Positions 1 to 62,562 of a DNA stretch of 62,562 nt are shown here, piece after piece. Under the pieces are notes generated by a model that had not been told where the DNA came from, did no database searches, and saw nothing but the letters and a program-made list of their open reading frames with translations. The stretch lies in the NCBI RefSeq assembly GCF_012940005.1, contig NZ_SPMX01000011.1:4-62565 (forward strand). Reading direction: 5' to 3'. A program made the position numbers and the translations under genes. The stretch is from Candidatus Accumulibacter contiguus (lineage in GTDB: Bacteria; Pseudomonadota; Gammaproteobacteria; Burkholderiales; Rhodocyclaceae). Numbering within the stretch: the stretch's first letter is position 1; each line of letters starts with the position of its first letter.

Positions 1-1
1 C

Positions 2-337
2 GACCCACGCATCGACGCGCTACGTGCGAAGATCGAGGTCAGCGAAGAACCGAGGTTTTCGGCGGACTACCTGGACCCGGCCAAGCGCTCGATCGCCAAC
101 GCCGTGCAAGTCGTATTCGCTGATGGTAGCCGGACAGCAGAACTGATCTCCGAGTACCCGCTTGGGCACTGTCGTCGCCGTGCCGAAGGTATTCCCGTGC
201 TGGTCGAGAAATTCAGAACGCATCTGGCACGCCGGTTTTCTCCGGAGCAGCAAAGCCGCATCGAAGAGTCTTCGCGCGACGTATATCAACTGGGAGCCCT
301 GGCAGTGCACGATTACCTCGACCAATATGCACCCTGA
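2..337 (+). CDS. prpD: 2-methylcitrate dehydratase PrpD, C-terminal part (cut by window start)
   Basis: The open frame runs in from the left edge and ends at a stop at 335-337, giving about 111 residues of the C-terminal end of a MmgE/PrpD family protein. The segment DPRIDALRAKIEV, the ADYLDPAKRSIANAV stretch and EYPLGHCRRRAEGIP are typical of PrpD, which dehydrates 2-methylcitrate in the methylcitrate cycle that oxidises propionyl-CoA to pyruvate and succinate. The N-terminal three quarters and the catalytic core lie outside the window. Propionyl-CoA handling fits the PHA genes further along, since propionyl-CoA also feeds 3-hydroxyvalerate units. The pssA gene follows 36 bases downstream on the same strand and may be read through. 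Assignment to PrpD rather than another MmgE-like protein is by recalled similarity of the tail only. Confidence 0.85.
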   Translation, partial: DPRIDALRAKIEVSEEPRFSADYLDPAKRSIANAVQVVFADGSRTAELISEYPLGHCRRRAEGIPVLVEKFRTHLARRFSPEQQSRIEESSRDVYQLGALAVHDYLDQYAP

Positions 338-373
338 TCGGCACTCATCGATCGGACTCCTGCGCACCTTCCG

Positions 374-1756
374 ATGAGCAGCGCCCTGGCAGCAGTGGTG
401 CAGCATTTGCGTGGCCATCGTCAGTCTGCGATCGGCCTGGAAGGTCTGCCCTGCATCCCCGTGGCGGCGGCGGGTGTCCTGACCCTGTTCGGTCCGCGCG
501 AGTTCCGTGCGGCACTTCTCGAACGTATTGCCACGGCCAGCCAGCGAATCCTCATCTCGGCGCTCTATTTGCAGGATGATGAATCCGGCCGAGAACTGCT
601 GGCGGCCCTGTATGCCGCCAAAGCAGCGCGCCCATACCTGCAGATCGCGATCTTCGTTGATTGGCACCGTGCTCAGCGGGGCCTGATCGGCAAGCTGGCA
701 AGCGCCGGCAATGCTGCCCTCTACGTTGAAATGGCTCGCCGCCTCGGCCCTGGCGTCCCGATCTACGGCGTGCCGGTGCAGGGTCGGGAATGGCTGGGTG
801 TACTGCATCTGAAGGGCTTCGTCATCGATGACAGCCTGCTCTACAGCGGCGCCAGCATCAATGACGTCTATCTGTATCGCCAGGATCGCTATCGCCTCGA
901 TCGCTATCATCTGATCGAGAATCGCCCTCTTGCCGATAGCATGGCTTCGCTGCTGACGCGGATCCTGCAGGTCAATGCGGCGGTATGCCCTCTCAATACC
1001 GAGTCGCGGCCAAAAACGCCTGCTCTGCGCGGTGCGATTGTCAAGCTTCGCCGGCTTCTTGCGAAAAGTCGCTACCACATCGTTGCCGGGGCTATCGGCA
1101 GCGGCGAAGTGGGAATCACGCCGCTGCTCGGTTTCGGTAGTCGCGAAAACCAACTCAACGCAGTGATTCTGCAGTTGATCCAGCGCGCCGAGCGACGTCT
1201 GGTGTTGTTCACCCCTTATTTCAACCTGCCCCGCGTGGTTCGCCGGGCCATCGACGAAAAAATCCGGCAGCGCTGCCAGGTGACGATCGTCGTCGGCGAC
1301 AAGACCGCCAACGATTTCTACATTCCTCCTGAAGAGCCCTTCACGACGATTGGCGCACTGCCTTACCTCTACGAAACCAATCTTCGCCGCTTCTGCAAGA
1401 CTCACCAGAACGCCGTCGCCCAGGGATTGCTCGATCTGCAACTCTGGCGCCACGAGAAGCACAGCTTTCATCTCAAGGGCCTTCTGGTCGACGACGATTA
1501 CGCGCTGATCACCGGCAGCAACCTCAATCCGCGCGCTTGGCGCCTGGATCTCGAAAACGGGCTGCTGATCCACGATCCCGAGCGCCGTCTGATCGCTCAG
1601 CACCATGCGGAACTCGATCGCATCCTGGCGCACACGCGCCGACTCGATGATTACCGCTCGCTAGATGATATCGACAGTTACCCGGCGCCGGTGCAGCGCA
1701 TCCTCAAACGCCTCGCGCGAACGCGCGCGGACCGTCTGGTGAACCAGGTGCTTTGA
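374..1756 (+). CDS. pssA: CDP-diacylglycerol--serine O-phosphatidyltransferase (PssA, phospholipase D type)
   Basis: A 460-residue protein close in length to E. coli PssA (451). It makes phosphatidylserine, the precursor of phosphatidylethanolamine, at the inner face of the cytoplasmic membrane. Two phospholipase D HxK(x)4D motifs are visible: HLKGFVIDD beginning at His145 and HLKGLLVDD beginning at His366, each followed by a GS/GA-x-N segment (SGASINDVYL and GSNLNPRAW). The block DRYRLDRYHLIEN after the first motif is characteristic of the PssA subgroup rather than cardiolipin synthase. There is no signal peptide or clear membrane helix, matching the peripheral E. coli enzyme. A 537-residue open frame on the opposite strand of the same DNA is a coding shadow. 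Confidence 0.93.
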   Translation: MSSALAAVVQHLRGHRQSAIGLEGLPCIPVAAAGVLTLFGPREFRAALLERIATASQRILISALYLQDDESGRELLAALYAAKAARPYLQIAIFVDWHRAQRGLIGKLASAGNAALYVEMARRLGPGVPIYGVPVQGREWLGVLHLKGFVIDDSLLYSGASINDVYLYRQDRYRLDRYHLIENRPLADSMASLLTRILQVNAAVCPLNTESRPKTPALRGAIVKLRRLLAKSRYHIVAGAIGSGEVGITPLLGFGSRENQLNAVILQLIQRAERRLVLFTPYFNLPRVVRRAIDEKIRQRCQVTIVVGDKTANDFYIPPEEPFTTIGALPYLYETNLRRFCKTHQNAVAQGLLDLQLWRHEKHSFHLKGLLVDDDYALITGSNLNPRAWRLDLENGLLIHDPERRLIAQHHAELDRILAHTRRLDDYRSLDDIDSYPAPVQRILKRLARTRADRLVNQVL

Positions 1757-1765
1757 TCTTGGCAA

Positions 1766-3091
1766 TCAGACAAACCCGATGCCGACTTCGGAGAGCCCCA
1801 CGAGATCGATGTTGATCGCGTTCTGCGGGGTTTCGGCGGCCATCACACCCAGGCTGGCCGGTGTGTATGTGCCGTTGTCGAGCAGCTTGGTGAAGAACGC
1901 CAGCGCGTCGGGCGGGGGCGCGCCGCCGGTCACGTTGGTGTATAGCAAAGTCACCACCGCCTCGTGGCTGGCGCCTGTGCCGAGCCGGGCATCCAGCGCC
2001 AGTTGCATCAGATCCTGGTAGGACATGCCGCCATCGAGCAGGCCGAGTCCGATGCCGACATAGGCGAGGTTGTCGACCGAGGCTGCGCCGAATACTGCTC
2101 CCAGGATCTTGGCGGTCGTTCCGGCATTGCCATCGATGTCGATCGCCAGCTTGTGGTCGGAAAAATGCAGGCGTTCGACGCCGTACAGGAGGTCGTGGCC
2201 ATCGTTGCCAGAGGTGTCACCCACCGACCAGCCGCCGTCCACCACGCCCACCGCATAGCGGTCGGCAGGACCGCTGTAAGTGGCGGCGTCCTTGCCGGCG
2301 CCACCACTCAGCCTGTCGTCGCCGGCCTTGCCTTCGAGCAGGTCGTTGCCACTGCTGCCGGTCAGGGCGTCGGCAGCGGCGGTGCCCACCAGGTACTGCC
2401 CGCTGCCGCCCTGGCCGAGCGCGCCACCCAGACCGTCACCCCCATAGAGGAACATCAGTGCCGCGATGTCGTAGGGTGAATAGTCGCGGTAGGGCCCACC
2501 GACATGGGTATAGGACATCAGCGTGTTCGCCGTGTTGTCGTCGGCTCTGCTCAGGCGCACGCTGCCTTCAAAGGAGTGCTTCAGTCCCAGGGCGTGGCCC
2601 AGCTCGTGCAGGAGCACCTCGTAGCCGTTCGAACCTGCAATGGGCGCGTTGTTGCTGGCTGCTAAGTTGGCGTTGTCAAGATAGATGTAGGCGTCCGCCG
2701 TGTACGCAGTGATCGTGTTGTTACCGTCGAAAGCATAGTTGCTGCGCGTTGTGCAAAGGCCCGCAGTGCTGCTGGAGATGATGTCGGCAGCAGCGAAGTG
2801 GATGTCGGCTGCAGCACCGTCGGCGGTGGCCACGAAGTGGATGCCGGTGATTTGCGCCAGTCGCTGCAGGGCCTGCACCGCGGCAGTCTGCTGTGTGGCA
2901 TTGAAGGCCACCGGCGTGGTGCTGATCTGGCTGCCCATGTCGCTGCTATTGCCGCCGTTCAGTGCGAAGGTATAAAAGAGCGTGTTGCGTGCAGGGGTCA
3001 GCCAGTTCCAGCCGGGGCCTGTATTCAAGAGGGCATCGATATGGATCAGGCCGGAAGCGGCCTGTGTGTTGACGTCGGTGACGGTAGTCAT
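1766..3091 (-). CDS. Serralysin-like zinc metalloprotease with RTX repeat
   Basis: A 441-residue protein with the extended zinc motif HELGHALGLKH (His162, Glu163, His166, His172) and a Met-turn (LMSYTH, Met192), which places it in the metzincin/M10 group. Residues about 236-270 carry glycine-aspartate nonapeptide repeats (SSGNDLLEG, KAGDDRLSG, GAGKD) that bind calcium in RTX proteins. The last 110 or so residues resemble a DUF4214-type module. There is no N-terminal signal peptide; RTX proteins normally leave by a type I secretion system reading a C-terminal signal, and none of its transporter genes are in this window. Likely a secreted protease; the substrate is unknown. It is transcribed convergently with pssA, whose stop lies 9 bases away. 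Confidence 0.8.
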   Translation of the reverse strand: MTTVTDVNTQAASGLIHIDALLNTGPGWNWLTPARNTLFYTFALNGGNSSDMGSQISTTPVAFNATQQTAAVQALQRLAQITGIHFVATADGAAADIHFAAADIISSSTAGLCTTRSNYAFDGNNTITAYTADAYIYLDNANLAASNNAPIAGSNGYEVLLHELGHALGLKHSFEGSVRLSRADDNTANTLMSYTHVGGPYRDYSPYDIAALMFLYGGDGLGGALGQGGSGQYLVGTAAADALTGSSGNDLLEGKAGDDRLSGGAGKDAATYSGPADRYAVGVVDGGWSVGDTSGNDGHDLLYGVERLHFSDHKLAIDIDGNAGTTAKILGAVFGAASVDNLAYVGIGLGLLDGGMSYQDLMQLALDARLGTGASHEAVVTLLYTNVTGGAPPPDALAFFTKLLDNGTYTPASLGVMAAETPQNAINIDLVGLSEVGIGFV

Positions 3092-3177
3092 GGTACGCTC
3101 TTCAAGGTGGGTCGGTGGGCGCCGAGGCGATACTCAAGGCGACGGTTTCGGCACGGAGAGCCGTTTTCGTTCCTGTT

Positions 3178-3336
3178 TCACCTCGTATAAGCCTGATCGG
3201 AAATCAGATACTGCACGACGATCTGGGAGGCGATGGTGAGCAGCGCGATGAGCGACAGAGCAGTGATGTAGCGCCTGCGCAACTGATCGGCCGTCAAGGC
3301 AGCATTCAATGCGGGGATGGATTCGTTGTTCGGCAT
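3178..3336 (-). pseudogene. Truncated N-terminus of a PilJ-type sensor protein
   Basis: A 52-codon frame starting at the ATG at 3336 encodes a basic stretch (LRRRYITAL), one hydrophobic helix (SLIALLTIASQIVVQYLI) and then SDQAYTR before a stop. Many betaproteobacterial sensor kinases and chemoreceptors begin this way and continue into the PilJ-type motif NIAGRQRMLSQ, which is missing here. It is best read as the surviving head of a larger sensor gene, though a genuine single-pass membrane peptide cannot be excluded. It lies between hom and the metalloprotease on the same strand. Confidence 0.4.
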
Positions 3337-3412
3337 GTACTCACTCTCACAAGCCTCTCGTAAACCCGCACTGCAGCTGATTTTTTCGTTGCTGAGGCGA
3401 ATTCTGGTCTTC

Positions 3413-4723
3413 TTACAGCAATTCTTCCAGCCGCAAACGGATGATCCGGCCTTTGACTGCCGGCAGCGCCTCGATGCCGGCAATCGCGGTGTCGATGTTG
3501 CGCTCGACCGTCTTGTGGGTGAGCATGATGATGTCGGTCTGCTCTTCGCCTTCGCCGGGTTCGCGCTGGATCATGGCGACGATCGAGATGCCGTCGTCGG
3601 CGAGGATGCGCGTCACGTCGGCAAGCACCCCTGGGCGGTCTTCGACGCGCAGGCGCAGGTAGTAGCTGCTGACCACCTCCGAGATCGGCAGAATCGTGAG
3701 ATCGACCATCGCGTCGGGCTGGAAGGCGAGATGCGGGACGCGGTGCTCGGGGTCGGCGGTATGCATGCGCGTGACATCGACGAGATCGGCGATGACCGCC
3801 GAAGCGGTCGGTTCAGCGCCGGCGCCCTTGCCGTAGTAGAGCGTGGCGCCGACGGCGTCGCCCTTGACCAGGACCGCGTTCATCGCCCCCTCGACGTTGG
3901 CGATCAGCCGTTTGGCGGGGATCAGGGTCGGATGCACGCGCAACTCGACGCCCTCGGGGGTGCGTTTGGTGATGCCGAGCAGCTTGATGCGGTAGCCGAG
4001 CTGTTCAGCGTACCGGATGTCGGCCGCGTCGAGCTGGCTGATGCCTTCGATGTGCGCCTGCTCGAAGCTCATCGAGTTGCCGAAAGCGATCGCCGACATG
4101 ATGCTGAGCTTGTGCGCGGCGTCCACGCCCTCGACGTCGAAGGTCGGATCGGCCTCGGCGTAGCCGAGGCGCTGCGCTTCCTGGAGCACCGTGGCAAAGG
4201 ACAGGCCCTTGTCGCGCATCTCGGAGAGAATGAAGTTGGTGGTGCCGTTGATGATGCCGGCGATCCACTCGATGCGGTTGGCGGTGAGACCTTCGCGCAG
4301 TGCCTTGATGATCGGGATGCCGCCAGCGACGGCGGCCTCGAAAGCGACCATCACGCCTTGTTTCTGGGCAGCGGCAAAAATCTCGTTGCCGTGCCTGGCG
4401 AGCAAGGCCTTGTTGGCGGTGACCACGTGTTTGCCATTGGCGATCGCCTGCAGTACGAGTTCCCTGGCGACCCCGTAGCCGCCGATCAACTCGACGACGA
4501 TGTCGACCTCCGGGTCGCTGACCACCGCAAAGGCGTCGTCGGTCATCCGGCAGTTTCCACCGGTGAGCTGCCGGATCCGTTCGCGGTCCTTGTCGGCAAC
4601 GACACTGATCTGAATGGGGCGGCCGGCGCGGCGGGTGATTTCTTCAGCGTTACGCTGGAGAACGGCGTAAGTACCGCCACCGACGGTGCCGATCCCGAGA
4701 AGTCCAACGTGGATAGGTTTCAT
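3413..4723 (-). CDS. hom: Homoserine dehydrogenase
   Basis: A 436-residue monofunctional homoserine dehydrogenase, which reduces aspartate semialdehyde to homoserine with NAD(P)H in the threonine and methionine pathway. The N-terminal Rossmann motif GLLGIGTVGGGT is at residues 8-19. The catalytic domain contains AGIINGTTNFILSEM, a conserved family signature. The C-terminal 80 residues (starting around SSYYLRLRVEDRPGVLADVTRIL) form an ACT domain, where threonine feedback usually acts. It is last in an alaC-alaA-hom run on the minus strand, 80 bases after alaA. The threonine synthase gene thrC, often next to hom in related bacteria, is not present; the sensor fragment and metalloprotease occupy that place. 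Confidence 0.96.
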   Translation of the reverse strand: MKPIHVGLLGIGTVGGGTYAVLQRNAEEITRRAGRPIQISVVADKDRERIRQLTGGNCRMTDDAFAVVSDPEVDIVVELIGGYGVARELVLQAIANGKHVVTANKALLARHGNEIFAAAQKQGVMVAFEAAVAGGIPIIKALREGLTANRIEWIAGIINGTTNFILSEMRDKGLSFATVLQEAQRLGYAEADPTFDVEGVDAAHKLSIMSAIAFGNSMSFEQAHIEGISQLDAADIRYAEQLGYRIKLLGITKRTPEGVELRVHPTLIPAKRLIANVEGAMNAVLVKGDAVGATLYYGKGAGAEPTASAVIADLVDVTRMHTADPEHRVPHLAFQPDAMVDLTILPISEVVSSYYLRLRVEDRPGVLADVTRILADDGISIVAMIQREPGEGEEQTDIIMLTHKTVERNIDTAIAGIEALPAVKGRIIRLRLEELL

Positions 4724-4803
4724 AGTGCAGTCACGAGTAAGAAGTAAGGAGTAAGGTCGTGGAGAAAGCGACCGTGAGGAAGCTGCGGGGTGGACATGCC
4801 GCG

Positions 4804-6036
4804 CTACGCCTGTGTTCCGGCGCGCTTGCGATAAGCGGCGAGGAAACGCGCGATGCGGGCAATGGCATCGCGCAGATCGTCTTCATACGGCAGGAAGACG
4901 AGGCGGAAGTGATCGGGTGACGGCCAGTTGAAGCCGCTGCCCTGGACCAGCAGGACGCGCTCTTCCTGCAGCAGTTCGGCGATGAATTCCTGATCGTTGT
5001 CGATCGGATAGATCCGCGGATCGAGGCGCGGGAACATGTACAGCGCTGCCCTTGGCTTGACGCAACTGACTCCGGGGATGGCCGTGATCAGTTGATACGC
5101 GAGATCACGCTGGCGACACATGCGGCCTCCCGGCGCAACCAGATCGTCGATACTCTGATAGCCACCGAGCGCGGTCTGGATGGCGTGTTGTGCCGGCACG
5201 TTGGCGCACAGGCGCATCGAGGCGAGCATGTCGAGGCCCTCGATGTAGTCGCGCGCCTCGCGCAGGTCGCCGGAAATCACCATCCAGCCGGCGCGATAAC
5301 CACAGGAACGGTAGTTTTTCGACAGGCCGTTGAAGGTCACCGTCAGTACGTCCTGCGAGAGCGAGGCAATCGCCGTGTGCGTGGCGCCGTCGTAGAGGAC
5401 TTTGTCATACACTTCGTCGGCGTAGATGATCAGGCCGTGTTCGCGGGCGATGGCGACCATCTCGCGCAGCACACTGTCCGGATACAGCGCGCCAGTCGGG
5501 TTGTTGGGGTTGATCACCACCAGCGCGCGTGTCCGCGGTGTGATCCGGGCGCGCAGATCGTCGAGGTCGGGCAGCCAGTCATTCGCTTCATCGCAGAGAT
5601 AATGGCACGGCGTGCCGCTCGACAGGCTCACCGCAGCCGTCCACAAAGGGTAATCAGGCGCCGGCACCAGCACCTCGTCGCCGGCATTGAGCAGGGCGTT
5701 CATGGCCATCACGATCAGTTCGGAGACGCCATTACCGATGTAGATGTCTTCGAGCACGACGCCCTTGATATGCTTCTGCTGCGTGTAATGCATGATCGCC
5801 TTGCGCGCCGCGAAAATGCCTTTCGAATCCGCATACCCGGCCGCACTCGGCAGATTGCGGATCATGTCGAGCTGGATTTCCTCGGGTGCCTCGAAGCCGA
5901 AAGCCGCCAGGTTGCCGATGTTCAGCTTGATGATGTGGTGGCCTTCGTCTTCCATCTGCTTGGCCTTCTGCAGCACGGCGCCGCGAATGTCGTAGCAGAC
6001 GTTGTCCAGCTTGTTTGATTTGCGTATCGCTTTCAT
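4804..6036 (-). CDS. alaA: Alanine-synthesising aminotransferase AlaA type
   Basis: A 410-residue PLP-dependent class I/II aminotransferase very like E. coli AlaA (YfbQ): the N-terminal KSNKLDNVCYDIRG, the GNGVSELIVMAMNALL block, the CANVPAQHAIQTALGGYQSI block and the PLP-lysine motif FNGLSKNYR are all recognisable. It should form alanine from pyruvate and glutamate in the cytoplasm. It starts 9 bases after the stop of alaC on the same strand, so the two are surely co-transcribed. Having AlaA and AlaC side by side, upstream of hom, suggests a small alanine and homoserine amino-acid operon. Substrate preference is inferred from family only. Confidence 0.9.
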   Translation of the reverse strand: MKAIRKSNKLDNVCYDIRGAVLQKAKQMEDEGHHIIKLNIGNLAAFGFEAPEEIQLDMIRNLPSAAGYADSKGIFAARKAIMHYTQQKHIKGVVLEDIYIGNGVSELIVMAMNALLNAGDEVLVPAPDYPLWTAAVSLSSGTPCHYLCDEANDWLPDLDDLRARITPRTRALVVINPNNPTGALYPDSVLREMVAIAREHGLIIYADEVYDKVLYDGATHTAIASLSQDVLTVTFNGLSKNYRSCGYRAGWMVISGDLREARDYIEGLDMLASMRLCANVPAQHAIQTALGGYQSIDDLVAPGGRMCRQRDLAYQLITAIPGVSCVKPRAALYMFPRLDPRIYPIDNDQEFIAELLQEERVLLVQGSGFNWPSPDHFRLVFLPYEDDLRDAIARIARFLAAYRKRAGTQA

Positions 6037-6045
6037 TGTCTTGGC

Positions 6046-7230
6046 CTAGAGCAGGCCGTCCTTCCTGAACATGTCCTTGATGCCGCGAATCGCCTGGCGG
6101 GTGCGTTCCTCGTTTTCGATCAGCGCGAAACGCACGTGATCGTCGCCGTACTCGCCGAAACCGATACCGGGAGACACCGCCACCCGCGCCTCGTTGAGCA
6201 GCTTCTTGGCAAACTCGAGCGAACCCATCTGCTGATAGGCAGCGGGAATTTTCGCCCAGATGTACATCGACGCCCTGGGTATCTCGACCATCCAGCCGGC
6301 TTCGTGCAGCCCTTTGGCAAGCACGTTGCGACGACCCTGATAAAGTTGGCGCACTTCCTCGACACAGTCCTGAGGACCGTCAAGCGCGATCACCGAGGCG
6401 ACCTGGATCGGCGTGAACGTGCCGTAGTCGTGATAACTCTTGATGCGCACCAGGGCGTTGCACAGTTCCTGGTTGCCAACCATGTAGCCGACCCGCCAAC
6501 CGGCCATGTTGTAGCTCTTCGACATGGTGAAGAATTCGACGGCGACCTCGCGTGCGCCTTCGACCTGCATGATCGAGGGTGCCCGGTAACCGTCGAAGGT
6601 GATGTCGGCGTAGGCCAGGTCATGCACCACCAGAATGTCGTGCTGCCTGGCCAGAGCCACGATACGCTCGAAGAAATCCAGGTCTACGCAGCGCGCCGTC
6701 GGATTGCTCGGAAAGCCGAGAATCATCATTTTTGGTTTCGGAATCGACTCGCGGATGGCGCGTTGTACCTCCTCGATGAAGTCGACATCCGGCGTCATGC
6801 GTACCGACCGGATGTCGGCGCCAGCGATGATCGCCCCATAGATGTGAATCGGGTACGACGGGTTGGGCACCAGGACGGTATCGCCGCGATCCAGGGTGGC
6901 AAGCATCAGATGCGCGAGGCCTTCCTTCGACCCGATGGTCACCACGGCTTCGCTGTCCGGGTCGAAGCTGATGTCGTAGCGCCGCTGATACCAGTCGCAA
7001 ATCGCTCGCCGCAGGCGTGGAATCCCCTTGGAAATCGAATAGCCGTGCGTATTCTCGCGCAGCGCCGCTTCGACCAGCTTGTCGGTGATGTGCTGCGGCG
7101 TCGGGCCGTCCGGGTTGCCCATGCTCATGTCGATGATGTCTTCACCGCGCCGACGGGCGGCCATCTTCAACTCGGCGGTGATGCTAAACACATAGGGGGG
7201 CAAGCGTTTGATGCGCGAAAACTCTCTCAT
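6046..7230 (-). CDS. alaC: Alanine transaminase AlaC type
   Basis: A 394-residue aminotransferase that follows E. coli AlaC (YfdZ) closely through its length: [64 protein letters not shown] and [16 protein letters not shown], where the lysine of SKSYN carries PLP. It converts pyruvate plus glutamate to alanine. It is first in the minus-strand run alaC-alaA-hom and is divergent from the Mth938-like gene, with 145 bases between them for both promoters. Confidence 0.93.
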
Positions 7231-7337
7231 GATTCAGTCTCTGGAAATGGTCTGCGTTCTTGACGAGCCATCGATCAGCATGTGGCACAGGCAGTGATTG
7301 CGCGTTGCCGGCGTCTGAACGTGATCAGCAAAAAAGC

Positions 7338-7343
7338 TATAAT
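7338..7343 (+). promoter_or_regulatory. Candidate -10 box for the Mth938-like gene
   Basis: A perfect TATAAT lies 32 bases before the ATG at 7376, in the divergent gap next to alaC. The matching -35 (CTGAAC at 7315-7320, spacing 17) is weak. Predicted from sequence only. Confidence 0.45.
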
Positions 7344-7375
7344 CCTACTTTATCGTATTGCGCACCGCAATTTTC

Positions 7376-7747
7376 ATGAAACTGCAACTCGAGAACACCA
7401 GCGGTCTGAACACTTTTACCGCTTACGGAGAAGACTACGTCAGCGTGAACGGCGTCCGTCACCACTGCAATCTGCTGGTGCTGCCCGATCGCCTGCTGCC
7501 AAACTGGACGCAGGCGACTTTCGAAACACTGAGCGTCGCCGATATCGAACTGCTCGCCGCACTGGATTCCGAAGTCGTTCTGCTGGGTACTGGCCAGCGG
7601 CTGCGCTTTCCGAGCCCGGAACTGATGCGACCATTGCTGCGAGCACAGAAGGGGATCGAAGTGATGGATGTTCCGGCCGCGTGTCGCACCTACAACATTC
7701 TGATCGGTGAAGGACGCAAGGTCGCCGTCGGCCTGCTCCTTGTCTGA
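7376..7747 (+). CDS. Mth938-like (DUF498) domain protein
   Basis: A 123-residue protein of the Mth938/NDUFAF3 fold family. Diagnostic parts are FTAYGEDYVSVNG near the start, the central LLGTGQRLRFPSPEL and the cysteine-containing VMDVPAACRTYNILIGEGRKVAVGLLL at the end. The mitochondrial relative helps assemble complex I, but the bacterial role is not established, so none is given. I chose the ATG at 7376, which gives the usual start MKLQLE, over an in-frame start 18 bases upstream. The ArnD-like gene follows 57 bases downstream on the same strand and may share the transcript. Confidence 0.85.
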   Translation: MKLQLENTSGLNTFTAYGEDYVSVNGVRHHCNLLVLPDRLLPNWTQATFETLSVADIELLAALDSEVVLLGTGQRLRFPSPELMRPLLRAQKGIEVMDVPAACRTYNILIGEGRKVAVGLLLV

Positions 7748-7804
7748 GCGCGCTCGGCGATCGCCGGCAGGTTTTGCCAGAACACAGCCACGGTTCCCGT
7801 GCCG

Positions 7805-8683
7805 ATGAAGCGAATCGCCCTCAAGATCGACGTCGACACCTGCCGCGGCACGCTGGTTGGTGTGCCGGCGTTGATCGAGATGCTGCAGCGGCACGACGCT
7901 GCCGGCAGTTTCTTTTTCTCGCTCGGTCCGGACTGCAGCGGTCGGGAAACGCGCCAGGCCTCGCCAGGCCGTTACTACGATCTCCGCACTCGCCTCTACG
8001 GGCTGCTCCTGCCGGCACCGGATATCGGCAGGCGCGGCGCCGAGAGCATGCGGCAGGCACATGCTGCCGGTTTTGAAGTCGCCATCCACACCTGGAATCG
8101 CGTGCGCTGGGAAAGCCGCGTCTACACTGCCGACAACGCCTGGATCGAAGCCCAAATGGCGCAGGCCTACCGACGTTTCGAAGCGCTTTTCGGCGAGCCA
8201 CCGCAGGCGCACGGCGCTGCCGCTTGGCGGATGAATCGCCATGCTCTGCGCCTGACACAACGCCTGGGCTTTGCTTACGCCAGCGATTGCCGGGGGAAAT
8301 TCCCGTTCATCCCGGTCATTGACGGCGAACTCGTGCACTGCCCGCAACTTCCGACGACGCTACCCACCTTCGACGAACTGCTGCTTCCGGCAGCCGCGTC
8401 TGTGGATCAGGCCGTCGAGCGGCTTCTCGAAGAGACCGGCAATACCGGCGGCGAGCACGTGTTCACTTTGCGTGCCGAACTGGAGGGGATGAAGTTCGGC
8501 AATGCTTTCGAGCGTCTGCTCGTCGAGTGGAAAAACCAGGGTTATCAACTGGTTGCTCTGCGCGACCTGCTGAGTTCGCGCAAGCTCGCGACCCTGCCGC
8601 GTCACAACGTCATATTTGCCGAGATCCCGGGTCGCTCCGGTACGCACATGCTGCAGGGCGGCGCATTTCTGCCGCCTGAATGA
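7805..8683 (+). CDS. ArnD-like polysaccharide deacetylase
   Basis: A 292-residue NodB-type deacetylase most like ArnD, which removes the formyl group from undecaprenyl-phosphate 4-formamido-arabinose during lipid A modification. Matching features are the start KRIALKIDVDTCRGTLVGVP with the first metal-binding aspartates, SFFFSLGPD, the histidine block AIHTWNRVRWE, and AAAWRMNRHAL followed by YASDCRG. No other arn genes are in the window, so aminoarabinose addition here is only a possibility. The protein may instead deacetylate another lipid-linked sugar. An in-frame GTG lies six bases upstream, but the ATG at 7805 gives the usual N-terminus. A strong hairpin follows the stop directly. Confidence 0.75.
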   Translation: MKRIALKIDVDTCRGTLVGVPALIEMLQRHDAAGSFFFSLGPDCSGRETRQASPGRYYDLRTRLYGLLLPAPDIGRRGAESMRQAHAAGFEVAIHTWNRVRWESRVYTADNAWIEAQMAQAYRRFEALFGEPPQAHGAAAWRMNRHALRLTQRLGFAYASDCRGKFPFIPVIDGELVHCPQLPTTLPTFDELLLPAAASVDQAVERLLEETGNTGGEHVFTLRAELEGMKFGNAFERLLVEWKNQGYQLVALRDLLSSRKLATLPRHNVIFAEIPGRSGTHMLQGGAFLPPE

Positions 8684-8709
8684 AGAAGGGCGGCCAAGGC
8701 CGCCCTTCT
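8684..8709. terminator. Bidirectional hairpin between the ArnD-like and Bax inhibitor genes
   Basis: Twelve-base arms AGAAGGGCGGCC and GGCCGCCCTTCT separated by AA begin at the base after the ArnD-like stop. The two flanking genes converge on it, so it probably ends transcription from both sides. There is no long U-run. Confidence 0.65.
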
Positions 8710-8722
8710 GTGCAGGACACGA

Positions 8723-9415
8723 TCAATCGCGATCGCCACTGAAGGCCATCAGCAGATTCAGCAGGCTGACGAAAACGTTGTAGATGTCGAGATACACCGC
8801 CAGCGTCGCCGAAATATAATTGTCTTCGCCACCGGTGATGATCCGGCTGATGTCATAGAGAATGTAGGCAGAGAAGACCATCACCGCGATTGCCGAGATG
8901 GTCAGCGACAAGGCCGGGATCTGGAAGAAGATGTTGGCCACGGCTGCCAGCAGGACGACGATCATGCCGATGAACAGAAATTTGCCGAGGAAACTGAAAT
9001 CCTTCTTGGTCACCGTGGCCACCCCGGCGAGCGAGAAAAAGATCACCCCCGTCCCGCCCGCGGCCATGGCGATCAGCGAACCGCCATTGCTGAAGCCAAG
9101 CGCCACCTGCAGGATGCGTGAGAGCATCAAGCCCATGAAGAAGGTAAACGCGAGCAAGAGCAGCACGCCCACGCCGCTGTCCTTGGTGCGCTCGATGCCC
9201 CACATGAAACCGAAGGCGATACCGAGGAAAAGCAGGAAAGACAGCATCGGGCTGCCAGACAGGAACGAGAACTGCATCTGTACGCCGACGAGCGCGCCGA
9301 GGACGGTTGGAATCATGGTCAAGGCGAGCAGCATGAAGGTATTGCGCAGAACCCGGTTCTGCTGCAGCGCAAGTTCGCCACTGGCCTGGCCGGTCATCTG
9401 AAATTGGGGTTGCAT
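8723..9415 (-). CDS. Bax inhibitor-1/YccA family membrane protein
   Basis: A 230-residue protein with about seven hydrophobic helices, the size and layout of YccA/BI-1 proteins. The start (QFQMTGQASGELALQQNRVLRNTFMLLALTMIPT), the central SLAGVATVTKKDFSFLGKFL and the C-terminal SAYILYDISRIITGGEDNYISATLAVYLDIYNVFVSLL are family hallmarks, including the conserved aspartates of the last helices. E. coli YccA modulates the FtsH protease; eukaryotic relatives leak calcium. Which applies here is unknown. Monocistronic by layout, with a GGAGGA-like ribosome site just before the ATG. Confidence 0.9.
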   Translation of the reverse strand: MQPQFQMTGQASGELALQQNRVLRNTFMLLALTMIPTVLGALVGVQMQFSFLSGSPMLSFLLFLGIAFGFMWGIERTKDSGVGVLLLLAFTFFMGLMLSRILQVALGFSNGGSLIAMAAGGTGVIFFSLAGVATVTKKDFSFLGKFLFIGMIVVLLAAVANIFFQIPALSLTISAIAVMVFSAYILYDISRIITGGEDNYISATLAVYLDIYNVFVSLLNLLMAFSGDRD

Positions 9416-9607
9416 GGTGTTCCTCCTGTTGATGGAAATGCGATTACGCGCTTAAGACTAGCCAATTAACGGAAAAGTTTCAATACTGGCGCTTCGCCGC
9501 TTCGCCTGAGCCAGCGGAGCAAACTGCTCGATCCGCTCCCCGGAGCGGGTCGTCCCGCTGTTGAGGTAGCGCAAAGCTGGAAATTCTGCGAAGGCTCGCC
9601 GACTACG

Positions 9608-9634
9608 TTGGCAGAGTGGCAGCCGTGCTATCAT
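9608..9634 (+). promoter_or_regulatory. Candidate promoter of tRNA-Ser
   Basis: TTGGCA at 9608-9613 and TATCAT at 9629-9634 with a short 15-base spacer, about 60 bases before the tRNA. Plausible but not strong. Confidence 0.35.
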
Positions 9635-9698
9635 TCGCGCTGCTGCAGACGCGTGGCCGCTCCTCACAGGAGCAGTGCCCAGTCTCCAGCGCCGTGCA

Positions 9699-9786
9699 GG
9701 AAGCTTGGCAGAGTGGTCGATTGCACCGGTCTTGAAAACCGGCATACCGCAAGGTATCCAGGGTTCAAATCCCTGAGCTTCCGCCA
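9699..9786 (+). tRNA. tRNA-Ser (anticodon TGA)
   Basis: An 88-base class II tRNA with encoded CCA. The acceptor pair is GGAAGCT/AGCTTCC, the anticodon loop reads CTTGAAA with TGA, the long variable arm is ACCGCAAGGT-like, and the T loop GTTCAAATC is intact. It reads UCA and related serine codons. An IS4-like transposase remnant begins almost at its 3' end. Confidence 0.97.
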
Positions 9787-10270
9787 GTATTTGTTCGGCC
9801 AGGCCGGATCGGCGGAAGGCTTCAATGACTCTGAAATTGCGGCTGTCCGCGCGCATGCAGAAATGGCGTCCTCGCTGCCACAAGGCGGCGAAGAGCCAGG
9901 AGGCCGGCTAACCGCGGTCGAGCACCAGAAGGTCGTTGGGGTGGAGTTTGTCGAGGGGTTCGAAGAGCCTCTGGCGCTCGCCGACGTCGGGAGTCTAGCG
10001 CTTGGTGGCCAGAGTCCTCTCGATCCCGGGCAGATAGAGCGCGAAGCCCATGGCGTCGACCACAGGGCGGACGAATGGCTTGCCGAACCGGGTCAGGCGC
10101 AGGACCTTGGCATCGCCGGCCACCACCCGCAACCCGTGCCCGAGAGGAAAGCCGAATTGCGCATCGACCAAGGCGAGGAAATGCTCGTTGAGCAGCCCGA
10201 AGGCGATAGCCGACACCTGCTTCCGGGCTTGGGCAAAGGCCTGCGCGGAGATTTCTCGCAGCGTATGCGT
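9787..10270 (-). mobile_element. IS4-like transposase remnant with two in-frame TAG codons
   Basis: Read on the minus strand, one frame gives REISAQAFAQARKQVSAIAF, then VVAGDAKVLRLTRFG (first DDE aspartate region), then KLHPNDLLVLDRG (second), then [20 protein letters not shown]. This order is typical of IS4-family transposases. The frame is interrupted by TAG after ATKR (about 9995) and by TAG in DRG-stop-PASW (about 9909), where related proteins have tyrosine. The N-terminal part and the C-terminal glutamate region are missing. The remnant abuts tRNA-Ser on one side and the Uma2 gene on the other. No terminal inverted repeats are evident. Confidence 0.65.
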
Positions 10271-10822
10271 TTACGGTTGGCCACCCTTGCGCTTCCACAG
10301 GCGGCTGAAGTCGAAATCGAAGGCACATTTGGACAGTTTGAAACAGTGAGTTTCGTCGTGGAAGTCGCCGACCTTGCGATATTCCCCCTCCACAAGCCGC
10401 CACACTTTGGCCTTTTTCGCTTCCGGGTAGACCAGCACGTAATGGGGTACGCCTTCCGTGCGGTAAAGTTCGAATTTGACAACTTCATCCCGGCGGGTAG
10501 TCTTGGGCGAGATGACTTCGAAAATCAGATCAGGGGCGCGGGTCAGCCGTTCACTTTCAGGTTGGTAGCAGATCACCAGCACGTCGGGTCGGACGACGGT
10601 GTCTTGCGCAAATTCCACGTCTATTTCAAACACCGCTTGGCAGTACGGGCAATCGTCGAGCGATTCGTCAAGTTGCCGAAATACGGCGGCGCTTACCTGC
10701 TGATGATCGAAGCTAGGCGACGGGACCATTGCAACCGGTTGGCCGTGAATCAGCTCCCAATCACCTTCCCATTGCAGGTAATCCTGCACCGTGTAGGCTT
10801 CTACTGCTGGCTGCATGGACAT
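10271..10822 (-). CDS. Uma2 family (DUF820) endonuclease-like protein
   Basis: A 183-residue protein with the Uma2 pattern: YTVQDYLQWEGDWELIHGQPVAMVPSPSFDHQQVSAAVFRQL at the N-terminus, then the PD-(D/E)xK-like core with VVRPDVLVIC, DLIFEVISPKTTRRDEVVKFELY and VPHYVLVYPEAKKAKVW. The Asp, Glu and Lys positions of the nuclease fold appear intact. The family is very widespread and often linked to mobile DNA; its function is unproven. I start at the ATG at 10822 because residues before it in the same frame belong to a decayed transposase-like sequence. Its stop codon touches the IS4-like remnant. Confidence 0.8.
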   Translation of the reverse strand: MSMQPAVEAYTVQDYLQWEGDWELIHGQPVAMVPSPSFDHQQVSAAVFRQLDESLDDCPYCQAVFEIDVEFAQDTVVRPDVLVICYQPESERLTRAPDLIFEVISPKTTRRDEVVKFELYRTEGVPHYVLVYPEAKKAKVWRLVEGEYRKVGDFHDETHCFKLSKCAFDFDFSRLWKRKGGQP

Positions 10823-10915
10823 AGCCTTCGTACTCCCTTCGTTTGAAAGCGGATAGAAATCCAACGGAGCCTCAGAAGTGTATGAAGCCCGGTACATGGC
10901 CGTCAAGGCAGGGGG

Positions 10916-10993
10916 CGGGAAGACCTCATGGATCCGCGCGAGCAACAGCGCCCAGGCGTAGCGGGCGGCGCGCCGGTGGATCGCTTCCACTTT
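10916..10993 (-). mobile_element. Possible IS91-like transposase scrap
   Basis: About 26 codons (KVEAIHRRAARYAWALLLARIHEVFP) resemble the C-terminal region of IS91/IS801-type transposases just before their zinc-binding cysteines. Nothing convincing extends on either side, so this is at most a relic. The rest of the 10823-11334 stretch holds no gene I can support. Confidence 0.35.
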
Positions 10994-11334
10994 CCCCGGT
11001 GCTTCCTCTGTCCCCGGACGACCGGCCTGGTGTGGTGCTTGGCGCAGTGGTCGCAGCTGCCGCCGGCATACTGTGTAGCACCCAACGCGCCTGCGGGCAA
11101 AGTCACCGGCCTCTTGCAGAGAGTACCCGTTAAGCACTGCTTCTGCAGAGGGGGTAGTAGGCGAACGGTCGGCGGCATCCCTTTCCGTCCGCAACGGCCG
11201 AGCATGCCACCATCTTGCGAACCTACCCGAAGCCCTGCCCGACTCGGCGAGCCAGACCTTCTCTTAGTCTGCGCTGATCCAACGACGCACCTGCCGGTGT
11301 GTTACCCCCAGAAACCTACACATCGCCTACACAG

Positions 11335-11380
11335 AAATAAAAAGCAATTAGCCCGACCTTTTGGATCGGGCTAATTGCTT
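11335..11380 (-). terminator. Strong intrinsic terminator downstream of tRNA-Phe
   Basis: Arms at 11342-11358 and 11363-11380 (AAGCAATTAGCCCGA with its complement) enclose TTTT. On the minus strand the hairpin is followed by a run of T, and on the plus strand by GTTTTT, so it could work both ways. It sits 9 bases past the tRNA end. Confidence 0.85.
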
Positions 11381-11388
11381 GTTTTTAT

Positions 11389-11464
<76 letters not shown>

Positions 11465-11476
11465 AACGAAGCCGGG

Positions 11477-11505
11477 AGTATATCGAATCGACTTCGCGTC
11501 GTCAA
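11477..11505 (-). promoter_or_regulatory. Sigma-70 promoter of tRNA-Phe
   Basis: On the minus strand TTGACG (11505-11500) and TATACT (11482-11477) are separated by exactly 17 bases, near consensus, with the start expected a few bases before the tRNA 5' end. Confidence 0.75.
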
Positions 11506-11559
11506 AGAAAGAAATCGTCGAGCGACAAACTTCAGCGCGAAACGGCCGGCGTTGCCGGT

Positions 11560-12563
<1,004 letters not shown>

Positions 12564-12585
12564 GGCATTGCCGGCGTGAGGAGCG

Positions 12586-13155
12586 ATGTCTGCGATGACG
12601 CTGCGACCGCAACCCAGCCCGGAGGATCTGGCCGCTTTTCGCGCCGCTGTCGACGGCGCAACGCCCTTGCGCAAGCTCGATCGGGTCATCCTGGAAGCGC
12701 CCAAGCCAAGTTCACGACCGCGGCAGCGCGAACTCGACGAAGCGGCGGTGGTGGCCGAGTTGCTGCACGGACCGCTGGCCATCGACGACTGGCTAGACCT
12801 TGGCGGTGCCGACTCGTTCCTGCGCAGCGGCCTGCCGCGCACCCTGCTGCGTGACCTGCGCCGTGGTCGTTGGAGCATCCAGGATCATCTCGATCTGCAT
12901 GGCATGAACCGCCACGAGGCGCACGAGCAGGTGTCGCTGTTCGTTGCCGAAGCGCTGGCTGCCGGCAAGCGCTGTTTGCGCATCGTGCACGGTCGCGGCC
13001 ACGGCTCGCCGGGGCGGGAAGGGGTTCTGCGCCACCTGGTCAAGGCCTGGCTAAGTCGCTACAAGGATGTGCTGGCCTTCTGCCACGCACCGCCCAGCGA
13101 CGGCGGTGATGGCGCCTTGTGGGTGTTGCTGAAGGGGGGCGGCAGATCCCGCTAA
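12586..13155 (+). CDS. Smr domain protein (MutS2 C-terminal type)
   Basis: A 189-residue protein with an N-terminal charged region and a C-terminal Smr domain containing the DLHGMNRHEAHEQV and VHGRGHGSPGREGVLRHLVKAWL motifs. Smr domains of this type (YdaL/SmrA-like) have nicking or RNase activity; E. coli SmrB rescues collided ribosomes. The subtype here is uncertain. The ATG at 12586 has a GAGGAG site six bases before it. Confidence 0.85.
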   Translation: MSAMTLRPQPSPEDLAAFRAAVDGATPLRKLDRVILEAPKPSSRPRQRELDEAAVVAELLHGPLAIDDWLDLGGADSFLRSGLPRTLLRDLRRGRWSIQDHLDLHGMNRHEAHEQVSLFVAEALAAGKRCLRIVHGRGHGSPGREGVLRHLVKAWLSRYKDVLAFCHAPPSDGGDGALWVLLKGGGRSR

Positions 13156-13303
13156 ACAATCGCAAATGAATGACTGGTATGGGAGGCTGTGCAAAAATAC
13201 CGGTCACGCCGCACCAGCTCTTGCTGACCAAACGGATAGAGAAAGCGAAAAAACTGCTCTTCGAGAACGGCCCGCAGCAGGCCGTTCCTGCTGCGGAGCG
13301 CTT

Positions 13304-13678
<375 letters not shown>

Positions 13679-13724
13679 TCAGAAATCAGGCATCCGCAAG
13701 TGATCAGTAGACTCGCGATCGCCA

Positions 13725-15344
13725 TCAGTAGAGGTCGCGGTAGCGGTTGGTGATCGGATAGCGCCAATCCTTCCCGAAACCGCGCTGCGTGACACGGATG
13801 CCGACCGGAGCCTGCCGTCGCTTGTACTCGCTGATCTTGAGCAGATGCACGACGCGCCGCACATCGGCTTCGGCATGACCGCGGGCAATGATTTCACGCG
13901 GACTGAGATCCTTCTCCATGTACGCCTCGACGATGGCGTCGAGCACTTCGTAAGGTGGCAGACTGTCCTGATCGGTCTGGTCGGGTTTCAATTCTGCCGA
14001 TGGCGGGCGGTTGATGATCCGTTCGGGGATTGCGTAGGCGACGGTATTGCGCCAGCGCGCGAGACGGTAGACCAGCGTCTTGGCAATGTCCTTGATCACA
14101 GCGAAGCCGCCGGCCATGTCGCCGTAGAGCGTGCAGTAACCGACGGCCATTTCCGACTTGTTGCCGGTGGTCAGTACCAGCGAACCGGTCTTGTTCGAGA
14201 TCGCCATCAGGATCATGCCGCGAATCCTGGCCTGCAGGTTTTCTTCGGTGGTATCAGCCGGCAGACCGGCGAACTGCTTGTCGAGCATGCCGCCGAGCGT
14301 CTGCATCGCCGGTTCGATGGCGATTTCGTCGTAGCGTACGCCAAGCAGGCGGACCATCTCGCGCGAGTCCGCGAGACTGATCTCGGCCGTGTATGGAGAA
14401 GGCATCATCACCGCACGGACCTTGTCGGCGCCCAGTGCGTCGACCGCGATGCACAACGTCAGCGCCGAGTCGATGCCACCCGACAGGCCGATGATGGCGC
14501 CGGGAAAACCGTTCTTGCCGAGGTAATCGCGGACTCCGAGGAGCAGCGCCTGATAGACCTCGGCTTCGAGACACGGCGCCGGAACGATGGGTCCCGGCTG
14601 CGGTTGGCCATCGACGAAGTCAACGATGCCCAGCGCTTCCTCGAACTGTGCCCACTGGCAGCAGAGCGCACCTTGTGAGTCCAGTACGAACGAGCCACCG
14701 TCAAAGACCAGTTCGTCCTGTCCGCCGGCCAGATTCGCGTACACTACCGGCAGGCCGGTGCTGGCGGTGCGCTGACGCAGGACTTCGGTGCGCCGCTCGC
14801 GTTTGCCGATGTGGTAAGGCGAGGCGTTGAGGACCAGCAGGATCTCGGCACCAGCCTGGCGAGCCAGATCGGCCGCACCGGCTTCCCATACGTCGGCGCA
14901 GATATTCACGCCGCAGCGAACGCCCTTGAGCGTCAGAACACAGGGGTCGTCACCGGAGTCGAAATAGCGCTCCTCGTCGAACACTTCGTAGCTCGGCAGG
15001 CGCTGCTTGTAATAGGTGGCCACCCGCCTGCCTTCGTTGATCAGCGTCGCTGCGTTGTAGCAGTGCAGGCCGCGTTTCTCCGGGTGTCCCACGAGGATTG
15101 CGATGCCATCGGTGCCAGGCTGGCTGGCGGCCAGAGTATCGAGTTCGCGATCGCAGGCAGCACAGAAGTCGTCGCGCAGCAGCAGGTCCTCGGGTGGGTA
15201 ACCGCAGAGCGCCAGCTCCGGCGTCAGCAGCAGGTCGGCACCCTGTTGCCGGGCGCGTTCGGCGAAATCGAGGATGCGCTTTCGGTTGCCGGCGAAGTCG
15301 CCAACCGTGGCATTGATCTGGGCAATCGCAATTTTCAGAGACAT
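13725..15344 (-). CDS. nadE: Glutamine-dependent NAD+ synthetase
   Basis: A 539-residue two-domain enzyme. Residues 1 to about 260 are a nitrilase-type glutaminase with the expected Glu (LLTPELALCGYPPEDL), Lys and Cys (CGVNICADVWE); the rest is the synthetase with the ATP-binding P-loop LSGGIDSALT and the helix-rich C-terminus ending in YPITNRYRDLY. It amidates nicotinic acid adenine dinucleotide to NAD+ with glutamine as nitrogen donor. Glutamine use links it to the nitrogen regulator glnB directly downstream. Upstream ppa, 63 bases away on the same strand, may belong to the same transcript; NadE releases pyrophosphate. Confidence 0.96.
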   Translation of the reverse strand: MSLKIAIAQINATVGDFAGNRKRILDFAERARQQGADLLLTPELALCGYPPEDLLLRDDFCAACDRELDTLAASQPGTDGIAILVGHPEKRGLHCYNAATLINEGRRVATYYKQRLPSYEVFDEERYFDSGDDPCVLTLKGVRCGVNICADVWEAGAADLARQAGAEILLVLNASPYHIGKRERRTEVLRQRTASTGLPVVYANLAGGQDELVFDGGSFVLDSQGALCCQWAQFEEALGIVDFVDGQPQPGPIVPAPCLEAEVYQALLLGVRDYLGKNGFPGAIIGLSGGIDSALTLCIAVDALGADKVRAVMMPSPYTAEISLADSREMVRLLGVRYDEIAIEPAMQTLGGMLDKQFAGLPADTTEENLQARIRGMILMAISNKTGSLVLTTGNKSEMAVGYCTLYGDMAGGFAVIKDIAKTLVYRLARWRNTVAYAIPERIINRPPSAELKPDQTDQDSLPPYEVLDAIVEAYMEKDLSPREIIARGHAEADVRRVVHLLKISEYKRRQAPVGIRVTQRGFGKDWRYPITNRYRDLY

Positions 15345-15407
15345 GGGCGCAGGTACCAGCGAAAGGGGCGCTCGCGCGCCCCCGATCAGCGTGAGCAGAG
15401 GAATCGT

Positions 15408-15958
15408 TCAGAATGCCGGCTTCTCTTTGGCATCCGCGTACGCCTTGACACCTTCCATGATTTCCTTCTTGGCTTCGTCACTGCCGAGCCAACCTGCAAC
15501 CTTGACGAACTTGCCGCGCTCGAGATCCTTGTAGTGGGCAAAAAAAGTGCGCAATCTGGTCAAGAATGACCTGCGGAAAATCGCGCGGCGACTCGATGTC
15601 GCGATACATCGACGACAGACTATCGACCGGGACAGCCAGCAGCTTGGCATCTGGTCCGGCTTCGTCTTCCATCGCCAGCATACCGATCGGGCGACAGCGC
15701 ACGACCACCCCGGGGGGGCAGGGCAAACTGGCTTACCACCAGCACATCGACCGGATCACCATCGCCGGCGATGGTATGCGGGATGTAGCCGTAGTTGCAC
15801 GGGTAGTGCATGGCGGTGGACATGAATCGATCGACGAAAACCGCGCCGCTATCCTTATCCACTTCGTACTTCACCGGATCGGAATGCATCGGAATCTCGA
15901 TGATGACGTTGAAATCGTTGGGAAGTGCCTTGCCGGAAGGCACGCGATCTAGGCCCAT
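15408..15958 (-). CDS. ppa: Inorganic pyrophosphatase, interrupted by two frameshifts
   Basis: Joining three frames rebuilds a complete class I pyrophosphatase of about 180 residues: [23 protein letters not shown], then [17 protein letters not shown], the active-site stretch [11 protein letters not shown] and DGDPVDVLV, then [20 protein letters not shown] and [16 protein letters not shown]. The first break is at the seven-G run 15712-15718, where six would restore [13 protein letters not shown]. The second is at the seven-A run 15540-15546, where six would restore HFFAHYKDL. Both look like one-base insertions in homopolymers. The enzyme hydrolyses pyrophosphate and is normally essential, so sequence error is the likeliest cause. 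All catalytic acidic residues are present in the reconstructed protein. Confidence 0.9.
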
Positions 15959-16180
15959 TTTCGTGATCTCTCTACTGGTGACGGAAGTGCCGATTATACC
16001 CGCGTATCCCTAATTCCTGGGTTCGATCTGTGGTGTATTGGCAGGGCGGTGCCCCTGCTGCGCCAAGCCAATTGCCAATATTCGGTGTGCGTGGCGAGAT
16101 GAAAAGTTTCATGGTGCCCTCGCTCTGCCTGCGGCCGGGTGGATAGTGGTGCTTGCTGCCGCGATTGAATCCGTGTTGTC

Positions 16181-16888
16181 TCAGACGCCGGTCTGGAGCG
16201 ACTGGCCCATTTCGACCATCTGGCGCGTTTTCTCGGCAAATTGCCGCGCCTGCTCGTCGTCGGCGTCGCGATCAATCTCCGATGGTGGTGTATTGATTCC
16301 TTTCTGCACCGCCGGGCGGCGGCGGATCTGTTCAAGCCAGCGTTGCAGTTGCGGCAGGTCATCGATGTCAACTCCTGACCAGCGATGCGTGCGCACCCAG
16401 GCCCAGTTGGCGATGTCGGCGATCGAGTAGTCGCCGGCAAGGAACTCGTGCTCCTTGAGATGACCATCCAGCACCCGGAAGAGTCGCTTGCACTCACCCT
16501 GATAGCGGTCGATCGCGGGCGTGATCTTCTCTGGAAAGTAGCGGAAGAAGACGTTGGCCTGGCCCATCATCGGTCCGATCCCGCCCATCTGGAACATCAG
16601 CCACTGCACGACCCGTGAGCGGCCTTTGGTGTCGTCAGGAATCAGGCGGCCGGTTTTTTCCGCCAGGTAGAGCAGGATGGCGCCGGATTCGAAGACCGTA
16701 AAATCGTCTTCTGCGCGATCGACGATCGCGGGAATTCGACCGTTCGGATTGATGGCCAGAAACCACGGCTGTTTTTGTTCTCTTTTGGACAGGTTCAGCG
16801 TGTGCATCGTGTAGGGCAGGGCGAGTTCCTCAAGGGCAATCGAGATCTTGTGCCCGTTGGGGGTCGCAGCGGTGTACAGATCGATCAT
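16181..16888 (-). CDS. Glutathione S-transferase, YfcG/YghU-like (Nu class)
   Basis: A 235-residue GST. The thioredoxin-fold domain starts [22 protein letters not shown], with the TPNG(H/R)K motif of the YfcG/YghU group, and continues through [11 protein letters not shown] and [17 protein letters not shown]. The helical domain has the conserved [12 protein letters not shown]. coli relatives act as disulfide-bond reductases with glutathione rather than as classical conjugating enzymes. I use the ATG at 16888, because the longer frame would add 14 residues absent from the family. It stands alone, 222 bases from the ppa start. Confidence 0.88.
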
Positions 16889-17128
16889 TCTCGTAGATTC
16901 CTGGGAGCGAGTGCCTGGTCGGGGTGGCAAGTGAGGAAGCGTTCCCGAATCTTACAATAATCCCGCCTTCCGGGTGACTGCATGGAACCGGAGGTGGCGA
17001 GGTCCGACTAACTTGCCGTCGGTCTTTTTGGCCGCTCCGGCAGCGAAAGGAATCCGGCCGAAAATTATTTATCGTCACTTACTAAATAATTACGTGCAAT
17101 TCTGCAGGAGGCGTGTTATCGTTGTTAC

Positions 17129-19699
17129 ATGGTAAATGGACTGGCACGTTATGAATTCAGCGAGCGGCTCGCCGACATTCTCGGCGAGTCGCGGCGCGAC
17201 CTGCGCTTCCGCGTTACGCTGATGGTCACCGGCGGGCTGGTCGCTCCTGGACCGCGAGGGCGCGGCTCGCCGCCGGCGAGTCCGCTGTACGCCGCCCATC
17301 TGCTGATCGGGGCGATGGCTGCACCACAACAGTCGCAGACCCTCGAGGCCATTCGTTGTTATGCCGATCTGCGGCCGAACGCGGTAGCAGCGGGTGGCAA
17401 CGCGCCGCGAGTGCTCTTCGGTCCGGCGAGGGTCGATGAAAACGCCGAGAAGCGTCCCGAATTCTCGATCCGCCTGGATGGGCTGCCCTTCGGTGAGGCG
17501 CTGGCCGGCCTGCTGGAACTGGCTTGTGCCGAGGAGACGCGACCAATCGTTGCCAGCGAACTGTTCGGCGTCTCGATCAACCGCGGCTGCCCGGTCGCCT
17601 CGCTGCAATTCAGTGCTTGCTGGCAAGGCCGGCGCGCCGTGATCAGTCATACCTATGGCCTGGCCCCGGACGCTGCTCCGCCGGCCTGGCTTGATCCCCA
17701 ACGTGGTGGAGTGGTCGATCCGGGCCTCCTTCACACCGTTTTCTTGCCGGTCCGGAAATTGCTCGAGATCGGTCTGTTGACCACCTTGTCCGATGACAGG
17801 AGTACGCCAATGTTGAACAAACTGGGCCATAAAGTGGCCGCCATCAAGAAGATGGCAGAACTCGCGGCGAAGACGCCGCATGGAAGTCGCTGGGAGAAAC
17901 TCCTGTCGGCGCTGACCGCGGTGCAAGCCTGGTCGGAGCAGGTGGACGCGCAAGAGAACCGCTTGCTCGAAGTCACTGCATTCGGGTCGAATCCCGGCGA
18001 ATTGCGGATGTACCGCTATGTCCCCGATCGCTTGCCGGCGAATGCCCCGCTGGTGGTCGTGCTGCATGGCTGCACGCAAAGCGCGGCTTCGTACAACAAG
18101 GGGAGCGGCTGGTCGACACTGGCCGATCGCTACGGCTTTGCGGTGTTGTTCCCGCAGCAGCACTGGAACAATAATCCCTTGCGTTGTTTCAACTGGTTCA
18201 AACCGGAAGACAATGACCGCGAAAAGGGTGAACCACTGTCGATCAAACAGATGGTCGACCGGATGCTCAGTGATCACGGCCTGGATCGTCGCCGGGTCTA
18301 CGTCACCGGCACCTCGTCTGGCGGGGCGATGACCAATGTGATGCTGGCGACCTATCCGGAGGTTTTCGCAGGCGGTGCGGTGATTGCCGGCGTGCCCTAC
18401 CGTACGGCCAAGGGTTTGCAAGAGGGTCTCGAAAGCATCTTCCAGGGGCGCTCGCGTTCGTCCAGGGAGTGGGGCGAACTGGTGCGGGCAGCATCGCCGC
18501 ACCAGGGGCCATGGCCCAGGGTATCGGTCTGGCATGGCGATGCCGACACCGCCGTCAAGCCGGTCAACGCCGAAGAAACCATCAAGCAATGGGCGGACAT
18601 CCATGGCCTCGACCTGCAGCCGACGATCCAGATGACGGTCGATGGCTATCCGCGTCGAGTCTGGCAGGGACCCGGCGGCGACGAACTGATCGAGTCCTAT
18701 ACGGTCACCGGCATGTCACACGGTGCTGCTCTGGATCCGGGCGCCGAACCCCATCAGTGCGGCACGGCAGCCCCGTTCTTCAACGCCGTCGGAATTTCTT
18801 CGACGCACCGGATTGCCGACTTCTGGGGACTCCTTGCCGAGCGCCCGGCCAGTGCGCGTGACCCGGCCACGGCTGGGCAGGAAGCAGGGCGATCTGCCCG
18901 TGCGTCGACTGCCGGGAGTGCCAGCACGATCGACTTTGGTCAGCGTACCTGCAAAGAAGACGCCACGCAAAAAAGCGGGCCGGAGGACTACGCATCCGGT
19001 GCGCAGGAGCAGCGTTCCGGAACCGGCCGGCCATTCGGCCTCGACGTGCATGGCATCATTTCGGCCTCTCTGGAAGCAGCGGGCCTGCTCAAACCGGGTA
19101 CCAGCAGTCGCCGACCGGACAGCAAGGCGCCGCTTGGCATCGACGTTCCGGGAATCATTTCGACGGCGCTGGAGGCTGCCGGTGTATTGAAGGGCATCTC
19201 GCAGCGGTCGGCTTCGGCAGCTCCCGAAGCGAATCTGAAAACGTCCGGCTGGGAAGGGTCGGGATGGGAATTGCTGCTTGACGACCCGCGAGCCTTCCGG
19301 GGTGGATCGATGCTCTACGGCCACGCCTCGTCAGGCGACCGCGGTGCCCTTGGCGCACGGGCACAGTCGATTTCTCGGCGGATCAAACTGGGTTCGCAGC
19401 CTGAACTCAGCTACGTACGGCGGCTGGATCTCAGTGCCGGGGTCAACGATTACACCAGTGCGAGTTTCCGTGTCCTGATTGATGGCCAGGTGGTTGACGA
19501 GGTGACTGCCATCGGCATGGTCCACCAGGAAACCGAATGGCTGCGCCAGGCGGCGATCGACCTGGCACGCTTTGCCAACCGTACGGTCACGCTGACCCTC
19601 GAAGTCGCTGCCTGTTCGAACATCTACAGCACGGTTTACGCCAAGGCCTGGGTGGACCAGATCACGATTCACAATGCCGTCGATCTGGCCCACTGTTGA
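17129..19699 (+). CDS. PHB-depolymerase-type esterase with extra N- and C-terminal domains
   Basis: An 856-residue frame whose middle (about 228-570) is a type 1 short-chain PHA depolymerase/esterase: the oxyanion-hole motif VVVLHGCTQSA, the lipase box GTSSGGAM with nucleophile Ser396, an aspartate in WHGDADTAV and His531 in GMSHGAAL. The first 227 residues match no family I recognise and contain no signal peptide. Residues 635-655 and 668-688 are a duplicated motif, (G)(L/I)DVxGIIS(A/T)(S/A)LEAAG(L/V)LK. The last 145 or so residues look beta-rich and carry no known name. An internal ATG (17810, Met228) has an AGGAG about six bases ahead and gives the normal family start MLNKLGHK, so two products are possible. 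Likely mobilises intracellular PHA, given its neighbours. Confidence 0.8.
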   Translation: MVNGLARYEFSERLADILGESRRDLRFRVTLMVTGGLVAPGPRGRGSPPASPLYAAHLLIGAMAAPQQSQTLEAIRCYADLRPNAVAAGGNAPRVLFGPARVDENAEKRPEFSIRLDGLPFGEALAGLLELACAEETRPIVASELFGVSINRGCPVASLQFSACWQGRRAVISHTYGLAPDAAPPAWLDPQRGGVVDPGLLHTVFLPVRKLLEIGLLTTLSDDRSTPMLNKLGHKVAAIKKMAELAAKTPHGSRWEKLLSALTAVQAWSEQVDAQENRLLEVTAFGSNPGELRMYRYVPDRLPANAPLVVVLHGCTQSAASYNKGSGWSTLADRYGFAVLFPQQHWNNNPLRCFNWFKPEDNDREKGEPLSIKQMVDRMLSDHGLDRRRVYVTGTSSGGAMTNVMLATYPEVFAGGAVIAGVPYRTAKGLQEGLESIFQGRSRSSREWGELVRAASPHQGPWPRVSVWHGDADTAVKPVNAEETIKQWADIHGLDLQPTIQMTVDGYPRRVWQGPGGDELIESYTVTGMSHGAALDPGAEPHQCGTAAPFFNAVGISSTHRIADFWGLLAERPASARDPATAGQEAGRSARASTAGSASTIDFGQRTCKEDATQKSGPEDYASGAQEQRSGTGRPFGLDVHGIISASLEAAGLLKPGTSSRRPDSKAPLGIDVPGIISTALEAAGVLKGISQRSASAAPEANLKTSGWEGSGWELLLDDPRAFRGGSMLYGHASSGDRGALGARAQSISRRIKLGSQPELSYVRRLDLSAGVNDYTSASFRVLIDGQVVDEVTAIGMVHQETEWLRQAAIDLARFANRTVTLTLEVAACSNIYSTVYAKAWVDQITIHNAVDLAHC

Positions 19700-19704
19700 G
19701 CGCA

Positions 19705-19733
19705 GGCCCCGCACGGGATGCTCGGGCGGGGCC
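19705..19733. terminator. Hairpin between the convergent depolymerase and enoyl-CoA hydratase genes
   Basis: GGCCCCGC (19705-19712) pairs with GCGGGGCC (19726-19733) six bases after the depolymerase stop, between converging genes. No T-run follows. Confidence 0.45.
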
Positions 19734-19746
19734 GTTGCGCCATAGG

Positions 19747-20523
19747 TCAACGATTGGTGAAGGAAGCCTTGCGTTTCTCGACGAAAGCCGCCATGCCTTC
19801 TTTTTGATCGTCGAGGGCAAAAGCCGAATGGAAAGTGCGGCGTTCGAAGAGCAGGCCCTCGGACAGCGAGCTTTCATAGGAGCGATTGATGCATTCCTTG
19901 ATCATCATCACCACCGGCAACGAGAAACCGGCGATCCTGGTGGCAGCCGACATCGCCTCATCGAGGAGCTTGTCGGCCGGGACGACACGCGAAACCAGCC
20001 CGGCGCGTTCAGCCTCCACGGCGTCGATGGTGCGCGCGGTCAGGCACAATTCCATCGCCTTGGCCTTGGAAATCGCGCGCGGCAGGCGCTGCGTGCCACC
20101 CGCTCCAGGAAGGATCCCGAGGCGGACTTCGGGCTGGCCGAACTGAGCGGTGTCGGCTGCCAGGATGATGTCGCACATCATCGCCAATTCGCAACCGCCG
20201 CCCAGGGCATAGCCGGCGACGGCGGCGATGACCGGCTTGCGGCAGCTCTTGAGGGTATCCCAGTTGCGCGTGATGAAGTCCCCCTTGTACGCCTCCATGA
20301 ACGAGAGCGACTGCATCACGGTGATGTCGGCACCGGCAGCGAAGGCCTTGTCCGAGCCAGTGATGACAATCGCCCCGATGTTCTCGTCGGCCTCGAAGCT
20401 GCTGAGCGCATTGCCGAGTTCGTCCATCAAGTCATCGTTCAGGGCATTCAGTTGCTTCGGGCGGTTGAGTGTGATCAGGCCGACTTTTCCGCGCACTTCG
20501 GCGGTAATGTTGACGTAGGTCAT
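19747..20523 (-). CDS. Enoyl-CoA hydratase (crotonase family)
   Basis: A 258-residue crotonase with both catalytic glutamates: [11 protein letters not shown] and [18 protein letters not shown], and the oxyanion-hole segment [11 protein letters not shown]. It hydrates trans-2-enoyl-CoA to (S)-3-hydroxyacyl-CoA in beta-oxidation. The ATG at 20523 gives the usual start [22 protein letters not shown]; a longer frame upstream lacks homology. It lies downstream of the PHA-synthase-like gene on the same strand, 235 bases away. With the SDR and thiolase nearby it could supply or drain acetoacetyl-CoA. Confidence 0.92.
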
Positions 20524-20758
20524 AAAGAAAATCTCCGGGCTCAATAGGGATGGATTCGAGAACCTGTGACGAGGCGCAGGTTCTCCCTGGTACTCTGGGT
20601 CGGGACTTGCGTCTCGGGGTTGGGGAAAACCGGAATCACGGACACTTAACGCTGACGACGCCTTGTTTGGCGCCGTCATTCGTTACAGATGCTGCCGCCG
20701 GCCTGAACGATTGGATGTTCAGGCTGCGGCGCTGCTTGCTGTCAGCTACGATGCGGTA

Positions 20759-22225
20759 TCAGGAGATGTCCAGCTGGAATTTCACCGGACCGCGGGAATC
20801 CTTGCCGTTGGCGTCCTTGAAGGTGCCGGTGACCGGTGCTTTCTTGCCATGAGGACTGGTCAGGATGGCCACGTGACCACCAAAGAAAGCGACCGACTCC
20901 AGGCCATTCCAGCCTTCCAGGAACTTGTTGCCGGCGGTGGCACACGGTGGCGTGACCAGGTCGTCCTTGATCGCATAATTCTGATACCAGGGCACATTGA
21001 GATCGATCAGATTCTTGATATTCAGCGGCTGACCAAAGAGTTGTACGGGCAGCGTACCGTCATCGGCAATCGGATCCTGGAAGGTGTGCGAACTCATGTT
21101 GGCGATCGCCAGCGGCAGGTGTACACGTTCCTTGAGCAGCCAGCGGAAGAGGGCAGCCGGTGTCTTGCCGGGGTTGAGGTCGGTGGCGCGGTGCAGTGAA
21201 ACCTGATCGAGCACCTTGACCAGCGGGGTTTCCCGGTCGATGGCGACAAAGCGCATTCCCAGGCTCAACAGGTAGCCATTGGCGACCTTGTTGCCGCTCG
21301 GCAAGGTCGTGGTGATGAAGTCGTGGTGCATCGTCGGCATGCCGCTGATGGCATCACTATAGGTGCCGTCAACCGGGGTCACGTTGGTGATCAAGGCGTC
21401 GCAGACATCTTTCAGTTTACCCGACAGAATGTTCATCAGGGAGATGTAACCGCCTTGGCAGGTGCCGTTGAGGGTGACTTTCTTGCCGCTGTTGAGTTCC
21501 ATGACCTTGGCGCAGAGCTCGCGCGTCTGTTCGCAGTCCTGGTCTGGCGTGAGCGTCTGGACCTTCGGATTGTTCATGATGTCCTTGACGACACGGACAT
21601 AGGTCGGGATACCCTCGTTGGCGAACGAGTGGCTGTAACTCTTGTTCTCGAAGGGCAGGAACGCCAGGATGTGTACCCCCAGCATGTACGGTGGCACGAG
21701 AATGACTGGTTTGAGATCCTTGCGAACTTCAACGCCCGCCTTCAGCGGCAATACCTGATAGAGCTCGAAGGCGTCCGTTTCATGGACCAGCTTGTAATTC
21801 GCCGTGTTGAAATGGAAGCCGAATTCATCGGCGATGGCTTCGATCTGCTCATTGAAGTTGGAGACTGCCTCCATGATTTCGGCTTCGCGGCGCATGTAGC
21901 CGCCCAGCTTTTCGCCTTCCGAATTGAGGATGGTGTTCAGGAAAGCGCGCGTCCCTTCTTCGATCTGGTCGAAAGAGTAGTCGGCCATCTTTGCCTGCAT
22001 CCCGGCCAGACCCTTGCGCCCCATGGCAACGTTGTGTTCGAGGATCTCGAAGGTCTCCATCATGCTCAGCGGGTTGTCACGGGCCGCGGTCATGGCGATG
22101 TGAGCGGCAATGAAGAGATTGTCATTAAACTCGCTGACTTCGCGATTCGTGGCGCGCATCATGGCCAGCGTATACCTCCACCAACTCGTGGTGAAATCAG
22201 GCATTTCCCTTAGCAGAGCATTCAT
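20759..22225 (-). CDS. Divergent PHA-synthase-like alpha/beta hydrolase
   Basis: A 488-residue protein with the PHA synthase box NGTCQGGYISLMN (Cys256 in place of the lipase serine), a matching aspartate in IKDDLVTPP (Asp421) and histidine in FFGGHVAIL (His451), so the Cys-Asp-His triad is complete. The 170-residue N-terminal part is helical and unlike class I PhaC. It also lacks the class I tryptophan-rich segment around residue 200. It has no phaE partner beside it. It may be an unusual synthase, a depolymerase-like thiolytic enzyme or an acyltransferase; sequence alone does not decide. A divergent promoter gap of 605 bases separates it from the acyl-CoA synthetase gene. The C-terminal tail after the catalytic histidine is short and Lys/Gly-rich. 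Confidence 0.7.
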   Translation of the reverse strand: MNALLREMPDFTTSWWRYTLAMMRATNREVSEFNDNLFIAAHIAMTAARDNPLSMMETFEILEHNVAMGRKGLAGMQAKMADYSFDQIEEGTRAFLNTILNSEGEKLGGYMRREAEIMEAVSNFNEQIEAIADEFGFHFNTANYKLVHETDAFELYQVLPLKAGVEVRKDLKPVILVPPYMLGVHILAFLPFENKSYSHSFANEGIPTYVRVVKDIMNNPKVQTLTPDQDCEQTRELCAKVMELNSGKKVTLNGTCQGGYISLMNILSGKLKDVCDALITNVTPVDGTYSDAISGMPTMHHDFITTTLPSGNKVANGYLLSLGMRFVAIDRETPLVKVLDQVSLHRATDLNPGKTPAALFRWLLKERVHLPLAIANMSSHTFQDPIADDGTLPVQLFGQPLNIKNLIDLNVPWYQNYAIKDDLVTPPCATAGNKFLEGWNGLESVAFFGGHVAILTSPHGKKAPVTGTFKDANGKDSRGPVKFQLDIS

Positions 22226-22830
22226 TTTCCAACCTCCAAATTAACGTCAGTCAAAACGGGCCAGACCGCAGTCGGCGACCCACGATTACCTTGGCTCCGC
22301 CGCAAGAACGGACACCGGTGATTCCTTCCCGAAAAACGATGCGAACAGCCATCGCACTTGGCGCAGTTCAGAAGCTCGCCAACTCGCACAGCAAACGCTA
22401 GCAGCCGTACCTGGTGGTATGCATGCTGGCGCCCGAACGACGGCTGCAAGCGAGCACTTTTCCGCACCGCACAATGCATTCTACTCCTCTGTACGGGAAT
22501 TGTTCACCCCGCTTGACAGTTCTCGAAAGGATTATTTTCCAGGCGGCTGCAAGCGCCACGAATCGTCAGTTAAATGGCTTTCCGGAGGGCTTGTTGCCGC
22601 TATTCGTCGAGCCGCGCCAGGGTTTGCGCAGGGCTTTACACTGGCGGGCGAAGTTGAGTTGTATAGTAACGTTTTGTTGCGCTGCGATAGCGTGGCGGCG
22701 AAGAACGCTCGGGTGCGGGCCAGCCAGGCTGAGGGGGGGCGGTTTCGCTCTCGACGAGTCAGGAATGTACTGAACCGGGCGGGTTGCCGCGATTGGCCAC
22801 GCATGGCGCGGTTTCTTGGAGGGAAGGGAA
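22226..22830. other. Divergent intergenic region without a gene
   Basis: This 605-base gap must carry the promoters for the PHA-synthase-like gene (leftward) and the acyl-CoA synthetase (rightward). A TTGACA occurs near 22514 and a TATAGT near 22660, but neither has a convincing partner. The short frames inside have no recognisable protein. Confidence 0.5.
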
Positions 22831-24369
22831 ATGCTGCAACTTGCAAGCTTGATCAAACATCACTCGACGTTCCGACCGGATCAGGTCGCCGTCGTTTTTG
22901 AGCAGGAACGTCTGACCTGGTGCGAGTTTGACGCGCGCGTCAACCGTTGCGCCCGCTTGCTGCAATCGCTCGGGGTGCAAAAAGGTGAGCGGGTGGCGAC
23001 GGTCCTGAGCAACTGTCGGGAACTGCTCGAAATCTACTGGGCGGTGCCGTCGATCGGTGCAGTGCTGGTACCCCTGAGTCCGCTCTTGATGGCTTCTGGT
23101 CTGGCCAGCCTGCTGCGTGATTCAGGTGCCGTATGTCTGATCACGCAGCGCTCGATGGCGCCGATGGTTGATCAGATTCGCGACGAGTTGCCAGGGCTGA
23201 CGGCTGCGCACGTGCTGATGATCGACGGCCCATGGGCCGACTACGCGGATTATACGGCCCCGTTCGGGAACTCTCCGGATGGACGTTTGGAACCGGTATC
23301 GATCGCTCAGGATGACCTGTTCAATGTGATGTACACCAGCGGCACGACTGGTCTCCCGAAAGGAATCATGCACACGCATTTCGTGCGCTCGATGTATTGC
23401 ACCTTGTTCGCCTCGGCATGGCGAATGAGCCCCGAATCGGTGGTACTGCATACTGGTGCCATCGTCTTCAATGGCGCCTTCGTGACCATGATGCCTTGCT
23501 TCTATCTGGGCGCACGTTACGTCCTGCAGCGCCAGTTCGATCCGGAAGAAGCGATCGAAATCATCGCTCGCGAGCGCGTCACGCATACCATGATGGTGCC
23601 GGCGCAGATCATTGCCGTGCTCAACTCGCCGAATTTCTCTGCCGAACGGCTCTCTTCACTGCAAATGATCCTTTCGCTGGGTGCGCCGCTGTATCAGGAA
23701 CAGAAGGATCTGCTCAATCGCCTGTTGCCTGACCGCTTCTACGAACTCTACGGACTGACTGAAGGTTTCTGGACCATTCTCGACAAGACGCAGTCGCTGC
23801 GCAAGGCCGGTTCGGTCGGCTCTCCGCCGTGTTTTTACGAGTTGCGCATCGTCCGGGAAGACGGCAGCGACGCGCCGCCCGGAGAAGTCGGCGAGATCGT
23901 CGGTCGTGGACCATCGCTGATGTCGGGCTATTACGACCGCCCCGACCTGACTGCGCAGGCGATCCGCGACGGCTGGTTGTTTACCGGCGATCTGGGCTAT
24001 ACCGACGGCGAGGGCTACCTCTATCTGGTGGACCGCAAGAAAGACATGATCGACAGCGGCGGCGTCAAGATCTACCCGAGGGACATCGAAGAAGTCGCTG
24101 CGCGTCATCCGGATGTCAGGGAGGTGGCGGTATTCGGCGTGACGCATGAAAAATGGGGCGAGACGCCGGTTGCTGCGGTGTTGCTCCACGACGGGGCGAC
24201 GGTTGGCGCCTGCGAACTGCGTGACTGGATCAACGCGCGTGTCGACGCCCGTTACCAGCGCCTGCACGCGTTGAAGATCATGGACGAATTTCCACGCAAC
24301 GCGGCAGGCAAGACCTTGAAACGTACGATGCGGGACAACTATCAGGCAGGGAATTGCGAAAGTTGCTGA
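22831..24369 (+). CDS. Acyl-CoA synthetase (AMP-forming, adenylate-forming superfamily)
   Basis: A 512-residue ANL-superfamily ligase. The P-loop motif YTSGTTGLPKG is at residues 168-178, followed by the acyl-binding region, YGLTEGF, the YYDRPDLTAQAIRDGWLFTGDLGY hinge segment, and the C-terminal lysine motif NAAGKTLKRTMR. It activates a carboxylic acid to its CoA thioester with ATP; chain length cannot be read from sequence. The ATG at 22831 is preceded by GGAGGGAAGG and gives MLQLASLIKHHSTF; an upstream in-frame start would lack such a site. It converges on phaC with only three bases between stops. Likely feeds acyl-CoA into the PHA or beta-oxidation genes here. Confidence 0.9.
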   Translation: MLQLASLIKHHSTFRPDQVAVVFEQERLTWCEFDARVNRCARLLQSLGVQKGERVATVLSNCRELLEIYWAVPSIGAVLVPLSPLLMASGLASLLRDSGAVCLITQRSMAPMVDQIRDELPGLTAAHVLMIDGPWADYADYTAPFGNSPDGRLEPVSIAQDDLFNVMYTSGTTGLPKGIMHTHFVRSMYCTLFASAWRMSPESVVLHTGAIVFNGAFVTMMPCFYLGARYVLQRQFDPEEAIEIIARERVTHTMMVPAQIIAVLNSPNFSAERLSSLQMILSLGAPLYQEQKDLLNRLLPDRFYELYGLTEGFWTILDKTQSLRKAGSVGSPPCFYELRIVREDGSDAPPGEVGEIVGRGPSLMSGYYDRPDLTAQAIRDGWLFTGDLGYTDGEGYLYLVDRKKDMIDSGGVKIYPRDIEEVAARHPDVREVAVFGVTHEKWGETPVAAVLLHDGATVGACELRDWINARVDARYQRLHALKIMDEFPRNAAGKTLKRTMRDNYQAGNCESC

Positions 24370-24372
24370 TCC

Positions 24373-26388
24373 TCAAACCTGATAGATGTAGGTTCCCGGT
24401 GCGTCGCAGAGCGGAACATAGCCTTTGTCGGGCGCTCCCATCGGTGGTGCGGCTTCATTGCCGGAGGAATGCCGCTGCAGCCATTGTTGCCACACCGGCC
24501 ACCACGACCCCTGATACACCGGCGTCTTTGCCTTCCAGGTCTCGGCATCCAGGAAGCGTTCACCTTCCCGGCAAACGCTGAGCTGGAAGGAGCGGCGCGG
24601 ACGCCCCGGCTCATTGACGATGCCCACGTTATGGCCACCACTGGTGAGGACGAAAGTCAGCTCGGTCGCATCGCTTTGCAGGTGCAGCTTGTATACCGAG
24701 TGCCACGGCGCGACGTGGTCGGCCCCGGCAGCAACGGCAAACATCGGCACATGGATGTTGCTGATCGAGATGGCGCGCCCGTCGACCAGGTATTTGCCCT
24801 GGAACAGTTCGTTGTCCACGTACAGCCGGCGCAGAACCTCGGAGTGCTGGCGATACGGCATGCGCGTGCCATCGGCATTCCAGGCCATCAGGTCGAACAT
24901 CGGTTCGCGTTGCCCAAGATAGTACTCGCGCACCATCTTCGACCAGATCAGATCGGCGGACTTGAGCATCTGGAAGCCACCGGAGACCTGCTTGTGTCCC
25001 AGATAACCTTTCTGCCACATCATGTCCTCGAGCAGGGTCACTTCGCTGGCATCCATGAAGACGTTGATTTCACCGACGTCGGTAAAGTCGGTCATGGTGG
25101 TGAACAAGGTGACGCTGGCCAGCCGGTCATCCCCGTCGCGAGCCATCGCAGCGGCGACAATGGTCAGCAGAATGCCGCCCAGGCAGTAACCGACGGTGTG
25201 GATCTTGCGCCCCGGCAGGATGTCCGAAATGGCGTTGATGGCGGCCAGTGTTCCCAGCTTGCGGTAATCTTCCATGCCGAGATTGCGGTGTTCCGCGCCG
25301 GGGTTGAGCCACGAGATCATGAACACCGTATGGCCTTGATCCACCAGGTACTTGACCAGCGAATTGTGCGGCGACAGGTCGAGGATGTAGTATTTCATCA
25401 TCCATGCCGACTGCATCAGGACGGGTTCGCGCTGGACGGTATCCGTGGTCGGCGAGTATTGAATCAGCTCCATCAGCAGATTGCGATAAACCACCTTGCC
25501 CGGCGTGATGGCGAGATTTTCTCCTACCTTGAACGCCTCGACTCCGGCCGGTTTTTCGTCACGCAGCGAGCGGCGCATGTCCTCACCATAGAACTGGGCA
25601 CCCCGTGACAGATTGGCGCCTCGCTCGTTGATCGTGGTTTCAACGATTTCAGGGTTCAGGAGCGGCATATTGCATGGTGCCGTCATGTCGAGGATCTGTT
25701 TGGCGGTGAACCAGACTGCGGCTTCGCCATGCTTGGAAACGCCGCGAATGCCGGTGGTCGCGTTGTGCCACCATTGTTGATTGAGCAGGAAGCCCTGGTA
25801 GATCACGTTGTAGGGAAAACGTTGCCAGCCCGGATGATCGAAGCGATGGTCGCCGGGCAGTGGCTTGATGGTCGGCTCGGCGTTACCCGTGATTGCCGAA
25901 GACAGGGCATAGGCGCCCAGGCGCATCGCCTTGCGGGTCGCCTTGGCTGCCAGTTGAAACTGCTTGCCGGGCGATGCCGCCAGATGCACCGTCCAGTCGA
26001 GATAAGCCATCGCCAGCGATGCTGGTGAAATTCCGCCACTCAACTGACCGAGCGCCACATTGGTCATCCGGTCAATGTTTTCCAGTGCGTCGGAATCCAG
26101 CAAATGGCGATCTCCCAGGCGGCGAGAGAACTCCATTCGCGGCTGCGGATCGACGGTCGCCGGCGTGGCTGCCGTAACGGCAGCCAGAGGCATGGCCGTT
26201 GTGGTGTCAGGCGCTGCGGTTGTTGAGGCATCAGCAACCGGTGGCAGGGCGGGCGGCTTTGCTGCGGGTTTCTTCCGACGTGCGATGCGGGGCTTGGCGG
26301 GCGGCTTTGCTGCACCGCTCGCTTCAGGTGGGGTGACCGCCGCGGTTGCCGCAGCAGGCTCCTGAGATTCGTTAAGCGTTTCGACCAT
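24373..26388 (-). CDS. phaC: Class I PHA synthase with a long Ala/Pro/Lys-rich N-terminal tail
   Basis: A 671-residue PHA synthase that joins (R)-3-hydroxyacyl-CoA units at the granule surface. The box GYCLGG contains the catalytic Cys402; Asp557 (GADHVAPWHS) and His586 (SGGHNVGIVN) complete the triad. Class I hallmarks include NVIYQGFLLNQQWW and the SWLNPGAEHRNLGMEDY segment. The first 80 or so residues form a low-complexity tail with PAKPRIARRKKPAAKPPALPP, reminiscent of histone H1-like or PhaM-like DNA-binding tails; R. eutropha PhaC (589 residues) has nothing like it. It is divergent from the SDR gene over a 475-base gap. Confidence 0.94.
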   Translation of the reverse strand: MVETLNESQEPAAATAAVTPPEASGAAKPPAKPRIARRKKPAAKPPALPPVADASTTAAPDTTTAMPLAAVTAATPATVDPQPRMEFSRRLGDRHLLDSDALENIDRMTNVALGQLSGGISPASLAMAYLDWTVHLAASPGKQFQLAAKATRKAMRLGAYALSSAITGNAEPTIKPLPGDHRFDHPGWQRFPYNVIYQGFLLNQQWWHNATTGIRGVSKHGEAAVWFTAKQILDMTAPCNMPLLNPEIVETTINERGANLSRGAQFYGEDMRRSLRDEKPAGVEAFKVGENLAITPGKVVYRNLLMELIQYSPTTDTVQREPVLMQSAWMMKYYILDLSPHNSLVKYLVDQGHTVFMISWLNPGAEHRNLGMEDYRKLGTLAAINAISDILPGRKIHTVGYCLGGILLTIVAAAMARDGDDRLASVTLFTTMTDFTDVGEINVFMDASEVTLLEDMMWQKGYLGHKQVSGGFQMLKSADLIWSKMVREYYLGQREPMFDLMAWNADGTRMPYRQHSEVLRRLYVDNELFQGKYLVDGRAISISNIHVPMFAVAAGADHVAPWHSVYKLHLQSDATELTFVLTSGGHNVGIVNEPGRPRRSFQLSVCREGERFLDAETWKAKTPVYQGSWWPVWQQWLQRHSSGNEAAPPMGAPDKGYVPLCDAPGTYIYQV

Positions 26389-26863
26389 GAGTATTCTCCG
26401 TTGAGTGCTGAAACAATCGTCAGATCAGGGCACCATAGCGCCCAAGTGACCAGCATGCTAAAGCATCGCGCGGACGCGGCCCTGATCCAGGTCAACAGAA
26501 GCGGTGACAACGGGCACTTAGCGACCGACTGCAGCATGGGAATGGCGTGGCCCTCGTTGCCGGACTGCGTCTGGTGCTTGACTCGGCAGCGGTCTGCATT
26601 CGACAATGGCGAGGTTGCTCGCCGCCGTTACCGGCCAGGCGTAAATGCGCCAGACACAAGGGAACTTGTTGAGCGCAACGGTTCGCTGTACGGGTTGTTG
26701 CCAAGCAGTCTTTTTGGCTCAGGCACTCGCATCATCAAGAGAATTCTCGATGTGCCAGGAGGTTCTGTTTTTACTGTGACGACGCTCGTTCATGAGGATC
26801 GCCGTCGGCACAGTCCAGGAGCGCGGCATTGCGTGATGTCGCGATATTTTTTTGGGGGTTAAA
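26389..26863. other. Divergent intergenic region without a supported gene
   Basis: This 475-base gap separates phaC (leftward) from the SDR dehydrogenase (rightward) and should contain both promoters. Short frames overlap it on both strands but show no known protein. I see no clear promoter or operator. Confidence 0.5.
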
Positions 26864-27631
26864 ATGCAAATCAGTGGCAGTGTTTTTGTGGTAACGGGTG
26901 CAGGCTCCGGCCTCGGAGCGGAAACGGCGAGCGGCCTGGTCAGCGCTGGTGCAAAGGTGGTGATTGTCGATATCGATGCTGCTGCCGGCGAGGCGCAGGC
27001 CGCGCAACTTGGACCGAACGCGCGCTTTGCCAAGACCGATGTGACCGATGAGGCGAGCGCAAGCGCCGCCATCGAAATGGCCGTCAAGGAATTCGGCGCG
27101 CTGCACGGACTGGTCAACTGTGCCGGTGTCGCACCACCCAAAAAGGTGCTTGGCCGCAATGGCCCGCACGACCTGGCAACTTTTGCGCGCGTCGTAAACA
27201 TCAATCTGATCGGCACCTTCAACATGATTCGTCTTGCTGCCGAAGCGATCAGCAAGAACGAAGCGAACGAGGACGGTGAGCGTGGGGTGATCGTCAACAC
27301 CGCATCAATCGCCGCCTACGACGGCCAGATTGGCCAGGCCGCCTATGCCTCTTCGAAGGCGGCTGTCGTTGGCCTGACGCTGCCGGTCGCGCGCGAGCTC
27401 GCAGAGCATGGCATCCGCGTCGTCACCATCGCCCCAGGTATCTTCGGGACGCCGATGATGAAGGGCCTGCCACAACCCGTTCAGGATACGCTGAGCAAGA
27501 TGGTGCCGTTCCCATCGCGCCTGGGCTATCCTGCCGAGTATGCAGCGCTGGTCCGGCACATCTGCGAGAACACTTATCTGAACGGTGAAGTCATCCGTCT
27601 CGACGGTGCCATCCGGATGCCAGGGAAGTAA
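26864..27631 (+). CDS. SDR 3-hydroxyacyl-CoA dehydrogenase (type 2, HSD10-like)
   Basis: A 255-residue short-chain dehydrogenase with the cofactor motif [15 protein letters not shown] ending the second strand (an acidic residue there favours NAD), NCAGVA, the catalytic Ser of [11 protein letters not shown] and the YASSK motif. The closest well-known type is 3-hydroxyacyl-CoA dehydrogenase type 2 (17-beta-HSD10), recognisable by [17 protein letters not shown] and [14 protein letters not shown] at the end. It would interconvert (S)-3-hydroxyacyl-CoA and 3-ketoacyl-CoA. It is not the usual PhaB, so reduction to the (R) form may be encoded elsewhere. First of a plus-strand operon with the thiolase and two MaoC genes. 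Confidence 0.88.
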
Positions 27632-27690
27632 GTTCTGACCTGCAATTAATTTCAATCGGGCAAGAGTCGTTGTAATAATAGGAGTGTTTT

Positions 27691-28872
27691 ATGAGTGAAT
27701 CCGTTGTCATCGTAGGCGCGAAGCGCACGCCAGTGGGCGCCTTCCAGGGTCAGTTTGCGGGTTTGACGGCCACGCAACTCGGTAGTGTCGCGATCAAGGC
27801 CGCAGTCGAGCAGGCGGGTGTCAAGGTCGAGGATATCGATGAGGCACTGATGGGCTGCTGCTTGATGGCCGGCTTGCGTCAGGCCCCCGCACGCCAGGCG
27901 GTCCTGGGCGCAGGTCTGCCAAAGTCGGTGCCTTGCACCACCCTGACCAAGATGTGCAGCTCTGCCCAGAAATCGGTCATGATCGCGCACGACGAACTGC
28001 TGGCTGGTTCGATCAACATCGCAGTGGCCGGTGGCATGGAGTCGATGACCAATGCTCCGCATGTACTGACCACCGCTCGCACGGGTTACCGGCTGGGAAA
28101 TGGGGTGCTGCATGACCACATGTTCCTCGACGGTCTTGAGGATGCGTACGAGCAAGGCAAACTAATGGGCGCCTTTGCTGAACTGTGCGTAGATAAATAT
28201 GCTTTCTCGCGCGAAGCGATGGATGCCTTCGCGATTGAATCAGTGACGCGTGCACAGAACGCAGTCACTTCCGGTGTCTTCAAGGACGAGATCGCACCGG
28301 TCACTGTTACCAGCCGCAAGGGTGAGGAAGTGATTGCCCTCGACGAGACACCGATGAAATGCGACGTTTCGAAGATCGCCAAACTCAAGCCGGCCTTCAA
28401 GAAGGATGGGGCGGTGACGCCGGCGAACTCGTCTTCGATCTCTGACGGTGCTGCGGCATTTGTCCTGATGCGCGAATCGGACGCCAAGGCAGCCGGCATC
28501 GTGCCTCTGGCGCGGATCGCTGGCCATGCCACTTTTGCGCAAGAACCGGCCTGGTTTACGACCGCGCCGGTGTTTGCCTTCCAGAAACTGTTGAAGAATG
28601 TGGGATGGCAGACTACGGATGTTGACCTCTGGGAAATCAACGAGGCTTTCGCTGCAGTGACCATGGTGTCGATGCGTGATCTCGATCTGCCGCACGACAA
28701 GGTTAACGTCAATGGTGGTGCCTGTGCGCTGGGCCATCCGATCGGCGCCACGGGGTCACGGATTCTGGTGACACTGCTCTACGCACTCAAGGCGCGTGGT
28801 CTCAAGCGCGGCATCGCGGGCCTCTGCGCTGGCGGCGGCGAAGCCACCGCGATCGCCCTGGAAATTCTCTGA
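27691..28872 (+). CDS. Acetyl-CoA acetyltransferase (thiolase)
   Basis: A 393-residue thiolase, the exact length of PhaA-type enzymes. The acyl-enzyme cysteine is Cys89 in LTKMCSSAQKSVM, the base histidine is in CALGHPIGATGSR, and the second cysteine is in GIAGLCAGGGEATA. It condenses two acetyl-CoA to acetoacetyl-CoA for PHB or thiolyses 3-ketoacyl-CoA in the other direction. The start is preceded by an AGGAG. Fifty-nine bases after the SDR stop and followed within 60 bases by the MaoC pair, it is part of the same operon. Whether it is biosynthetic or degradative cannot be told from sequence. Confidence 0.93.
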   Translation: MSESVVIVGAKRTPVGAFQGQFAGLTATQLGSVAIKAAVEQAGVKVEDIDEALMGCCLMAGLRQAPARQAVLGAGLPKSVPCTTLTKMCSSAQKSVMIAHDELLAGSINIAVAGGMESMTNAPHVLTTARTGYRLGNGVLHDHMFLDGLEDAYEQGKLMGAFAELCVDKYAFSREAMDAFAIESVTRAQNAVTSGVFKDEIAPVTVTSRKGEEVIALDETPMKCDVSKIAKLKPAFKKDGAVTPANSSSISDGAAAFVLMRESDAKAAGIVPLARIAGHATFAQEPAWFTTAPVFAFQKLLKNVGWQTTDVDLWEINEAFAAVTMVSMRDLDLPHDKVNVNGGACALGHPIGATGSRILVTLLYALKARGLKRGIAGLCAGGGEATAIALEIL

Positions 28873-28930
28873 TCAAGTCGCCACACGGCGTTTCCACCCC
28901 GGTCTCCGGGGTGGTCCAGGAGTGAAACAG

Positions 28931-29371
28931 ATGTTGATTGACAAGAAACACATTGGCATGAAAGTGCCGCAACATTCCGTCCATTTGACGGCATGGCAAT
29001 TGAAGTGGTTCGCCAAGGCGACGGGTGAAACGAACCCGATCTACTTCGACGAAGAGGCCGCGAAGAAGGCCGGTCTGCCGGGCGTGCTGGCGCCACCGAC
29101 CTTTTTCTTCTGCATGGACATGGACAAGGAACATCCCTTCGATTACCTCGAAACCATGGGCTGCGATCTCGGCAAGATGCTGCACGGCGAACAGTCGTTC
29201 GTGTATCACAAGCCGGTCTATGCCGGCGATACGCTGACTTTCGATGGCGAGATTACCGACATCTACGACAAGAAGAATGGTGCTCTGCAGTTCGTCGTCA
29301 AGGATGTCAAGGTGCGCCGGCAGGGCGAATTGGTGTGCGATGTGCACTCCGTGATGGTTATTCGGGCATAG
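28931..29371 (+). CDS. MaoC-type hot-dog protein, FAS1-like dehydratase subunit
   Basis: A 146-residue single hot-dog domain of the MaoC N-terminal (FAS1-like dehydratase) type: FAKATGETNPIYFDEEAAKKAGLPGVLAPPTFFF, then QSFVYHKPVYAGDTLTFDGEITDIYDKK. The usual catalytic Asp and His of the hydratase motif are replaced (Glu and Tyr positions in ATGETNPIYF), as in the non-catalytic partner of heterodimeric (R)-hydratases such as HadAB or ChsH1-ChsH2. The ATG at 28931 has CAGGAG about eight bases ahead; an upstream start would overlap thiolase. The partner gene starts 11 bases after its stop. Confidence 0.82.
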   Translation: MLIDKKHIGMKVPQHSVHLTAWQLKWFAKATGETNPIYFDEEAAKKAGLPGVLAPPTFFFCMDMDKEHPFDYLETMGCDLGKMLHGEQSFVYHKPVYAGDTLTFDGEITDIYDKKNGALQFVVKDVKVRRQGELVCDVHSVMVIRA

Positions 29372-29382
29372 GGGGATAGTCG

Positions 29383-29802
29383 ATGACAACAGCGAATTAT
29401 GATGCGCTCAAGGTGGGCGACGAGATTCCTTCGTTGACCACCGAGCCGGTGTCTCGTCTGACCTTGGCCCTGTATGCCACGGGTTCCGGCGACCATCATC
29501 CCCTGCACCTCGACCAGGATTATGTCCGCTCGAAAGGGATACCTGATGTCTTTGCGCACGGCATGCTGGGCATGGCTTACCTGGGTCGCATGCTGACGCA
29601 ATGGGTGCCACAGGAAGCGATCCGCAGTTTCGGGGTGCGCTTTACGGCCATCACCCAGATCGGCGAGCGCATGGTGTGCACCGGCAAGGTGGTCGAGAAA
29701 CTGGAGCAGGGTGGGGAAAAATGTGTTCGCCTCGAGTTGACCTGTGCCAACGAGCAGGGTGAGGCAAAACACAAGGCAGATGCCGTGGTGGCATTGGCCT
29801 GA
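29383..29802 (+). CDS. MaoC-type (R)-specific enoyl-CoA hydratase, catalytic subunit
   Basis: A 139-residue hot-dog protein with the hydratase-2 motif YATGSGDHHPLHLD, in which Asp37 and His42 have the five-residue spacing of catalytic Asp31 and His36 in Aeromonas PhaJ, followed by HGMLGMAYLGRML. It would hydrate enoyl-CoA to (R)-3-hydroxyacyl-CoA, exactly the substrate of PHA synthase. It directly follows the non-catalytic MaoC gene and probably forms a heterodimer with it. A hairpin terminator 33 bases downstream separates it from phaE. Confidence 0.85.
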   Translation: MTTANYDALKVGDEIPSLTTEPVSRLTLALYATGSGDHHPLHLDQDYVRSKGIPDVFAHGMLGMAYLGRMLTQWVPQEAIRSFGVRFTAITQIGERMVCTGKVVEKLEQGGEKCVRLELTCANEQGEAKHKADAVVALA

Positions 29803-29834
29803 TACCGTCAGCAGGCCAGTAAAGCTGCAAGATC

Positions 29835-29862
29835 GCGGCCGTCGCCAGACGGCCGCAGTTTT
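29835..29862 (+). terminator. Intrinsic terminator between the MaoC pair and phaE
   Basis: Nine-base arms GCGGCCGTC and GACGGCCGC around GCCA, followed by AGTTTTGTT. This splits the dehydrogenase-thiolase-hydratase operon from the class III synthase operon. Confidence 0.7.
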
Positions 29863-29947
29863 GTTGTAGAGTGCACCCCGTCTACCGCAGGGCATCCGCC
29901 TACCGTGGCGGTAGGCGTGTCCGATACACTGAAAGGAGATCACAGGA

Positions 29948-31024
29948 GTGGAAAACAAGAATCCGAATGAGCAACTGGGCGGCGTCGTCAACGCTTGGGC
30001 CGAGTCGCAGAAGCGCTTGTGGGGCGACTGGTCCCAGATGCTGCAGAATCTCCCGGGCGGTCAGGAAGGCCCAGTCGCCGCGGTCAAGCAAGGCGTTGAA
30101 GCCGCCACCAAAGGTACGAACGAAGCAGCACGTTTGCTGATGGATCGTATGACCGGTAGCCATAATGCGATGAACCGTGTCATGGATTTCTTTTTCAAGT
30201 CCATGAAAGTCGTGGCTCCCAACCTCGAGGCCAACAAGGATTGGCGCCCCGACCTCAAGGGTTTTGCCGAGCAGTGGGCCAAGGAGTCGACGGCCATGCT
30301 CGAGCGCAGTTTTGGCATGGGTTCGCACATCGGTAATCTGAGTGGAACCTTGAGCAAGGATTTGCCCGAAGCCATGGGTCCCTGGTTGTCGTTTCTGATG
30401 CAGGCGGCTTCGTCCGGGCACATCGGCGAGGCGATGCTCGGCGGTACCGCCGGACTCAATCGCCTGCTGTCGATGGAAGGCGACGCCAGTGCGCTGGCGG
30501 GCGTCGGTCAGATTCCTCTCTTTGGCGCTTCTCGTGAGAAGAACGCCAAGTTGTTGCGGTTGGTCGACGCGGTCGTTGATCTGCGCAAGACCAGTCTGAA
30601 TTTCCACAAGGCATTCGCCGATGCGTTGTCCAGAGCCGTCGAGGCGACAGTGGAAGAACTCGGCAAAGTGGCTGCCAAGGGTGAAAAGATCACCGCTGTG
30701 CGCCAACTGATGGGCCTCTGGTACCGTACTGCCGACAAATCGTTGCTGGTGACCTTCAATACGCAAGAGTTCCTCGATACGCAAAACGCGTTTACCAAGG
30801 CCCAGCAGCAATTTAAACTGGCACAACGCGAGGTCGTCGAGGACATCTTCCGCAGTCTCGACATGCCTACTCGCAGCGAACTGGACGAAACCTACCAGGT
30901 GATCCACGAACTCAAGAAGGAGATCCGAGCGCTCAAAAAGGGACTGCCTCCGGCAGCACAAGTTGCAGCCAAGGGCGGCGTTGCGGCTCGCAAGGCAGCA
31001 GTAGCGCGTGCCAAGAGCGAGTGA
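29948..31024 (+). CDS. phaE: Class III PHA synthase subunit PhaE
   Basis: A 358-residue helical protein of the PhaE family: the N-terminal WAESQKRLWGDWSQML and the C-terminal helix IFRSLDMPTRSELDETYQVIHELKKEIRALKK are family features, and the latter helix closely resembles the region that stabilises PhaC. The last 25 residues are Ala/Arg/Lys-rich. PhaE has no catalytic triad; it activates PhaC, and the two form a complex on granules. The start is GTG, with AAGGAG eight bases before it. The phaC partner follows 66 bases downstream. Confidence 0.9.
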   Translation: MENKNPNEQLGGVVNAWAESQKRLWGDWSQMLQNLPGGQEGPVAAVKQGVEAATKGTNEAARLLMDRMTGSHNAMNRVMDFFFKSMKVVAPNLEANKDWRPDLKGFAEQWAKESTAMLERSFGMGSHIGNLSGTLSKDLPEAMGPWLSFLMQAASSGHIGEAMLGGTAGLNRLLSMEGDASALAGVGQIPLFGASREKNAKLLRLVDAVVDLRKTSLNFHKAFADALSRAVEATVEELGKVAAKGEKITAVRQLMGLWYRTADKSLLVTFNTQEFLDTQNAFTKAQQQFKLAQREVVEDIFRSLDMPTRSELDETYQVIHELKKEIRALKKGLPPAAQVAAKGGVAARKAAVARAKSE

Positions 31025-31090
31025 GCCGAAGCCTGAATGTTGTTTTTGATCGGCTTTACAAGCTAATAGACCGTTAGGAGGGTGCTACCC

Positions 31091-32197
31091 ATGTTTTCTT
31101 TCCCAATCCAGATTCTTCCCGCTGACCTCATGGCTGAAGCCGCTGCCCTGAACGAGAAGCTCGCCAAGGGCGTCAGCAATCTCACCAATCTGACTGACGA
31201 TGACATCGATATCGGCAGCACGCCAAAAGACGTCATCTTTGAGCAGGATGGCATCAAGGTCTACCATTATCATCCGCTGGTCGAGCCGTCGAAGATCATG
31301 AAGACGCCGCTGATGATCATGCCGCCGCTGATCAATGGTTACGAAGTAGCCGACCTGCAGCCTGATCGATCACTGGTCCGTAATTTGTTGAATCAGGGGA
31401 TCGACGTTTACCTCAACGACTGGGGTTACCCGCGTCAGGTAGACAAGTTCCGCACTCTCGACGACTACATCAACGGCTACTTCGACGATACGGTGGACTT
31501 CATTCGCAAGTACCATGGTGTCGACAAGATTGCCCTGCTGGGTATCTGCCAGGGTGGCGCCATGTCAACCACCTACGCGACGCTCAATCCGGACAAGATC
31601 AGCCACCTGGTTCTGACCGTGTCGCCGATCGATTTCGACGCCTACAAGGCGAATCACAAGCCGCACGAGGGCTTGATGTTCACCATGGGGGGTGAAGCCG
31701 ACGTGGAGAAAATGGTTGCCGTGCATGGCAATGTACCGGCCACTGTGCTCAACGAGTCGTTCATGATGGCTTCGCCGTTTATCCTGAACTACGGCAAGTA
31801 CGCTGACGTGATCGATATTCTTGACGACCGTCTGGCCTTGCAGAACTTCCTGCGCATGGAAAAATGGCTGTTTGGCGGCCCCGACGCCGTCGGCCAGATG
31901 TTCAAGGAGTTCATCCGCGACTACCTCAAAGGAAACAAACTCGTCAAGGGTACCCTCGAGGTTGGTGGCCGCAAGGTGGACCTCAAGGAACTCACGATTC
32001 CGATCCTCAACATCTTTGCCGAAAAGGATCACATCGTGCCGCCGCCGTGCACCGTTGCTCTCGGCAAGTATGTAGGCAGCAAGGACTACACCGAGTTTGC
32101 CATTGCCACGGGCCACATCGGCATCTACACCGGCGGCTTGTCGCAAAAGGTCCTGGCGCCGAAGGTTGCCAGTTGGATGCGCGAGCGCGGCGCCTGA
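31091..32197 (+). CDS. phaC: Class III PHA synthase subunit PhaC
   Basis: A 368-residue alpha/beta hydrolase-fold synthase of class III length (Allochromatium PhaC is about 355). The box LLGICQGGAMS contains Cys153; Asp313 (AEKDHIVPP) and His342 (TGHIGIY) complete the triad. The motif LNDWGYPRQVDKFRTLDDYINGY is characteristic. With PhaE it polymerises (R)-3-hydroxyacyl-CoA, usually short-chain. The ATG at 31091 follows TAGGAGG by about ten bases. It is the second complete PHA synthase in the window, besides the class I enzyme. A nine-base-arm hairpin follows the stop. Confidence 0.95.
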   Translation: MFSFPIQILPADLMAEAAALNEKLAKGVSNLTNLTDDDIDIGSTPKDVIFEQDGIKVYHYHPLVEPSKIMKTPLMIMPPLINGYEVADLQPDRSLVRNLLNQGIDVYLNDWGYPRQVDKFRTLDDYINGYFDDTVDFIRKYHGVDKIALLGICQGGAMSTTYATLNPDKISHLVLTVSPIDFDAYKANHKPHEGLMFTMGGEADVEKMVAVHGNVPATVLNESFMMASPFILNYGKYADVIDILDDRLALQNFLRMEKWLFGGPDAVGQMFKEFIRDYLKGNKLVKGTLEVGGRKVDLKELTIPILNIFAEKDHIVPPPCTVALGKYVGSKDYTEFAIATGHIGIYTGGLSQKVLAPKVASWMRERGA

Positions 32198-32209
32198 AGT
32201 CTGTAGCAG

Positions 32210-32231
32210 CTCGCGTCCGTCTGGACGCGAG
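32210..32231 (+). terminator. Hairpin after class III phaC
   Basis: CTCGCGTCC and GGACGCGAG flank a GTCT loop 12 bases after the stop. Only two T residues follow, so it may act mainly as an mRNA 3' end barrier. Confidence 0.5.
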
Positions 32232-32329
32232 TTGATGGGAGGCGCCCTGGAAAGTGAGTTCGTGACTGCTTCGGCAGAGTGCCGCGAAGAGGGCGCTTCC
32301 ACCTCTCGGGGTCTCCTGCGGCAGCCATC

Positions 32330-33040
32330 ATGACCCTTGCCATTACGCGTGCCATGTTTGCTCAGGTCCCGGCGCTGATCGTACGTCCGCTGGGTGGAGA
32401 TGCTCCGGCGCCGACGGTGGTGTGGCTGCACGGGTTTGGCGCCGACAAGGAGCTGCATCTGCCCGAACTGTGCTGTTTAGCCGAGGCGGGGCTGCTGGCT
32501 GTCGGCATGGATGCGGTAGGTCACGGCCAGCGCCGGCTCGCCGATTTCGAACAACAATTTTCCGGGTCGCCAACGGGCAACCCCCGACTCTTCGATCGCC
32601 TCGTCAGCCGGACGGCTGCCGAGTTACCGCAATTCCTCGACATGCTGGTCGAGGGCGGTCTGACTGATCCGAAGCGAGTCGCCGTTGCCGGTGTTTCGAT
32701 GGGTGGCTGCATCGTTTACGGAGCGGTTACTGCTGATCGGCGCATTGGTGCGGCGGCTGCGCTCCTCGGTTCGCCTGAATGGCTGCTCCCGGACAGCCCT
32801 CATCTCGCCCTTGACCGTTTTTTCCCCACTGCGCTTCTCTCGATCACCGCCGAGAACGACACGGTCGTTCCGCCGGCAGCCGCCCAGGCCCTGCACGCCA
32901 GGCTCTTGCCTCGCTATCGCGAGCATCCGGATCGGCTGAGCTATCGGGAGATTGCGGGTGCTCCCCATTTCATGAGTCCGGAAGACTGGGCCAGCGCCGT
33001 CGGTCTGGCCAGAGCATGGCTGACGAGCTTCCTGTTCTGA
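32330..33040 (+). CDS. Alpha/beta hydrolase, dienelactone hydrolase-like
   Basis: A 236-residue hydrolase with HGFGADKE after strand 3, the nucleophile elbow GVSMGGCI (serine), an aspartate in TAENDTVVPP and a histidine in GAPHFMSPEDW, giving a full triad. The short compact form suggests an esterase of the dienelactone hydrolase or BAAT/prolyl-oligopeptidase-like group. The substrate is unknown. It could hydrolyse PHA-derived esters or oligomers given its place just after class III phaC, but this is inference. The ATG is 132 bases after phaC. Confidence 0.75.
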   Translation: MTLAITRAMFAQVPALIVRPLGGDAPAPTVVWLHGFGADKELHLPELCCLAEAGLLAVGMDAVGHGQRRLADFEQQFSGSPTGNPRLFDRLVSRTAAELPQFLDMLVEGGLTDPKRVAVAGVSMGGCIVYGAVTADRRIGAAAALLGSPEWLLPDSPHLALDRFFPTALLSITAENDTVVPPAAAQALHARLLPRYREHPDRLSYREIAGAPHFMSPEDWASAVGLARAWLTSFLF

Positions 33041-33066
33041 CAACCAAAGACATGCACCTGGATGGC

Positions 33067-33594
33067 TCACTGCGGGTTGCCCTCGACCCGGCTTGCCGGT
33101 ACGCCGGCTGAGGCCGGGCGAGCTTCTTCCGCTTCGAGGCCGGCGATGACTTCACCGGCGATGCGGTACGATTTGCCGCGGAAGAGGGCGACGATCCTGC
33201 CGTTGTGATTGCGGATGGTGGTGTCGTAGACGCCGGTACGCCCGGAACGAGAACGTTCCTCGCACTCGGCTTCGAGAAGTTCGCCTTCCCTTGCTGGTGT
33301 GAGAAAGTCGATGTGGCACGCCGAGGCGACGGTATTCCGGTTGTAGGCGTTGCAGGCATAGGCGAAAGCCGAGTCGGCGAGGGTGAACAGATATCCGCCG
33401 TGACAGATATGGTGGCCGTTGACCATATCCGGCCGAACGACCATCGTCAGCCGCGAATATCCTGGGCGAACGCAGATGATCTGCAGGCCAATCAGCTTGC
33501 TCGCCGCGTCGCGGCTGTACATGGCCGCTGCGGTCTGTTCGGCGAGTCGGGTGGCAGCTTCCGAATCGGCGGCACTGGGGGTGTTCCTGGGCAT
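33067..33594 (-). CDS. PaaI-type hot-dog acyl-CoA thioesterase
   Basis: A 175-residue hot-dog protein with the PaaI signature [27 protein letters not shown], where Asp of LADSAF is catalytic, then [36 protein letters not shown]. PaaI hydrolyses hydroxyphenylacetyl-CoA and related thioesters, clearing dead-end CoA esters in phenylacetate breakdown. No other paa genes are present, so the substrate here is open; it may instead release CoA from acyl-CoA in PHA metabolism. The last 25 residues are an extra acidic, proline-containing tail. Convergent with the preceding hydrolase. Confidence 0.85.
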
Positions 33595-33844
33595 GAAACT
33601 TCCTTCGCTAGACAGACTGGGCTGGAGAAATACATGGTTTCCGATGTCGGACGAAACGGGCCATCGGACGTTTAGCTCCTATCCCCCGCGGTATTGCCGC
33701 CGCATCACTGGAGACCGGAAGCCATGCACCTTGCCACCCTGCGCCGCTGGCGTCAATCACTCGTGTTGCTCGCGGCCGCTTGTTCTGCATCGTGGAAGCG
33801 AAGCTGGCGGTATACTCGACGCCTTTTCATTCGAGCAGTTCTTC

Positions 33845-35170
33845 ATGTCCAAACCAAAAAACATCGGTTTCGTTTCACTGGGTTGCCCGAAGGCGCTCGT
33901 CGACTCGGAACAGATTCTCACCAGATTGCGCGCCGAGGGCTATCTGATTTCACCTTCCTATGAAGGCGCCGATCTGGTCGTCGTCAATACCTGCGGTTTC
34001 ATCGATGCCGCGGTCGAGGAGTCGCTCGATGCCATCGGCGAGGCCCTGACCGCGAACGGCAAGGTGATCGTCACTGGTTGCCTGGGAGCACGGGAAGAAG
34101 TGATCCGCCAGGCGCACCCGCAGGTGCTGGCGGTGACCGGCCCGCATGCCGCCGACGAAGTGCTGCAGCAGGTGCATGCGCATTTGCCGCAGCCGCACGA
34201 CCCGTTCTCCAGCCTGCTACCGCCGCAGGGCATCAAGCTGACGCCGCAGCATTTTGCCTACCTGAAGATTTCCGAGGGCTGCAATCACAGTTGCACCTTC
34301 TGCATCATCCCCTCGATGCGCGGACCTCTGGTCAGCAGACCGATCGGTGAGGTGCTGCAGGAAGCCAGGACGCTGGCCGACGCCGGCGTGCGCGAACTGC
34401 TCGTCATTTCGCAGGACACCAGCGCCTACGGTGTCGATGTGAAGTACCGAACCGGCTTTTTCGGTGGTCGTCCGCTGCGGACCCGGCTGCAGGAACTCTG
34501 CGAAGCGCTGGCAGAACTGGGCATCTGGGTGCGCCTGCACTACGTATATCCGTATCCGAGCGTCGATGCGCTGCTGCCGCTGATGGCCGCGGGCAAGCTG
34601 CTGCCGTATCTCGATGTGCCTTTCCAGCACGCCAGCCCGCGCATTCTGAAGGCCATGAAGCGTCCGGCGAGTGCCGAGAACAATCTCGAACGGATCCAGG
34701 CGTGGCGGGCCGTCTGCCCCGAGATCACGGTGCGCAGCACCTTCATCACCGGTTTCCCTGGGGAGAGTGAAGCCGAATTCGAGGAATTGCTGGCCTTCAT
34801 CGCGGCAGCGCGCCTCGATCGCGTCGGCTGTTTCGCCTATTCGCCGGTTGCCGGCGCGGCAGCCAATGCCTTGCCAGGTGCGCTGCCGGAGGAACTTCGC
34901 GAGGAGCGCCGGCGCCGTCTGATGGAGTTACAGGAAGATATCTCTGCAGAGTTGCTGGCGGCGAAGATCGGGCGTGAAATCGACGTCCTGGTCGATGAAG
35001 TGGACGATGAGGGAACGATCGCTCGTTCGGCAGCCGATGCGCCGGAAATCGATGGACTGGTGTTCGTCAATGATCATTTCGACGCCGAACCGGGTGATTT
35101 TCTGCGGGTACGGGTGGTCGATGCCGACGAGCATGATCTGTATGCCGAACTCGCTGCCGAGCCTGCCTGA
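33845..35170 (+). CDS. rimO: Ribosomal protein uS12 methylthiotransferase RimO
   Basis: A 441-residue radical SAM methylthiotransferase that modifies an aspartate of ribosomal protein S12. The N-terminal MTTase domain has cysteines at 14 ([12 protein letters not shown]), 50 (NTCGFI) and 79 (VTGCLGA) for one iron-sulfur cluster. The radical SAM CxxxCxxC is Cys146, Cys150 and Cys153 in [20 protein letters not shown], and a C-terminal TRAM domain ends the protein. [12 protein letters not shown] is a clear RimO rather than MiaB signature. I use the ATG at 33845; longer in-frame starts lie in non-conserved sequence. A TATACT at 33811-33816 may be its -10. Confidence 0.96.
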
Positions 35171-35179
35171 GCGGAACGC

Positions 35180-36289
35180 CTATTCGGCCTTGTTCGGCAC
35201 CGCAGGACGTGGCCGCAGGGAGTGCAGGCCTTTGTGGGCCAGGTGGCGGAGCAGCAGGGCGGGCGGCATACGCAGCCACTGGTAGCGGAGCAAGCCAAGT
35301 TGCGCGGCAATCCGCCGCGAGAAGGGTGGCTGCCGGTCCGGAATTCTCGGCAGCGTGCAACGGGGAAAGAGCCAGTCCATCCACCGGATGGCCGCTGCTG
35401 GTGGAGCGGCCAATGGCAGAGCATCAGGCACCGCGGTGGCGAGCCACGCGCGGCAGTAGCGCAGGGCATACCACAGGGGTCGCTCAAGATGGTGGCGTGC
35501 AGCGCGTACAGCGAGCGCCTGCCAGTCGCTTTCCGAGTGCAGATGGGTGCGGATCAGGCCGTCGATATCGACCAGATCGCGCAGATTGGCGAACAGTTCG
35601 GAGTCCTGGAAAAGATGAACTGCTGCGTGCAGGATCTGATCCTGCGGATGCAGGACCAGGAATCGTTCCCCCTCGACCACCTGCAGGTCGGCGAAAAGCA
35701 GTGCCGTGTCCGGCTTGAGACGGGCCGTAACCGGCGTGATCGTGTGGTGCAGATCGAGTTCCACCGAATGTCCGGGACGGCGCATCGGGGGCAGTTCGTG
35801 GCTCCATTCGCGGTAGTAGCGCTGGTCGTAGGCATCGATCACCTCACCTGACCAGCCGGCGTCGAGCAGCGCGGCCTCGGCTCGCTTGAGATCGCTGTAG
35901 GCAACCATCAGGTCGACATCGCTCGGCAGACGGCCGCAGGTGATTTCAAGATTCTGCACGATGTAGGCTGCTCCCTTGAGCACGACCACCGGGATCTCGG
36001 CCGGTAGCGCCTTGGCCAGCGCTGCCAGCTCGATGCGCAGGATCTGGATGCGATGCGCCGAATAGGCTGCTGCTGAGCGCAGATGACCCAGCACGCATTC
36101 CGGCAACTGTGGCAGTAATTCAGGGTGCGACTGAATTCGGTACGAGAGCACCCCCAGCAGTCTGGACTGCCGGGCGAGACGAATGATCTTGTCCCAGTCG
36201 GCGAGACCGACACTGCCTGCCTGCCGGGGGTCGATCAGCAAGGCCAGCAGGCCATGCACGCAGGGATCGACACGTTCCAGGCTGATCAT
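35180..36289 (-). CDS. Nucleotidyltransferase-fold protein of the HPr-rel-A-type operon
   Basis: A 369-residue protein of the NTP_transf_5-like family: VVVLKGAAYIVQNLEITCGRLPSDVDLMV contains the Gly-Arg...Ser-Asp-x-Asp motif with Asp124 and Asp126 as probable metal ligands, followed by AEAALLDAGW and the family segment HSVELDLHHTI. Such proteins often sit next to HprK-related kinases and PqqD-like proteins in exopolysaccharide/exosortase-bearing bacteria. The reaction is unknown. Its ATG overlaps the kinase stop by ATGA, so translation is coupled. An upstream in-frame Met would add 16 residues inside the kinase gene. Convergent with rimO, nine bases apart. Confidence 0.8.
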   Translation of the reverse strand: MISLERVDPCVHGLLALLIDPRQAGSVGLADWDKIIRLARQSRLLGVLSYRIQSHPELLPQLPECVLGHLRSAAAYSAHRIQILRIELAALAKALPAEIPVVVLKGAAYIVQNLEITCGRLPSDVDLMVAYSDLKRAEAALLDAGWSGEVIDAYDQRYYREWSHELPPMRRPGHSVELDLHHTITPVTARLKPDTALLFADLQVVEGERFLVLHPQDQILHAAVHLFQDSELFANLRDLVDIDGLIRTHLHSESDWQALAVRAARHHLERPLWYALRYCRAWLATAVPDALPLAAPPAAAIRWMDWLFPRCTLPRIPDRQPPFSRRIAAQLGLLRYQWLRMPPALLLRHLAHKGLHSLRPRPAVPNKAE

Positions 36290-37233
36290 GCCGCTGCCAT
36301 TGCTACGGTCGATTCCGAAAGCATTGCACGCAGGCATTCGATCGCCTCATCCAGCCGGCTGTATTCGAGTTCGTAGGCCGAACAAGCGTCGATGACATCA
36401 GCCACGGCATGGAACGAGATCCGCCCGAGCAGACCGTAGTTGAAGCTGTTGAAAGCCAGGCGGGCAAAAGCTTCCTCGCTGGGCAGACGACGAGTCGTCA
36501 GCGCAGCGCCTTCCCGAAAACGGGGGAAAAGCACCAGACGCGGGCGGGCAGGAAGTCTCCTGGCATCGACGCTGGCCTCATCGGGAGCCAGGTGGACCAC
36601 GTCTCCCTTGCGGGTTCCTCCGTAGACGGGGCCAAGGATCGCTTCGTCGGTATAAGCGCGGATGACGTCGATCGAGCGATTCTTCAGCGCCACCGGCTTG
36701 AGCATTGGCCACAGTTGGCCGGTGCGTGGGCAGAGCACGCCAAACTCGTCGGACAGCAGCCGAAAGCCACGCAGCATCATGGCCGCCGTCAGCGTACTCT
36801 TGCCGGAGCCCGGTGGTGCAGCCATGATCACGCCCCGCTCACCAAGAGCCAGGACACCGGCGTGCAGCAGGACATGCTGGTTGAAGCGTTGTCCAAAACA
36901 CCAGTTGACCCCCCATTCGAAGTGGGGAAGCGCCTGCTCTCTGGGAAAGGGATCGAAGGGCTGAATGCCGTCGATCAGGAAACGGGATTGTGGTCCGAGG
37001 ATGGCCCGCAGGCCCTTTCCGGAACACACTTCGATGTGAAAATCCGCAAAATCGGCTTTTTCAGCCAGGAAAAACGCCCCGTAAACTCGTTGAAAATCTC
37101 GCACGAAAGGCTTGAGGACGGTCCGGACACGGACCAAGGCAGCACCATAATCGAGCGTCACGGATGCTTCTGAAAAACGCTGTGCCAGCAGGCTTGGCGG
37201 CAGGTCTCGAATTCTCGGGTTGGCGGCGATCAT
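36286..37233 (-). CDS. HprK-related kinase A
   Basis: A 315-residue protein with the P-loop APPGSGKST (Gly142 to Thr147) and the preceding GVNWCFGQRFNQHVLLHAGVLALGERGVI, a pattern of HprK-related kinases, followed by GFRLLSDEFGVL, where the Asp is the likely metal/base residue, and RKGDVVHLAP. True HPr kinase regulates sugar transport by phosphorylating HPr; this family lacks the HPr partner and lies with a PqqD-like protein, so it probably phosphorylates another protein or peptide. It overlaps both neighbours by ATGA (PqqD-like gene upstream, nucleotidyltransferase downstream). About 100 residues before the P-loop form a separate N-terminal domain. Confidence 0.85.
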   Translation of the reverse strand: MIAANPRIRDLPPSLLAQRFSEASVTLDYGAALVRVRTVLKPFVRDFQRVYGAFFLAEKADFADFHIEVCSGKGLRAILGPQSRFLIDGIQPFDPFPREQALPHFEWGVNWCFGQRFNQHVLLHAGVLALGERGVIMAAPPGSGKSTLTAAMMLRGFRLLSDEFGVLCPRTGQLWPMLKPVALKNRSIDVIRAYTDEAILGPVYGGTRKGDVVHLAPDEASVDARRLPARPRLVLFPRFREGAALTTRRLPSEEAFARLAFNSFNYGLLGRISFHAVADVIDACSAYELEYSRLDEAIECLRAMLSESTVAMAAA

Positions 37234-37481
37234 CCGCCAAGGATGCCCATCTCCTCAAGAGAACGCAACACTTCTTTCATTTCGGGGGTGTCGATATCCA
37301 CATCCAGCTCATCACGCAGCAACTCGAAGGCCTGCGCTTGCGGTACCGGCCCGTCCTCGCAGATTTCAGCGAGGGCTTCGAAAATGATCGCTGCCGACGG
37401 GGTCAGGATATGGGTCTGCCAACTTTTCGAATCAAAAACGGCACCGCCGTCGCCCAGTCTGCGGTACGAAATCTCAGCCAA
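37230..37481 (-). CDS. PqqD-like peptide chaperone (HPr-rel-A type)
   Basis: An 83-residue protein with the PqqD-fold pattern: YRRLGDGGAVFDSKSWQTHILTPSAAIIFEAL, then a helix and the C-terminal DIDTPEMKEVLRSLEEMGIL. PqqD proteins bind precursor peptides and hand them to modifying enzymes. Placed between the kinase and a small Tat-like protein, it suggests that the small protein, or a part of it, is presented for modification. Its stop overlaps the kinase ATG; the small-protein gene ends 44 bases upstream. Confidence 0.82.
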   Translation of the reverse strand: MAEISYRRLGDGGAVFDSKSWQTHILTPSAAIIFEALAEICEDGPVPQAQAFELLRDELDVDIDTPEMKEVLRSLEEMGILGG

Positions 37482-37525
37482 TCAGGCTGCTCCAGCCTGG
37501 TCAGGACAGGTCATGGATCAGGGAA

Positions 37526-37867
37526 TCAGGGAATCAGAACGTTGTTGCCATCCGCCTGCCGACCCTGACCCTGATAGAAGGAATTCCAGCACGTTCCACC
37601 ATAAACAGGCCCATGCCCAACGTCAGCGATCTGGAACTTCTCCACGCCACCTACAGTTATCCTTTCGCGTACCCAGGCGTCCGGAAAGTCGGTTACGGGA
37701 GGCGGGGCAGGTGGAGTGTGTAGAGCCTGCCCACGAACAACGCACTGGGTAGTGCTGAAGGCAAGGTCTCTAGCTTCGGCATTCAGCGTAAAGATGGCCG
37801 GTGCTGCTGCGGCAGCTTTCAGCAGGCGTCGGCGCTGCTGGGTTCGTTCTGATGGAGTCGTTGACAT
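37526..37867 (-). CDS. Small Tat-signal-like protein; candidate substrate of the adjacent kinase system
   Basis: A 113-residue protein of no family I know. It begins with TQQRRRLLKAAAAAPAIFTLNAEA, a twin-arginine-like signal (RRRLLK then a short Ala-rich hydrophobic stretch). The mature part, about 80 residues, has two cysteines (TTQCVVRG and GGTCWNSF), a PPAPPPV stretch, and ends GQGRQADGNNVLIP. It is first in the minus-strand operon with PqqD-like, kinase and nucleotidyltransferase genes, and has AAGGA before its ATG. An exported cofolded or modified protein is plausible; the role as substrate is inference from position only. Confidence 0.65.
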   Translation of the reverse strand: MSTTPSERTQQRRRLLKAAAAAPAIFTLNAEARDLAFSTTQCVVRGQALHTPPAPPPVTDFPDAWVRERITVGGVEKFQIADVGHGPVYGGTCWNSFYQGQGRQADGNNVLIP

Positions 37868-38230
37868 GTGTTTTCCTTGAGATCGATTTCTGCCTGAGCA
37901 ACATATTCTAGCTTTCGTTGCGCGGAACGTTTGCGGACTGCATCACGTTACGTATCACAGAAGCAGAAGAACCGCCGTCGTGCCACTGAACGTCCGTCGC
38001 TGAATCACGCCTAGCTAATGTATTAGCAAATTATGTACCAGGATTCAGATGATAAGAAAAACGGGGTTTAAATCATTGAATTGCAGTTTTTCTCCGAGAT
38101 CTCGGAGGCGTCGTCAAGGTTTGGGTGTAAAAAAAAACCGACAGTTCCCGCTCTGCCGTGCTTCCCGATGGTTGCCGTTTCGCTGGCACTACCGAGTCTT
38201 TCGCCTTGCTCATCCCCTCCTGTTGATCCG
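37868..38230. other. Intergenic region upstream of the HPr-rel-A-type operon
   Basis: This 363-base AT-richer gap (relative to the surroundings) holds the leftward promoter of the Tat-like gene; glnD also reads leftward, ending at the right edge. A TAGAAT lies about 45 bases upstream of the ATG but lacks a good -35. It includes the palindrome described separately. No gene is visible. Confidence 0.5.
38014..38027. promoter_or_regulatory. Palindrome GCTAAT-GT-ATTAGC, possible operator
   Basis: A perfect six-base inverted repeat around GT, about 150 bases before the Tat-like gene. It may bind a dimeric regulator, but a single palindrome of this size can also occur by chance. Confidence 0.3.
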
Positions 38231-40813
38231 TCAGAGTTTCAGGCGCTCCAGCAACTCGGTTTCCAGCCTGATGCGGCTGGCCGTGTCGCGGAGGTCTCCG
38301 CCGCTGATCAGGAAAGTGTCTTCGACACGTTCGCCGAGCGTCGAGATCTTTGCCGTATGCAGATTAGCACAATGCGCGGCCAAAGTCATGGCGATGGTGT
38401 ACAGGAGGCCCGGGCGATCAGCCGCGCTCACTGAAAGCACATAGTGCGAGCCTTTTTCGTCCGGCTCGATGGTGACCAGCGGCTGAATAGGGAAGTGTCT
38501 GACCTGTCGTGAGAGGCGCCCGCTGCCGGGTGCCTCGGGCGGACTCTGGCGGTTGAGACGCGCCGTCAACTCGTGTTCGATGTAGCTGATCATCGCGCGC
38601 TCACTGCCGCGATCACTGAGGTCGAGCAGCATGAAGCTGTCCAGCGCGTAGCCGTGACGGGTGGTGTGGATCTTGGCGTCGACGATGGTGTAGCCGGCAC
38701 GACTGAAAAAACCGACGAGGCGCGCGAACAGATCGCGCTGATCCTTCGTATAGATCAACACCTCGAGCCCTTCGCCCTGCGGGTTCACCCGTGCTTTGAC
38801 CACCGGCTGCTCGACGCGGGTCCGATAGTGCAGGGCGCGCGTGTGCCAGGCGATTTCTTCCGCGGAATGGCGCAGGAAATACACCGTGTCGAGTTGCTTC
38901 CACAGGCGTTGGTGCACCGCGTCGGGAAGCGCGAAGTAGCGCAGCAGGCGCAGGGCTTCCTGCTGGCGTTCCTCGATCAGGCCCTGCCGGACCGGTACCT
39001 GGCCGCCGGCCAGCAGGGTGCGACAGGTGCTTCGGAAAAGCTGTTCGAGTAGCTGTCCTTTCCAGGTATTCCAGACCTTCGGACTGGTGCCGCGAATGTC
39101 GGCGACGGTGAACAGGTAGAGTGCGATCAGGTGGCGCTCGTCCTTGACCATCCTGGCAAAGGAGCCGAGGACGTCCGGGTCGGTGAAGTCCTGCTTCTGC
39201 GCGACCATGGACATCAGCAGATGCTGTCGAACCAGCCAGACGATCAATTGACTGTCCTCGGCAGCGATGCCGTGCTCGGCGCAGAACTCGGCGGCATCCA
39301 CGGCACCGAGTTCCGAGTGATCGCCGCCGCGTCCCTTGCCGATGTCGTGGAACAGCGCCGCCACGTAGAGCACCCAGCAACGGGGAAAATCGCTGATCAA
39401 CTCGCTGCACAGTGGATATTCATGCGCGAATTCGTCGGCGAGAAAGCGGCGCAGGTTGCGCAGGACCTGCAGGGTGTGCTGATCGACGGTATAGACATGG
39501 AACAGGTCGTGCTGCATCTGGCCGACGATCTTGCCGAAGTTGGGTAGATAGCGCCCGAGAATTCCGAACTGGTTCATCCGTCGCAGTTCATGCAGCACGC
39601 CGCGCGGCTGTTTGAGGATTTCCAGGAAAGCGGCGCGATTGCCGGGGTCACGGCGAAAATCCACGTCGATCCGGGTCCGGGCATGCCACAAGGCGCGCAA
39701 GGTGCGCGCCGTCATTCCCTGCAGATCGGAGTGCTTCTGCATCAACAGGAAAGCTTCGAGCATGGCCCCGGGACACTCGTTGAAGACTTCTTCTCCGACC
39801 ACATCCAGCAGATCGTGCCGGTTCTGGAAGCGTTCATTGATCGGCAGTGGCAACTGCTCAGGCGGCGGCGATATCGCAGCACCGATGTTCAGCAGCAGGA
39901 TCGTGTTGATCTGTGTGACTTCCTTTGCCGTCCGGTAGTAGCCCTGCATCAGCCGTTCACTGGCCCGGCGGGTGCTGGTGGGCGCGAATCCCATCTGTTC
40001 GGCGAGCGCCGTCTGGTAGTCGAACAGCAGGCGATCTTCGCGCCGGCCGACATGCAGGTGCAGGCGCGTACGCAGGCGCTGCAGAAAAGCAACACAGCGC
40101 TGCAGCTGGAGTTGTTCTTCCGGGGTGATGAAGCCGTGCTGCGCGAGATCTTCCCAGGAGTCACCGTAGCCGGCCGCGCGGGCAATCCACAGGATCGTCT
40201 GCAGATCGCGCAGCCCACCGGGAGCTTCCTTGCAGTTGGGTTCCAGGCTGTAGGGTGAATCCTGGAAGCGGCGGTGACGCTCTTCCTGTTCCATCCGTTT
40301 GGCTTCGAAGAAGGCTCGCGGATCCAGGTTTCCCTTGAGTTCGATACAGGCTTCCTGGAACAGTTCGCTATTCCCGGCCAGCAGGCGTGCTTCGAGCAAT
40401 GCGGTCTGAATCGTCAGGTCGGCGGCGGCAGTGTGCGTACACTCTTCGACGGTACGCACACTGGGGGCGATATCCAGACCGATGTCGTAAAACAGCGCGA
40501 CCGCGCGCTCGAGTCGAGCGGTCAATACCTGGTCGGGCGTTTGTGGCAGAAGGAGCAGGATGTCCACGTCGGAGGCCGGATAGAGTTCGCCGCGCCCGTA
40601 ACCACCGACCGCGACCAAAGCCAGGGAAACCGGCAACGCCAGTGCTTGCCACAGGTCGCAGAGGACCTCGTCGACCAACTGGCAACGCTCGCGCAACAGG
40701 CGTGCCGCGTCACCTTCGCCGGGATGGCGCTCGCGGAGCATCGACTGGCCAGCCTGCAAACGCGACCTGCAGCCAGCGACGAGCGCCGAACGATCGAAGG
40801 TGTCGGTGTTCAT
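38231..40813 (-). CDS. glnD: PII uridylyltransferase/uridylyl-removing enzyme
   Basis: An 860-residue GlnD, which adds UMP to PII (GlnB Tyr51 here) when glutamine is low and removes it when high. The N-terminal nucleotidyltransferase domain has [21 protein letters not shown]; a central HD domain contains [17 protein letters not shown]; two C-terminal ACT domains begin near [22 protein letters not shown] and [21 protein letters not shown]. The start is the ATG at 40813, giving [12 protein letters not shown]; the longer frame runs into the map gene. Map lies five bases upstream on the same strand, so the two are one transcript. Confidence 0.96.
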
Positions 40814-40818
40814 GGCAA

Positions 40819-41619
40819 CTACCTGATCCAGTCTGGCTGCGAAGGAGTAGCCTCCGACACGGTGAGGACTTCGTAGCCGGTGTCGGTAACCAGAATGGTG
40901 TGCTCCCATTGCGCGGACAAGCTGTGATCCTTGGTGACGATCGTCCAGCCGTCGGCCATGCTTCGAATCGCCGCCTTGCCGGCGTTGATCATTGGTTCAA
41001 TGGTGAACACCATGCCGGCTTCGAGCCGGATGCCGGTGTGCGGCCGTCCATAGTGAAGCACCTGGGGTTCTTCGTGAAACCTGGCACCGATACCATGGCC
41101 GCAGAACTCGCGGACCACTGAATAGCCGGATTTCTCGGCATATTGCTGAATCGCGTGACCGATGTCACCGAGGTGCGCGCCGGCCCGGACCTGCACAATG
41201 CCCAGCCAGAGGCACTCGAAGGTGACCTCGCACAGCCGTCGTGCCTGCACGGAGGTCTCACCGACCTGAAACATGCGGCTGCTGTCGCCATGGTAGCCGT
41301 CGCTGATCACGGTCACATCGATGTTGACGATGTCGCCATTCTTCAACTGCCGATCACCGGGGACACCATGGCAGACCTGGTGATTGATCGAGGTGCAAAT
41401 CGACTTCGGATAAGGCTTGTAGCCGGGTGGAGCATAGTTGAGCGGCGCTGGAATGCAGCCTTGAACATTCACGATGTAATCATGGCAGAGTCGATCCAGT
41501 TCGCCCGTGCTGACTCCCGATTTCACATGCGGAGTGATGTAGTCGAGCACCTCTGCTGTCAGGCGACCAGCGACGCGCATCTTTTCGATTTCTTGAGAGG
41601 TCTTCTGAGTAATGCTCAT
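40819..41619 (-). CDS. map: Methionine aminopeptidase, type I
   Basis: A 266-residue enzyme that removes the initiator methionine from new proteins. The five metal ligands are present: Asp in [20 protein letters not shown] (two), His in [15 protein letters not shown], Glu in FTIEPMIN and the last Glu near WEHTILVT. It has the type I length and the [19 protein letters not shown]-terminus. Upstream of glnD and divergent from rpsB, an arrangement conserved in betaproteobacteria. Confidence 0.96.
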
Positions 41620-41760
41620 GCGTGGAGGCCAGTGCCAGTTGAGGAGGAACGAAGGATAAAGGAAGCAGGGAGCTTAGGCAATTTGACGAGTGCTCAATCG
41701 GTTATCACCCGGGAAGGAGGATTGCGCTTGCACGATGGTTCCTGAATCCTGTTCCCCGAA

Positions 41761-41790
41761 TTGAAATTCGATGGCTCTTGATGATACTAT
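41761..41790 (+). promoter_or_regulatory. Candidate sigma-70 promoter of rpsB-tsf
   Basis: TTGAAA at 41761-41766 and TACTAT at 41785-41790 with an 18-base spacer, about 170 bases before rpsB. The long leader that follows fits S2-mediated autoregulation of rpsB known in other bacteria; I did not identify the S2-binding structure itself. The rest of the 343-base map-rpsB gap has no gene. Confidence 0.5.
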
Positions 41791-41962
41791 CGCCGACTTT
41801 TGCTGACCCGTGTCAGCGAAACAGCAGAACGCGCCTTCGTGGTGCGTCGGGCGTACCGAGGAGGTCCGTCCAACTACGCACATTCGCCTGTTCAAGGGTG
41901 CCTGCCGAAATGGCGGGCTGTAGGTGGGCGGATGGTGGTCTAACCCTGATATTGAGGAACGT

Positions 41963-42700
41963 ATGTCTACAACAATGCGACAGATGCTTGAGGCCGGTGT
42001 TCATTTCGGCCATCAGACGCGGTTCTGGAATCCCAAGATGGCGCCCTATATCTTTGGCGCCCGCAGCAAGATTCACATCGTCAACCTGGAAAAGACGCTG
42101 GCCAAGTATAATGAAGCGATGACCTTCGTTCGCCGGCTGTCTGCCAACAAGGGTACCATCCTGTTTGTCGGAACCAAGCGGCAGGCGCGCGAAATCATGG
42201 CCGAGGAAGCGTCGCGCTGCGCCTCTCCGTTTGTCGATCAGCGTTGGCTGGGTGGCATGCTGACCAACTTCAAGACCATCAAGCAGTCGCTCAAGCGCCT
42301 CAAGGAGATGGAAGCCATGTGTGAAGATGGCTCCCTCGACCGCCTCGGCAAGAAAGAGGCGCTGATGCTCACGCGCGAACTCGACAAGATGCACAAGTCG
42401 ATCGGTGGCATCAAGGACATGGGTTCGCTGCCTGATGCCCTCTTTGTGATTGACGTCGGTTACCACAAGATTGCCATCACCGAAGCGAACAAGCTGGGGA
42501 TTCCGATCGTTGCCGTGGTGGATACCAACCATTCTCCGGAGGGCATCGATTATGTCATTCCGGGTAACGACGATTCTTCGCGCGCCATCCGTCTCTATGC
42601 TCGCGGCGTTGCTGATGCGGTTCTCGAGGGACGCAGCCAGTTCGTCGAGGAAATCCTCGATGCTGTATCGGGCGACGAGTTTATCGAAGAAGACGACTGA
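41963..42700 (+). CDS. rpsB: 30S ribosomal protein S2
   Basis: A 245-residue S2 with the start [32 protein letters not shown], then [22 protein letters not shown] and the C-terminal [24 protein letters not shown]. It binds the small ribosomal subunit late in assembly. I start at the ATG at 41963, which gives the classical N-terminus; an upstream frame is not conserved. It leads the long plus-strand operon. Confidence 0.98.
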
Positions 42701-42717
42701 TCGTCGGTTGTACCGCG

Positions 42718-42756
42718 CTGGCCGTGCGGCTGGACCTGCCCGCGGCCGGTTTGTTT
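42718..42756 (+). terminator. Possible attenuator between rpsB and tsf
   Basis: GGCCG-containing arms (GGCCGTGCGG and CCCGCGGCC, imperfect) precede GGTTTGTTTTTCC. Similar partial terminators between rpsB and tsf are known. It probably reduces rather than stops transcription. Confidence 0.35.
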
Positions 42757-42820
42757 TTCCTGAACGTATCGATTGAGCCACGGCCGGCAATTCTGGCCGT
42801 GTCAGCAAGTGGAGACTGAA

Positions 42821-43717
42821 ATGGCGGAAATTACCGCAAGTATGGTGAAAGAGCTGCGCGAAAGAACGGACGCGCCGATGATGGAGTGCAAGCGGGCGCT
42901 GACGGAGGCCGCCGGCGACCTCGGCAAGGCCGAAGAGATCCTGCGCGTGAAACTCGGTTCCAAGGCCAGCAAGGCGGCCAGCCGGATTACCGCCGAGGGG
43001 GTCGTGGCAATCCACAGATCGAGCGACGACAAGCTTGGCGCGATGATCGAGATCAACTGCGAAACCGACTTCGTCGGCAAGAACGACGACTTTCTGAAAT
43101 TGGCCAGAGATTGCGCGGCGCTGGTTGCCGAGCATGACCCGGCGGATGTGGCTGCCTTGTCCACGCTGCCGATGGGCGAGGGCAGTGTCGAATCGACGCG
43201 TACTGCGCTGGTGGGCAAGATCGGCGAGAACATGTCGATCCGCCGCTTCGTGCGCATTGAAGCCAGGGGCAAGCTCGCTTCCTATGTCCATGGCGGCGCC
43301 AAGATCGGCGTCCTCGTCGATTACCAGGGGGGTGACGATCAACTGGGCAAGGATCTGGCCATGCATATTGCCGCTGCCAAACCGAAAGCGCTGGATTCAT
43401 CAGGTGTTGCCGTGGATCTGATCGAGAGCGAACGCCGGATTGCCATCGAGAAAGCCCGCGAAGCCGGCAAGCCGGAAGCCTTGATCGAAAAGATCGCCGA
43501 AGGCTCGATTCAGAAGTTCCTGAGTGAAGTGACGCTGCTCGGTCAGGTGTTTGTCAAGGCCGAAGATGGCAAGCAAACCATCGCTCAGTTGCTCCAGGCC
43601 AAGGGCGCTTCGGTTGCCGGATTCACGCTGTTCGTGGTGGGTGAGGGCATTGCCAAGCGAACCAACGACTTCGCTGCCGAGGTGGCCGCACAGGCTGCCG
43701 CGGCCGCGCAGAAGTAA
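42821..43717 (+). CDS. tsf: Elongation factor Ts
   Basis: A 298-residue nucleotide-exchange factor for EF-Tu. The N-terminal [30 protein letters not shown], the TDF motif region [13 protein letters not shown] and the coiled-coil-bearing C-terminal part are all present. It follows rpsB by 120 bases and precedes pyrH by 43, the usual order. Confidence 0.97.
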
Positions 43718-43760
43718 GCATAGCCCGTCAATCGACCAGACCTGCAGGAGTCAGACGCCG

Positions 43761-44483
43761 ATGTCCGCAACCTCGCCATGCTACAAACGTATCCTGCTCA
43801 AGCTCTCGGGCGAGGCATTGATGGGTGGTGATGCTTACGGCATCAACCGGCAGACGATCTCGGCAATCGTTGCGGAAATCAAGGGAGTTGTCGATCTGGG
43901 TGTGCAGGTCGGCGTGGTGATCGGCGGTGGCAATATCTTTCGTGGGGTGGCGCCTGCTGCCAGGGGAATGGACCGCGCTCAGGCAGACTACATGGGCATG
44001 CTGGCGACGGTGATGAACGGCCTCGCGCTGCACGATGCCATGCGGGCTGCCGGCATGGTTTCGCGGGTGCAGTCGGCGCTGAACATCGAGCAGGTGGTGG
44101 AGCCGTACATTCGTGCCAAGGCGATTCGTTACCTGGAGCAGGGGCGGACGGTGATCTTTTCCGGGGGTACCGGCAATCCGTTCTTTACTACCGACACGGC
44201 CGCGGCCTTGCGCGGGGCAGAGATCGGCGCCGAAATCGTGCTCAAGGCGACCAAGGTCGACGGCATCTACTCCGCCGACCCCAACAAGGATCCACAGGCG
44301 ACCCGTTATGATCGGATCAGCTTCGACGACGCGATCGCACAAAATCTCGCGGTCATGGATGCCACTGCTTTTGCGCTGTGCCGCGACCAGAAGCTGCCGA
44401 TCAACGTCTTCTCGATATTCAAGCAGGGTGCGCTGAAGCGGGTTACGATGGGCGAGAAAGAGGGTACCCTGGTCTATTGCTGA
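43761..44483 (+). CDS. pyrH: UMP kinase
   Basis: A 240-residue bacterial-type UMP kinase: [15 protein letters not shown] at the N-terminus, [12 protein letters not shown], the [17 protein letters not shown] loop and the C-terminal [10 protein letters not shown]. It makes UDP from UMP and ATP in pyrimidine synthesis and is allosterically tuned by GTP and UTP in other bacteria. The ATG at 43761 is preceded by GCAGGAG. The frr start lies 11 bases downstream. Confidence 0.97.
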
Positions 44484-44494
44484 GGGAGATTGAG

Positions 44495-45056
44495 ATGTCC
44501 ATAGCAGAAGTAAAAAAAAACCGCTGAACACAAGATGCAGAGGTCACTTGAGACACTCAAGACCGATCTGGCGAAAGTACGGACGGGGCGGGCCCACACC
44601 GGCCTGCTCGACCATGTGCAGGTCGAGTACTACGGGTCGCTGGTGCCAATCAACACGGTTGCCAATGTGACCTTGCTCGACGCCCGTACGCTCGGTGTCC
44701 AGGCCTGGGAAAAGGGCATGGCGGCAAAAGTCGAGAAAGCCATTCGTGACAGTGACCTGGGCCTGAATCCAGCCGCCCAGGGGGATCTGATCCGTGTGCC
44801 GATGCCGGCATTGACCGAGGAGAGGCGCCGTGATCTGATCAAGGTGGTGAAGGGTGAGGGGGAAGGCGCCAAGGTTGCGGTGCGTAATTTGCGGCGCGAC
44901 GCCATCGCGACGCTGAAGGAAATGCTCAAGAACAAGGAATGCTCGGAGGATGAGGAGCATCGTGCCCAGGATGAAATCCAGAAGCTCACGGATCGCTATG
45001 TGGCGGAAATCGACAAGCAACTCAGCCACAAGGAAACCGAGTTGATGGCCATCTAG
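44495..45056 (+). CDS. frr: Ribosome recycling factor, frameshifted at an A9 run
   Basis: From the ATG at 44495 the frame reads [10 protein letters not shown] and then stops. Removing one A from the run of nine at 44512-44520 gives [25 protein letters not shown] and joins the downstream frame, which is a complete RRF ([21 protein letters not shown], then the C-terminal ELMAI), about 186 residues in all. RRF is essential, so either the extra A is a sequence error or polymerase or ribosome slippage on A9 restores the frame. All other residues look intact. It lies in the usual place after pyrH. Confidence 0.9.
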
Positions 45057-45078
45057 CAATTGCCGACGAGTGAAATAC

Positions 45079-45867
45079 ATGGCCCGCTTTGCCAGTTCAA
45101 CCCATGACGTTCCGACCACATCGGCGGTACCTCGCCATGTCGCGATCATCATGGACGGCAATGGACGTTGGGCCAAAAAGCGTCTGTTACCGCGCTTCGC
45201 CGGCCATCATCGCGGTGTTGAAACGGTGCGTGTCACGGTCAGAACCTGTCTTGAACGTGGCATCGAGTATCTGACGCTGTTTGCGTTCAGTTCCGAGAAC
45301 TGGCGCCGCCCGCCAGAGGAAGTTTCGCTGCTGATGCAACTCTTTGTACGCGTTCTGAAGGAGGAGGTCAAAAAGCTCGATCGCAACGGCGTACGTCTGC
45401 GGGTGATCGGCGACCTCGCGCGTTTTGATCCGGACCTGCAGGCGCTGATCAGGGCCTCGGAGCAACGCACGGCGGGCAACAGCCGCCTGAACCTGACGAT
45501 TGCCGCAAATTATGGTGGGCGCTGGGACATCCTGCAGGCGATCAACCGCATGTTGAGCAGCGACCCGGGGAAATCCACTGAATGGCAGGAAGCCGACCTG
45601 GCGCCGCATCTGGCGATGAGCTACGCGCCGGAACCGGATCTGTTCATCCGTACCGGTGGAGAGCAGCGGATCAGCAACTTCCTGCTCTGGCAGCTCGCGT
45701 ATTCCGAGTTGTACTTCACCGAGGTGCTCTGGCCCGAGTTCGACTCGATTGCCTTTGACGCGGCCCTGGTCTCGTATCAGCAGCGCGAACGTCGTTTCGG
45801 GCGTACCAGCGAACAGTTGACCGGCGTTTCTGCTGCATCACCGACCGGCTCGCGTATCGATGCTTAG
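45079..45867 (+). CDS. uppS: Undecaprenyl diphosphate synthase
   Basis: A 262-residue cis-prenyltransferase making the C55 lipid carrier for peptidoglycan and polysaccharides. The N-terminal [16 protein letters not shown] contains the catalytic aspartate; [11 protein letters not shown], the [12 protein letters not shown]-like segment and [23 protein letters not shown] follow. I use the ATG at 45079, with GTG at 45070 as an alternative. Its stop overlaps the cdsA start by eight bases. Confidence 0.96.
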
Positions 45868-46695
45868 GACGCGGGTGATCACCGCGCTTGTTCTGTTTGC
45901 CGCTTTCCTGGGCGCGCTATTCTACCTGTCGCCGCTGGGGTGGCTATTGTTCGTCACCGCAGTAGCCGGCGTCGCAGCCTGGGAGTGGGGGGCACTGATG
46001 CGCCTCGGTGCAGCGGGGCAGATTTCGCTGGGAGTCCTGTTGGCCTTCCTGTGTGCAATCGTGGCGGTTCTCGAACCAGCGGCAGTCGGCCTGGGTGCCG
46101 GCTTCGACGCGACTGCCTGGCGTCTGGGGGCCTGTTTCTACTTGCCGGCTGCGGTTTTCTGGCTATTGCTGGTACCGATCTGGCTGCAACGGCGCTGGCC
46201 TCTCGCCAACCCGGTCCTCGCTCTGGCGACCGGCATCGTGCTGCTCCTGCCGGTATGGCTGGCGCTGATACAATTGCGGCAAGCGGGTCCGCAGGCCCTG
46301 TTGGCGATCATGGCCGTTGTCTGGCTGGCCGACATTGGCGCCTATTTTGCCGGCCGAAGCCTGGGCAAACACAAGCTGGCACCCAGCATCAGCCTGGCAA
46401 GACCTGGGAAGGTGCGATTGGCGGTGGCGTCACGGTGCTCGTCTATGGATTGCTGTTGTCATCGAGGCTGCCAGCCACCCTGGCCGGAAACCTGCCGCTG
46501 TTGTTGGTGCTTCTGGTGTTGTTGACGGCGATCAGCATTCTCGGTGACCTGTTCGAGTCGCTACTCAAGCGCCAGGCAGGGCTCAAGGATAGCAGCAGGA
46601 TCCTGCCCGGCCACGGGGGGGTGCTTGACCGGATCGACAGTCTCACCTCGACTCTGCCGCTGGTCGCACTGGTCTGGCTGGCGACGCGGCTTTGA
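45860..46695 (+). CDS. cdsA: Phosphatidate cytidylyltransferase, frameshifted
   Basis: An integral membrane CDP-diacylglycerol synthase of about 278 residues once its two frames are joined. It starts [21 protein letters not shown], has about seven to eight hydrophobic helices and ends with the CdsA signature [25 protein letters not shown]. The break is at about 46393: AGCATCAGCCTGGCAAG lacks one C of the expected AGCCCTGGCAAG, which would encode [12 protein letters not shown]. CdsA is essential and supplies CDP-diacylglycerol to pssA, also in this window. The missing base is probably an error or a recent mutation. Its stop and the dxr start overlap in TGATG. Confidence 0.92.
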
Positions 46696-47900
46696 TGGCT
46701 TCCGGGACGGCTGCGCAGCAGCTTACGATCCTTGGATCGACAGGTTCCATCGGGCTCAGCACACTCGATGTACTGCGCCGCCACCGAGCACACTATCGTG
46801 TCGTCGCGCTTTGTGCGCACCGCCAGGCGGACCGCCTGTTCGAACAGTGCATCGAGTTTCAGCCCCGCCATGCCGTTCTTGGCGATGCTTCTCTGGCTGC
46901 CGACCTTGGTGCGCGGCTGGCTGCCGCAGGCTGCCCAACCGAAGTTGCGCATGGGCCCGAAGCGCTGATCCGGATGGCACAGCTTCCCGAAGTCGATACG
47001 GTGATGGCCGCCATCGTTGGTGCAGCAGGTCTGCCGCCCACTCTGGCCGCAGCCGTCGCCGGCAAGAGAATTCTTTTGGCCAACAAGGAAGCCCTGGTCA
47101 TGGCCGGCTCGGTATTCATGCGGGCCGTACGAGAAAACGGTGCGACCCTGTTGCCGATCGACAGCGAACACAACGCCATCTTCCAGTCTCTGCCGGCCAA
47201 CTATGCCGGTGATCTCGATGCCAGTGGCGTGCTTGGGCTGTTTCTCACCGCATCGGGGGGGCCGTTTCTCGGAATGGCGGCTGCCGACCTCGATGCCGTC
47301 AGCCCTGACCAAGCCTGCGCGCATCCGAACTGGGTCATGGGACGAAAGATCTCGGTCGATTGCGCGACAATGATGAACAAGGGCCTGGAGGTCATCGAAG
47401 CCCACTGGTTGTTCAACGTCCCCGCCGAGCGGATTCAGGTGGTCATTCATCCCCAGAGCGTGATTCATTCCCTGGTTCAATACGCCGATGGCTCGGTGAT
47501 TGCCGAACTGGGCAATCCCGACATGCGTACCCCGATCGCGCATGCTCTGGCCTATCCGCGGCGTATCGCGGCCGGCGTCGAGCCACTTGATCTCTTCCAG
47601 GTCACCTCGCTGCACTTCGAGAGGCCCGATCTGGAGCGCTTTCCGTGTCTGGCCCTGGCTTATCGTGCGCTCAGCCAGGGCGGCAGCGCGTCGACGACGC
47701 TGAATGCTGCCAACGAAGTGGCAGTACAGGCCTTTCTTGAACGGCGGATACCCTTTACGGCCATTCCCCGCGTGATTGCAGCAGTCATGGATCAGTTGCC
47801 GGCAGGCGCGGCGCCTGGCTCGCTGGCGGAGGTGTTGACTGCCGACCGGGTAGCGCGCGCTGCCGCTGAGCATTGGATCGTGGCGAGGATCTGCGGATGA
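46695..47900 (+). CDS. dxr: 1-deoxy-D-xylulose 5-phosphate reductoisomerase
   Basis: A 401-residue enzyme of the MEP isoprenoid pathway. The NADPH motif [18 protein letters not shown] is at the N-terminus; [32 protein letters not shown] and [27 protein letters not shown] are classical Dxr blocks containing the metal-binding Asp and Glu residues. It produces methylerythritol phosphate, ultimately the isoprenes used by uppS. Start at the ATG at 46695, overlapping the cdsA stop; its own stop overlaps rseP by ATGA. Confidence 0.97.
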
Positions 47901-49267
47901 GCGGATTTTTCTACTATCTGGCCGCTTTTGCCCTGGTGCTGGGAATTCTGGTCATCTTTCACGAGTTTGGACACTATCTCGCCGCGCGCTGGGCCGGGGT
48001 CAAGGTTCTGCGCTTCTCGGTCGGTTTTGGCCGGCCGCTCTGGTCGCGGCGCTGGGGTCCGGATGCAACCGAGTGGGCGATTGCTGCCTTCCCGCTCGGC
48101 GGCTATGTCAAAATGCTTGACGAGCGCGAAGGTGAGGTGGCTGCCGAGGAATTGCACCGGAGCTTCAACCGGCAGCCGGTGCAGCGGCGGATGCTGATCG
48201 TCGCCGCAGGACCCGCGGCCAACTTCGTGCTGGCAGTTCTCATCTACTGGGGGCTTTTCTGGCACGGAACGGAAGAGTTCAAGCCGATTCTCGGCACCCC
48301 GGTGAGTGCGAGTCCTGCCGCTGCGGCCGGGCTGGAAAACGGCGAAAGGGTCCTTCAGGTCGGTGGCGAAAGGGTGCAGACCTGGCAGGAGATGCGGTGG
48401 GTCCTGCTGCAGCGGGCCGCCGAGCAGGATCAGGTCGAGCTCGAGGTAATCAATGCGGCCAACGAGATCACCATCCGCCGCCTGGATGTCTCGTCCGTGC
48501 GGCGCTCGGGCTGGGAGGGAGACGCGCTCGACCGGCTGGGCTTCGGTCTTTACCGCCCGCGCTTGCCGCCGGTGCTCGGCAAGATCAACGCGAACAGTGC
48601 TGCCGACGCTGCCGGACTACGTCCGGGAGACGAAATCCTGAGCATTGACGAGCAACTCGTCGATAGTTGGGCGGACGTCGTGCGCGTGGTTCGCCAGTCC
48701 CCGGCAAAAGCGTTGCGGGTCGAGGTGCTGAGAGAGGGTGCGCGCATCGAAAAGACGGTGACGCCGGCGGCGATAAACGAGGGAGGAAGCGAAATCGGCC
48801 GGATTGGTGCGGCGGTCAGTGACCATGGCCAGGCACGCGCGGCCTTGATGATCACCGTCAGTTACGGGCCCTGGTCGGCGTTTCACAAGGCCGTCGTCGA
48901 GACCTGGGACAAATCGGCGTTCACCCTGCTGATGATCGGCAGGATGATTACCGGCGAGGTGTCGTGGCGAAATATCAGCGGGCCGGTGACCATTGCCGAT
49001 TACGCCGGCCAGTCGGCGAGACTGGGAATCGACTACTATCTCAAATTTCTCGCCCTAGTCAGCATCAGCCTTGGCGTCCTCAATCTGCTGCCGATCCCGA
49101 TTCTGGATGGCGGGCATTTGCTGTATTATCTCGTCGAAATCATCAAGCGTGGGCCAGTCTCCGAGCGCACCATGGAAATTGGTCAGCAAATCGGGCTGAC
49201 CTTCCTGCTCATGCTTATGGCGTTCGCCTTCTACAACGACATCAATCGATTACTGTTCTCCGGCTGA
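47897..49267 (+). CDS. rseP: Site-2 protease RseP
   Basis: A 456-residue inner-membrane zinc protease. The first helix holds HEFGH (His22, Glu23, His26); the C-terminal [18 protein letters not shown] supplies the aspartate. Two PDZ domains lie between. In E. coli it makes the second cut of anti-sigma RseA, releasing sigma-E in response to outer-membrane stress, fitting its place just before bamA. I take the ATG at 47897, overlapping the dxr stop. Confidence 0.95.
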
Positions 49268-49271
49268 GCTC

Positions 49272-51554
49272 ATGAAGAAAAACCTGCTGGCAGCTCTGTT
49301 GGCTACCCTTGTTGTCTCTGGCGCAGCGGCGGTGGAACCGTTCACGGTCAGGGACATCCGTCTCGAAGGCATTCAAAGGGTTGAGGCCGGTACCGTTTTC
49401 AGCTACCTGCCGGTCAAGGTCGGCGACACGATGACGGACGAAAAGGCGGCACAAGCCATCAAGACCTTGTTTGCCACCGGCTTTTTCAAGGATGTCCGGA
49501 TTGAAATCGATGGCCAGGTGCTGATCGTCGTGCTCGAGGAGCGGCCGGCCATCGCGCAGATCGATTTTATCGGCCTGAAGGAATTCGAGAAGGATCAGCT
49601 GATCAAGGGACTCAAAGAAGTGGGTGTCGCGGTATCGCGTACCTTCGACCGCGCCACCCTTGAAAAGGCCGAACAGGAATTGAAACGCCAGTACCTGTCG
49701 CGTGGCCGCTACGCGGCGACGATCACCACCACGATCACGCCGCTGGATCGCAACCGTGTGGCGATCAATTTCAATATCGATGAAGGCGAGACCGCCAAAA
49801 TCAAGCAGATCAACATCGTCGGCGCGCAGGCTTTCCGGGAAAAGGATCTGCTTTCGGTATTGCAGCAGAAGACGCCCACCTGGATCAGTTGGTATACCAA
49901 GAGTGACCAGTATTCCAAGCAGAAACTGTCTGCCGACCTCGAGAGCTTGCGTTCGTATTACCTTGATCGTGGCTATCTGGAGTTCAGTATCGAGTCGACA
50001 CAGGTCTCGATCACTCCCGACAAGAAGGAAATCTACATCACGATCAGTATCAACGAGGGCGATCGCTACCTCGTCTCATCGGTCAAGCTGGCGGGCGATC
50101 TGACGCTCTCCGACGAAGAGTTCAGGAATGTGGTCAAGATCAAGCCGGGGGATATTTTTTCCCGAGAGAAAGTGAACGAGAGCACCAAAGCCATTGCCGA
50201 CAAACTGGGCGCACAAGGTTACGCATTTGCCAATGTCAATGCCGCGCCGGAACTCGACAAGGAAAAGCGTCAGGTGGCGTTTACGATCTTCGTCGATCCG
50301 GGAAAGCGAACCTACGTGCGCAGGATCAACATTACCGGCAACAGCAAAACGCGTGACGAGGTGATTCGCCAGGAAATGCGTCAGATGGAAGGGGCCTGGT
50401 ACGACGCTGATCGGGTGGCCGCGTCACGTGAGCGGATCGACAAGACCGGTTATTTTGGCGAGGTCAACGTGGAAACTCCGCCGGTTCCGGGAACCATTGA
50501 TCTGGTGGATGTGAACGTCAATGTGACCGAAAAATCGACCGGCAACATCTCGATCGGCGCTGGCTATTCGAGTGCGGAAAAGGTCATCCTATCCGGCTCG
50601 ATCTCGCAGTCCAACATCTTCGGCAGTGGCAAGTTCCTGTCCTTGCAGCTGAACACTGGCAAACTGAACCGCACGCTCGCGATCAACTATACCAATCCCT
50701 ATTTCACGGTTGATGGCATCAGTCAGGGCTTCGACCTCTACGACCGGCGAGTCAACCCGACCTCGCTGGGCTATGCCTTCCAGTCCGAGTCCATTGGCGG
50801 CGGTATCCGCTTCGGCTACCCGATCGGCGAAAAGGAAACGCTCAGCTTCGGACTGGCGATCGATCAGACGACGATCGACATCACTCCCGTCACGGCAGCC
50901 ACGCCACCCCAGTACATCAAGTTCCGGGCCGAACATGGCGACTCGAATGTCACGCTGCCGGCGACCGTCTCGTGGACCAGCGATACCCGAAACAGCTCGA
51001 TTTATCCGACCACTGGTGGCATCCAGCGTGCTGCCGTCGAAGTGGCCGTCCCCGGTGTGGACCTGTCGTTCTATCGACTGACCTACAAGAACGAGCGCTA
51101 CTTTTCGCTGAGCAAGGACCTGGTTCTGATGCTGATGGGTGAGCTTGGGTACGCGAACGGTTTGGGCGGTCAGACCTTGCCGTTCTACAAGAACTTCTAC
51201 GCCGGCGGTATCGGGTCGGTGCGCGGCTATCAGACCGCCAGCCTCGGTCCGGTGGATCCGCTCTATCCCGATACCTATCTCGGCGGTACCAGCAAGGCGG
51301 TGTTCAATGCCGAGTTGCTGATGCCGCTGCCGGGATTCGACAAGTCGGTCCGCTTCGGTCCATTCTTTGACGCCGGTAATGTGTTCACCAGCAATTACAC
51401 CGTCGGGAAGGAAAAACTTGCGATGTCGGCCGGCCTGACTGCGGCCTGGATTTCGCCGCTGGGACCGTTGAAATTCAGCTATGGGCAACCGATCAACGAG
51501 GTAAGTACTGCTAAACTACAGAAGTTCCAGTTCCAGATGGGGACGACCTTTTAA
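49272..51554 (+). CDS. bamA: Outer membrane protein assembly factor BamA
   Basis: A 760-residue outer-membrane protein. A cleavable signal peptide (MKKNLLAALLATLVVSGAAA) is followed by five POTRA domains (residues about 22-420, starting FTVRDIRLEGIQRVEAGTVF) and a C-terminal 16-strand barrel with the loop motif GSVRGYQ. It ends in a phenylalanine, MGTTF, the usual barrel end. It inserts beta-barrel proteins into the outer membrane. Four bases after rseP and followed by skp, lpxD and related genes. Confidence 0.98.
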   Translation: MKKNLLAALLATLVVSGAAAVEPFTVRDIRLEGIQRVEAGTVFSYLPVKVGDTMTDEKAAQAIKTLFATGFFKDVRIEIDGQVLIVVLEERPAIAQIDFIGLKEFEKDQLIKGLKEVGVAVSRTFDRATLEKAEQELKRQYLSRGRYAATITTTITPLDRNRVAINFNIDEGETAKIKQINIVGAQAFREKDLLSVLQQKTPTWISWYTKSDQYSKQKLSADLESLRSYYLDRGYLEFSIESTQVSITPDKKEIYITISINEGDRYLVSSVKLAGDLTLSDEEFRNVVKIKPGDIFSREKVNESTKAIADKLGAQGYAFANVNAAPELDKEKRQVAFTIFVDPGKRTYVRRINITGNSKTRDEVIRQEMRQMEGAWYDADRVAASRERIDKTGYFGEVNVETPPVPGTIDLVDVNVNVTEKSTGNISIGAGYSSAEKVILSGSISQSNIFGSGKFLSLQLNTGKLNRTLAINYTNPYFTVDGISQGFDLYDRRVNPTSLGYAFQSESIGGGIRFGYPIGEKETLSFGLAIDQTTIDITPVTAATPPQYIKFRAEHGDSNVTLPATVSWTSDTRNSSIYPTTGGIQRAAVEVAVPGVDLSFYRLTYKNERYFSLSKDLVLMLMGELGYANGLGGQTLPFYKNFYAGGIGSVRGYQTASLGPVDPLYPDTYLGGTSKAVFNAELLMPLPGFDKSVRFGPFFDAGNVFTSNYTVGKEKLAMSAGLTAAWISPLGPLKFSYGQPINEVSTAKLQKFQFQMGTTF

Positions 51555-51563
51555 TCTAGGAGA

Positions 51564-52088
51564 ATGAGTTTGAAGAAGACGATTGCCAGGCTGCTGGTTG
51601 CGTTGATGGCCTCGCTGCCGGTGACTTACGCGTCGGCGGTAGACCAGTTGAAGATCGGTTACGTCAATACCCAGCGTCTTTTTCGTGACGCACCCGCAGC
51701 CGTAAAAGCGGCCAAGAAGATCGAGCAGGAATTCTCCAAGCGTGACCAGGACTTGCAGCGTCTGGCCAAGCAGGTCCAGGGCCTGCAGGAGTCGCTCGAA
51801 AAAGGCGGCTTGACAATGGCGGAATCCGAGCGCCGCAGCAAGGAGAAGGATCTCGGTGAATTGTCGAGAGAGTTTCAGCGCAAGCAGCGCGAGTTTCGCG
51901 AGGATCTGAACCTGCGCCAGAATGAAGAAAATGCAGCGATCATTGAAAAGGCCAACAAGGCGATCAAGCAGCTTGCCGATAACGAGAAGTACGACCTGAT
52001 CGTACAGGATGTGGTCTGGGTGAGTCCGAAACTCGACATCACCGACAAGGTCATCAAGGCCTTGTCCGATCCCCAGGCGGCGAAGTAA
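51564..52088 (+). CDS. skp: Periplasmic chaperone Skp/OmpH
   Basis: A 174-residue protein with a signal peptide (about 1-25, ending VTYASA), the start of the mature domain LKIGYVNTQRLFRDAPA, and a long charged coiled-coil region (about residues 50-130) forming the tentacles of the trimer. It escorts unfolded outer-membrane proteins to BamA. The C-terminal YDLIVQDVVWVSPKLDITDKVIKAL is family-typical. Located between bamA and lpxD as in many proteobacteria. Confidence 0.95.
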   Translation: MSLKKTIARLLVALMASLPVTYASAVDQLKIGYVNTQRLFRDAPAAVKAAKKIEQEFSKRDQDLQRLAKQVQGLQESLEKGGLTMAESERRSKEKDLGELSREFQRKQREFREDLNLRQNEENAAIIEKANKAIKQLADNEKYDLIVQDVVWVSPKLDITDKVIKALSDPQAAK

Positions 52089-52121
52089 TCGGCGCCAATT
52101 GCCCAATTCAATGGAGTGCCT

Positions 52122-53153
52122 GTGTCCGGAGGTCTGCAACTAGACGAAATCGTCGCCCGTCTGGGCGGGGTGTTGCAAGGTGACGGATCGCTGCTCGTTT
52201 CGCAAGTTGGTTCGCTGCTTTCTGCAGGGGCGGGCCAGATCGCGTTCATCGCCAGCGCGAAATACCGCGAGCAACTGCAAAGGACGCAGGCGGCGGCAGT
52301 GATCGTCCCGCCGCAGTTTGCCGACGACACGCTGCTGCCGCGCATTGTTCACCCGAACCCCTACGCCTACTACGCGCGTGTCGTGGCGCTGCTCAATCCG
52401 GCTGCGCAAGGCCGGCCCGGTGTGCATCCCGGCGCGGTGGTCCATTCGCCACTGCCGGCATCGGTCAGTGTCGGCGAAAATGCCGTGGTTGGCGAAGATG
52501 TGCGCATCGGCGAGAACGTCACGCTGTATCCCGGCTGTGTGCTTGGTGACGGTGTGCGCGTTGGCGACGATTCCGTGCTCTACGCGAATGTGGTCGTGTA
52601 CGACCACTGCGTGATCGGCAGACGCGCCATCATCCACGCCGGCGCGGTCATCGGCGCTGACGGCTTTGGTTTTGCCAGGGACGGCGAGCGCTGGATCAAA
52701 ATCCCGCAAATCGGTCGTGTGGTGATCGGTGACGACGTCGAGATCGGCGCCAATACCTCGATTGATCGCGCGGCTCTCGACGATACCGTGATCGGCGACG
52801 GCGTCAAACTCGACAACCAGATTCAGGTTGCGCACAACGTCAGCATTGGCGACCATACTGCGATGGCCGGCTGTGTCGGTATAGCCGGCAGTGCCAGGAT
52901 CGGCCGTCGCTGCACCGTCGGGGGGGCGGGAATGATCAGCGGCCACCTCGAAATTGCCGACGATGTCCATGTTTCCGCCGGTACCCTGGTCGCCAAGAGC
53001 CTCAGCCGGCCAGGCGCCTATACCGGCATCTTTCCACTCGCGCCACACCAAGAGTGGTTGCACAATGCGGCACAGATCAAGCGCCTGGCGAAGCTCGCCG
53101 AGCGCGTTGCCGAACTCGAGAAGAAACTCGAACTGATGGGGAAAACGTCTTGA
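52122..53153 (+). CDS. lpxD: UDP-3-O-acylglucosamine N-acyltransferase LpxD
   Basis: A 343-residue trimeric left-handed beta-helix enzyme that adds the N-linked hydroxyacyl chain in lipid A synthesis. Many hexapeptide repeats ([22 protein letters not shown] and so on) make up the middle; the catalytic histidine is in [13 protein letters not shown], and the N-terminal uridine-binding domain starts [12 protein letters not shown]. The start is GTG at 52122, with GGAG five bases ahead; GTG at 52116 is an alternative. A C-terminal helix ends in a Lys/Glu-rich coil. Confidence 0.95.
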
Positions 53154-53158
53154 ACGCA

Positions 53159-53608
53159 ATGGACATATACGAGATCATCGAGCAACTGCCGCACCGCTAC
53201 CCCTTTCTGCTGGTCGACCGGGTGCTCGAGTGCGAGCCCGGAAAATCCATCCACGCCTACAAGAACGTGAGCATCAACGAACCGTTTTTTGCGGGCCACT
53301 TCCCGCATTATCCAGTGATGCCCGGCGTTCTGATCATGGAAGCGCTGGCGCAGGCGGCCGGCATTCTGTCATTCAAGACCCTCGGCGAAAAACCCGACAT
53401 GACTTCGCTGTTCTACTTCGTCGGCATCGACAAGGCGCGCTTCAAGAAGACCGTGGCAGCCGGTGACCAGTTGCATCTGCATGTGGATATCCAGCGTCAG
53501 TTTCGCAACATCTGGAAGTTCAAGGCGGAGGCGCGTGTGGACGGTGAGGTCGTGGCAGACGCCGAGCTGATGTGCGCGAAAAGCAACCTGGTCAAGAGCA
53601 CGGAATGA
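53159..53608 (+). CDS. fabZ: 3-hydroxyacyl-ACP dehydratase FabZ
   Basis: A 149-residue hot-dog enzyme dehydrating (3R)-hydroxyacyl-ACP in fatty acid synthesis. The His and Glu of the active site are in [22 protein letters not shown], and the start is [22 protein letters not shown] use the ATG at 53159; a TTG at 53150, overlapping the lpxD stop, would add three residues. It competes with lipid A enzymes for 3-hydroxyacyl-ACP, hence its place between lpxD and lpxA. Confidence 0.96.
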
Positions 53609-54387
53609 GTACGGCAGTGATCCATCCGAGTGCCATCGTCGAGGCCGGTGCGCAACTCGGAGCCAACGTTTCCATCGGTGCCTTTTCGATCATCGGCGAG
53701 CAGGTCGAAATCGGCGACAATACCGTGGTCGGCCCGCATGTGGTGATCTCCGGGCGAACGCGCATCGGCTGCGACAACCACATCTACCAGTTTTCCTCGC
53801 TCGGCGGACCACCGCAGGACAAGAAGCACGCCGGTGAGCCGACGCGCCTGGAGATCGGAGACCGCAACACGATTCGTGAATTCTGCACCTTCAACCTGGG
53901 CACTGCCCTCGATGCCGGCGTCACCCGCATGGGTGACGACAACTGGATCATGGCCTATGTGCACATCGCGCATGATTGCCAGGTCGGCAACCGTACCGTG
54001 TTTGCCAACAATGCGCAGCTGGCCGGCCATGTGCACATTGGTGACTGGGTGATTCTCGGCGGTTTTTCCGGCGTCCACCAGTTCTGCCGCATCGGCGCGC
54101 ATGCCATGACCGCTGCCGGGACGGTGGCGGTGCAGGACGTTCCGCCTTTCGTGATGGCCGCCGGCAATACCGCCAGTCCTTTCGGCATCAACGCCGAGGG
54201 CTTGAAGCGCCGGGGTTTTTCGCCAGAGGCAATGCTGGCCCTGAAACGTGCCTACCGCACGCTCTACAAATCCGGACTGATGCTCGAAGAAGCGCGCGCC
54301 AAGCTCGTCGAAGATGCCGTCGCACATCCCGAAATCCAGCCGCTGATCGACTTCCTCGCGGTATCGAAGCGCGGCATCATCAGATGA
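53605..54387 (+). CDS. lpxA: UDP-N-acetylglucosamine O-acyltransferase LpxA
   Basis: A 260-residue beta-helix enzyme catalysing the first step of lipid A synthesis. It starts with [25 protein letters not shown] hexapeptides; the catalytic histidine region is [14 protein letters not shown], and the C-terminal helical part carries [25 protein letters not shown]. The ATG at 53605 overlaps the fabZ stop (ATGA) and its stop overlaps lpxB by ATGA, so translation is coupled. Confidence 0.97.
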
Positions 54388-55565
54388 CCGCAGGCGTGCT
54401 GCGGATTGCCATGGTGGCTGGTGAAGCCTCGGGCGATCTGCTCGCCAGCCAGCTCATCCAGGCACTGCAGGTCAGGCTGCCGAATGCCGTGTTCTATGGC
54501 GTCGGGGGTCCAAAAATGCTCGGACTGGGCTTCGACGCCTGGCATCCGCTAGAGAAGCTGGCGGTGCGCGGCTACGTCGAGGTGCTCAGGCACTATCGTG
54601 AAATTGCCGGTATTCGCGCGGACCTCAAACGCCGCCTGCTGGCTGATCCACCCGATGTGTTCATCGGTGTTGACGCGCCGGATTTCAATCTCGGGCTCGA
54701 AAAAGCACTCAAGCAGCGCGGTATTGCGACCATTCACTACGTCAGTCCGTCGATCTGGGCGTGGCGCGGCGGACGCATCCACAAGATTGGCGCGGCGGTG
54801 GCACGGGTCTTGGCGCTGTTTCCCTTCGAGCCGGAGATCTACCAGAAGCAGGGAATTCCGGTGAGTTATGTCGGCCATCCACTGGCCGACATGCTGCCGC
54901 TCGAAGATGCCCGCGAAAGCGTGCGCACGCTGCTTGGACTTCCTTCATTGGCTGCCGTTTTTGCGCTCTTGCCGGGCAGCCGGCAGTCCGAGCTGCAATA
55001 CATGGCCGATACCTTCATCCAAACCGCACTGCGGATCCACGCCGAGATCCCGGATGCGATTTTTCTCGTGCCGCTGGCAACTCGCGAAACACGCCTGCTC
55101 TTCGAAACTGCGCTGCATCGCTGCCAGGCACAGGAGCTACCGATTCGCCTGCTGTTCGGGCATGCGCATCAGGCGATGATGGCCGCCGACGTTGTCCTGG
55201 TGGCCAGCGGCACCGCCACCCTCGAGGCCGCACTGCTCAAGCGACCGATGGTCATCGCCTACAAGATGGCACCGCTGTCCTGGTGGCTGATGCAGCGCAT
55301 TGGCGGTTATCTGCCCTATTGTGGCTTGCCGAATGTGCTGGCCGGTCGCTTCATCGTTCCCGAGTTCATCCAGGACGATGCGACTCCCGAGAACCTCGCG
55401 CAGGCGCTGCTCAACCTCTACGCCGACAAGACTGTGTGCGATGGGCTCAAGGCACGCTTTCGAGAACTGCATCTGCAATTGCGCCAGAATGCTGCCGAAA
55501 AGGCAGCGCTGGCAGTGATCGGCTGCCTGCCGCCGGCATCGAGCAAACATGCTGCTGCAAGCTGA
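54384..55565 (+). CDS. lpxB: Lipid-A-disaccharide synthase LpxB
   Basis: A 393-residue GT19 glycosyltransferase that joins UDP-diacylglucosamine and lipid X. Characteristic parts are [28 protein letters not shown], the [16 protein letters not shown] block, [17 protein letters not shown] and the C-terminal [22 protein letters not shown]. Peripheral inner-membrane enzyme. Overlaps lpxA by 4 bases and rnhB by 17. Confidence 0.97.
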
Positions 55566-56142
55566 GGGCCTGGTTTGTGGGCTTGACGAGGCCGGCCGGG
55601 GCCCGCTCGCCGGGCCAGTGCTGGCCGCCGCAGTGATCCTTGACCCGGCGCGGCCGATCGCCGGCCTCAAGGACTCGAAAAAGCTTTCCGCCCGGCAGCG
55701 CGAAACGCTCGCCGCAGAGATCCGCGCCAGGGCGCTGGCCTGGGCGGTTGCTGCCGCGAGCGTCGAGGAAATCGACCGCATCAACATCCTGCAGGCCAGT
55801 CTGCTGGCCATGCAGCGCGCCGTCAGCGCACTCACCGCAAAGCACCACCTGGTGCCGGTACGGGTGATGGTCGATGGCAATCGTTGCCCGCAGTTGCCGT
55901 ACCCCGTAGAAGCCGTCGTCGGCGGCGACGGCAAGATCGCCGCCATTGCCGCGGCGTCGATTCTGGCCAAGACCGTACGCGATGCCGACATGCGCGAACT
56001 GCATGTTGCATATCCGCAGTACGGTTTTGATCGGCACATGGGTTATCCCACCGCCCAGCATCTCGCGGCGCTGCGCGAACACGGCGCGAGCCCCGAACAT
56101 CGTCGCAGCTTTGGGCCGGTGGCGCGCCTCGGGCCACCGTGA
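55549..56142 (+). CDS. rnhB: Ribonuclease HII
   Basis: A 197-residue type 2 RNase H removing RNA from DNA hybrids and single ribonucleotides from DNA. The catalytic [12 protein letters not shown] (Asp and Glu), DSKKLS, the VMVDGN aspartate and the [13 protein letters not shown] motif are present. It overlaps lpxB by 17 bases and the methyltransferase by four, as the last but one gene of the operon. Confidence 0.95.
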
Positions 56143-56966
56143 GACGCATCGCCGCGCGCGACAATCCGCATTACAAGGCGCTCAAAAAACTCGGCGAGAG
56201 CGGCCGCGAGCGGCGCAAGAGCGGGCGCGTGCTGCTCGACGGCATGCATTTGATCGAAGCCTACGGCCGCCACTGCGGCATTCCGGAAGAAATCCTGGTC
56301 AGCGACAGCGGCGCCGGTCGGCCGGAGATCGCCAGATACCTGGAATGCCGTGGGGCCGCGAAGACCAGGACACTACTTTCCGATGCGCTGTTCGGCGAAC
56401 TCGCGACGGTCGACACACCGAGCGGCATCATGGCTGTCGTGCCGCTGCCGGCGGCGATGCGCAAGCTCGACTACGACGCCGATACGGTGCTGCTTGATGG
56501 CGTTCAGGATCCCGGCAATGTCGGTTCGATCCTGCGCAGCGCAGCCGCCGCGGGTTTTCGCCAGATCCTGTTGTCGATCGACTGCGCGCAGGCCTGGTCG
56601 CCGAAGACGCTGCGTGCCGCGATGGGTGCACATTTTCAGCTCGACCTTCATGAAAACAGTGATCTCGGCGAGTTCCTTGCTGCCTATCGCGGGCAATCCG
56701 TCGCCACCGCACTCGCCGCGCCGCTCAGTCTGTATTCGGCCCGGCTGCAAGGACCGCTGGCCTGGGTCTTCGGCAGCGAGGGTCTCGGCGTCCGGCCTGC
56801 CGTGCTGGCTGCGACCCACCTGCAATTGCGCATCCCGATGCCCGGCGCCACCGAATCTCTGAATGTTGCTGCCGCCGCTGCAATCTGCCTGTTCGAAACG
56901 CTGCGGAGCCGGGAGTGTCATCGGGCGGAAGCCCCAGTTGGGCGTTCCGCCCAGCCGCATGGATGA
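56139..56966 (+). CDS. TrmH/SpoU family RNA methyltransferase
   Basis: A 275-residue SPOUT methyltransferase. An N-terminal substrate-binding domain begins ITSRxNP-like ([15 protein letters not shown]) with [14 protein letters not shown], and the knot domain has [33 protein letters not shown] and [22 protein letters not shown] motifs for AdoMet and RNA binding. Ribose 2'-O-methylation of rRNA or tRNA is expected; the target (RlmB, TsnR-type or other) cannot be fixed. It starts with GTG at 56139, overlapping rnhB. Convergent with the transglutaminase gene. Confidence 0.9.
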
Positions 56967-56987
56967 CATGCGACCGCAAGCAGGGCA

Positions 56988-58880
56988 TTATTTTTTCGCA
57001 GCGGAACCATAACGATTCCGGTACAGGGCTTCGATCAGGTCGCACGCGCTGGCAATCCGAGGCGCACCCAGAATTGACCTGCCTTCGCGGTCAACCCGGG
57101 CAATCCAGGCGCGTGGGGGTTCGCTCAGACGACGGCCGAGCCCCAGGACGGCAAACTCATGCTCCAGCGCCCGGAACGAACGTATCTCCTCGCTGGGTAC
57201 GTCCTTCGCCGGATCGCCAGCCCCGGAGTTCTTTCCGCTGGATCTCCGTACCTGCCCGGCGCGTCTCAGCGTCAGCCACGCCAGCAGCGCCGCCAGCAGC
57301 GTGGCAAGTGCCAAGGCGGTTACCGGGTACCCGGATGCGGCCATGTCGCGCTGCAACTCAGCGAAACGTCGCCAGGCGAAAGACAGGAGATCCGACAGCG
57401 GTCGCCAGAACGGTGCCGCATCCTCTTCGACCGTCAGCCAGGTGGATGGTGTCGTATCGACCTCGATCCACTGGCCATCGACAAAGGCCTCGGACCAGGC
57501 GTGCGCGTGCCGCTGCCGCACCAGAAAAGCCTTTTCGAGTCGGCTATATTCCTGCACGGAATAGCCGGTGACATAGCGTGCCGGAATGCCCAATGCCCGC
57601 AGCAGCAACACGGTGGCGGTTGCGAAATACTCGCAGTGGCCAGCGCGGTCGGTCAGCAGGAAGCGCTCGAGGTCGCGTCCGCCGCGCTGCTCATCGCCCA
57701 GGAACAGGGTATAGCGGAAGTGCCCGGCGAACCAGTCCTGCAGGCCCATCAGCCGTTCGCGCTCGCTTCTTTTGGTCAGCGTCGCAAGTTCAGGCAAGCG
57801 CAGCAGCAGGTCGGCAAAACCGGACGGCAGCGACAGGTCGGCGGTCTCGGGCTTGCTTGATGCCGCAACCGCCTCCCTTGCCACCACGACATCGACTAGC
57901 GGCGGCGCTTCGCCAGCTCGAACGACACCATAGGCGTTGCGCTGCAGGATCCCGGGCGCAGCGCCGATATGTTCGGCGCCGACGGGTACGGGGATGATTG
58001 CGACACCCTTGCGGCTTTGTCCGTGCAGCTTAAGCCATGGCTGGCCCTTGGCCGGCGCGGCAAGCAGCGGCGCAAAAGAATCCTGCCGCGCCACCCAGGC
58101 GCCATTCGCGTACCGGGTGAACACGCCGCTGCGCAGTAGCAGCGGAGCAACGGCGGGTGGCGCCTGCTCGACCCGCCAGAGGATCCGGTCGGAGAGCTTG
58201 ACGCGGCCGAGGTCACCGATCCGCGTCTGGCTCTGGTAGGGGTCGGCATCGGTATCGAACAGGATATCGATGCCCCATTCCTGCAACGCGAGTTGACCGC
58301 GCTGCAACCCTACACTCGCACCATAAGCCACGGCAACCGCGAGCAGCGAAGCGAGAGCGAAGGCGGCAAGCCCCTTCCCGCGAGGGGATGGCCGCGCCAG
58401 GAGAAGCCATGTCAGCATGACGGTAGCCAATGCCCAGAAAAACCACGGCGATGGCTTGGCCAGCGCGCTTGCCGAGAGCATGGTCATGGCCAGGTAGGGT
58501 GCGCTCAGCTTGGCTACGTGGTCGGCATCCGGGTGCGTCGAGCGACGCAGCGTCAACGCCAGGTGCCGCAGACGGAGCCGCGTTTCGCTCAGCGCTTCGA
58601 GCAGCAGCAGCGGGAAAAGTGCGGCGGGCAGCCAGCCGGTACCCGCCAGCAATCCCTTCGGCAAGCCCTGCGCCAGGAGAAATCCCCCTACGGTCAGCAA
58701 GACCGCCAGTGCAGAGAGGTCGACCGCACGGTTCAAATCGCGGTCTGTCAGGGTCAGCCGCAGGCCGCTGGCGGGTGCCAGTAGGCGGGCAACGGCGAGC
58801 AGAATGCCCAGCGCGTCCTGGCCGGTGGCGAAGCCCCACAGGAGCAGTCCGGCCGCTTGCAGCCACGCGGGCGTCGTCAT
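56988..58880 (-). CDS. TgpA-type transglutaminase-like membrane protein (DUF3488)
   Basis: A 630-residue inner-membrane protein. The N-terminal 190 residues contain about six hydrophobic helices; a periplasmic transglutaminase-like domain holds the Cys (DRAGHCEYFATATVLLLRALGIPARYVTGY), His (HAHAWSEAF) and Asp (VDTTPSTW) triad; one helix and a basic cytoplasmic tail follow. Pseudomonas TgpA is essential there, but its substrate is unknown. It is third in the minus-strand operon moxR-DUF58-TgpA, overlapping DUF58 by ATGA, a conserved trio. Confidence 0.92.
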   Translation of the reverse strand: MTTPAWLQAAGLLLWGFATGQDALGILLAVARLLAPASGLRLTLTDRDLNRAVDLSALAVLLTVGGFLLAQGLPKGLLAGTGWLPAALFPLLLLEALSETRLRLRHLALTLRRSTHPDADHVAKLSAPYLAMTMLSASALAKPSPWFFWALATVMLTWLLLARPSPRGKGLAAFALASLLAVAVAYGASVGLQRGQLALQEWGIDILFDTDADPYQSQTRIGDLGRVKLSDRILWRVEQAPPAVAPLLLRSGVFTRYANGAWVARQDSFAPLLAAPAKGQPWLKLHGQSRKGVAIIPVPVGAEHIGAAPGILQRNAYGVVRAGEAPPLVDVVVAREAVAASSKPETADLSLPSGFADLLLRLPELATLTKRSERERLMGLQDWFAGHFRYTLFLGDEQRGGRDLERFLLTDRAGHCEYFATATVLLLRALGIPARYVTGYSVQEYSRLEKAFLVRQRHAHAWSEAFVDGQWIEVDTTPSTWLTVEEDAAPFWRPLSDLLSFAWRRFAELQRDMAASGYPVTALALATLLAALLAWLTLRRAGQVRRSSGKNSGAGDPAKDVPSEEIRSFRALEHEFAVLGLGRRLSEPPRAWIARVDREGRSILGAPRIASACDLIEALYRNRYGSAAKK

Positions 58881-60223
58881 GTCGCCGGCGTCGCGGCGGG
58901 TGCTTCGGGAACGGCGATGCGCCTCAGGATGCCGGCGAAGCCCGCATCGTCACCAGCGAAGCGCGCGCCATCCGGCTCCACGACCCACACTGCCGGTCGC
59001 ACACCGCGCGCCAGCAGGCGCCGGACCGCGTTCTGGCGGGGCTCGTCCCAGGCCAGGAAGATGGCAATGACTGACGACACCTGTGCGGCGTTGCGCTCGA
59101 GCGTAGCCAGCAGGGGATCGATACTCGCCGGTGGCGTGGGCGCGACCGTGGCGAGCAGGCGCAGCAAGGCATCGGCGCCGCCGAGACCGCGGCCGGCGGT
59201 GACGCGATGCACACGCTCGCCGACAAAGATCAGGTCGAGCAGGCTGTCGGCGTCGCGCGCTTGGGCGACCAGCCAGGCCGCCATCGATACCGCCGTTTCG
59301 AAAGCCGGCGCGAACGGATACGGTGCAGCGGTGTCAAGCAGCAGCGCGTGCCGCGCGAAGAATTCCTCCTGGAATTCACGCACCACCGGCTTGCCAGTGC
59401 GTGCGAAGCTGCGCCAGTGGATGGCCCGCAGCGGATCGCCCGGGCGGTAGTCGCGCAGGCAACGGAACTCCTCGGCGTCGCCGACGTGCTGCGCCAGCGC
59501 AATGCCACCGGGCTGGAGCAGGCGATGGCTGGCGGCGGGCGGCAATTCCACCGGCAGGCGCGTCGGCAGCACCGCTAACGTGGCCTCTCCAGCGTTGACC
59601 GGCACGCGCGTTTCCACCAGTCCGAGCGGACCGGGAATGACAAGCGCAAGACTCTCGAAAACGGCGAGCCCGCGTGCCGTTGGCCGTATCGCGACTTCGA
59701 TGTCGACACGCTGGCCTGGAAGTAGCGGCGGCATACTGATCCGTTCCACGTCGATCGCGCGTAAGCGTCGCAATATCTCCAGGAACGCCGGGTAGCCGAT
59801 CCGCTGGTCGAAGCGGTTGCTTGCCGCCGCTCCCCGAAAATGCTCGAGTGATGTCGGCGATGGCCAGGGCTGGCGCAACTGTTCGACGAGGCCGCCTGTT
59901 CGAGTTGGCTGCGTACGTTCATTCTGCACTTCGATGCGGTATCTTGCTGGCTCACCAGACGTCACGAAGTCGGGTAAATGGCGGCGCACGCTCAAGCGTG
60001 GCGCACGACGGTGCACAAGGACAGCGGCGGCAGCGTCGACCGCAACGACGCTCGCGCCGAGGGAGAACAGCATATGCGCAAGATTCGATTGGGTGTCGAG
60101 CCCAAAAGCACCGGCAAAGGCAGTGAGCGCGACAATCACCAGTCCGGCTGGTGTCAGCCGCTCGCGCAGCCAGCGCGACGCCACGAAGACGAAGCGGAAG
60201 AGCGCAAGTTTGTGCGTGGCCAC
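58877..60223 (-). CDS. DUF58 family protein
   Basis: A 448-residue protein. The N-terminal basic region and two hydrophobic helices (SNLAHMLFSLGASVVAVDAAAAVLV) are followed by a beta-rich part and the DUF58 core: EEFRCLRDYRPGDPLRAIHWRSFARTGKPVVREFQEE and a von Willebrand-like segment HALLLDTAAPYP. DUF58 proteins act with MoxR ATPases and TgpA-type proteins, possibly in cell envelope or protein complex assembly; function is not established. Thirteen bases follow the moxR stop before its start. Confidence 0.9.
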   Translation of the reverse strand: MATHKLALFRFVFVASRWLRERLTPAGLVIVALTAFAGAFGLDTQSNLAHMLFSLGASVVAVDAAAAVLVHRRAPRLSVRRHLPDFVTSGEPARYRIEVQNERTQPTRTGGLVEQLRQPWPSPTSLEHFRGAAASNRFDQRIGYPAFLEILRRLRAIDVERISMPPLLPGQRVDIEVAIRPTARGLAVFESLALVIPGPLGLVETRVPVNAGEATLAVLPTRLPVELPPAASHRLLQPGGIALAQHVGDAEEFRCLRDYRPGDPLRAIHWRSFARTGKPVVREFQEEFFARHALLLDTAAPYPFAPAFETAVSMAAWLVAQARDADSLLDLIFVGERVHRVTAGRGLGGADALLRLLATVAPTPPASIDPLLATLERNAAQVSSVIAIFLAWDEPRQNAVRRLLARGVRPAVWVVEPDGARFAGDDAGFAGILRRIAVPEAPAATPAT

Positions 60224-60236
60224 GGCCTATCGCCAA

Positions 60237-61169
60237 TCAGAGTGGCACGGGTATCCGCCCGAGAACGTCGCGTACCACTTCGGCACCCGTGGTGCCCGAA
60301 TAGCGCGCTTGCGGATCGAGCGCCAGGCGATGGGCGAGCACGTCGGGCGCGATATCCTGGATCGTGTCCGGCGTGACAAAGGATGCGCCATCGAACAGCG
60401 CCAGTGCCCGGGCCAGCTGGAAAATCGCAATCGAGGCGCGTGGGCTCGCGCCCATCTGAACCGCCGGATGGCTGCGCGTGGCCTGGACCAGGGTGACGAT
60501 GTACCGGCGCAACACCGGCGCCACCGTGATTCCGGCCGCAGCATCGCGTGCCGCCAGCAGACCGGCGACAGTAGCACAAGGCACGAGCTGGTCAAGCGGA
60601 TGCCGTGCGGCGCTGTAGTCGAGCAGACGCTCTTCCTCTTCGGCACTCACATAGCCCAGGCCGAGCCGGATGCCGAAGCGGTCCAGTTGTGCCTCGGGCA
60701 GTGGATAGGTGCCGGCCTGCTCCACCGGGTTCTGCGTGGCGATGACGAAGTAGGGTTGAGGCAAAGCTCGCCTCTGGCCATCGACCGTCACCTGCGCCTC
60801 GGCCATGGCTTCCAGCAGTGCCGACTGGGTACGCGGCGAAGCCCGGTTGATTTCGTCGGCAAGGAATACATGGGCGAACACCGGTCCTTCATGGAAGCGG
60901 AAGGATTGTGTCTTCGCGTCGAAGATGGAGACGCCGACGATGTCGCTGGGCAGCAGATCCGGGGTGAACTGTACCCGCGAAAAAAGTGCCTCGACCGAAC
61001 GGGCGAGTGCCTTGGCCAGCGTCGTCTTGCCGGTGCCGGGGTAATCGTCCAGCAGCACGTGCAGGCCGGCAACCCAGGCGGAAACGATCTTGCGCACGTT
61101 GGCGTGCTGCCCATGCAACACCTTGGCCAGGTTGGCCGCGATGGCGCGGGGAGCGGTGATATCGGTCAT
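60237..61169 (-). CDS. MoxR family AAA+ ATPase
   Basis: A 310-residue AAA+ ATPase with Walker A DYPGTGKTTLAKAL, Walker B VFLADEINRASPRTQSALLEAMAE, sensor 1 FVIATQNPVEQAGTYPLPEAQLDRF and a C-terminal lid containing MGASPRASIAIFQLARALAL. MoxR ATPases act as chaperones that activate partner proteins with VWA-like domains, here probably the adjacent DUF58 protein. I start at the ATG at 61169; the longer frame adds eight non-conserved residues. First gene of its operon. Confidence 0.93.
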   Translation of the reverse strand: MTDITAPRAIAANLAKVLHGQHANVRKIVSAWVAGLHVLLDDYPGTGKTTLAKALARSVEALFSRVQFTPDLLPSDIVGVSIFDAKTQSFRFHEGPVFAHVFLADEINRASPRTQSALLEAMAEAQVTVDGQRRALPQPYFVIATQNPVEQAGTYPLPEAQLDRFGIRLGLGYVSAEEEERLLDYSAARHPLDQLVPCATVAGLLAARDAAAGITVAPVLRRYIVTLVQATRSHPAVQMGASPRASIAIFQLARALALFDGASFVTPDTIQDIAPDVLAHRLALDPQARYSGTTGAEVVRDVLGRIPVPL

Positions 61170-61357
61170 GGCGGAAGTCACTCCGGTGTCCACCTTCGAC
61201 GAGGTCGTCAGGAAGATGCGGCTGGTTTCACGCCGTAACCGGACACATGCTCGCAGCGGCCAAAGTTATTCTGACGCTTGTGAGCACGTTCTGCTGCCTG
61301 CAGCAACAAGAACAAACGACGCGGCTTTCTGCGCCACCGCTCGACGACCATGAAGCG

Positions 61358-62062
61358 CTAGGCGGCGCGACGGCGGCTTCGTGTGAGGCCAGCGATGCCG
61401 ATCAAGGCAAGGGCAAGTGTCGAGGGCAGCGAAACCTCCGCAGAAGGCGAAATACTTGCAGTCACGGGCAGATCGCCTTCCGGATCGAGATCGGCCGGCA
61501 GATCTACGACTCCACCCACCGAGATGGTCACGATACCGATTTGGGGCACATCAATACTAGCCGTACCCTGGGAAATATTGAGCGTGTCAAAGCACCACCC
61601 GACCTTCAAGGATCCCGATTGCGTAAGCGTTCCCGAAACACCATTGATCGTGATGGCGCGGTCCAGACTGAAGGGGTTGAGAACGCCATCCGAACAGTTC
61701 CCGGTGTCCGGACCTGCCGAGCCGCCACCGGTATGTCCCGGAATGAAGGTGAAGGTGAGCGGAGTAAACGAAGGGGGCAACGCCAGGTGGTCGGCAGTGT
61801 ACGTATCGCCCGTGAGGCTTATCTGATCGGCCCCAGGGTCCTTCGGATAACTCCCAAGGTCCCAGCAGTTTCCGCTGAAATCTGGTACCGCCGAGCCAGC
61901 AGAGGGGGCAAGATCGGGTCCTTTGCAGGCGCCAACGTCAGTGAGAGCAATTGGGGCGATAGTGATGGTCAGAAGAGCGGCCGATGCGGTGCCCGACATC
62001 CCGAGTACCGCCGAAATTGCCAACCCAAGCGCAGAAATCCACCGAGTCAGGATGCTTTTCAT
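61358..62062 (-). CDS. PEP-CTERM-type exported protein
   Basis: A 234-residue secreted protein. A signal peptide (about 1-29, ending GTASA) is followed by a glycine- and aspartate-rich beta-type domain with six cysteines, and a C-terminal sorting tripartite signal: SLPSTLALALIGIAGL and then SRRRAA, a variant of the usual VPEPSTLALLGIGLAGL-RRR. The Pro of the motif is kept but Glu-Pro is Ser-Leu, so recognition by exosortase is likely but not certain. It has an AAAGG site nine bases before the ATG at 62062 and a sigma-54 promoter 43 bases upstream. No exosortase gene is in the window. Confidence 0.75.
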   Translation of the reverse strand: MKSILTRWISALGLAISAVLGMSGTASAALLTITIAPIALTDVGACKGPDLAPSAGSAVPDFSGNCWDLGSYPKDPGADQISLTGDTYTADHLALPPSFTPLTFTFIPGHTGGGSAGPDTGNCSDGVLNPFSLDRAITINGVSGTLTQSGSLKVGWCFDTLNISQGTASIDVPQIGIVTISVGGVVDLPADLDPEGDLPVTASISPSAEVSLPSTLALALIGIAGLTRSRRRAA

Positions 62063-62104
62063 CGTTCTTGACCTTTCGTTCAATCGTACCGTCGTTTCGT
62101 CTGA

Positions 62105-62120
62105 AGCAGTTTTCGTGCCA
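62105..62120 (-). promoter_or_regulatory. Sigma-54 promoter for the PEP-CTERM gene
   Basis: On the minus strand TGGCACGAAAACTGCT matches the consensus TGGCACG-N4-TTGCW with one change (T to C). GG and GC sit at -24 and -12, and the predicted start is about 30 bases before the ATG. PEP-CTERM genes in several betaproteobacteria are known to be RpoN-dependent, with PrsK/PrsR. Confidence 0.7.
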
Positions 62121-62430
62121 GAATTTTACAAACGTAATTATGTTGTTCTTGTTATTCTATTTTCGCACCTTCCGTGGAGAGGTAATTTCCCCTAGCCAGG
62201 CCGCAGGTGTAAAGAATCCCGACACTGAAGACCCTGTGGCTGTCTACTCGCTTGGGTCGCCGAAGGATAGGAAATCCAACTCCAGCATCCAGAGTATAGT
62301 ATAGGAGCCTTCCGAGCCACGGCTGGTTATCGTCACCGATGTAGGAAAACGGGATCGAGTTCTCGGGGTGCGAATCAAAGTGTTGGTCGAAGTACTTTGT
62401 TCGATGGAGAGGCGTTGGCATGGGTGATCA
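62121..62430. other. Region with no supported gene at the right end
   Basis: About 310 bases, AT-richer at the left edge. Short overlapping frames on both strands show no known protein. Confidence 0.45.
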
Positions 62431-62472
62431 CCCCTCCCCCCTCGCGGGGGAGGGGTTGGGGGGAGAGGGGGC
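62431..62472. repeat. GC-rich palindromic element, possible dispersed repeat
   Basis: CCCCTCCCCC and GGGGGAGGGG form perfect ten-base arms around CTCGC, followed by a GGTTGGGGGGAGAGGGGG tail. Elements of this look (CCCTCTCCCCCAACCCCTC type) recur in many proteobacterial genomes. Only one copy is seen here. Confidence 0.5.
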
Positions 62473-62562
62473 CATGGTTGCACACGAATTCGTCGAATCC
62501 TTGCGAAAGCATATGGCCAGAGCCGTCAGTCTGCTCTGCTGGCCTCTGCGAGGGCATGGACG

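Follow-up and report, generated by a model that had tools for sequence, protein, structure and literature searches.

A candidate RRE-guided modification system for a dedicated exported protein in Candidatus Accumulibacter contiguus

The four-gene operon at 35180..37867 on the minus strand of the window (the whole stretch of Candidatus Accumulibacter contiguus DNA analysed here, 62,562 nucleotides) is probably best explained as a modification system, guided by a RiPP-recognition element (RRE), for one dedicated exported protein. Most likely, the enzymes of the operon place a phosphate-based mark on the small exported protein encoded beside them; that this protein is physically modified, and in what manner, we infer. 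The association itself, proposed in an earlier sequence-only reading that placed the small protein with the kinase and the PqqD-like protein, is strongly supported by the occupancy of its gene position (the slot), by co-occurrence, and by the kinase tree.

The operon and its exported protein

All four genes of the tight block described in the sequence-only reading are present, with its two ATGA overlaps at 37230–37233 and 36286–36289:

37526..37867, minus strand: small protein of 113 aa with a twin-arginine signal (slot type B), the proposed substrate
37760..37867, minus strand: twin-arginine signal (residues 1–36, RR invariant in 20/20), proposed leader for the PqqD-like protein
37580..37591, minus strand: Cys93-Trp-Asn-Ser96, the C-terminal C-[WFLYV]-x-[ST] motif, Ser96 being the proposed acceptor
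37230..37481, minus strand: PqqD-like peptide chaperone (RRE), 83 aa, TTG start, profile match to TIGR04353
36286..37233, minus strand: HprK-related kinase A, 315 aa, profile match to TIGR04352
35180..36289, minus strand: nucleotidyltransferase PF14907 (NTP_transf_5), 369 aa from the ATGA start

The kinase (360.1 bits against TIGR04352, cut-off 200) and the PqqD-like protein (37.0 bits against TIGR04353, cut-off 35), whose genes adjoin via an ATGA overlap, have the same order as in the HPr-rel-A system, with the nucleotidyltransferase (174 bits against PF14907, cut-off 31.2) likewise adjoining; however, the families of that system name the kinase and PqqD only, and the window operon adds an exported partner. 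A search of the available literature under names of the HPr-rel-A system found no paper.

The kinase P-loop, reported earlier as intact, reads GSGKST; residues H124, GKST 144–147, D162–E163, K184–N185, and N265 are kept in at least 97% of 141 kinases, and the spacing His-(21)-Lys of the P-loop, then -(17)-Asp, is kept as well. The best PDB relative of the kinase is HprK (1jb1), a weak match (E 0.0042), and the nucleotidyltransferase has no credible sequence relative in PDB. Its acidic residues are D124, D126, and D179 when numbered from the ATGA start (D140, D142, and D195 of the longest ORF); the first two, said to be intact, are indeed invariant across 120 aligned nucleotidyltransferases. 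At 141 loci, the fourth gene encodes a nucleotidyltransferase (119) or a TPR-sulfotransferase (12), neither being present at 10 loci and both at none.

The small protein has the two cysteines and the Tat-like signal attributed to it, the latter with the twin-arginine sequence RRRLLK and a hydrophobic stretch; it scores 13.9 bits against Pfam TAT_signal, below the cut-off of 22.7. The RR pair is invariant in the aligned relatives of type B (20/20) and of type A (58/58), the two main types of slot proteins. The exported partner matches no Pfam or NCBIfam family, slot proteins have no sequence relative in PDB at E 1, and the fold model of the small protein is of low confidence (mean pLDDT 56.7, pTM 0.31). 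The protein ends in GNNVLIP, having, by reading, neither the PEP motif nor the hydrophobic tail of PEP-CTERM proteins.

The motif C-[WFLYV]-x-[ST], located 1–20 residues before the C-terminus, is carried by 20/20 type B, 28/28 type Z, and 9/9 alpha members, groups partly defined by the motif itself; the motif of the window type thus recurs in slot-protein types elsewhere in the phylum. It is found in 0/58 type A proteins, whose mature parts comprise roughly at least 140 residues, slot proteins with the twin-arginine signal spanning 113–290 aa in all. Partly against the sequence-only reading, the profiles of types A and B align over 42 columns only, covering the signal and the first Cys, and the remainder does not align, so that no common mature domain was seen. 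Given this limited likeness and the missing motif in type A, no single acceptor rule applies to all slot proteins. Tyr-Tyr precedes SCW at 12/12 sulfotransferase loci vs. 1/11 type Z nucleotidyltransferase loci, a comparison that omits five type Z loci having neither gene; since it represents only 1–2 phylogenetically independent contrasts, no association is claimed.

Conservation of the gene position and of the pairing of kinase and slot protein

Examination of the position directly upstream in each operon, as proposed in the sequence-only reading, revealed such a protein at 82 of 83 family kinase loci, with the twin arginine visible in 81 of these 82 (the slot protein of L113 is cut off before its signal). 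Rather than being filled by unrelated proteins, the slot belongs to type A or B at 80 of the 83 loci; two more have other twin-arginine proteins, and at one the copy lies ~7.5 kb upstream. The slot proteins of family loci L112 and L060 have unrelated mature parts. In the named genomes, the slot protein is present at 74 of 77 informative loci (65 of type A and eight of type B by profile, one by pattern) and missing at L238, L271, and L294. In the phylum set, a protein with a visible twin arginine occupies the slot at 49 of 57 informative loci; beyond these, L218 retains a type-A-like mature part only, and L188, L190, L191, L197, L204, L214, and L229 have no such protein.

A crude signal pattern matches the slot upstream of 76/81 kinases vs. 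23/344 other ORFs of at least 280 aa from the fetched loci, two of the 83 loci having too little upstream sequence to be counted, and one of the 76 matches (L131) being in the wrong frame at a locus that nevertheless holds a type A protein. Upstream of the other window ORFs of at least 280 aa, the pattern occurs in 5/49 cases. The slot occupancy is more than chance.

Among 199 genomes, the kinase is present in 82, a strong slot-protein match (at least 111 bits for the type A profile, at least 77 bits for type B) in 80, both in 80, and the slot protein alone in none; no strong relative was seen without the kinase (0/117 kinase-negative family genomes). Weak A-profile matches in two genomes with no kinase over the cut-off (G155, G045) turned out on reading to be artefacts, and weak single-sequence matches to the small protein in three others, also with no kinase over the cut-off (G189, G006, G048; E 9e-4 to 6e-3), were not recovered by the B profile.

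In the tree of 83 kinases, those paired with type B form one clade (SH-aLRT 100), and the A/B label requires one change vs. 44 changes for genus, seven genera containing both types. Hence, kinase phylogeny follows slot-protein type, not genus. The cassette order, with a dedicated slot protein, is conserved in both the phylum sample and the named genomes; genera such as Massilia, Duganella, and Thiobacillus are represented among the loci.

Promoter and the PEP-CTERM regulon

Upstream of the operon start, we observed two elements in the order known from PEP-CTERM promoters, motif 1 having been described as such an element (PMC1569441):

38126..38143, minus strand: PEP-CTERM motif 1 (TGTCGG-T9-ACA with an additional T), candidate enhancer site for PrsR
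38026..38040, minus strand: sigma-54 −24/−12 box (TGGTACATAATTTGC, GG-N10-GC)

The promoter, near 38026–38143, lies upstream of the coordinates covered by the sequence-only reading, which did not mention it. Between motif 1 and the sigma-54 box lies a spacer of 85 nt, and 158 nt separate the box from the start codon of the small protein, the published ranges being 32–92 for the spacer and 23–221 for the distance to the start (PMC1569441). Motif 1 was found via enriched words, after an initial strict sigma-54 pattern had matched only 3/78 loci. At a score of at least 14, it occurs at 54/81 family loci vs. 0/81 on the reverse strand and 0/80 downstream (40/67 with the PWM seed loci excluded), the control counts varying with the cut-off: at a score of at least 10, the numbers are 63/81 vs. 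8/81 and 6/80, respectively. Only 14/81 family loci combine motif 1 with a strict sigma-54 box. The motif is weak in the phylum set (7/56 vs. 2/56 reverse and 1/52 downstream) and in the named set (31/74 vs. 9/74 and 2/72).

The genome has two other motif-1 sites, one of them preceding a PEP-CTERM gene, and encodes PrsR (TIGR02915, 736.8 bits, cut-off 502.6) and exosortase A (XrtA, 348 bits). Exosortases are present in 78/82 kinase genomes vs. 31/117 kinase-negative ones; in the phylum set, 29/61 kinase genomes have no exosortase match. Motif 1 and sigma-54 motif 2 with matching spacing, together with PrsR and XrtA, are features shared with the PEP-CTERM/XrtA exopolysaccharide regulon (PMC1569441). 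The small protein differs in that it carries a Tat-like leader, comes with modification enzymes of its own, and has no PEP-CTERM tail. The promoter would place the operon among genes associated with sticky extracellular matrix and flocculation, and its dependence on rpoN and prsR is predicted.

Possible mechanism and alternative explanations

The modification chemistry is suggested by analogy with lasso-peptide tailoring. As described for lasso peptides, a kinase acts on a C-terminal Ser, hexoses are then attached to the resulting phosphate by a nucleotidyltransferase, and B1 is a standalone RRE (PMC8498205), B1 being PqqD-like (PMC7533575). The HprK-like kinase, nucleotidyltransferase, and PqqD-like recognition protein of the operon thus resemble the paeninodin kinase, the pseudomycoidin nucleotidyltransferase, and B1; a sulfotransferase in some clusters and a Ser near the C-terminus are further common features (PMC8498205). 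In contrast, the predicted substrate here is a protein of 113–290 aa with a twin-arginine signal. Two papers on RREs (PMC7470986, PMC12710340) do not mention a kinase, HPr, nucleotidyltransferase, or sulfotransferase.

PrsK/PrsR and sigma-54 would switch on the operon together with the PEP-CTERM genes. The PqqD-like protein may then bind the N-terminal twin-arginine leader of the newly made small protein, acting as a RiPP-recognition element and possibly also as a Tat proofreading chaperone. Tat-specific chaperones, e.g., NapD or DmsD, bind the twin-arginine leader until maturation is complete; the PqqD-like protein is also small and would bind such a leader, but differs from them in belonging to the PqqD/RRE family. 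The HprK-like kinase would phosphorylate a conserved Ser, in the window protein most likely Ser96 of Cys93-Trp-Asn-Ser96, and the PF14907 nucleotidyltransferase could extend the phosphate with a nucleotidyl group or a sugar; at the 12 loci where the TPR-sulfotransferase takes this gene position, that enzyme would add the second group. Finally, Tat would export the product, which may work with the XrtA/PEP-CTERM exopolysaccharide matrix, e.g., in flocculation.

The same regulatory setting suits a small protein that is a co-regulated structural matrix protein, the enzymes having some other target, e.g., an exopolysaccharide precursor or PEP-CTERM proteins. In favour of this are the promoter, which is of the PEP-CTERM type, and the distribution of exosortases, as well as some cassettes beside the XrtA glycosyltransferases stp1/stp2 (L185) or PrsT (L174), the L191 kinase directly following stp1 with no slot protein, a gene of nucleotide-sugar type seen by eye in the corresponding place of L204, and an A-like domain that in G050 forms part of a giant surface protein with repeats. 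However, we consider it unlikely, as strong slot proteins are absent from all 117 kinase-negative genomes, though 31 of them have exosortases, and the kinase lineage tracks the slot-protein type.

The lasso-peptide parallel, in turn, might suggest a RiPP precursor, modified and then cut to a short secreted signalling or antimicrobial peptide: an RRE-type protein, kinase, nucleotidyltransferase, and sulfotransferase all occur in lasso-peptide clusters (PMC8498205), and the acceptor motif sits near the C-terminal end. We find this quite improbable, since the four genes include no protease or peptide exporter, the leader is a twin-arginine signal, type A mature parts are long, and the transglutaminase-like leader peptidase B2 (PF13471) has 0 matches in the genome. 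On account of the missing peptidase, a lasso peptide cluster as such is rejected. The distant HPr kinase homology is all that recalls a regulatory HPr-type switch with incidental neighbours, a very improbable reading already disfavoured by the conserved cassette order and dedicated slot protein in these two sets of loci, the phylum sample and the named genomes.

The most far-reaching reading, to which we give slightly less than even odds, is a pathway that has not been described before: phosphorylation guided by an RRE, followed by nucleotidylation, glycosylation, or sulfation of a dedicated Tat cargo prior to export. It would be spread through the phylum and, at least within the family, would belong to the PEP-CTERM/exosortase sigma-54 programme that builds matrix and flocs. 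We found no substrate on record for this enzyme cassette; it now has candidates for both the substrate and the acceptor residue, as well as a promoter and a biological context, and is therefore directly testable. If the proposal is true, enzymes familiar from lasso-peptide modification also work on entire exported proteins, in a manner coupled to Tat. The practical setting would be floc formation and activated sludge: activated sludge is based on flocs, and floc formation in Aquincola tertiaricarbonis involves a sigma-54-dependent PEP-CTERM gene and prsT (PMC9850573).

The four-gene cassette and its putative exported partner

The block in the window consists of four minus-strand genes with ATGA overlaps at the gene 2/3 and gene 3/4 junctions, just as described from the sequence alone:

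Gene 1, minus strand: twin-arginine-signal protein, 113 aa
Gene 2, minus strand: PqqD-like protein, over the curated NCBIfam cut-off (HPr-rel-A system)
Gene 3, minus strand: HprK-related kinase A, over the curated NCBIfam cut-off (HPr-rel-A system)
Gene 4, minus strand: PF14907 nucleotidyltransferase, over the Pfam cut-off

No Pfam or NCBIfam family scores over its cut-off for the small protein, or for five proteins from other genomes encoded, like it, just upstream of the PqqD gene (slot proteins). The flanking genes, glnD upstream, a paaI-type thioesterase downstream, and in between a plus-strand ORF that by eye we take to be rimO-like, suggest no functional link to the block. Literature searches by the names of the HPr-rel-A system and broader ones, with subscription papers and preprints mostly or wholly outside their coverage, yielded no paper on the system.

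The kinase search of the 199 family genomes gave 82 genomes over the cut-off and 83 loci, all of which were fetched. A twin-arginine-signal protein is encoded directly upstream of the PqqD gene at 82 out of 83 loci (at L054 and L113 the contig starts inside the slot gene, and the L113 signal is missing for that reason). The sole exception is L071 (G198), where some 7.5 kb separate the kinase from a type A gene upstream, with a frame that looks pilin-like by eye in the gap. Type A (59 out of 83; about 190-290 aa) carries 'C.SPSA..SG.LS....SPGxWK'; type B, that of the window (21 out of 83; 113 to about 195 aa), has invariant R12, R13, A36, C42, W65, and C93 and nearly invariant S96 in the window numbering, the two cysteines seen in the sequence-only reading being the conserved pair C42 and C93. 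Two loci, L112 and L060 (Ser-rich), have slot proteins of neither type; the one in L060, encoded roughly 40-490 nt ahead of the kinase ORF, combines a twin-arginine signal with a low-complexity Ser/Gly/Asn-rich mature part. A crude twin-arginine pattern is found in 76 out of 81 kinase slots vs. 23 out of 344 control ORFs.

Among the best 80 named-genome loci from the kinase alignment search (three with too little upstream sequence), 65 out of 77 informative ones match type A, eight match type B, one only the crude pattern, and three nothing. In the phylum-wide sample the kinase is over the cut-off in 61 out of 398 genomes (58 out of 59 new ones fetched; 57 informative, as L210 is cut); the slot holds a visible twin-arginine protein at 49 out of 57 loci and a type-A-like mature part with no visible signal at L218, and no slot protein is seen at seven (L188, L190, L191, L197, L204, L214, L229).

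Profiles of types A and B, run over the 199 family genomes, give strong matches (at least 111 and 77 bits, respectively) in 60 and 21 genomes, 80 in total, all kinase-bearing; all remaining matches are at most 40 bits, and G050 and G125 are kinase genomes without a strong match. With strong matches in none of the 117 kinase-negative genomes and the slot filled almost throughout, the earlier linking of the small protein with this block was right, and in these genomes its strong homologues do not occur mostly without the kinase. In the tree of 83 family kinases, type-B kinases form a single clade (SH-aLRT 100), and seven genera contain both types; A vs. B needs one change, whereas genus labels (31 genera) need 44, and therefore the cassette is inherited jointly with its putatively exported partner. 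The 140-row tree likewise needs one change between type A and the types with a C-terminal motif, though long branches call for caution.

PEP-CTERM promoter and exosortase context

Words frequent upstream of the slot genes, among them TTTTTACA (29 out of 78), pointed to a promoter type that was reported for PEP-CTERM genes in 2006 (PMC1569441). It starts with motif 1, 17 nt long with TTTACA at its end, and continues with a 32-92 nt spacer and a GG/GC box for sigma-54; PrsR is the proposed activator. The window contains both elements:

38126-38143: motif 1, with one extra T
38026-38040: sigma-54 box TGGTACATAATTTGC, spacer 85 nt from motif 1, 158 nt to the start

A positional weight matrix of motif 1, built without the window, was scanned over the region 300-1900 nt upstream of the kinase.

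Motif-1 counts at kinase loci (upstream; opposite strand; downstream of kinase)
Family, score at least 14: 54/81; 0/81; 0/80
Family, score at least 10: 63/81; 8/81; 6/80
Family, score 14 plus strict sigma-54 box: 14/81; controls 0 and 0
Named set (from the best 80 loci): 31/74; 9/74; 2/72
Phylum set: 7/56; 2/56; 1/52

Without the 14 seed loci of the matrix, the family count is 40 out of 67. The signal declines from strong in the family to moderate in the named set, and in the phylum sample it is close to background. In the window's genome, which has PrsR and an exosortase A adjoining XrtA-associated genes, the 17-nt pattern (at most one mismatch) has two further sites (control 0): one upstream of a PEP-CTERM gene that has a GG/GC box of its own and encodes the tail VPEPATLGLLGMGLAALGFRRRR, the other (G000:C146:3325-3341, L313; one mismatch) with no PEP-CTERM gene seen adjoining.

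Exosortase (PF09721, E 1e-10 or less) is present in 78 out of 82 kinase genomes of the family vs. 31 out of 117 others (Fisher p 2e-24, genomes taken as independent and kinship ignored), and in 32 out of 61 vs. 47 out of 337 in the phylum sample (p 3e-10, kinship ignored). In the phylum sample, 29 kinase genomes lack it: G204 and another 28, all multi-contig and some nearly complete, from several families (f43, f47, and f60 among them); in families f2, f3, f6, f13, f40, f45, and f78, chosen afterwards, it is present in 25 out of 26 kinase genomes. XrtA glycosyltransferases adjoin cassettes L185 and L191, and PrsT adjoins L174.

Several loci deserve separate mention. The kinase directly follows the PEP-CTERM/XrtA glycosyltransferase stp1 at L191 and by eye lies in a polysaccharide context at L204, both lacking a twin-arginine slot protein. 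Upstream of cassettes L075, L077, L082, L090, and L129, the reading frames show a gene resembling those of Ser/Thr protein kinases (of the 'ERIGKYEIRRLLGEGATS' type), its frame finishing in a tail similar to RLSLASSRIANL; L050 and L134 show tails only. At L168 (G050:C65, about 870-1175), a domain resembling type A ('LTPGYWKNH') forms part of a giant, repetitive protein of surface type, whose open frame of 1597 aa enters from the contig start; this suggests that the type A mature part is a surface-protein module.

Candidate modification site and chemistry

The motif C-[WFLYV]-x-[ST], 1-20 residues from the C-terminus, is found in types B (20 out of 20) and in Z (28 out of 28) and alpha (nine out of nine), types named in the phylum set, the motif having partly been used in sorting these groups; it is found in none of 58 type A proteins. 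In type A, S53 and S57 are invariant and lie next to a Cys, itself nearly invariant, that follows the signal. The kinase retains His124, Lys145, and Asp162, with what we take to be the spacing of the His, the P-loop Lys, and the Asp in HPr kinase.

The fourth gene at 141 loci is a nucleotidyltransferase (119), a TPR-sulfotransferase (12), or neither (10, four of them with less than 350 nt of downstream sequence), never both; PF13469 was confirmed for the two sulfotransferases checked (L185, L195). At the replacement loci (L177, L185-L187, L195, L199-L201, L203, L205-L207), the slot proteins have Tyr-Tyr ahead of an SCWxS motif.

Lasso-peptide tailoring likewise combines a kinase, a nucleotidyltransferase (likened here by activity), and a PqqD-type protein. 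According to one source, HPr-type kinases phosphorylate a C-terminal Ser, a nucleotidyltransferase then attaches hexoses to that phosphate in vivo, which is not shown in vitro, the B1 protein is a recognition element, and sulfotransferase genes are present in lasso clusters as well (PMC8498205); B1 belongs to the PqqD superfamily, as stated in another (PMC7533575).

The searches, trees, and motif scans support the slot-protein association, the co-inheritance, and the promoter. Going beyond the sequence-only reading, we propose that the PqqD-like protein would bind the leader of the slot protein, that groups would be added to the latter with the conserved Ser as the acceptor, and that it would then leave via Tat; the cassette would thus be a dedicated pre-export modification system within the PEP-CTERM sigma-54 programme.
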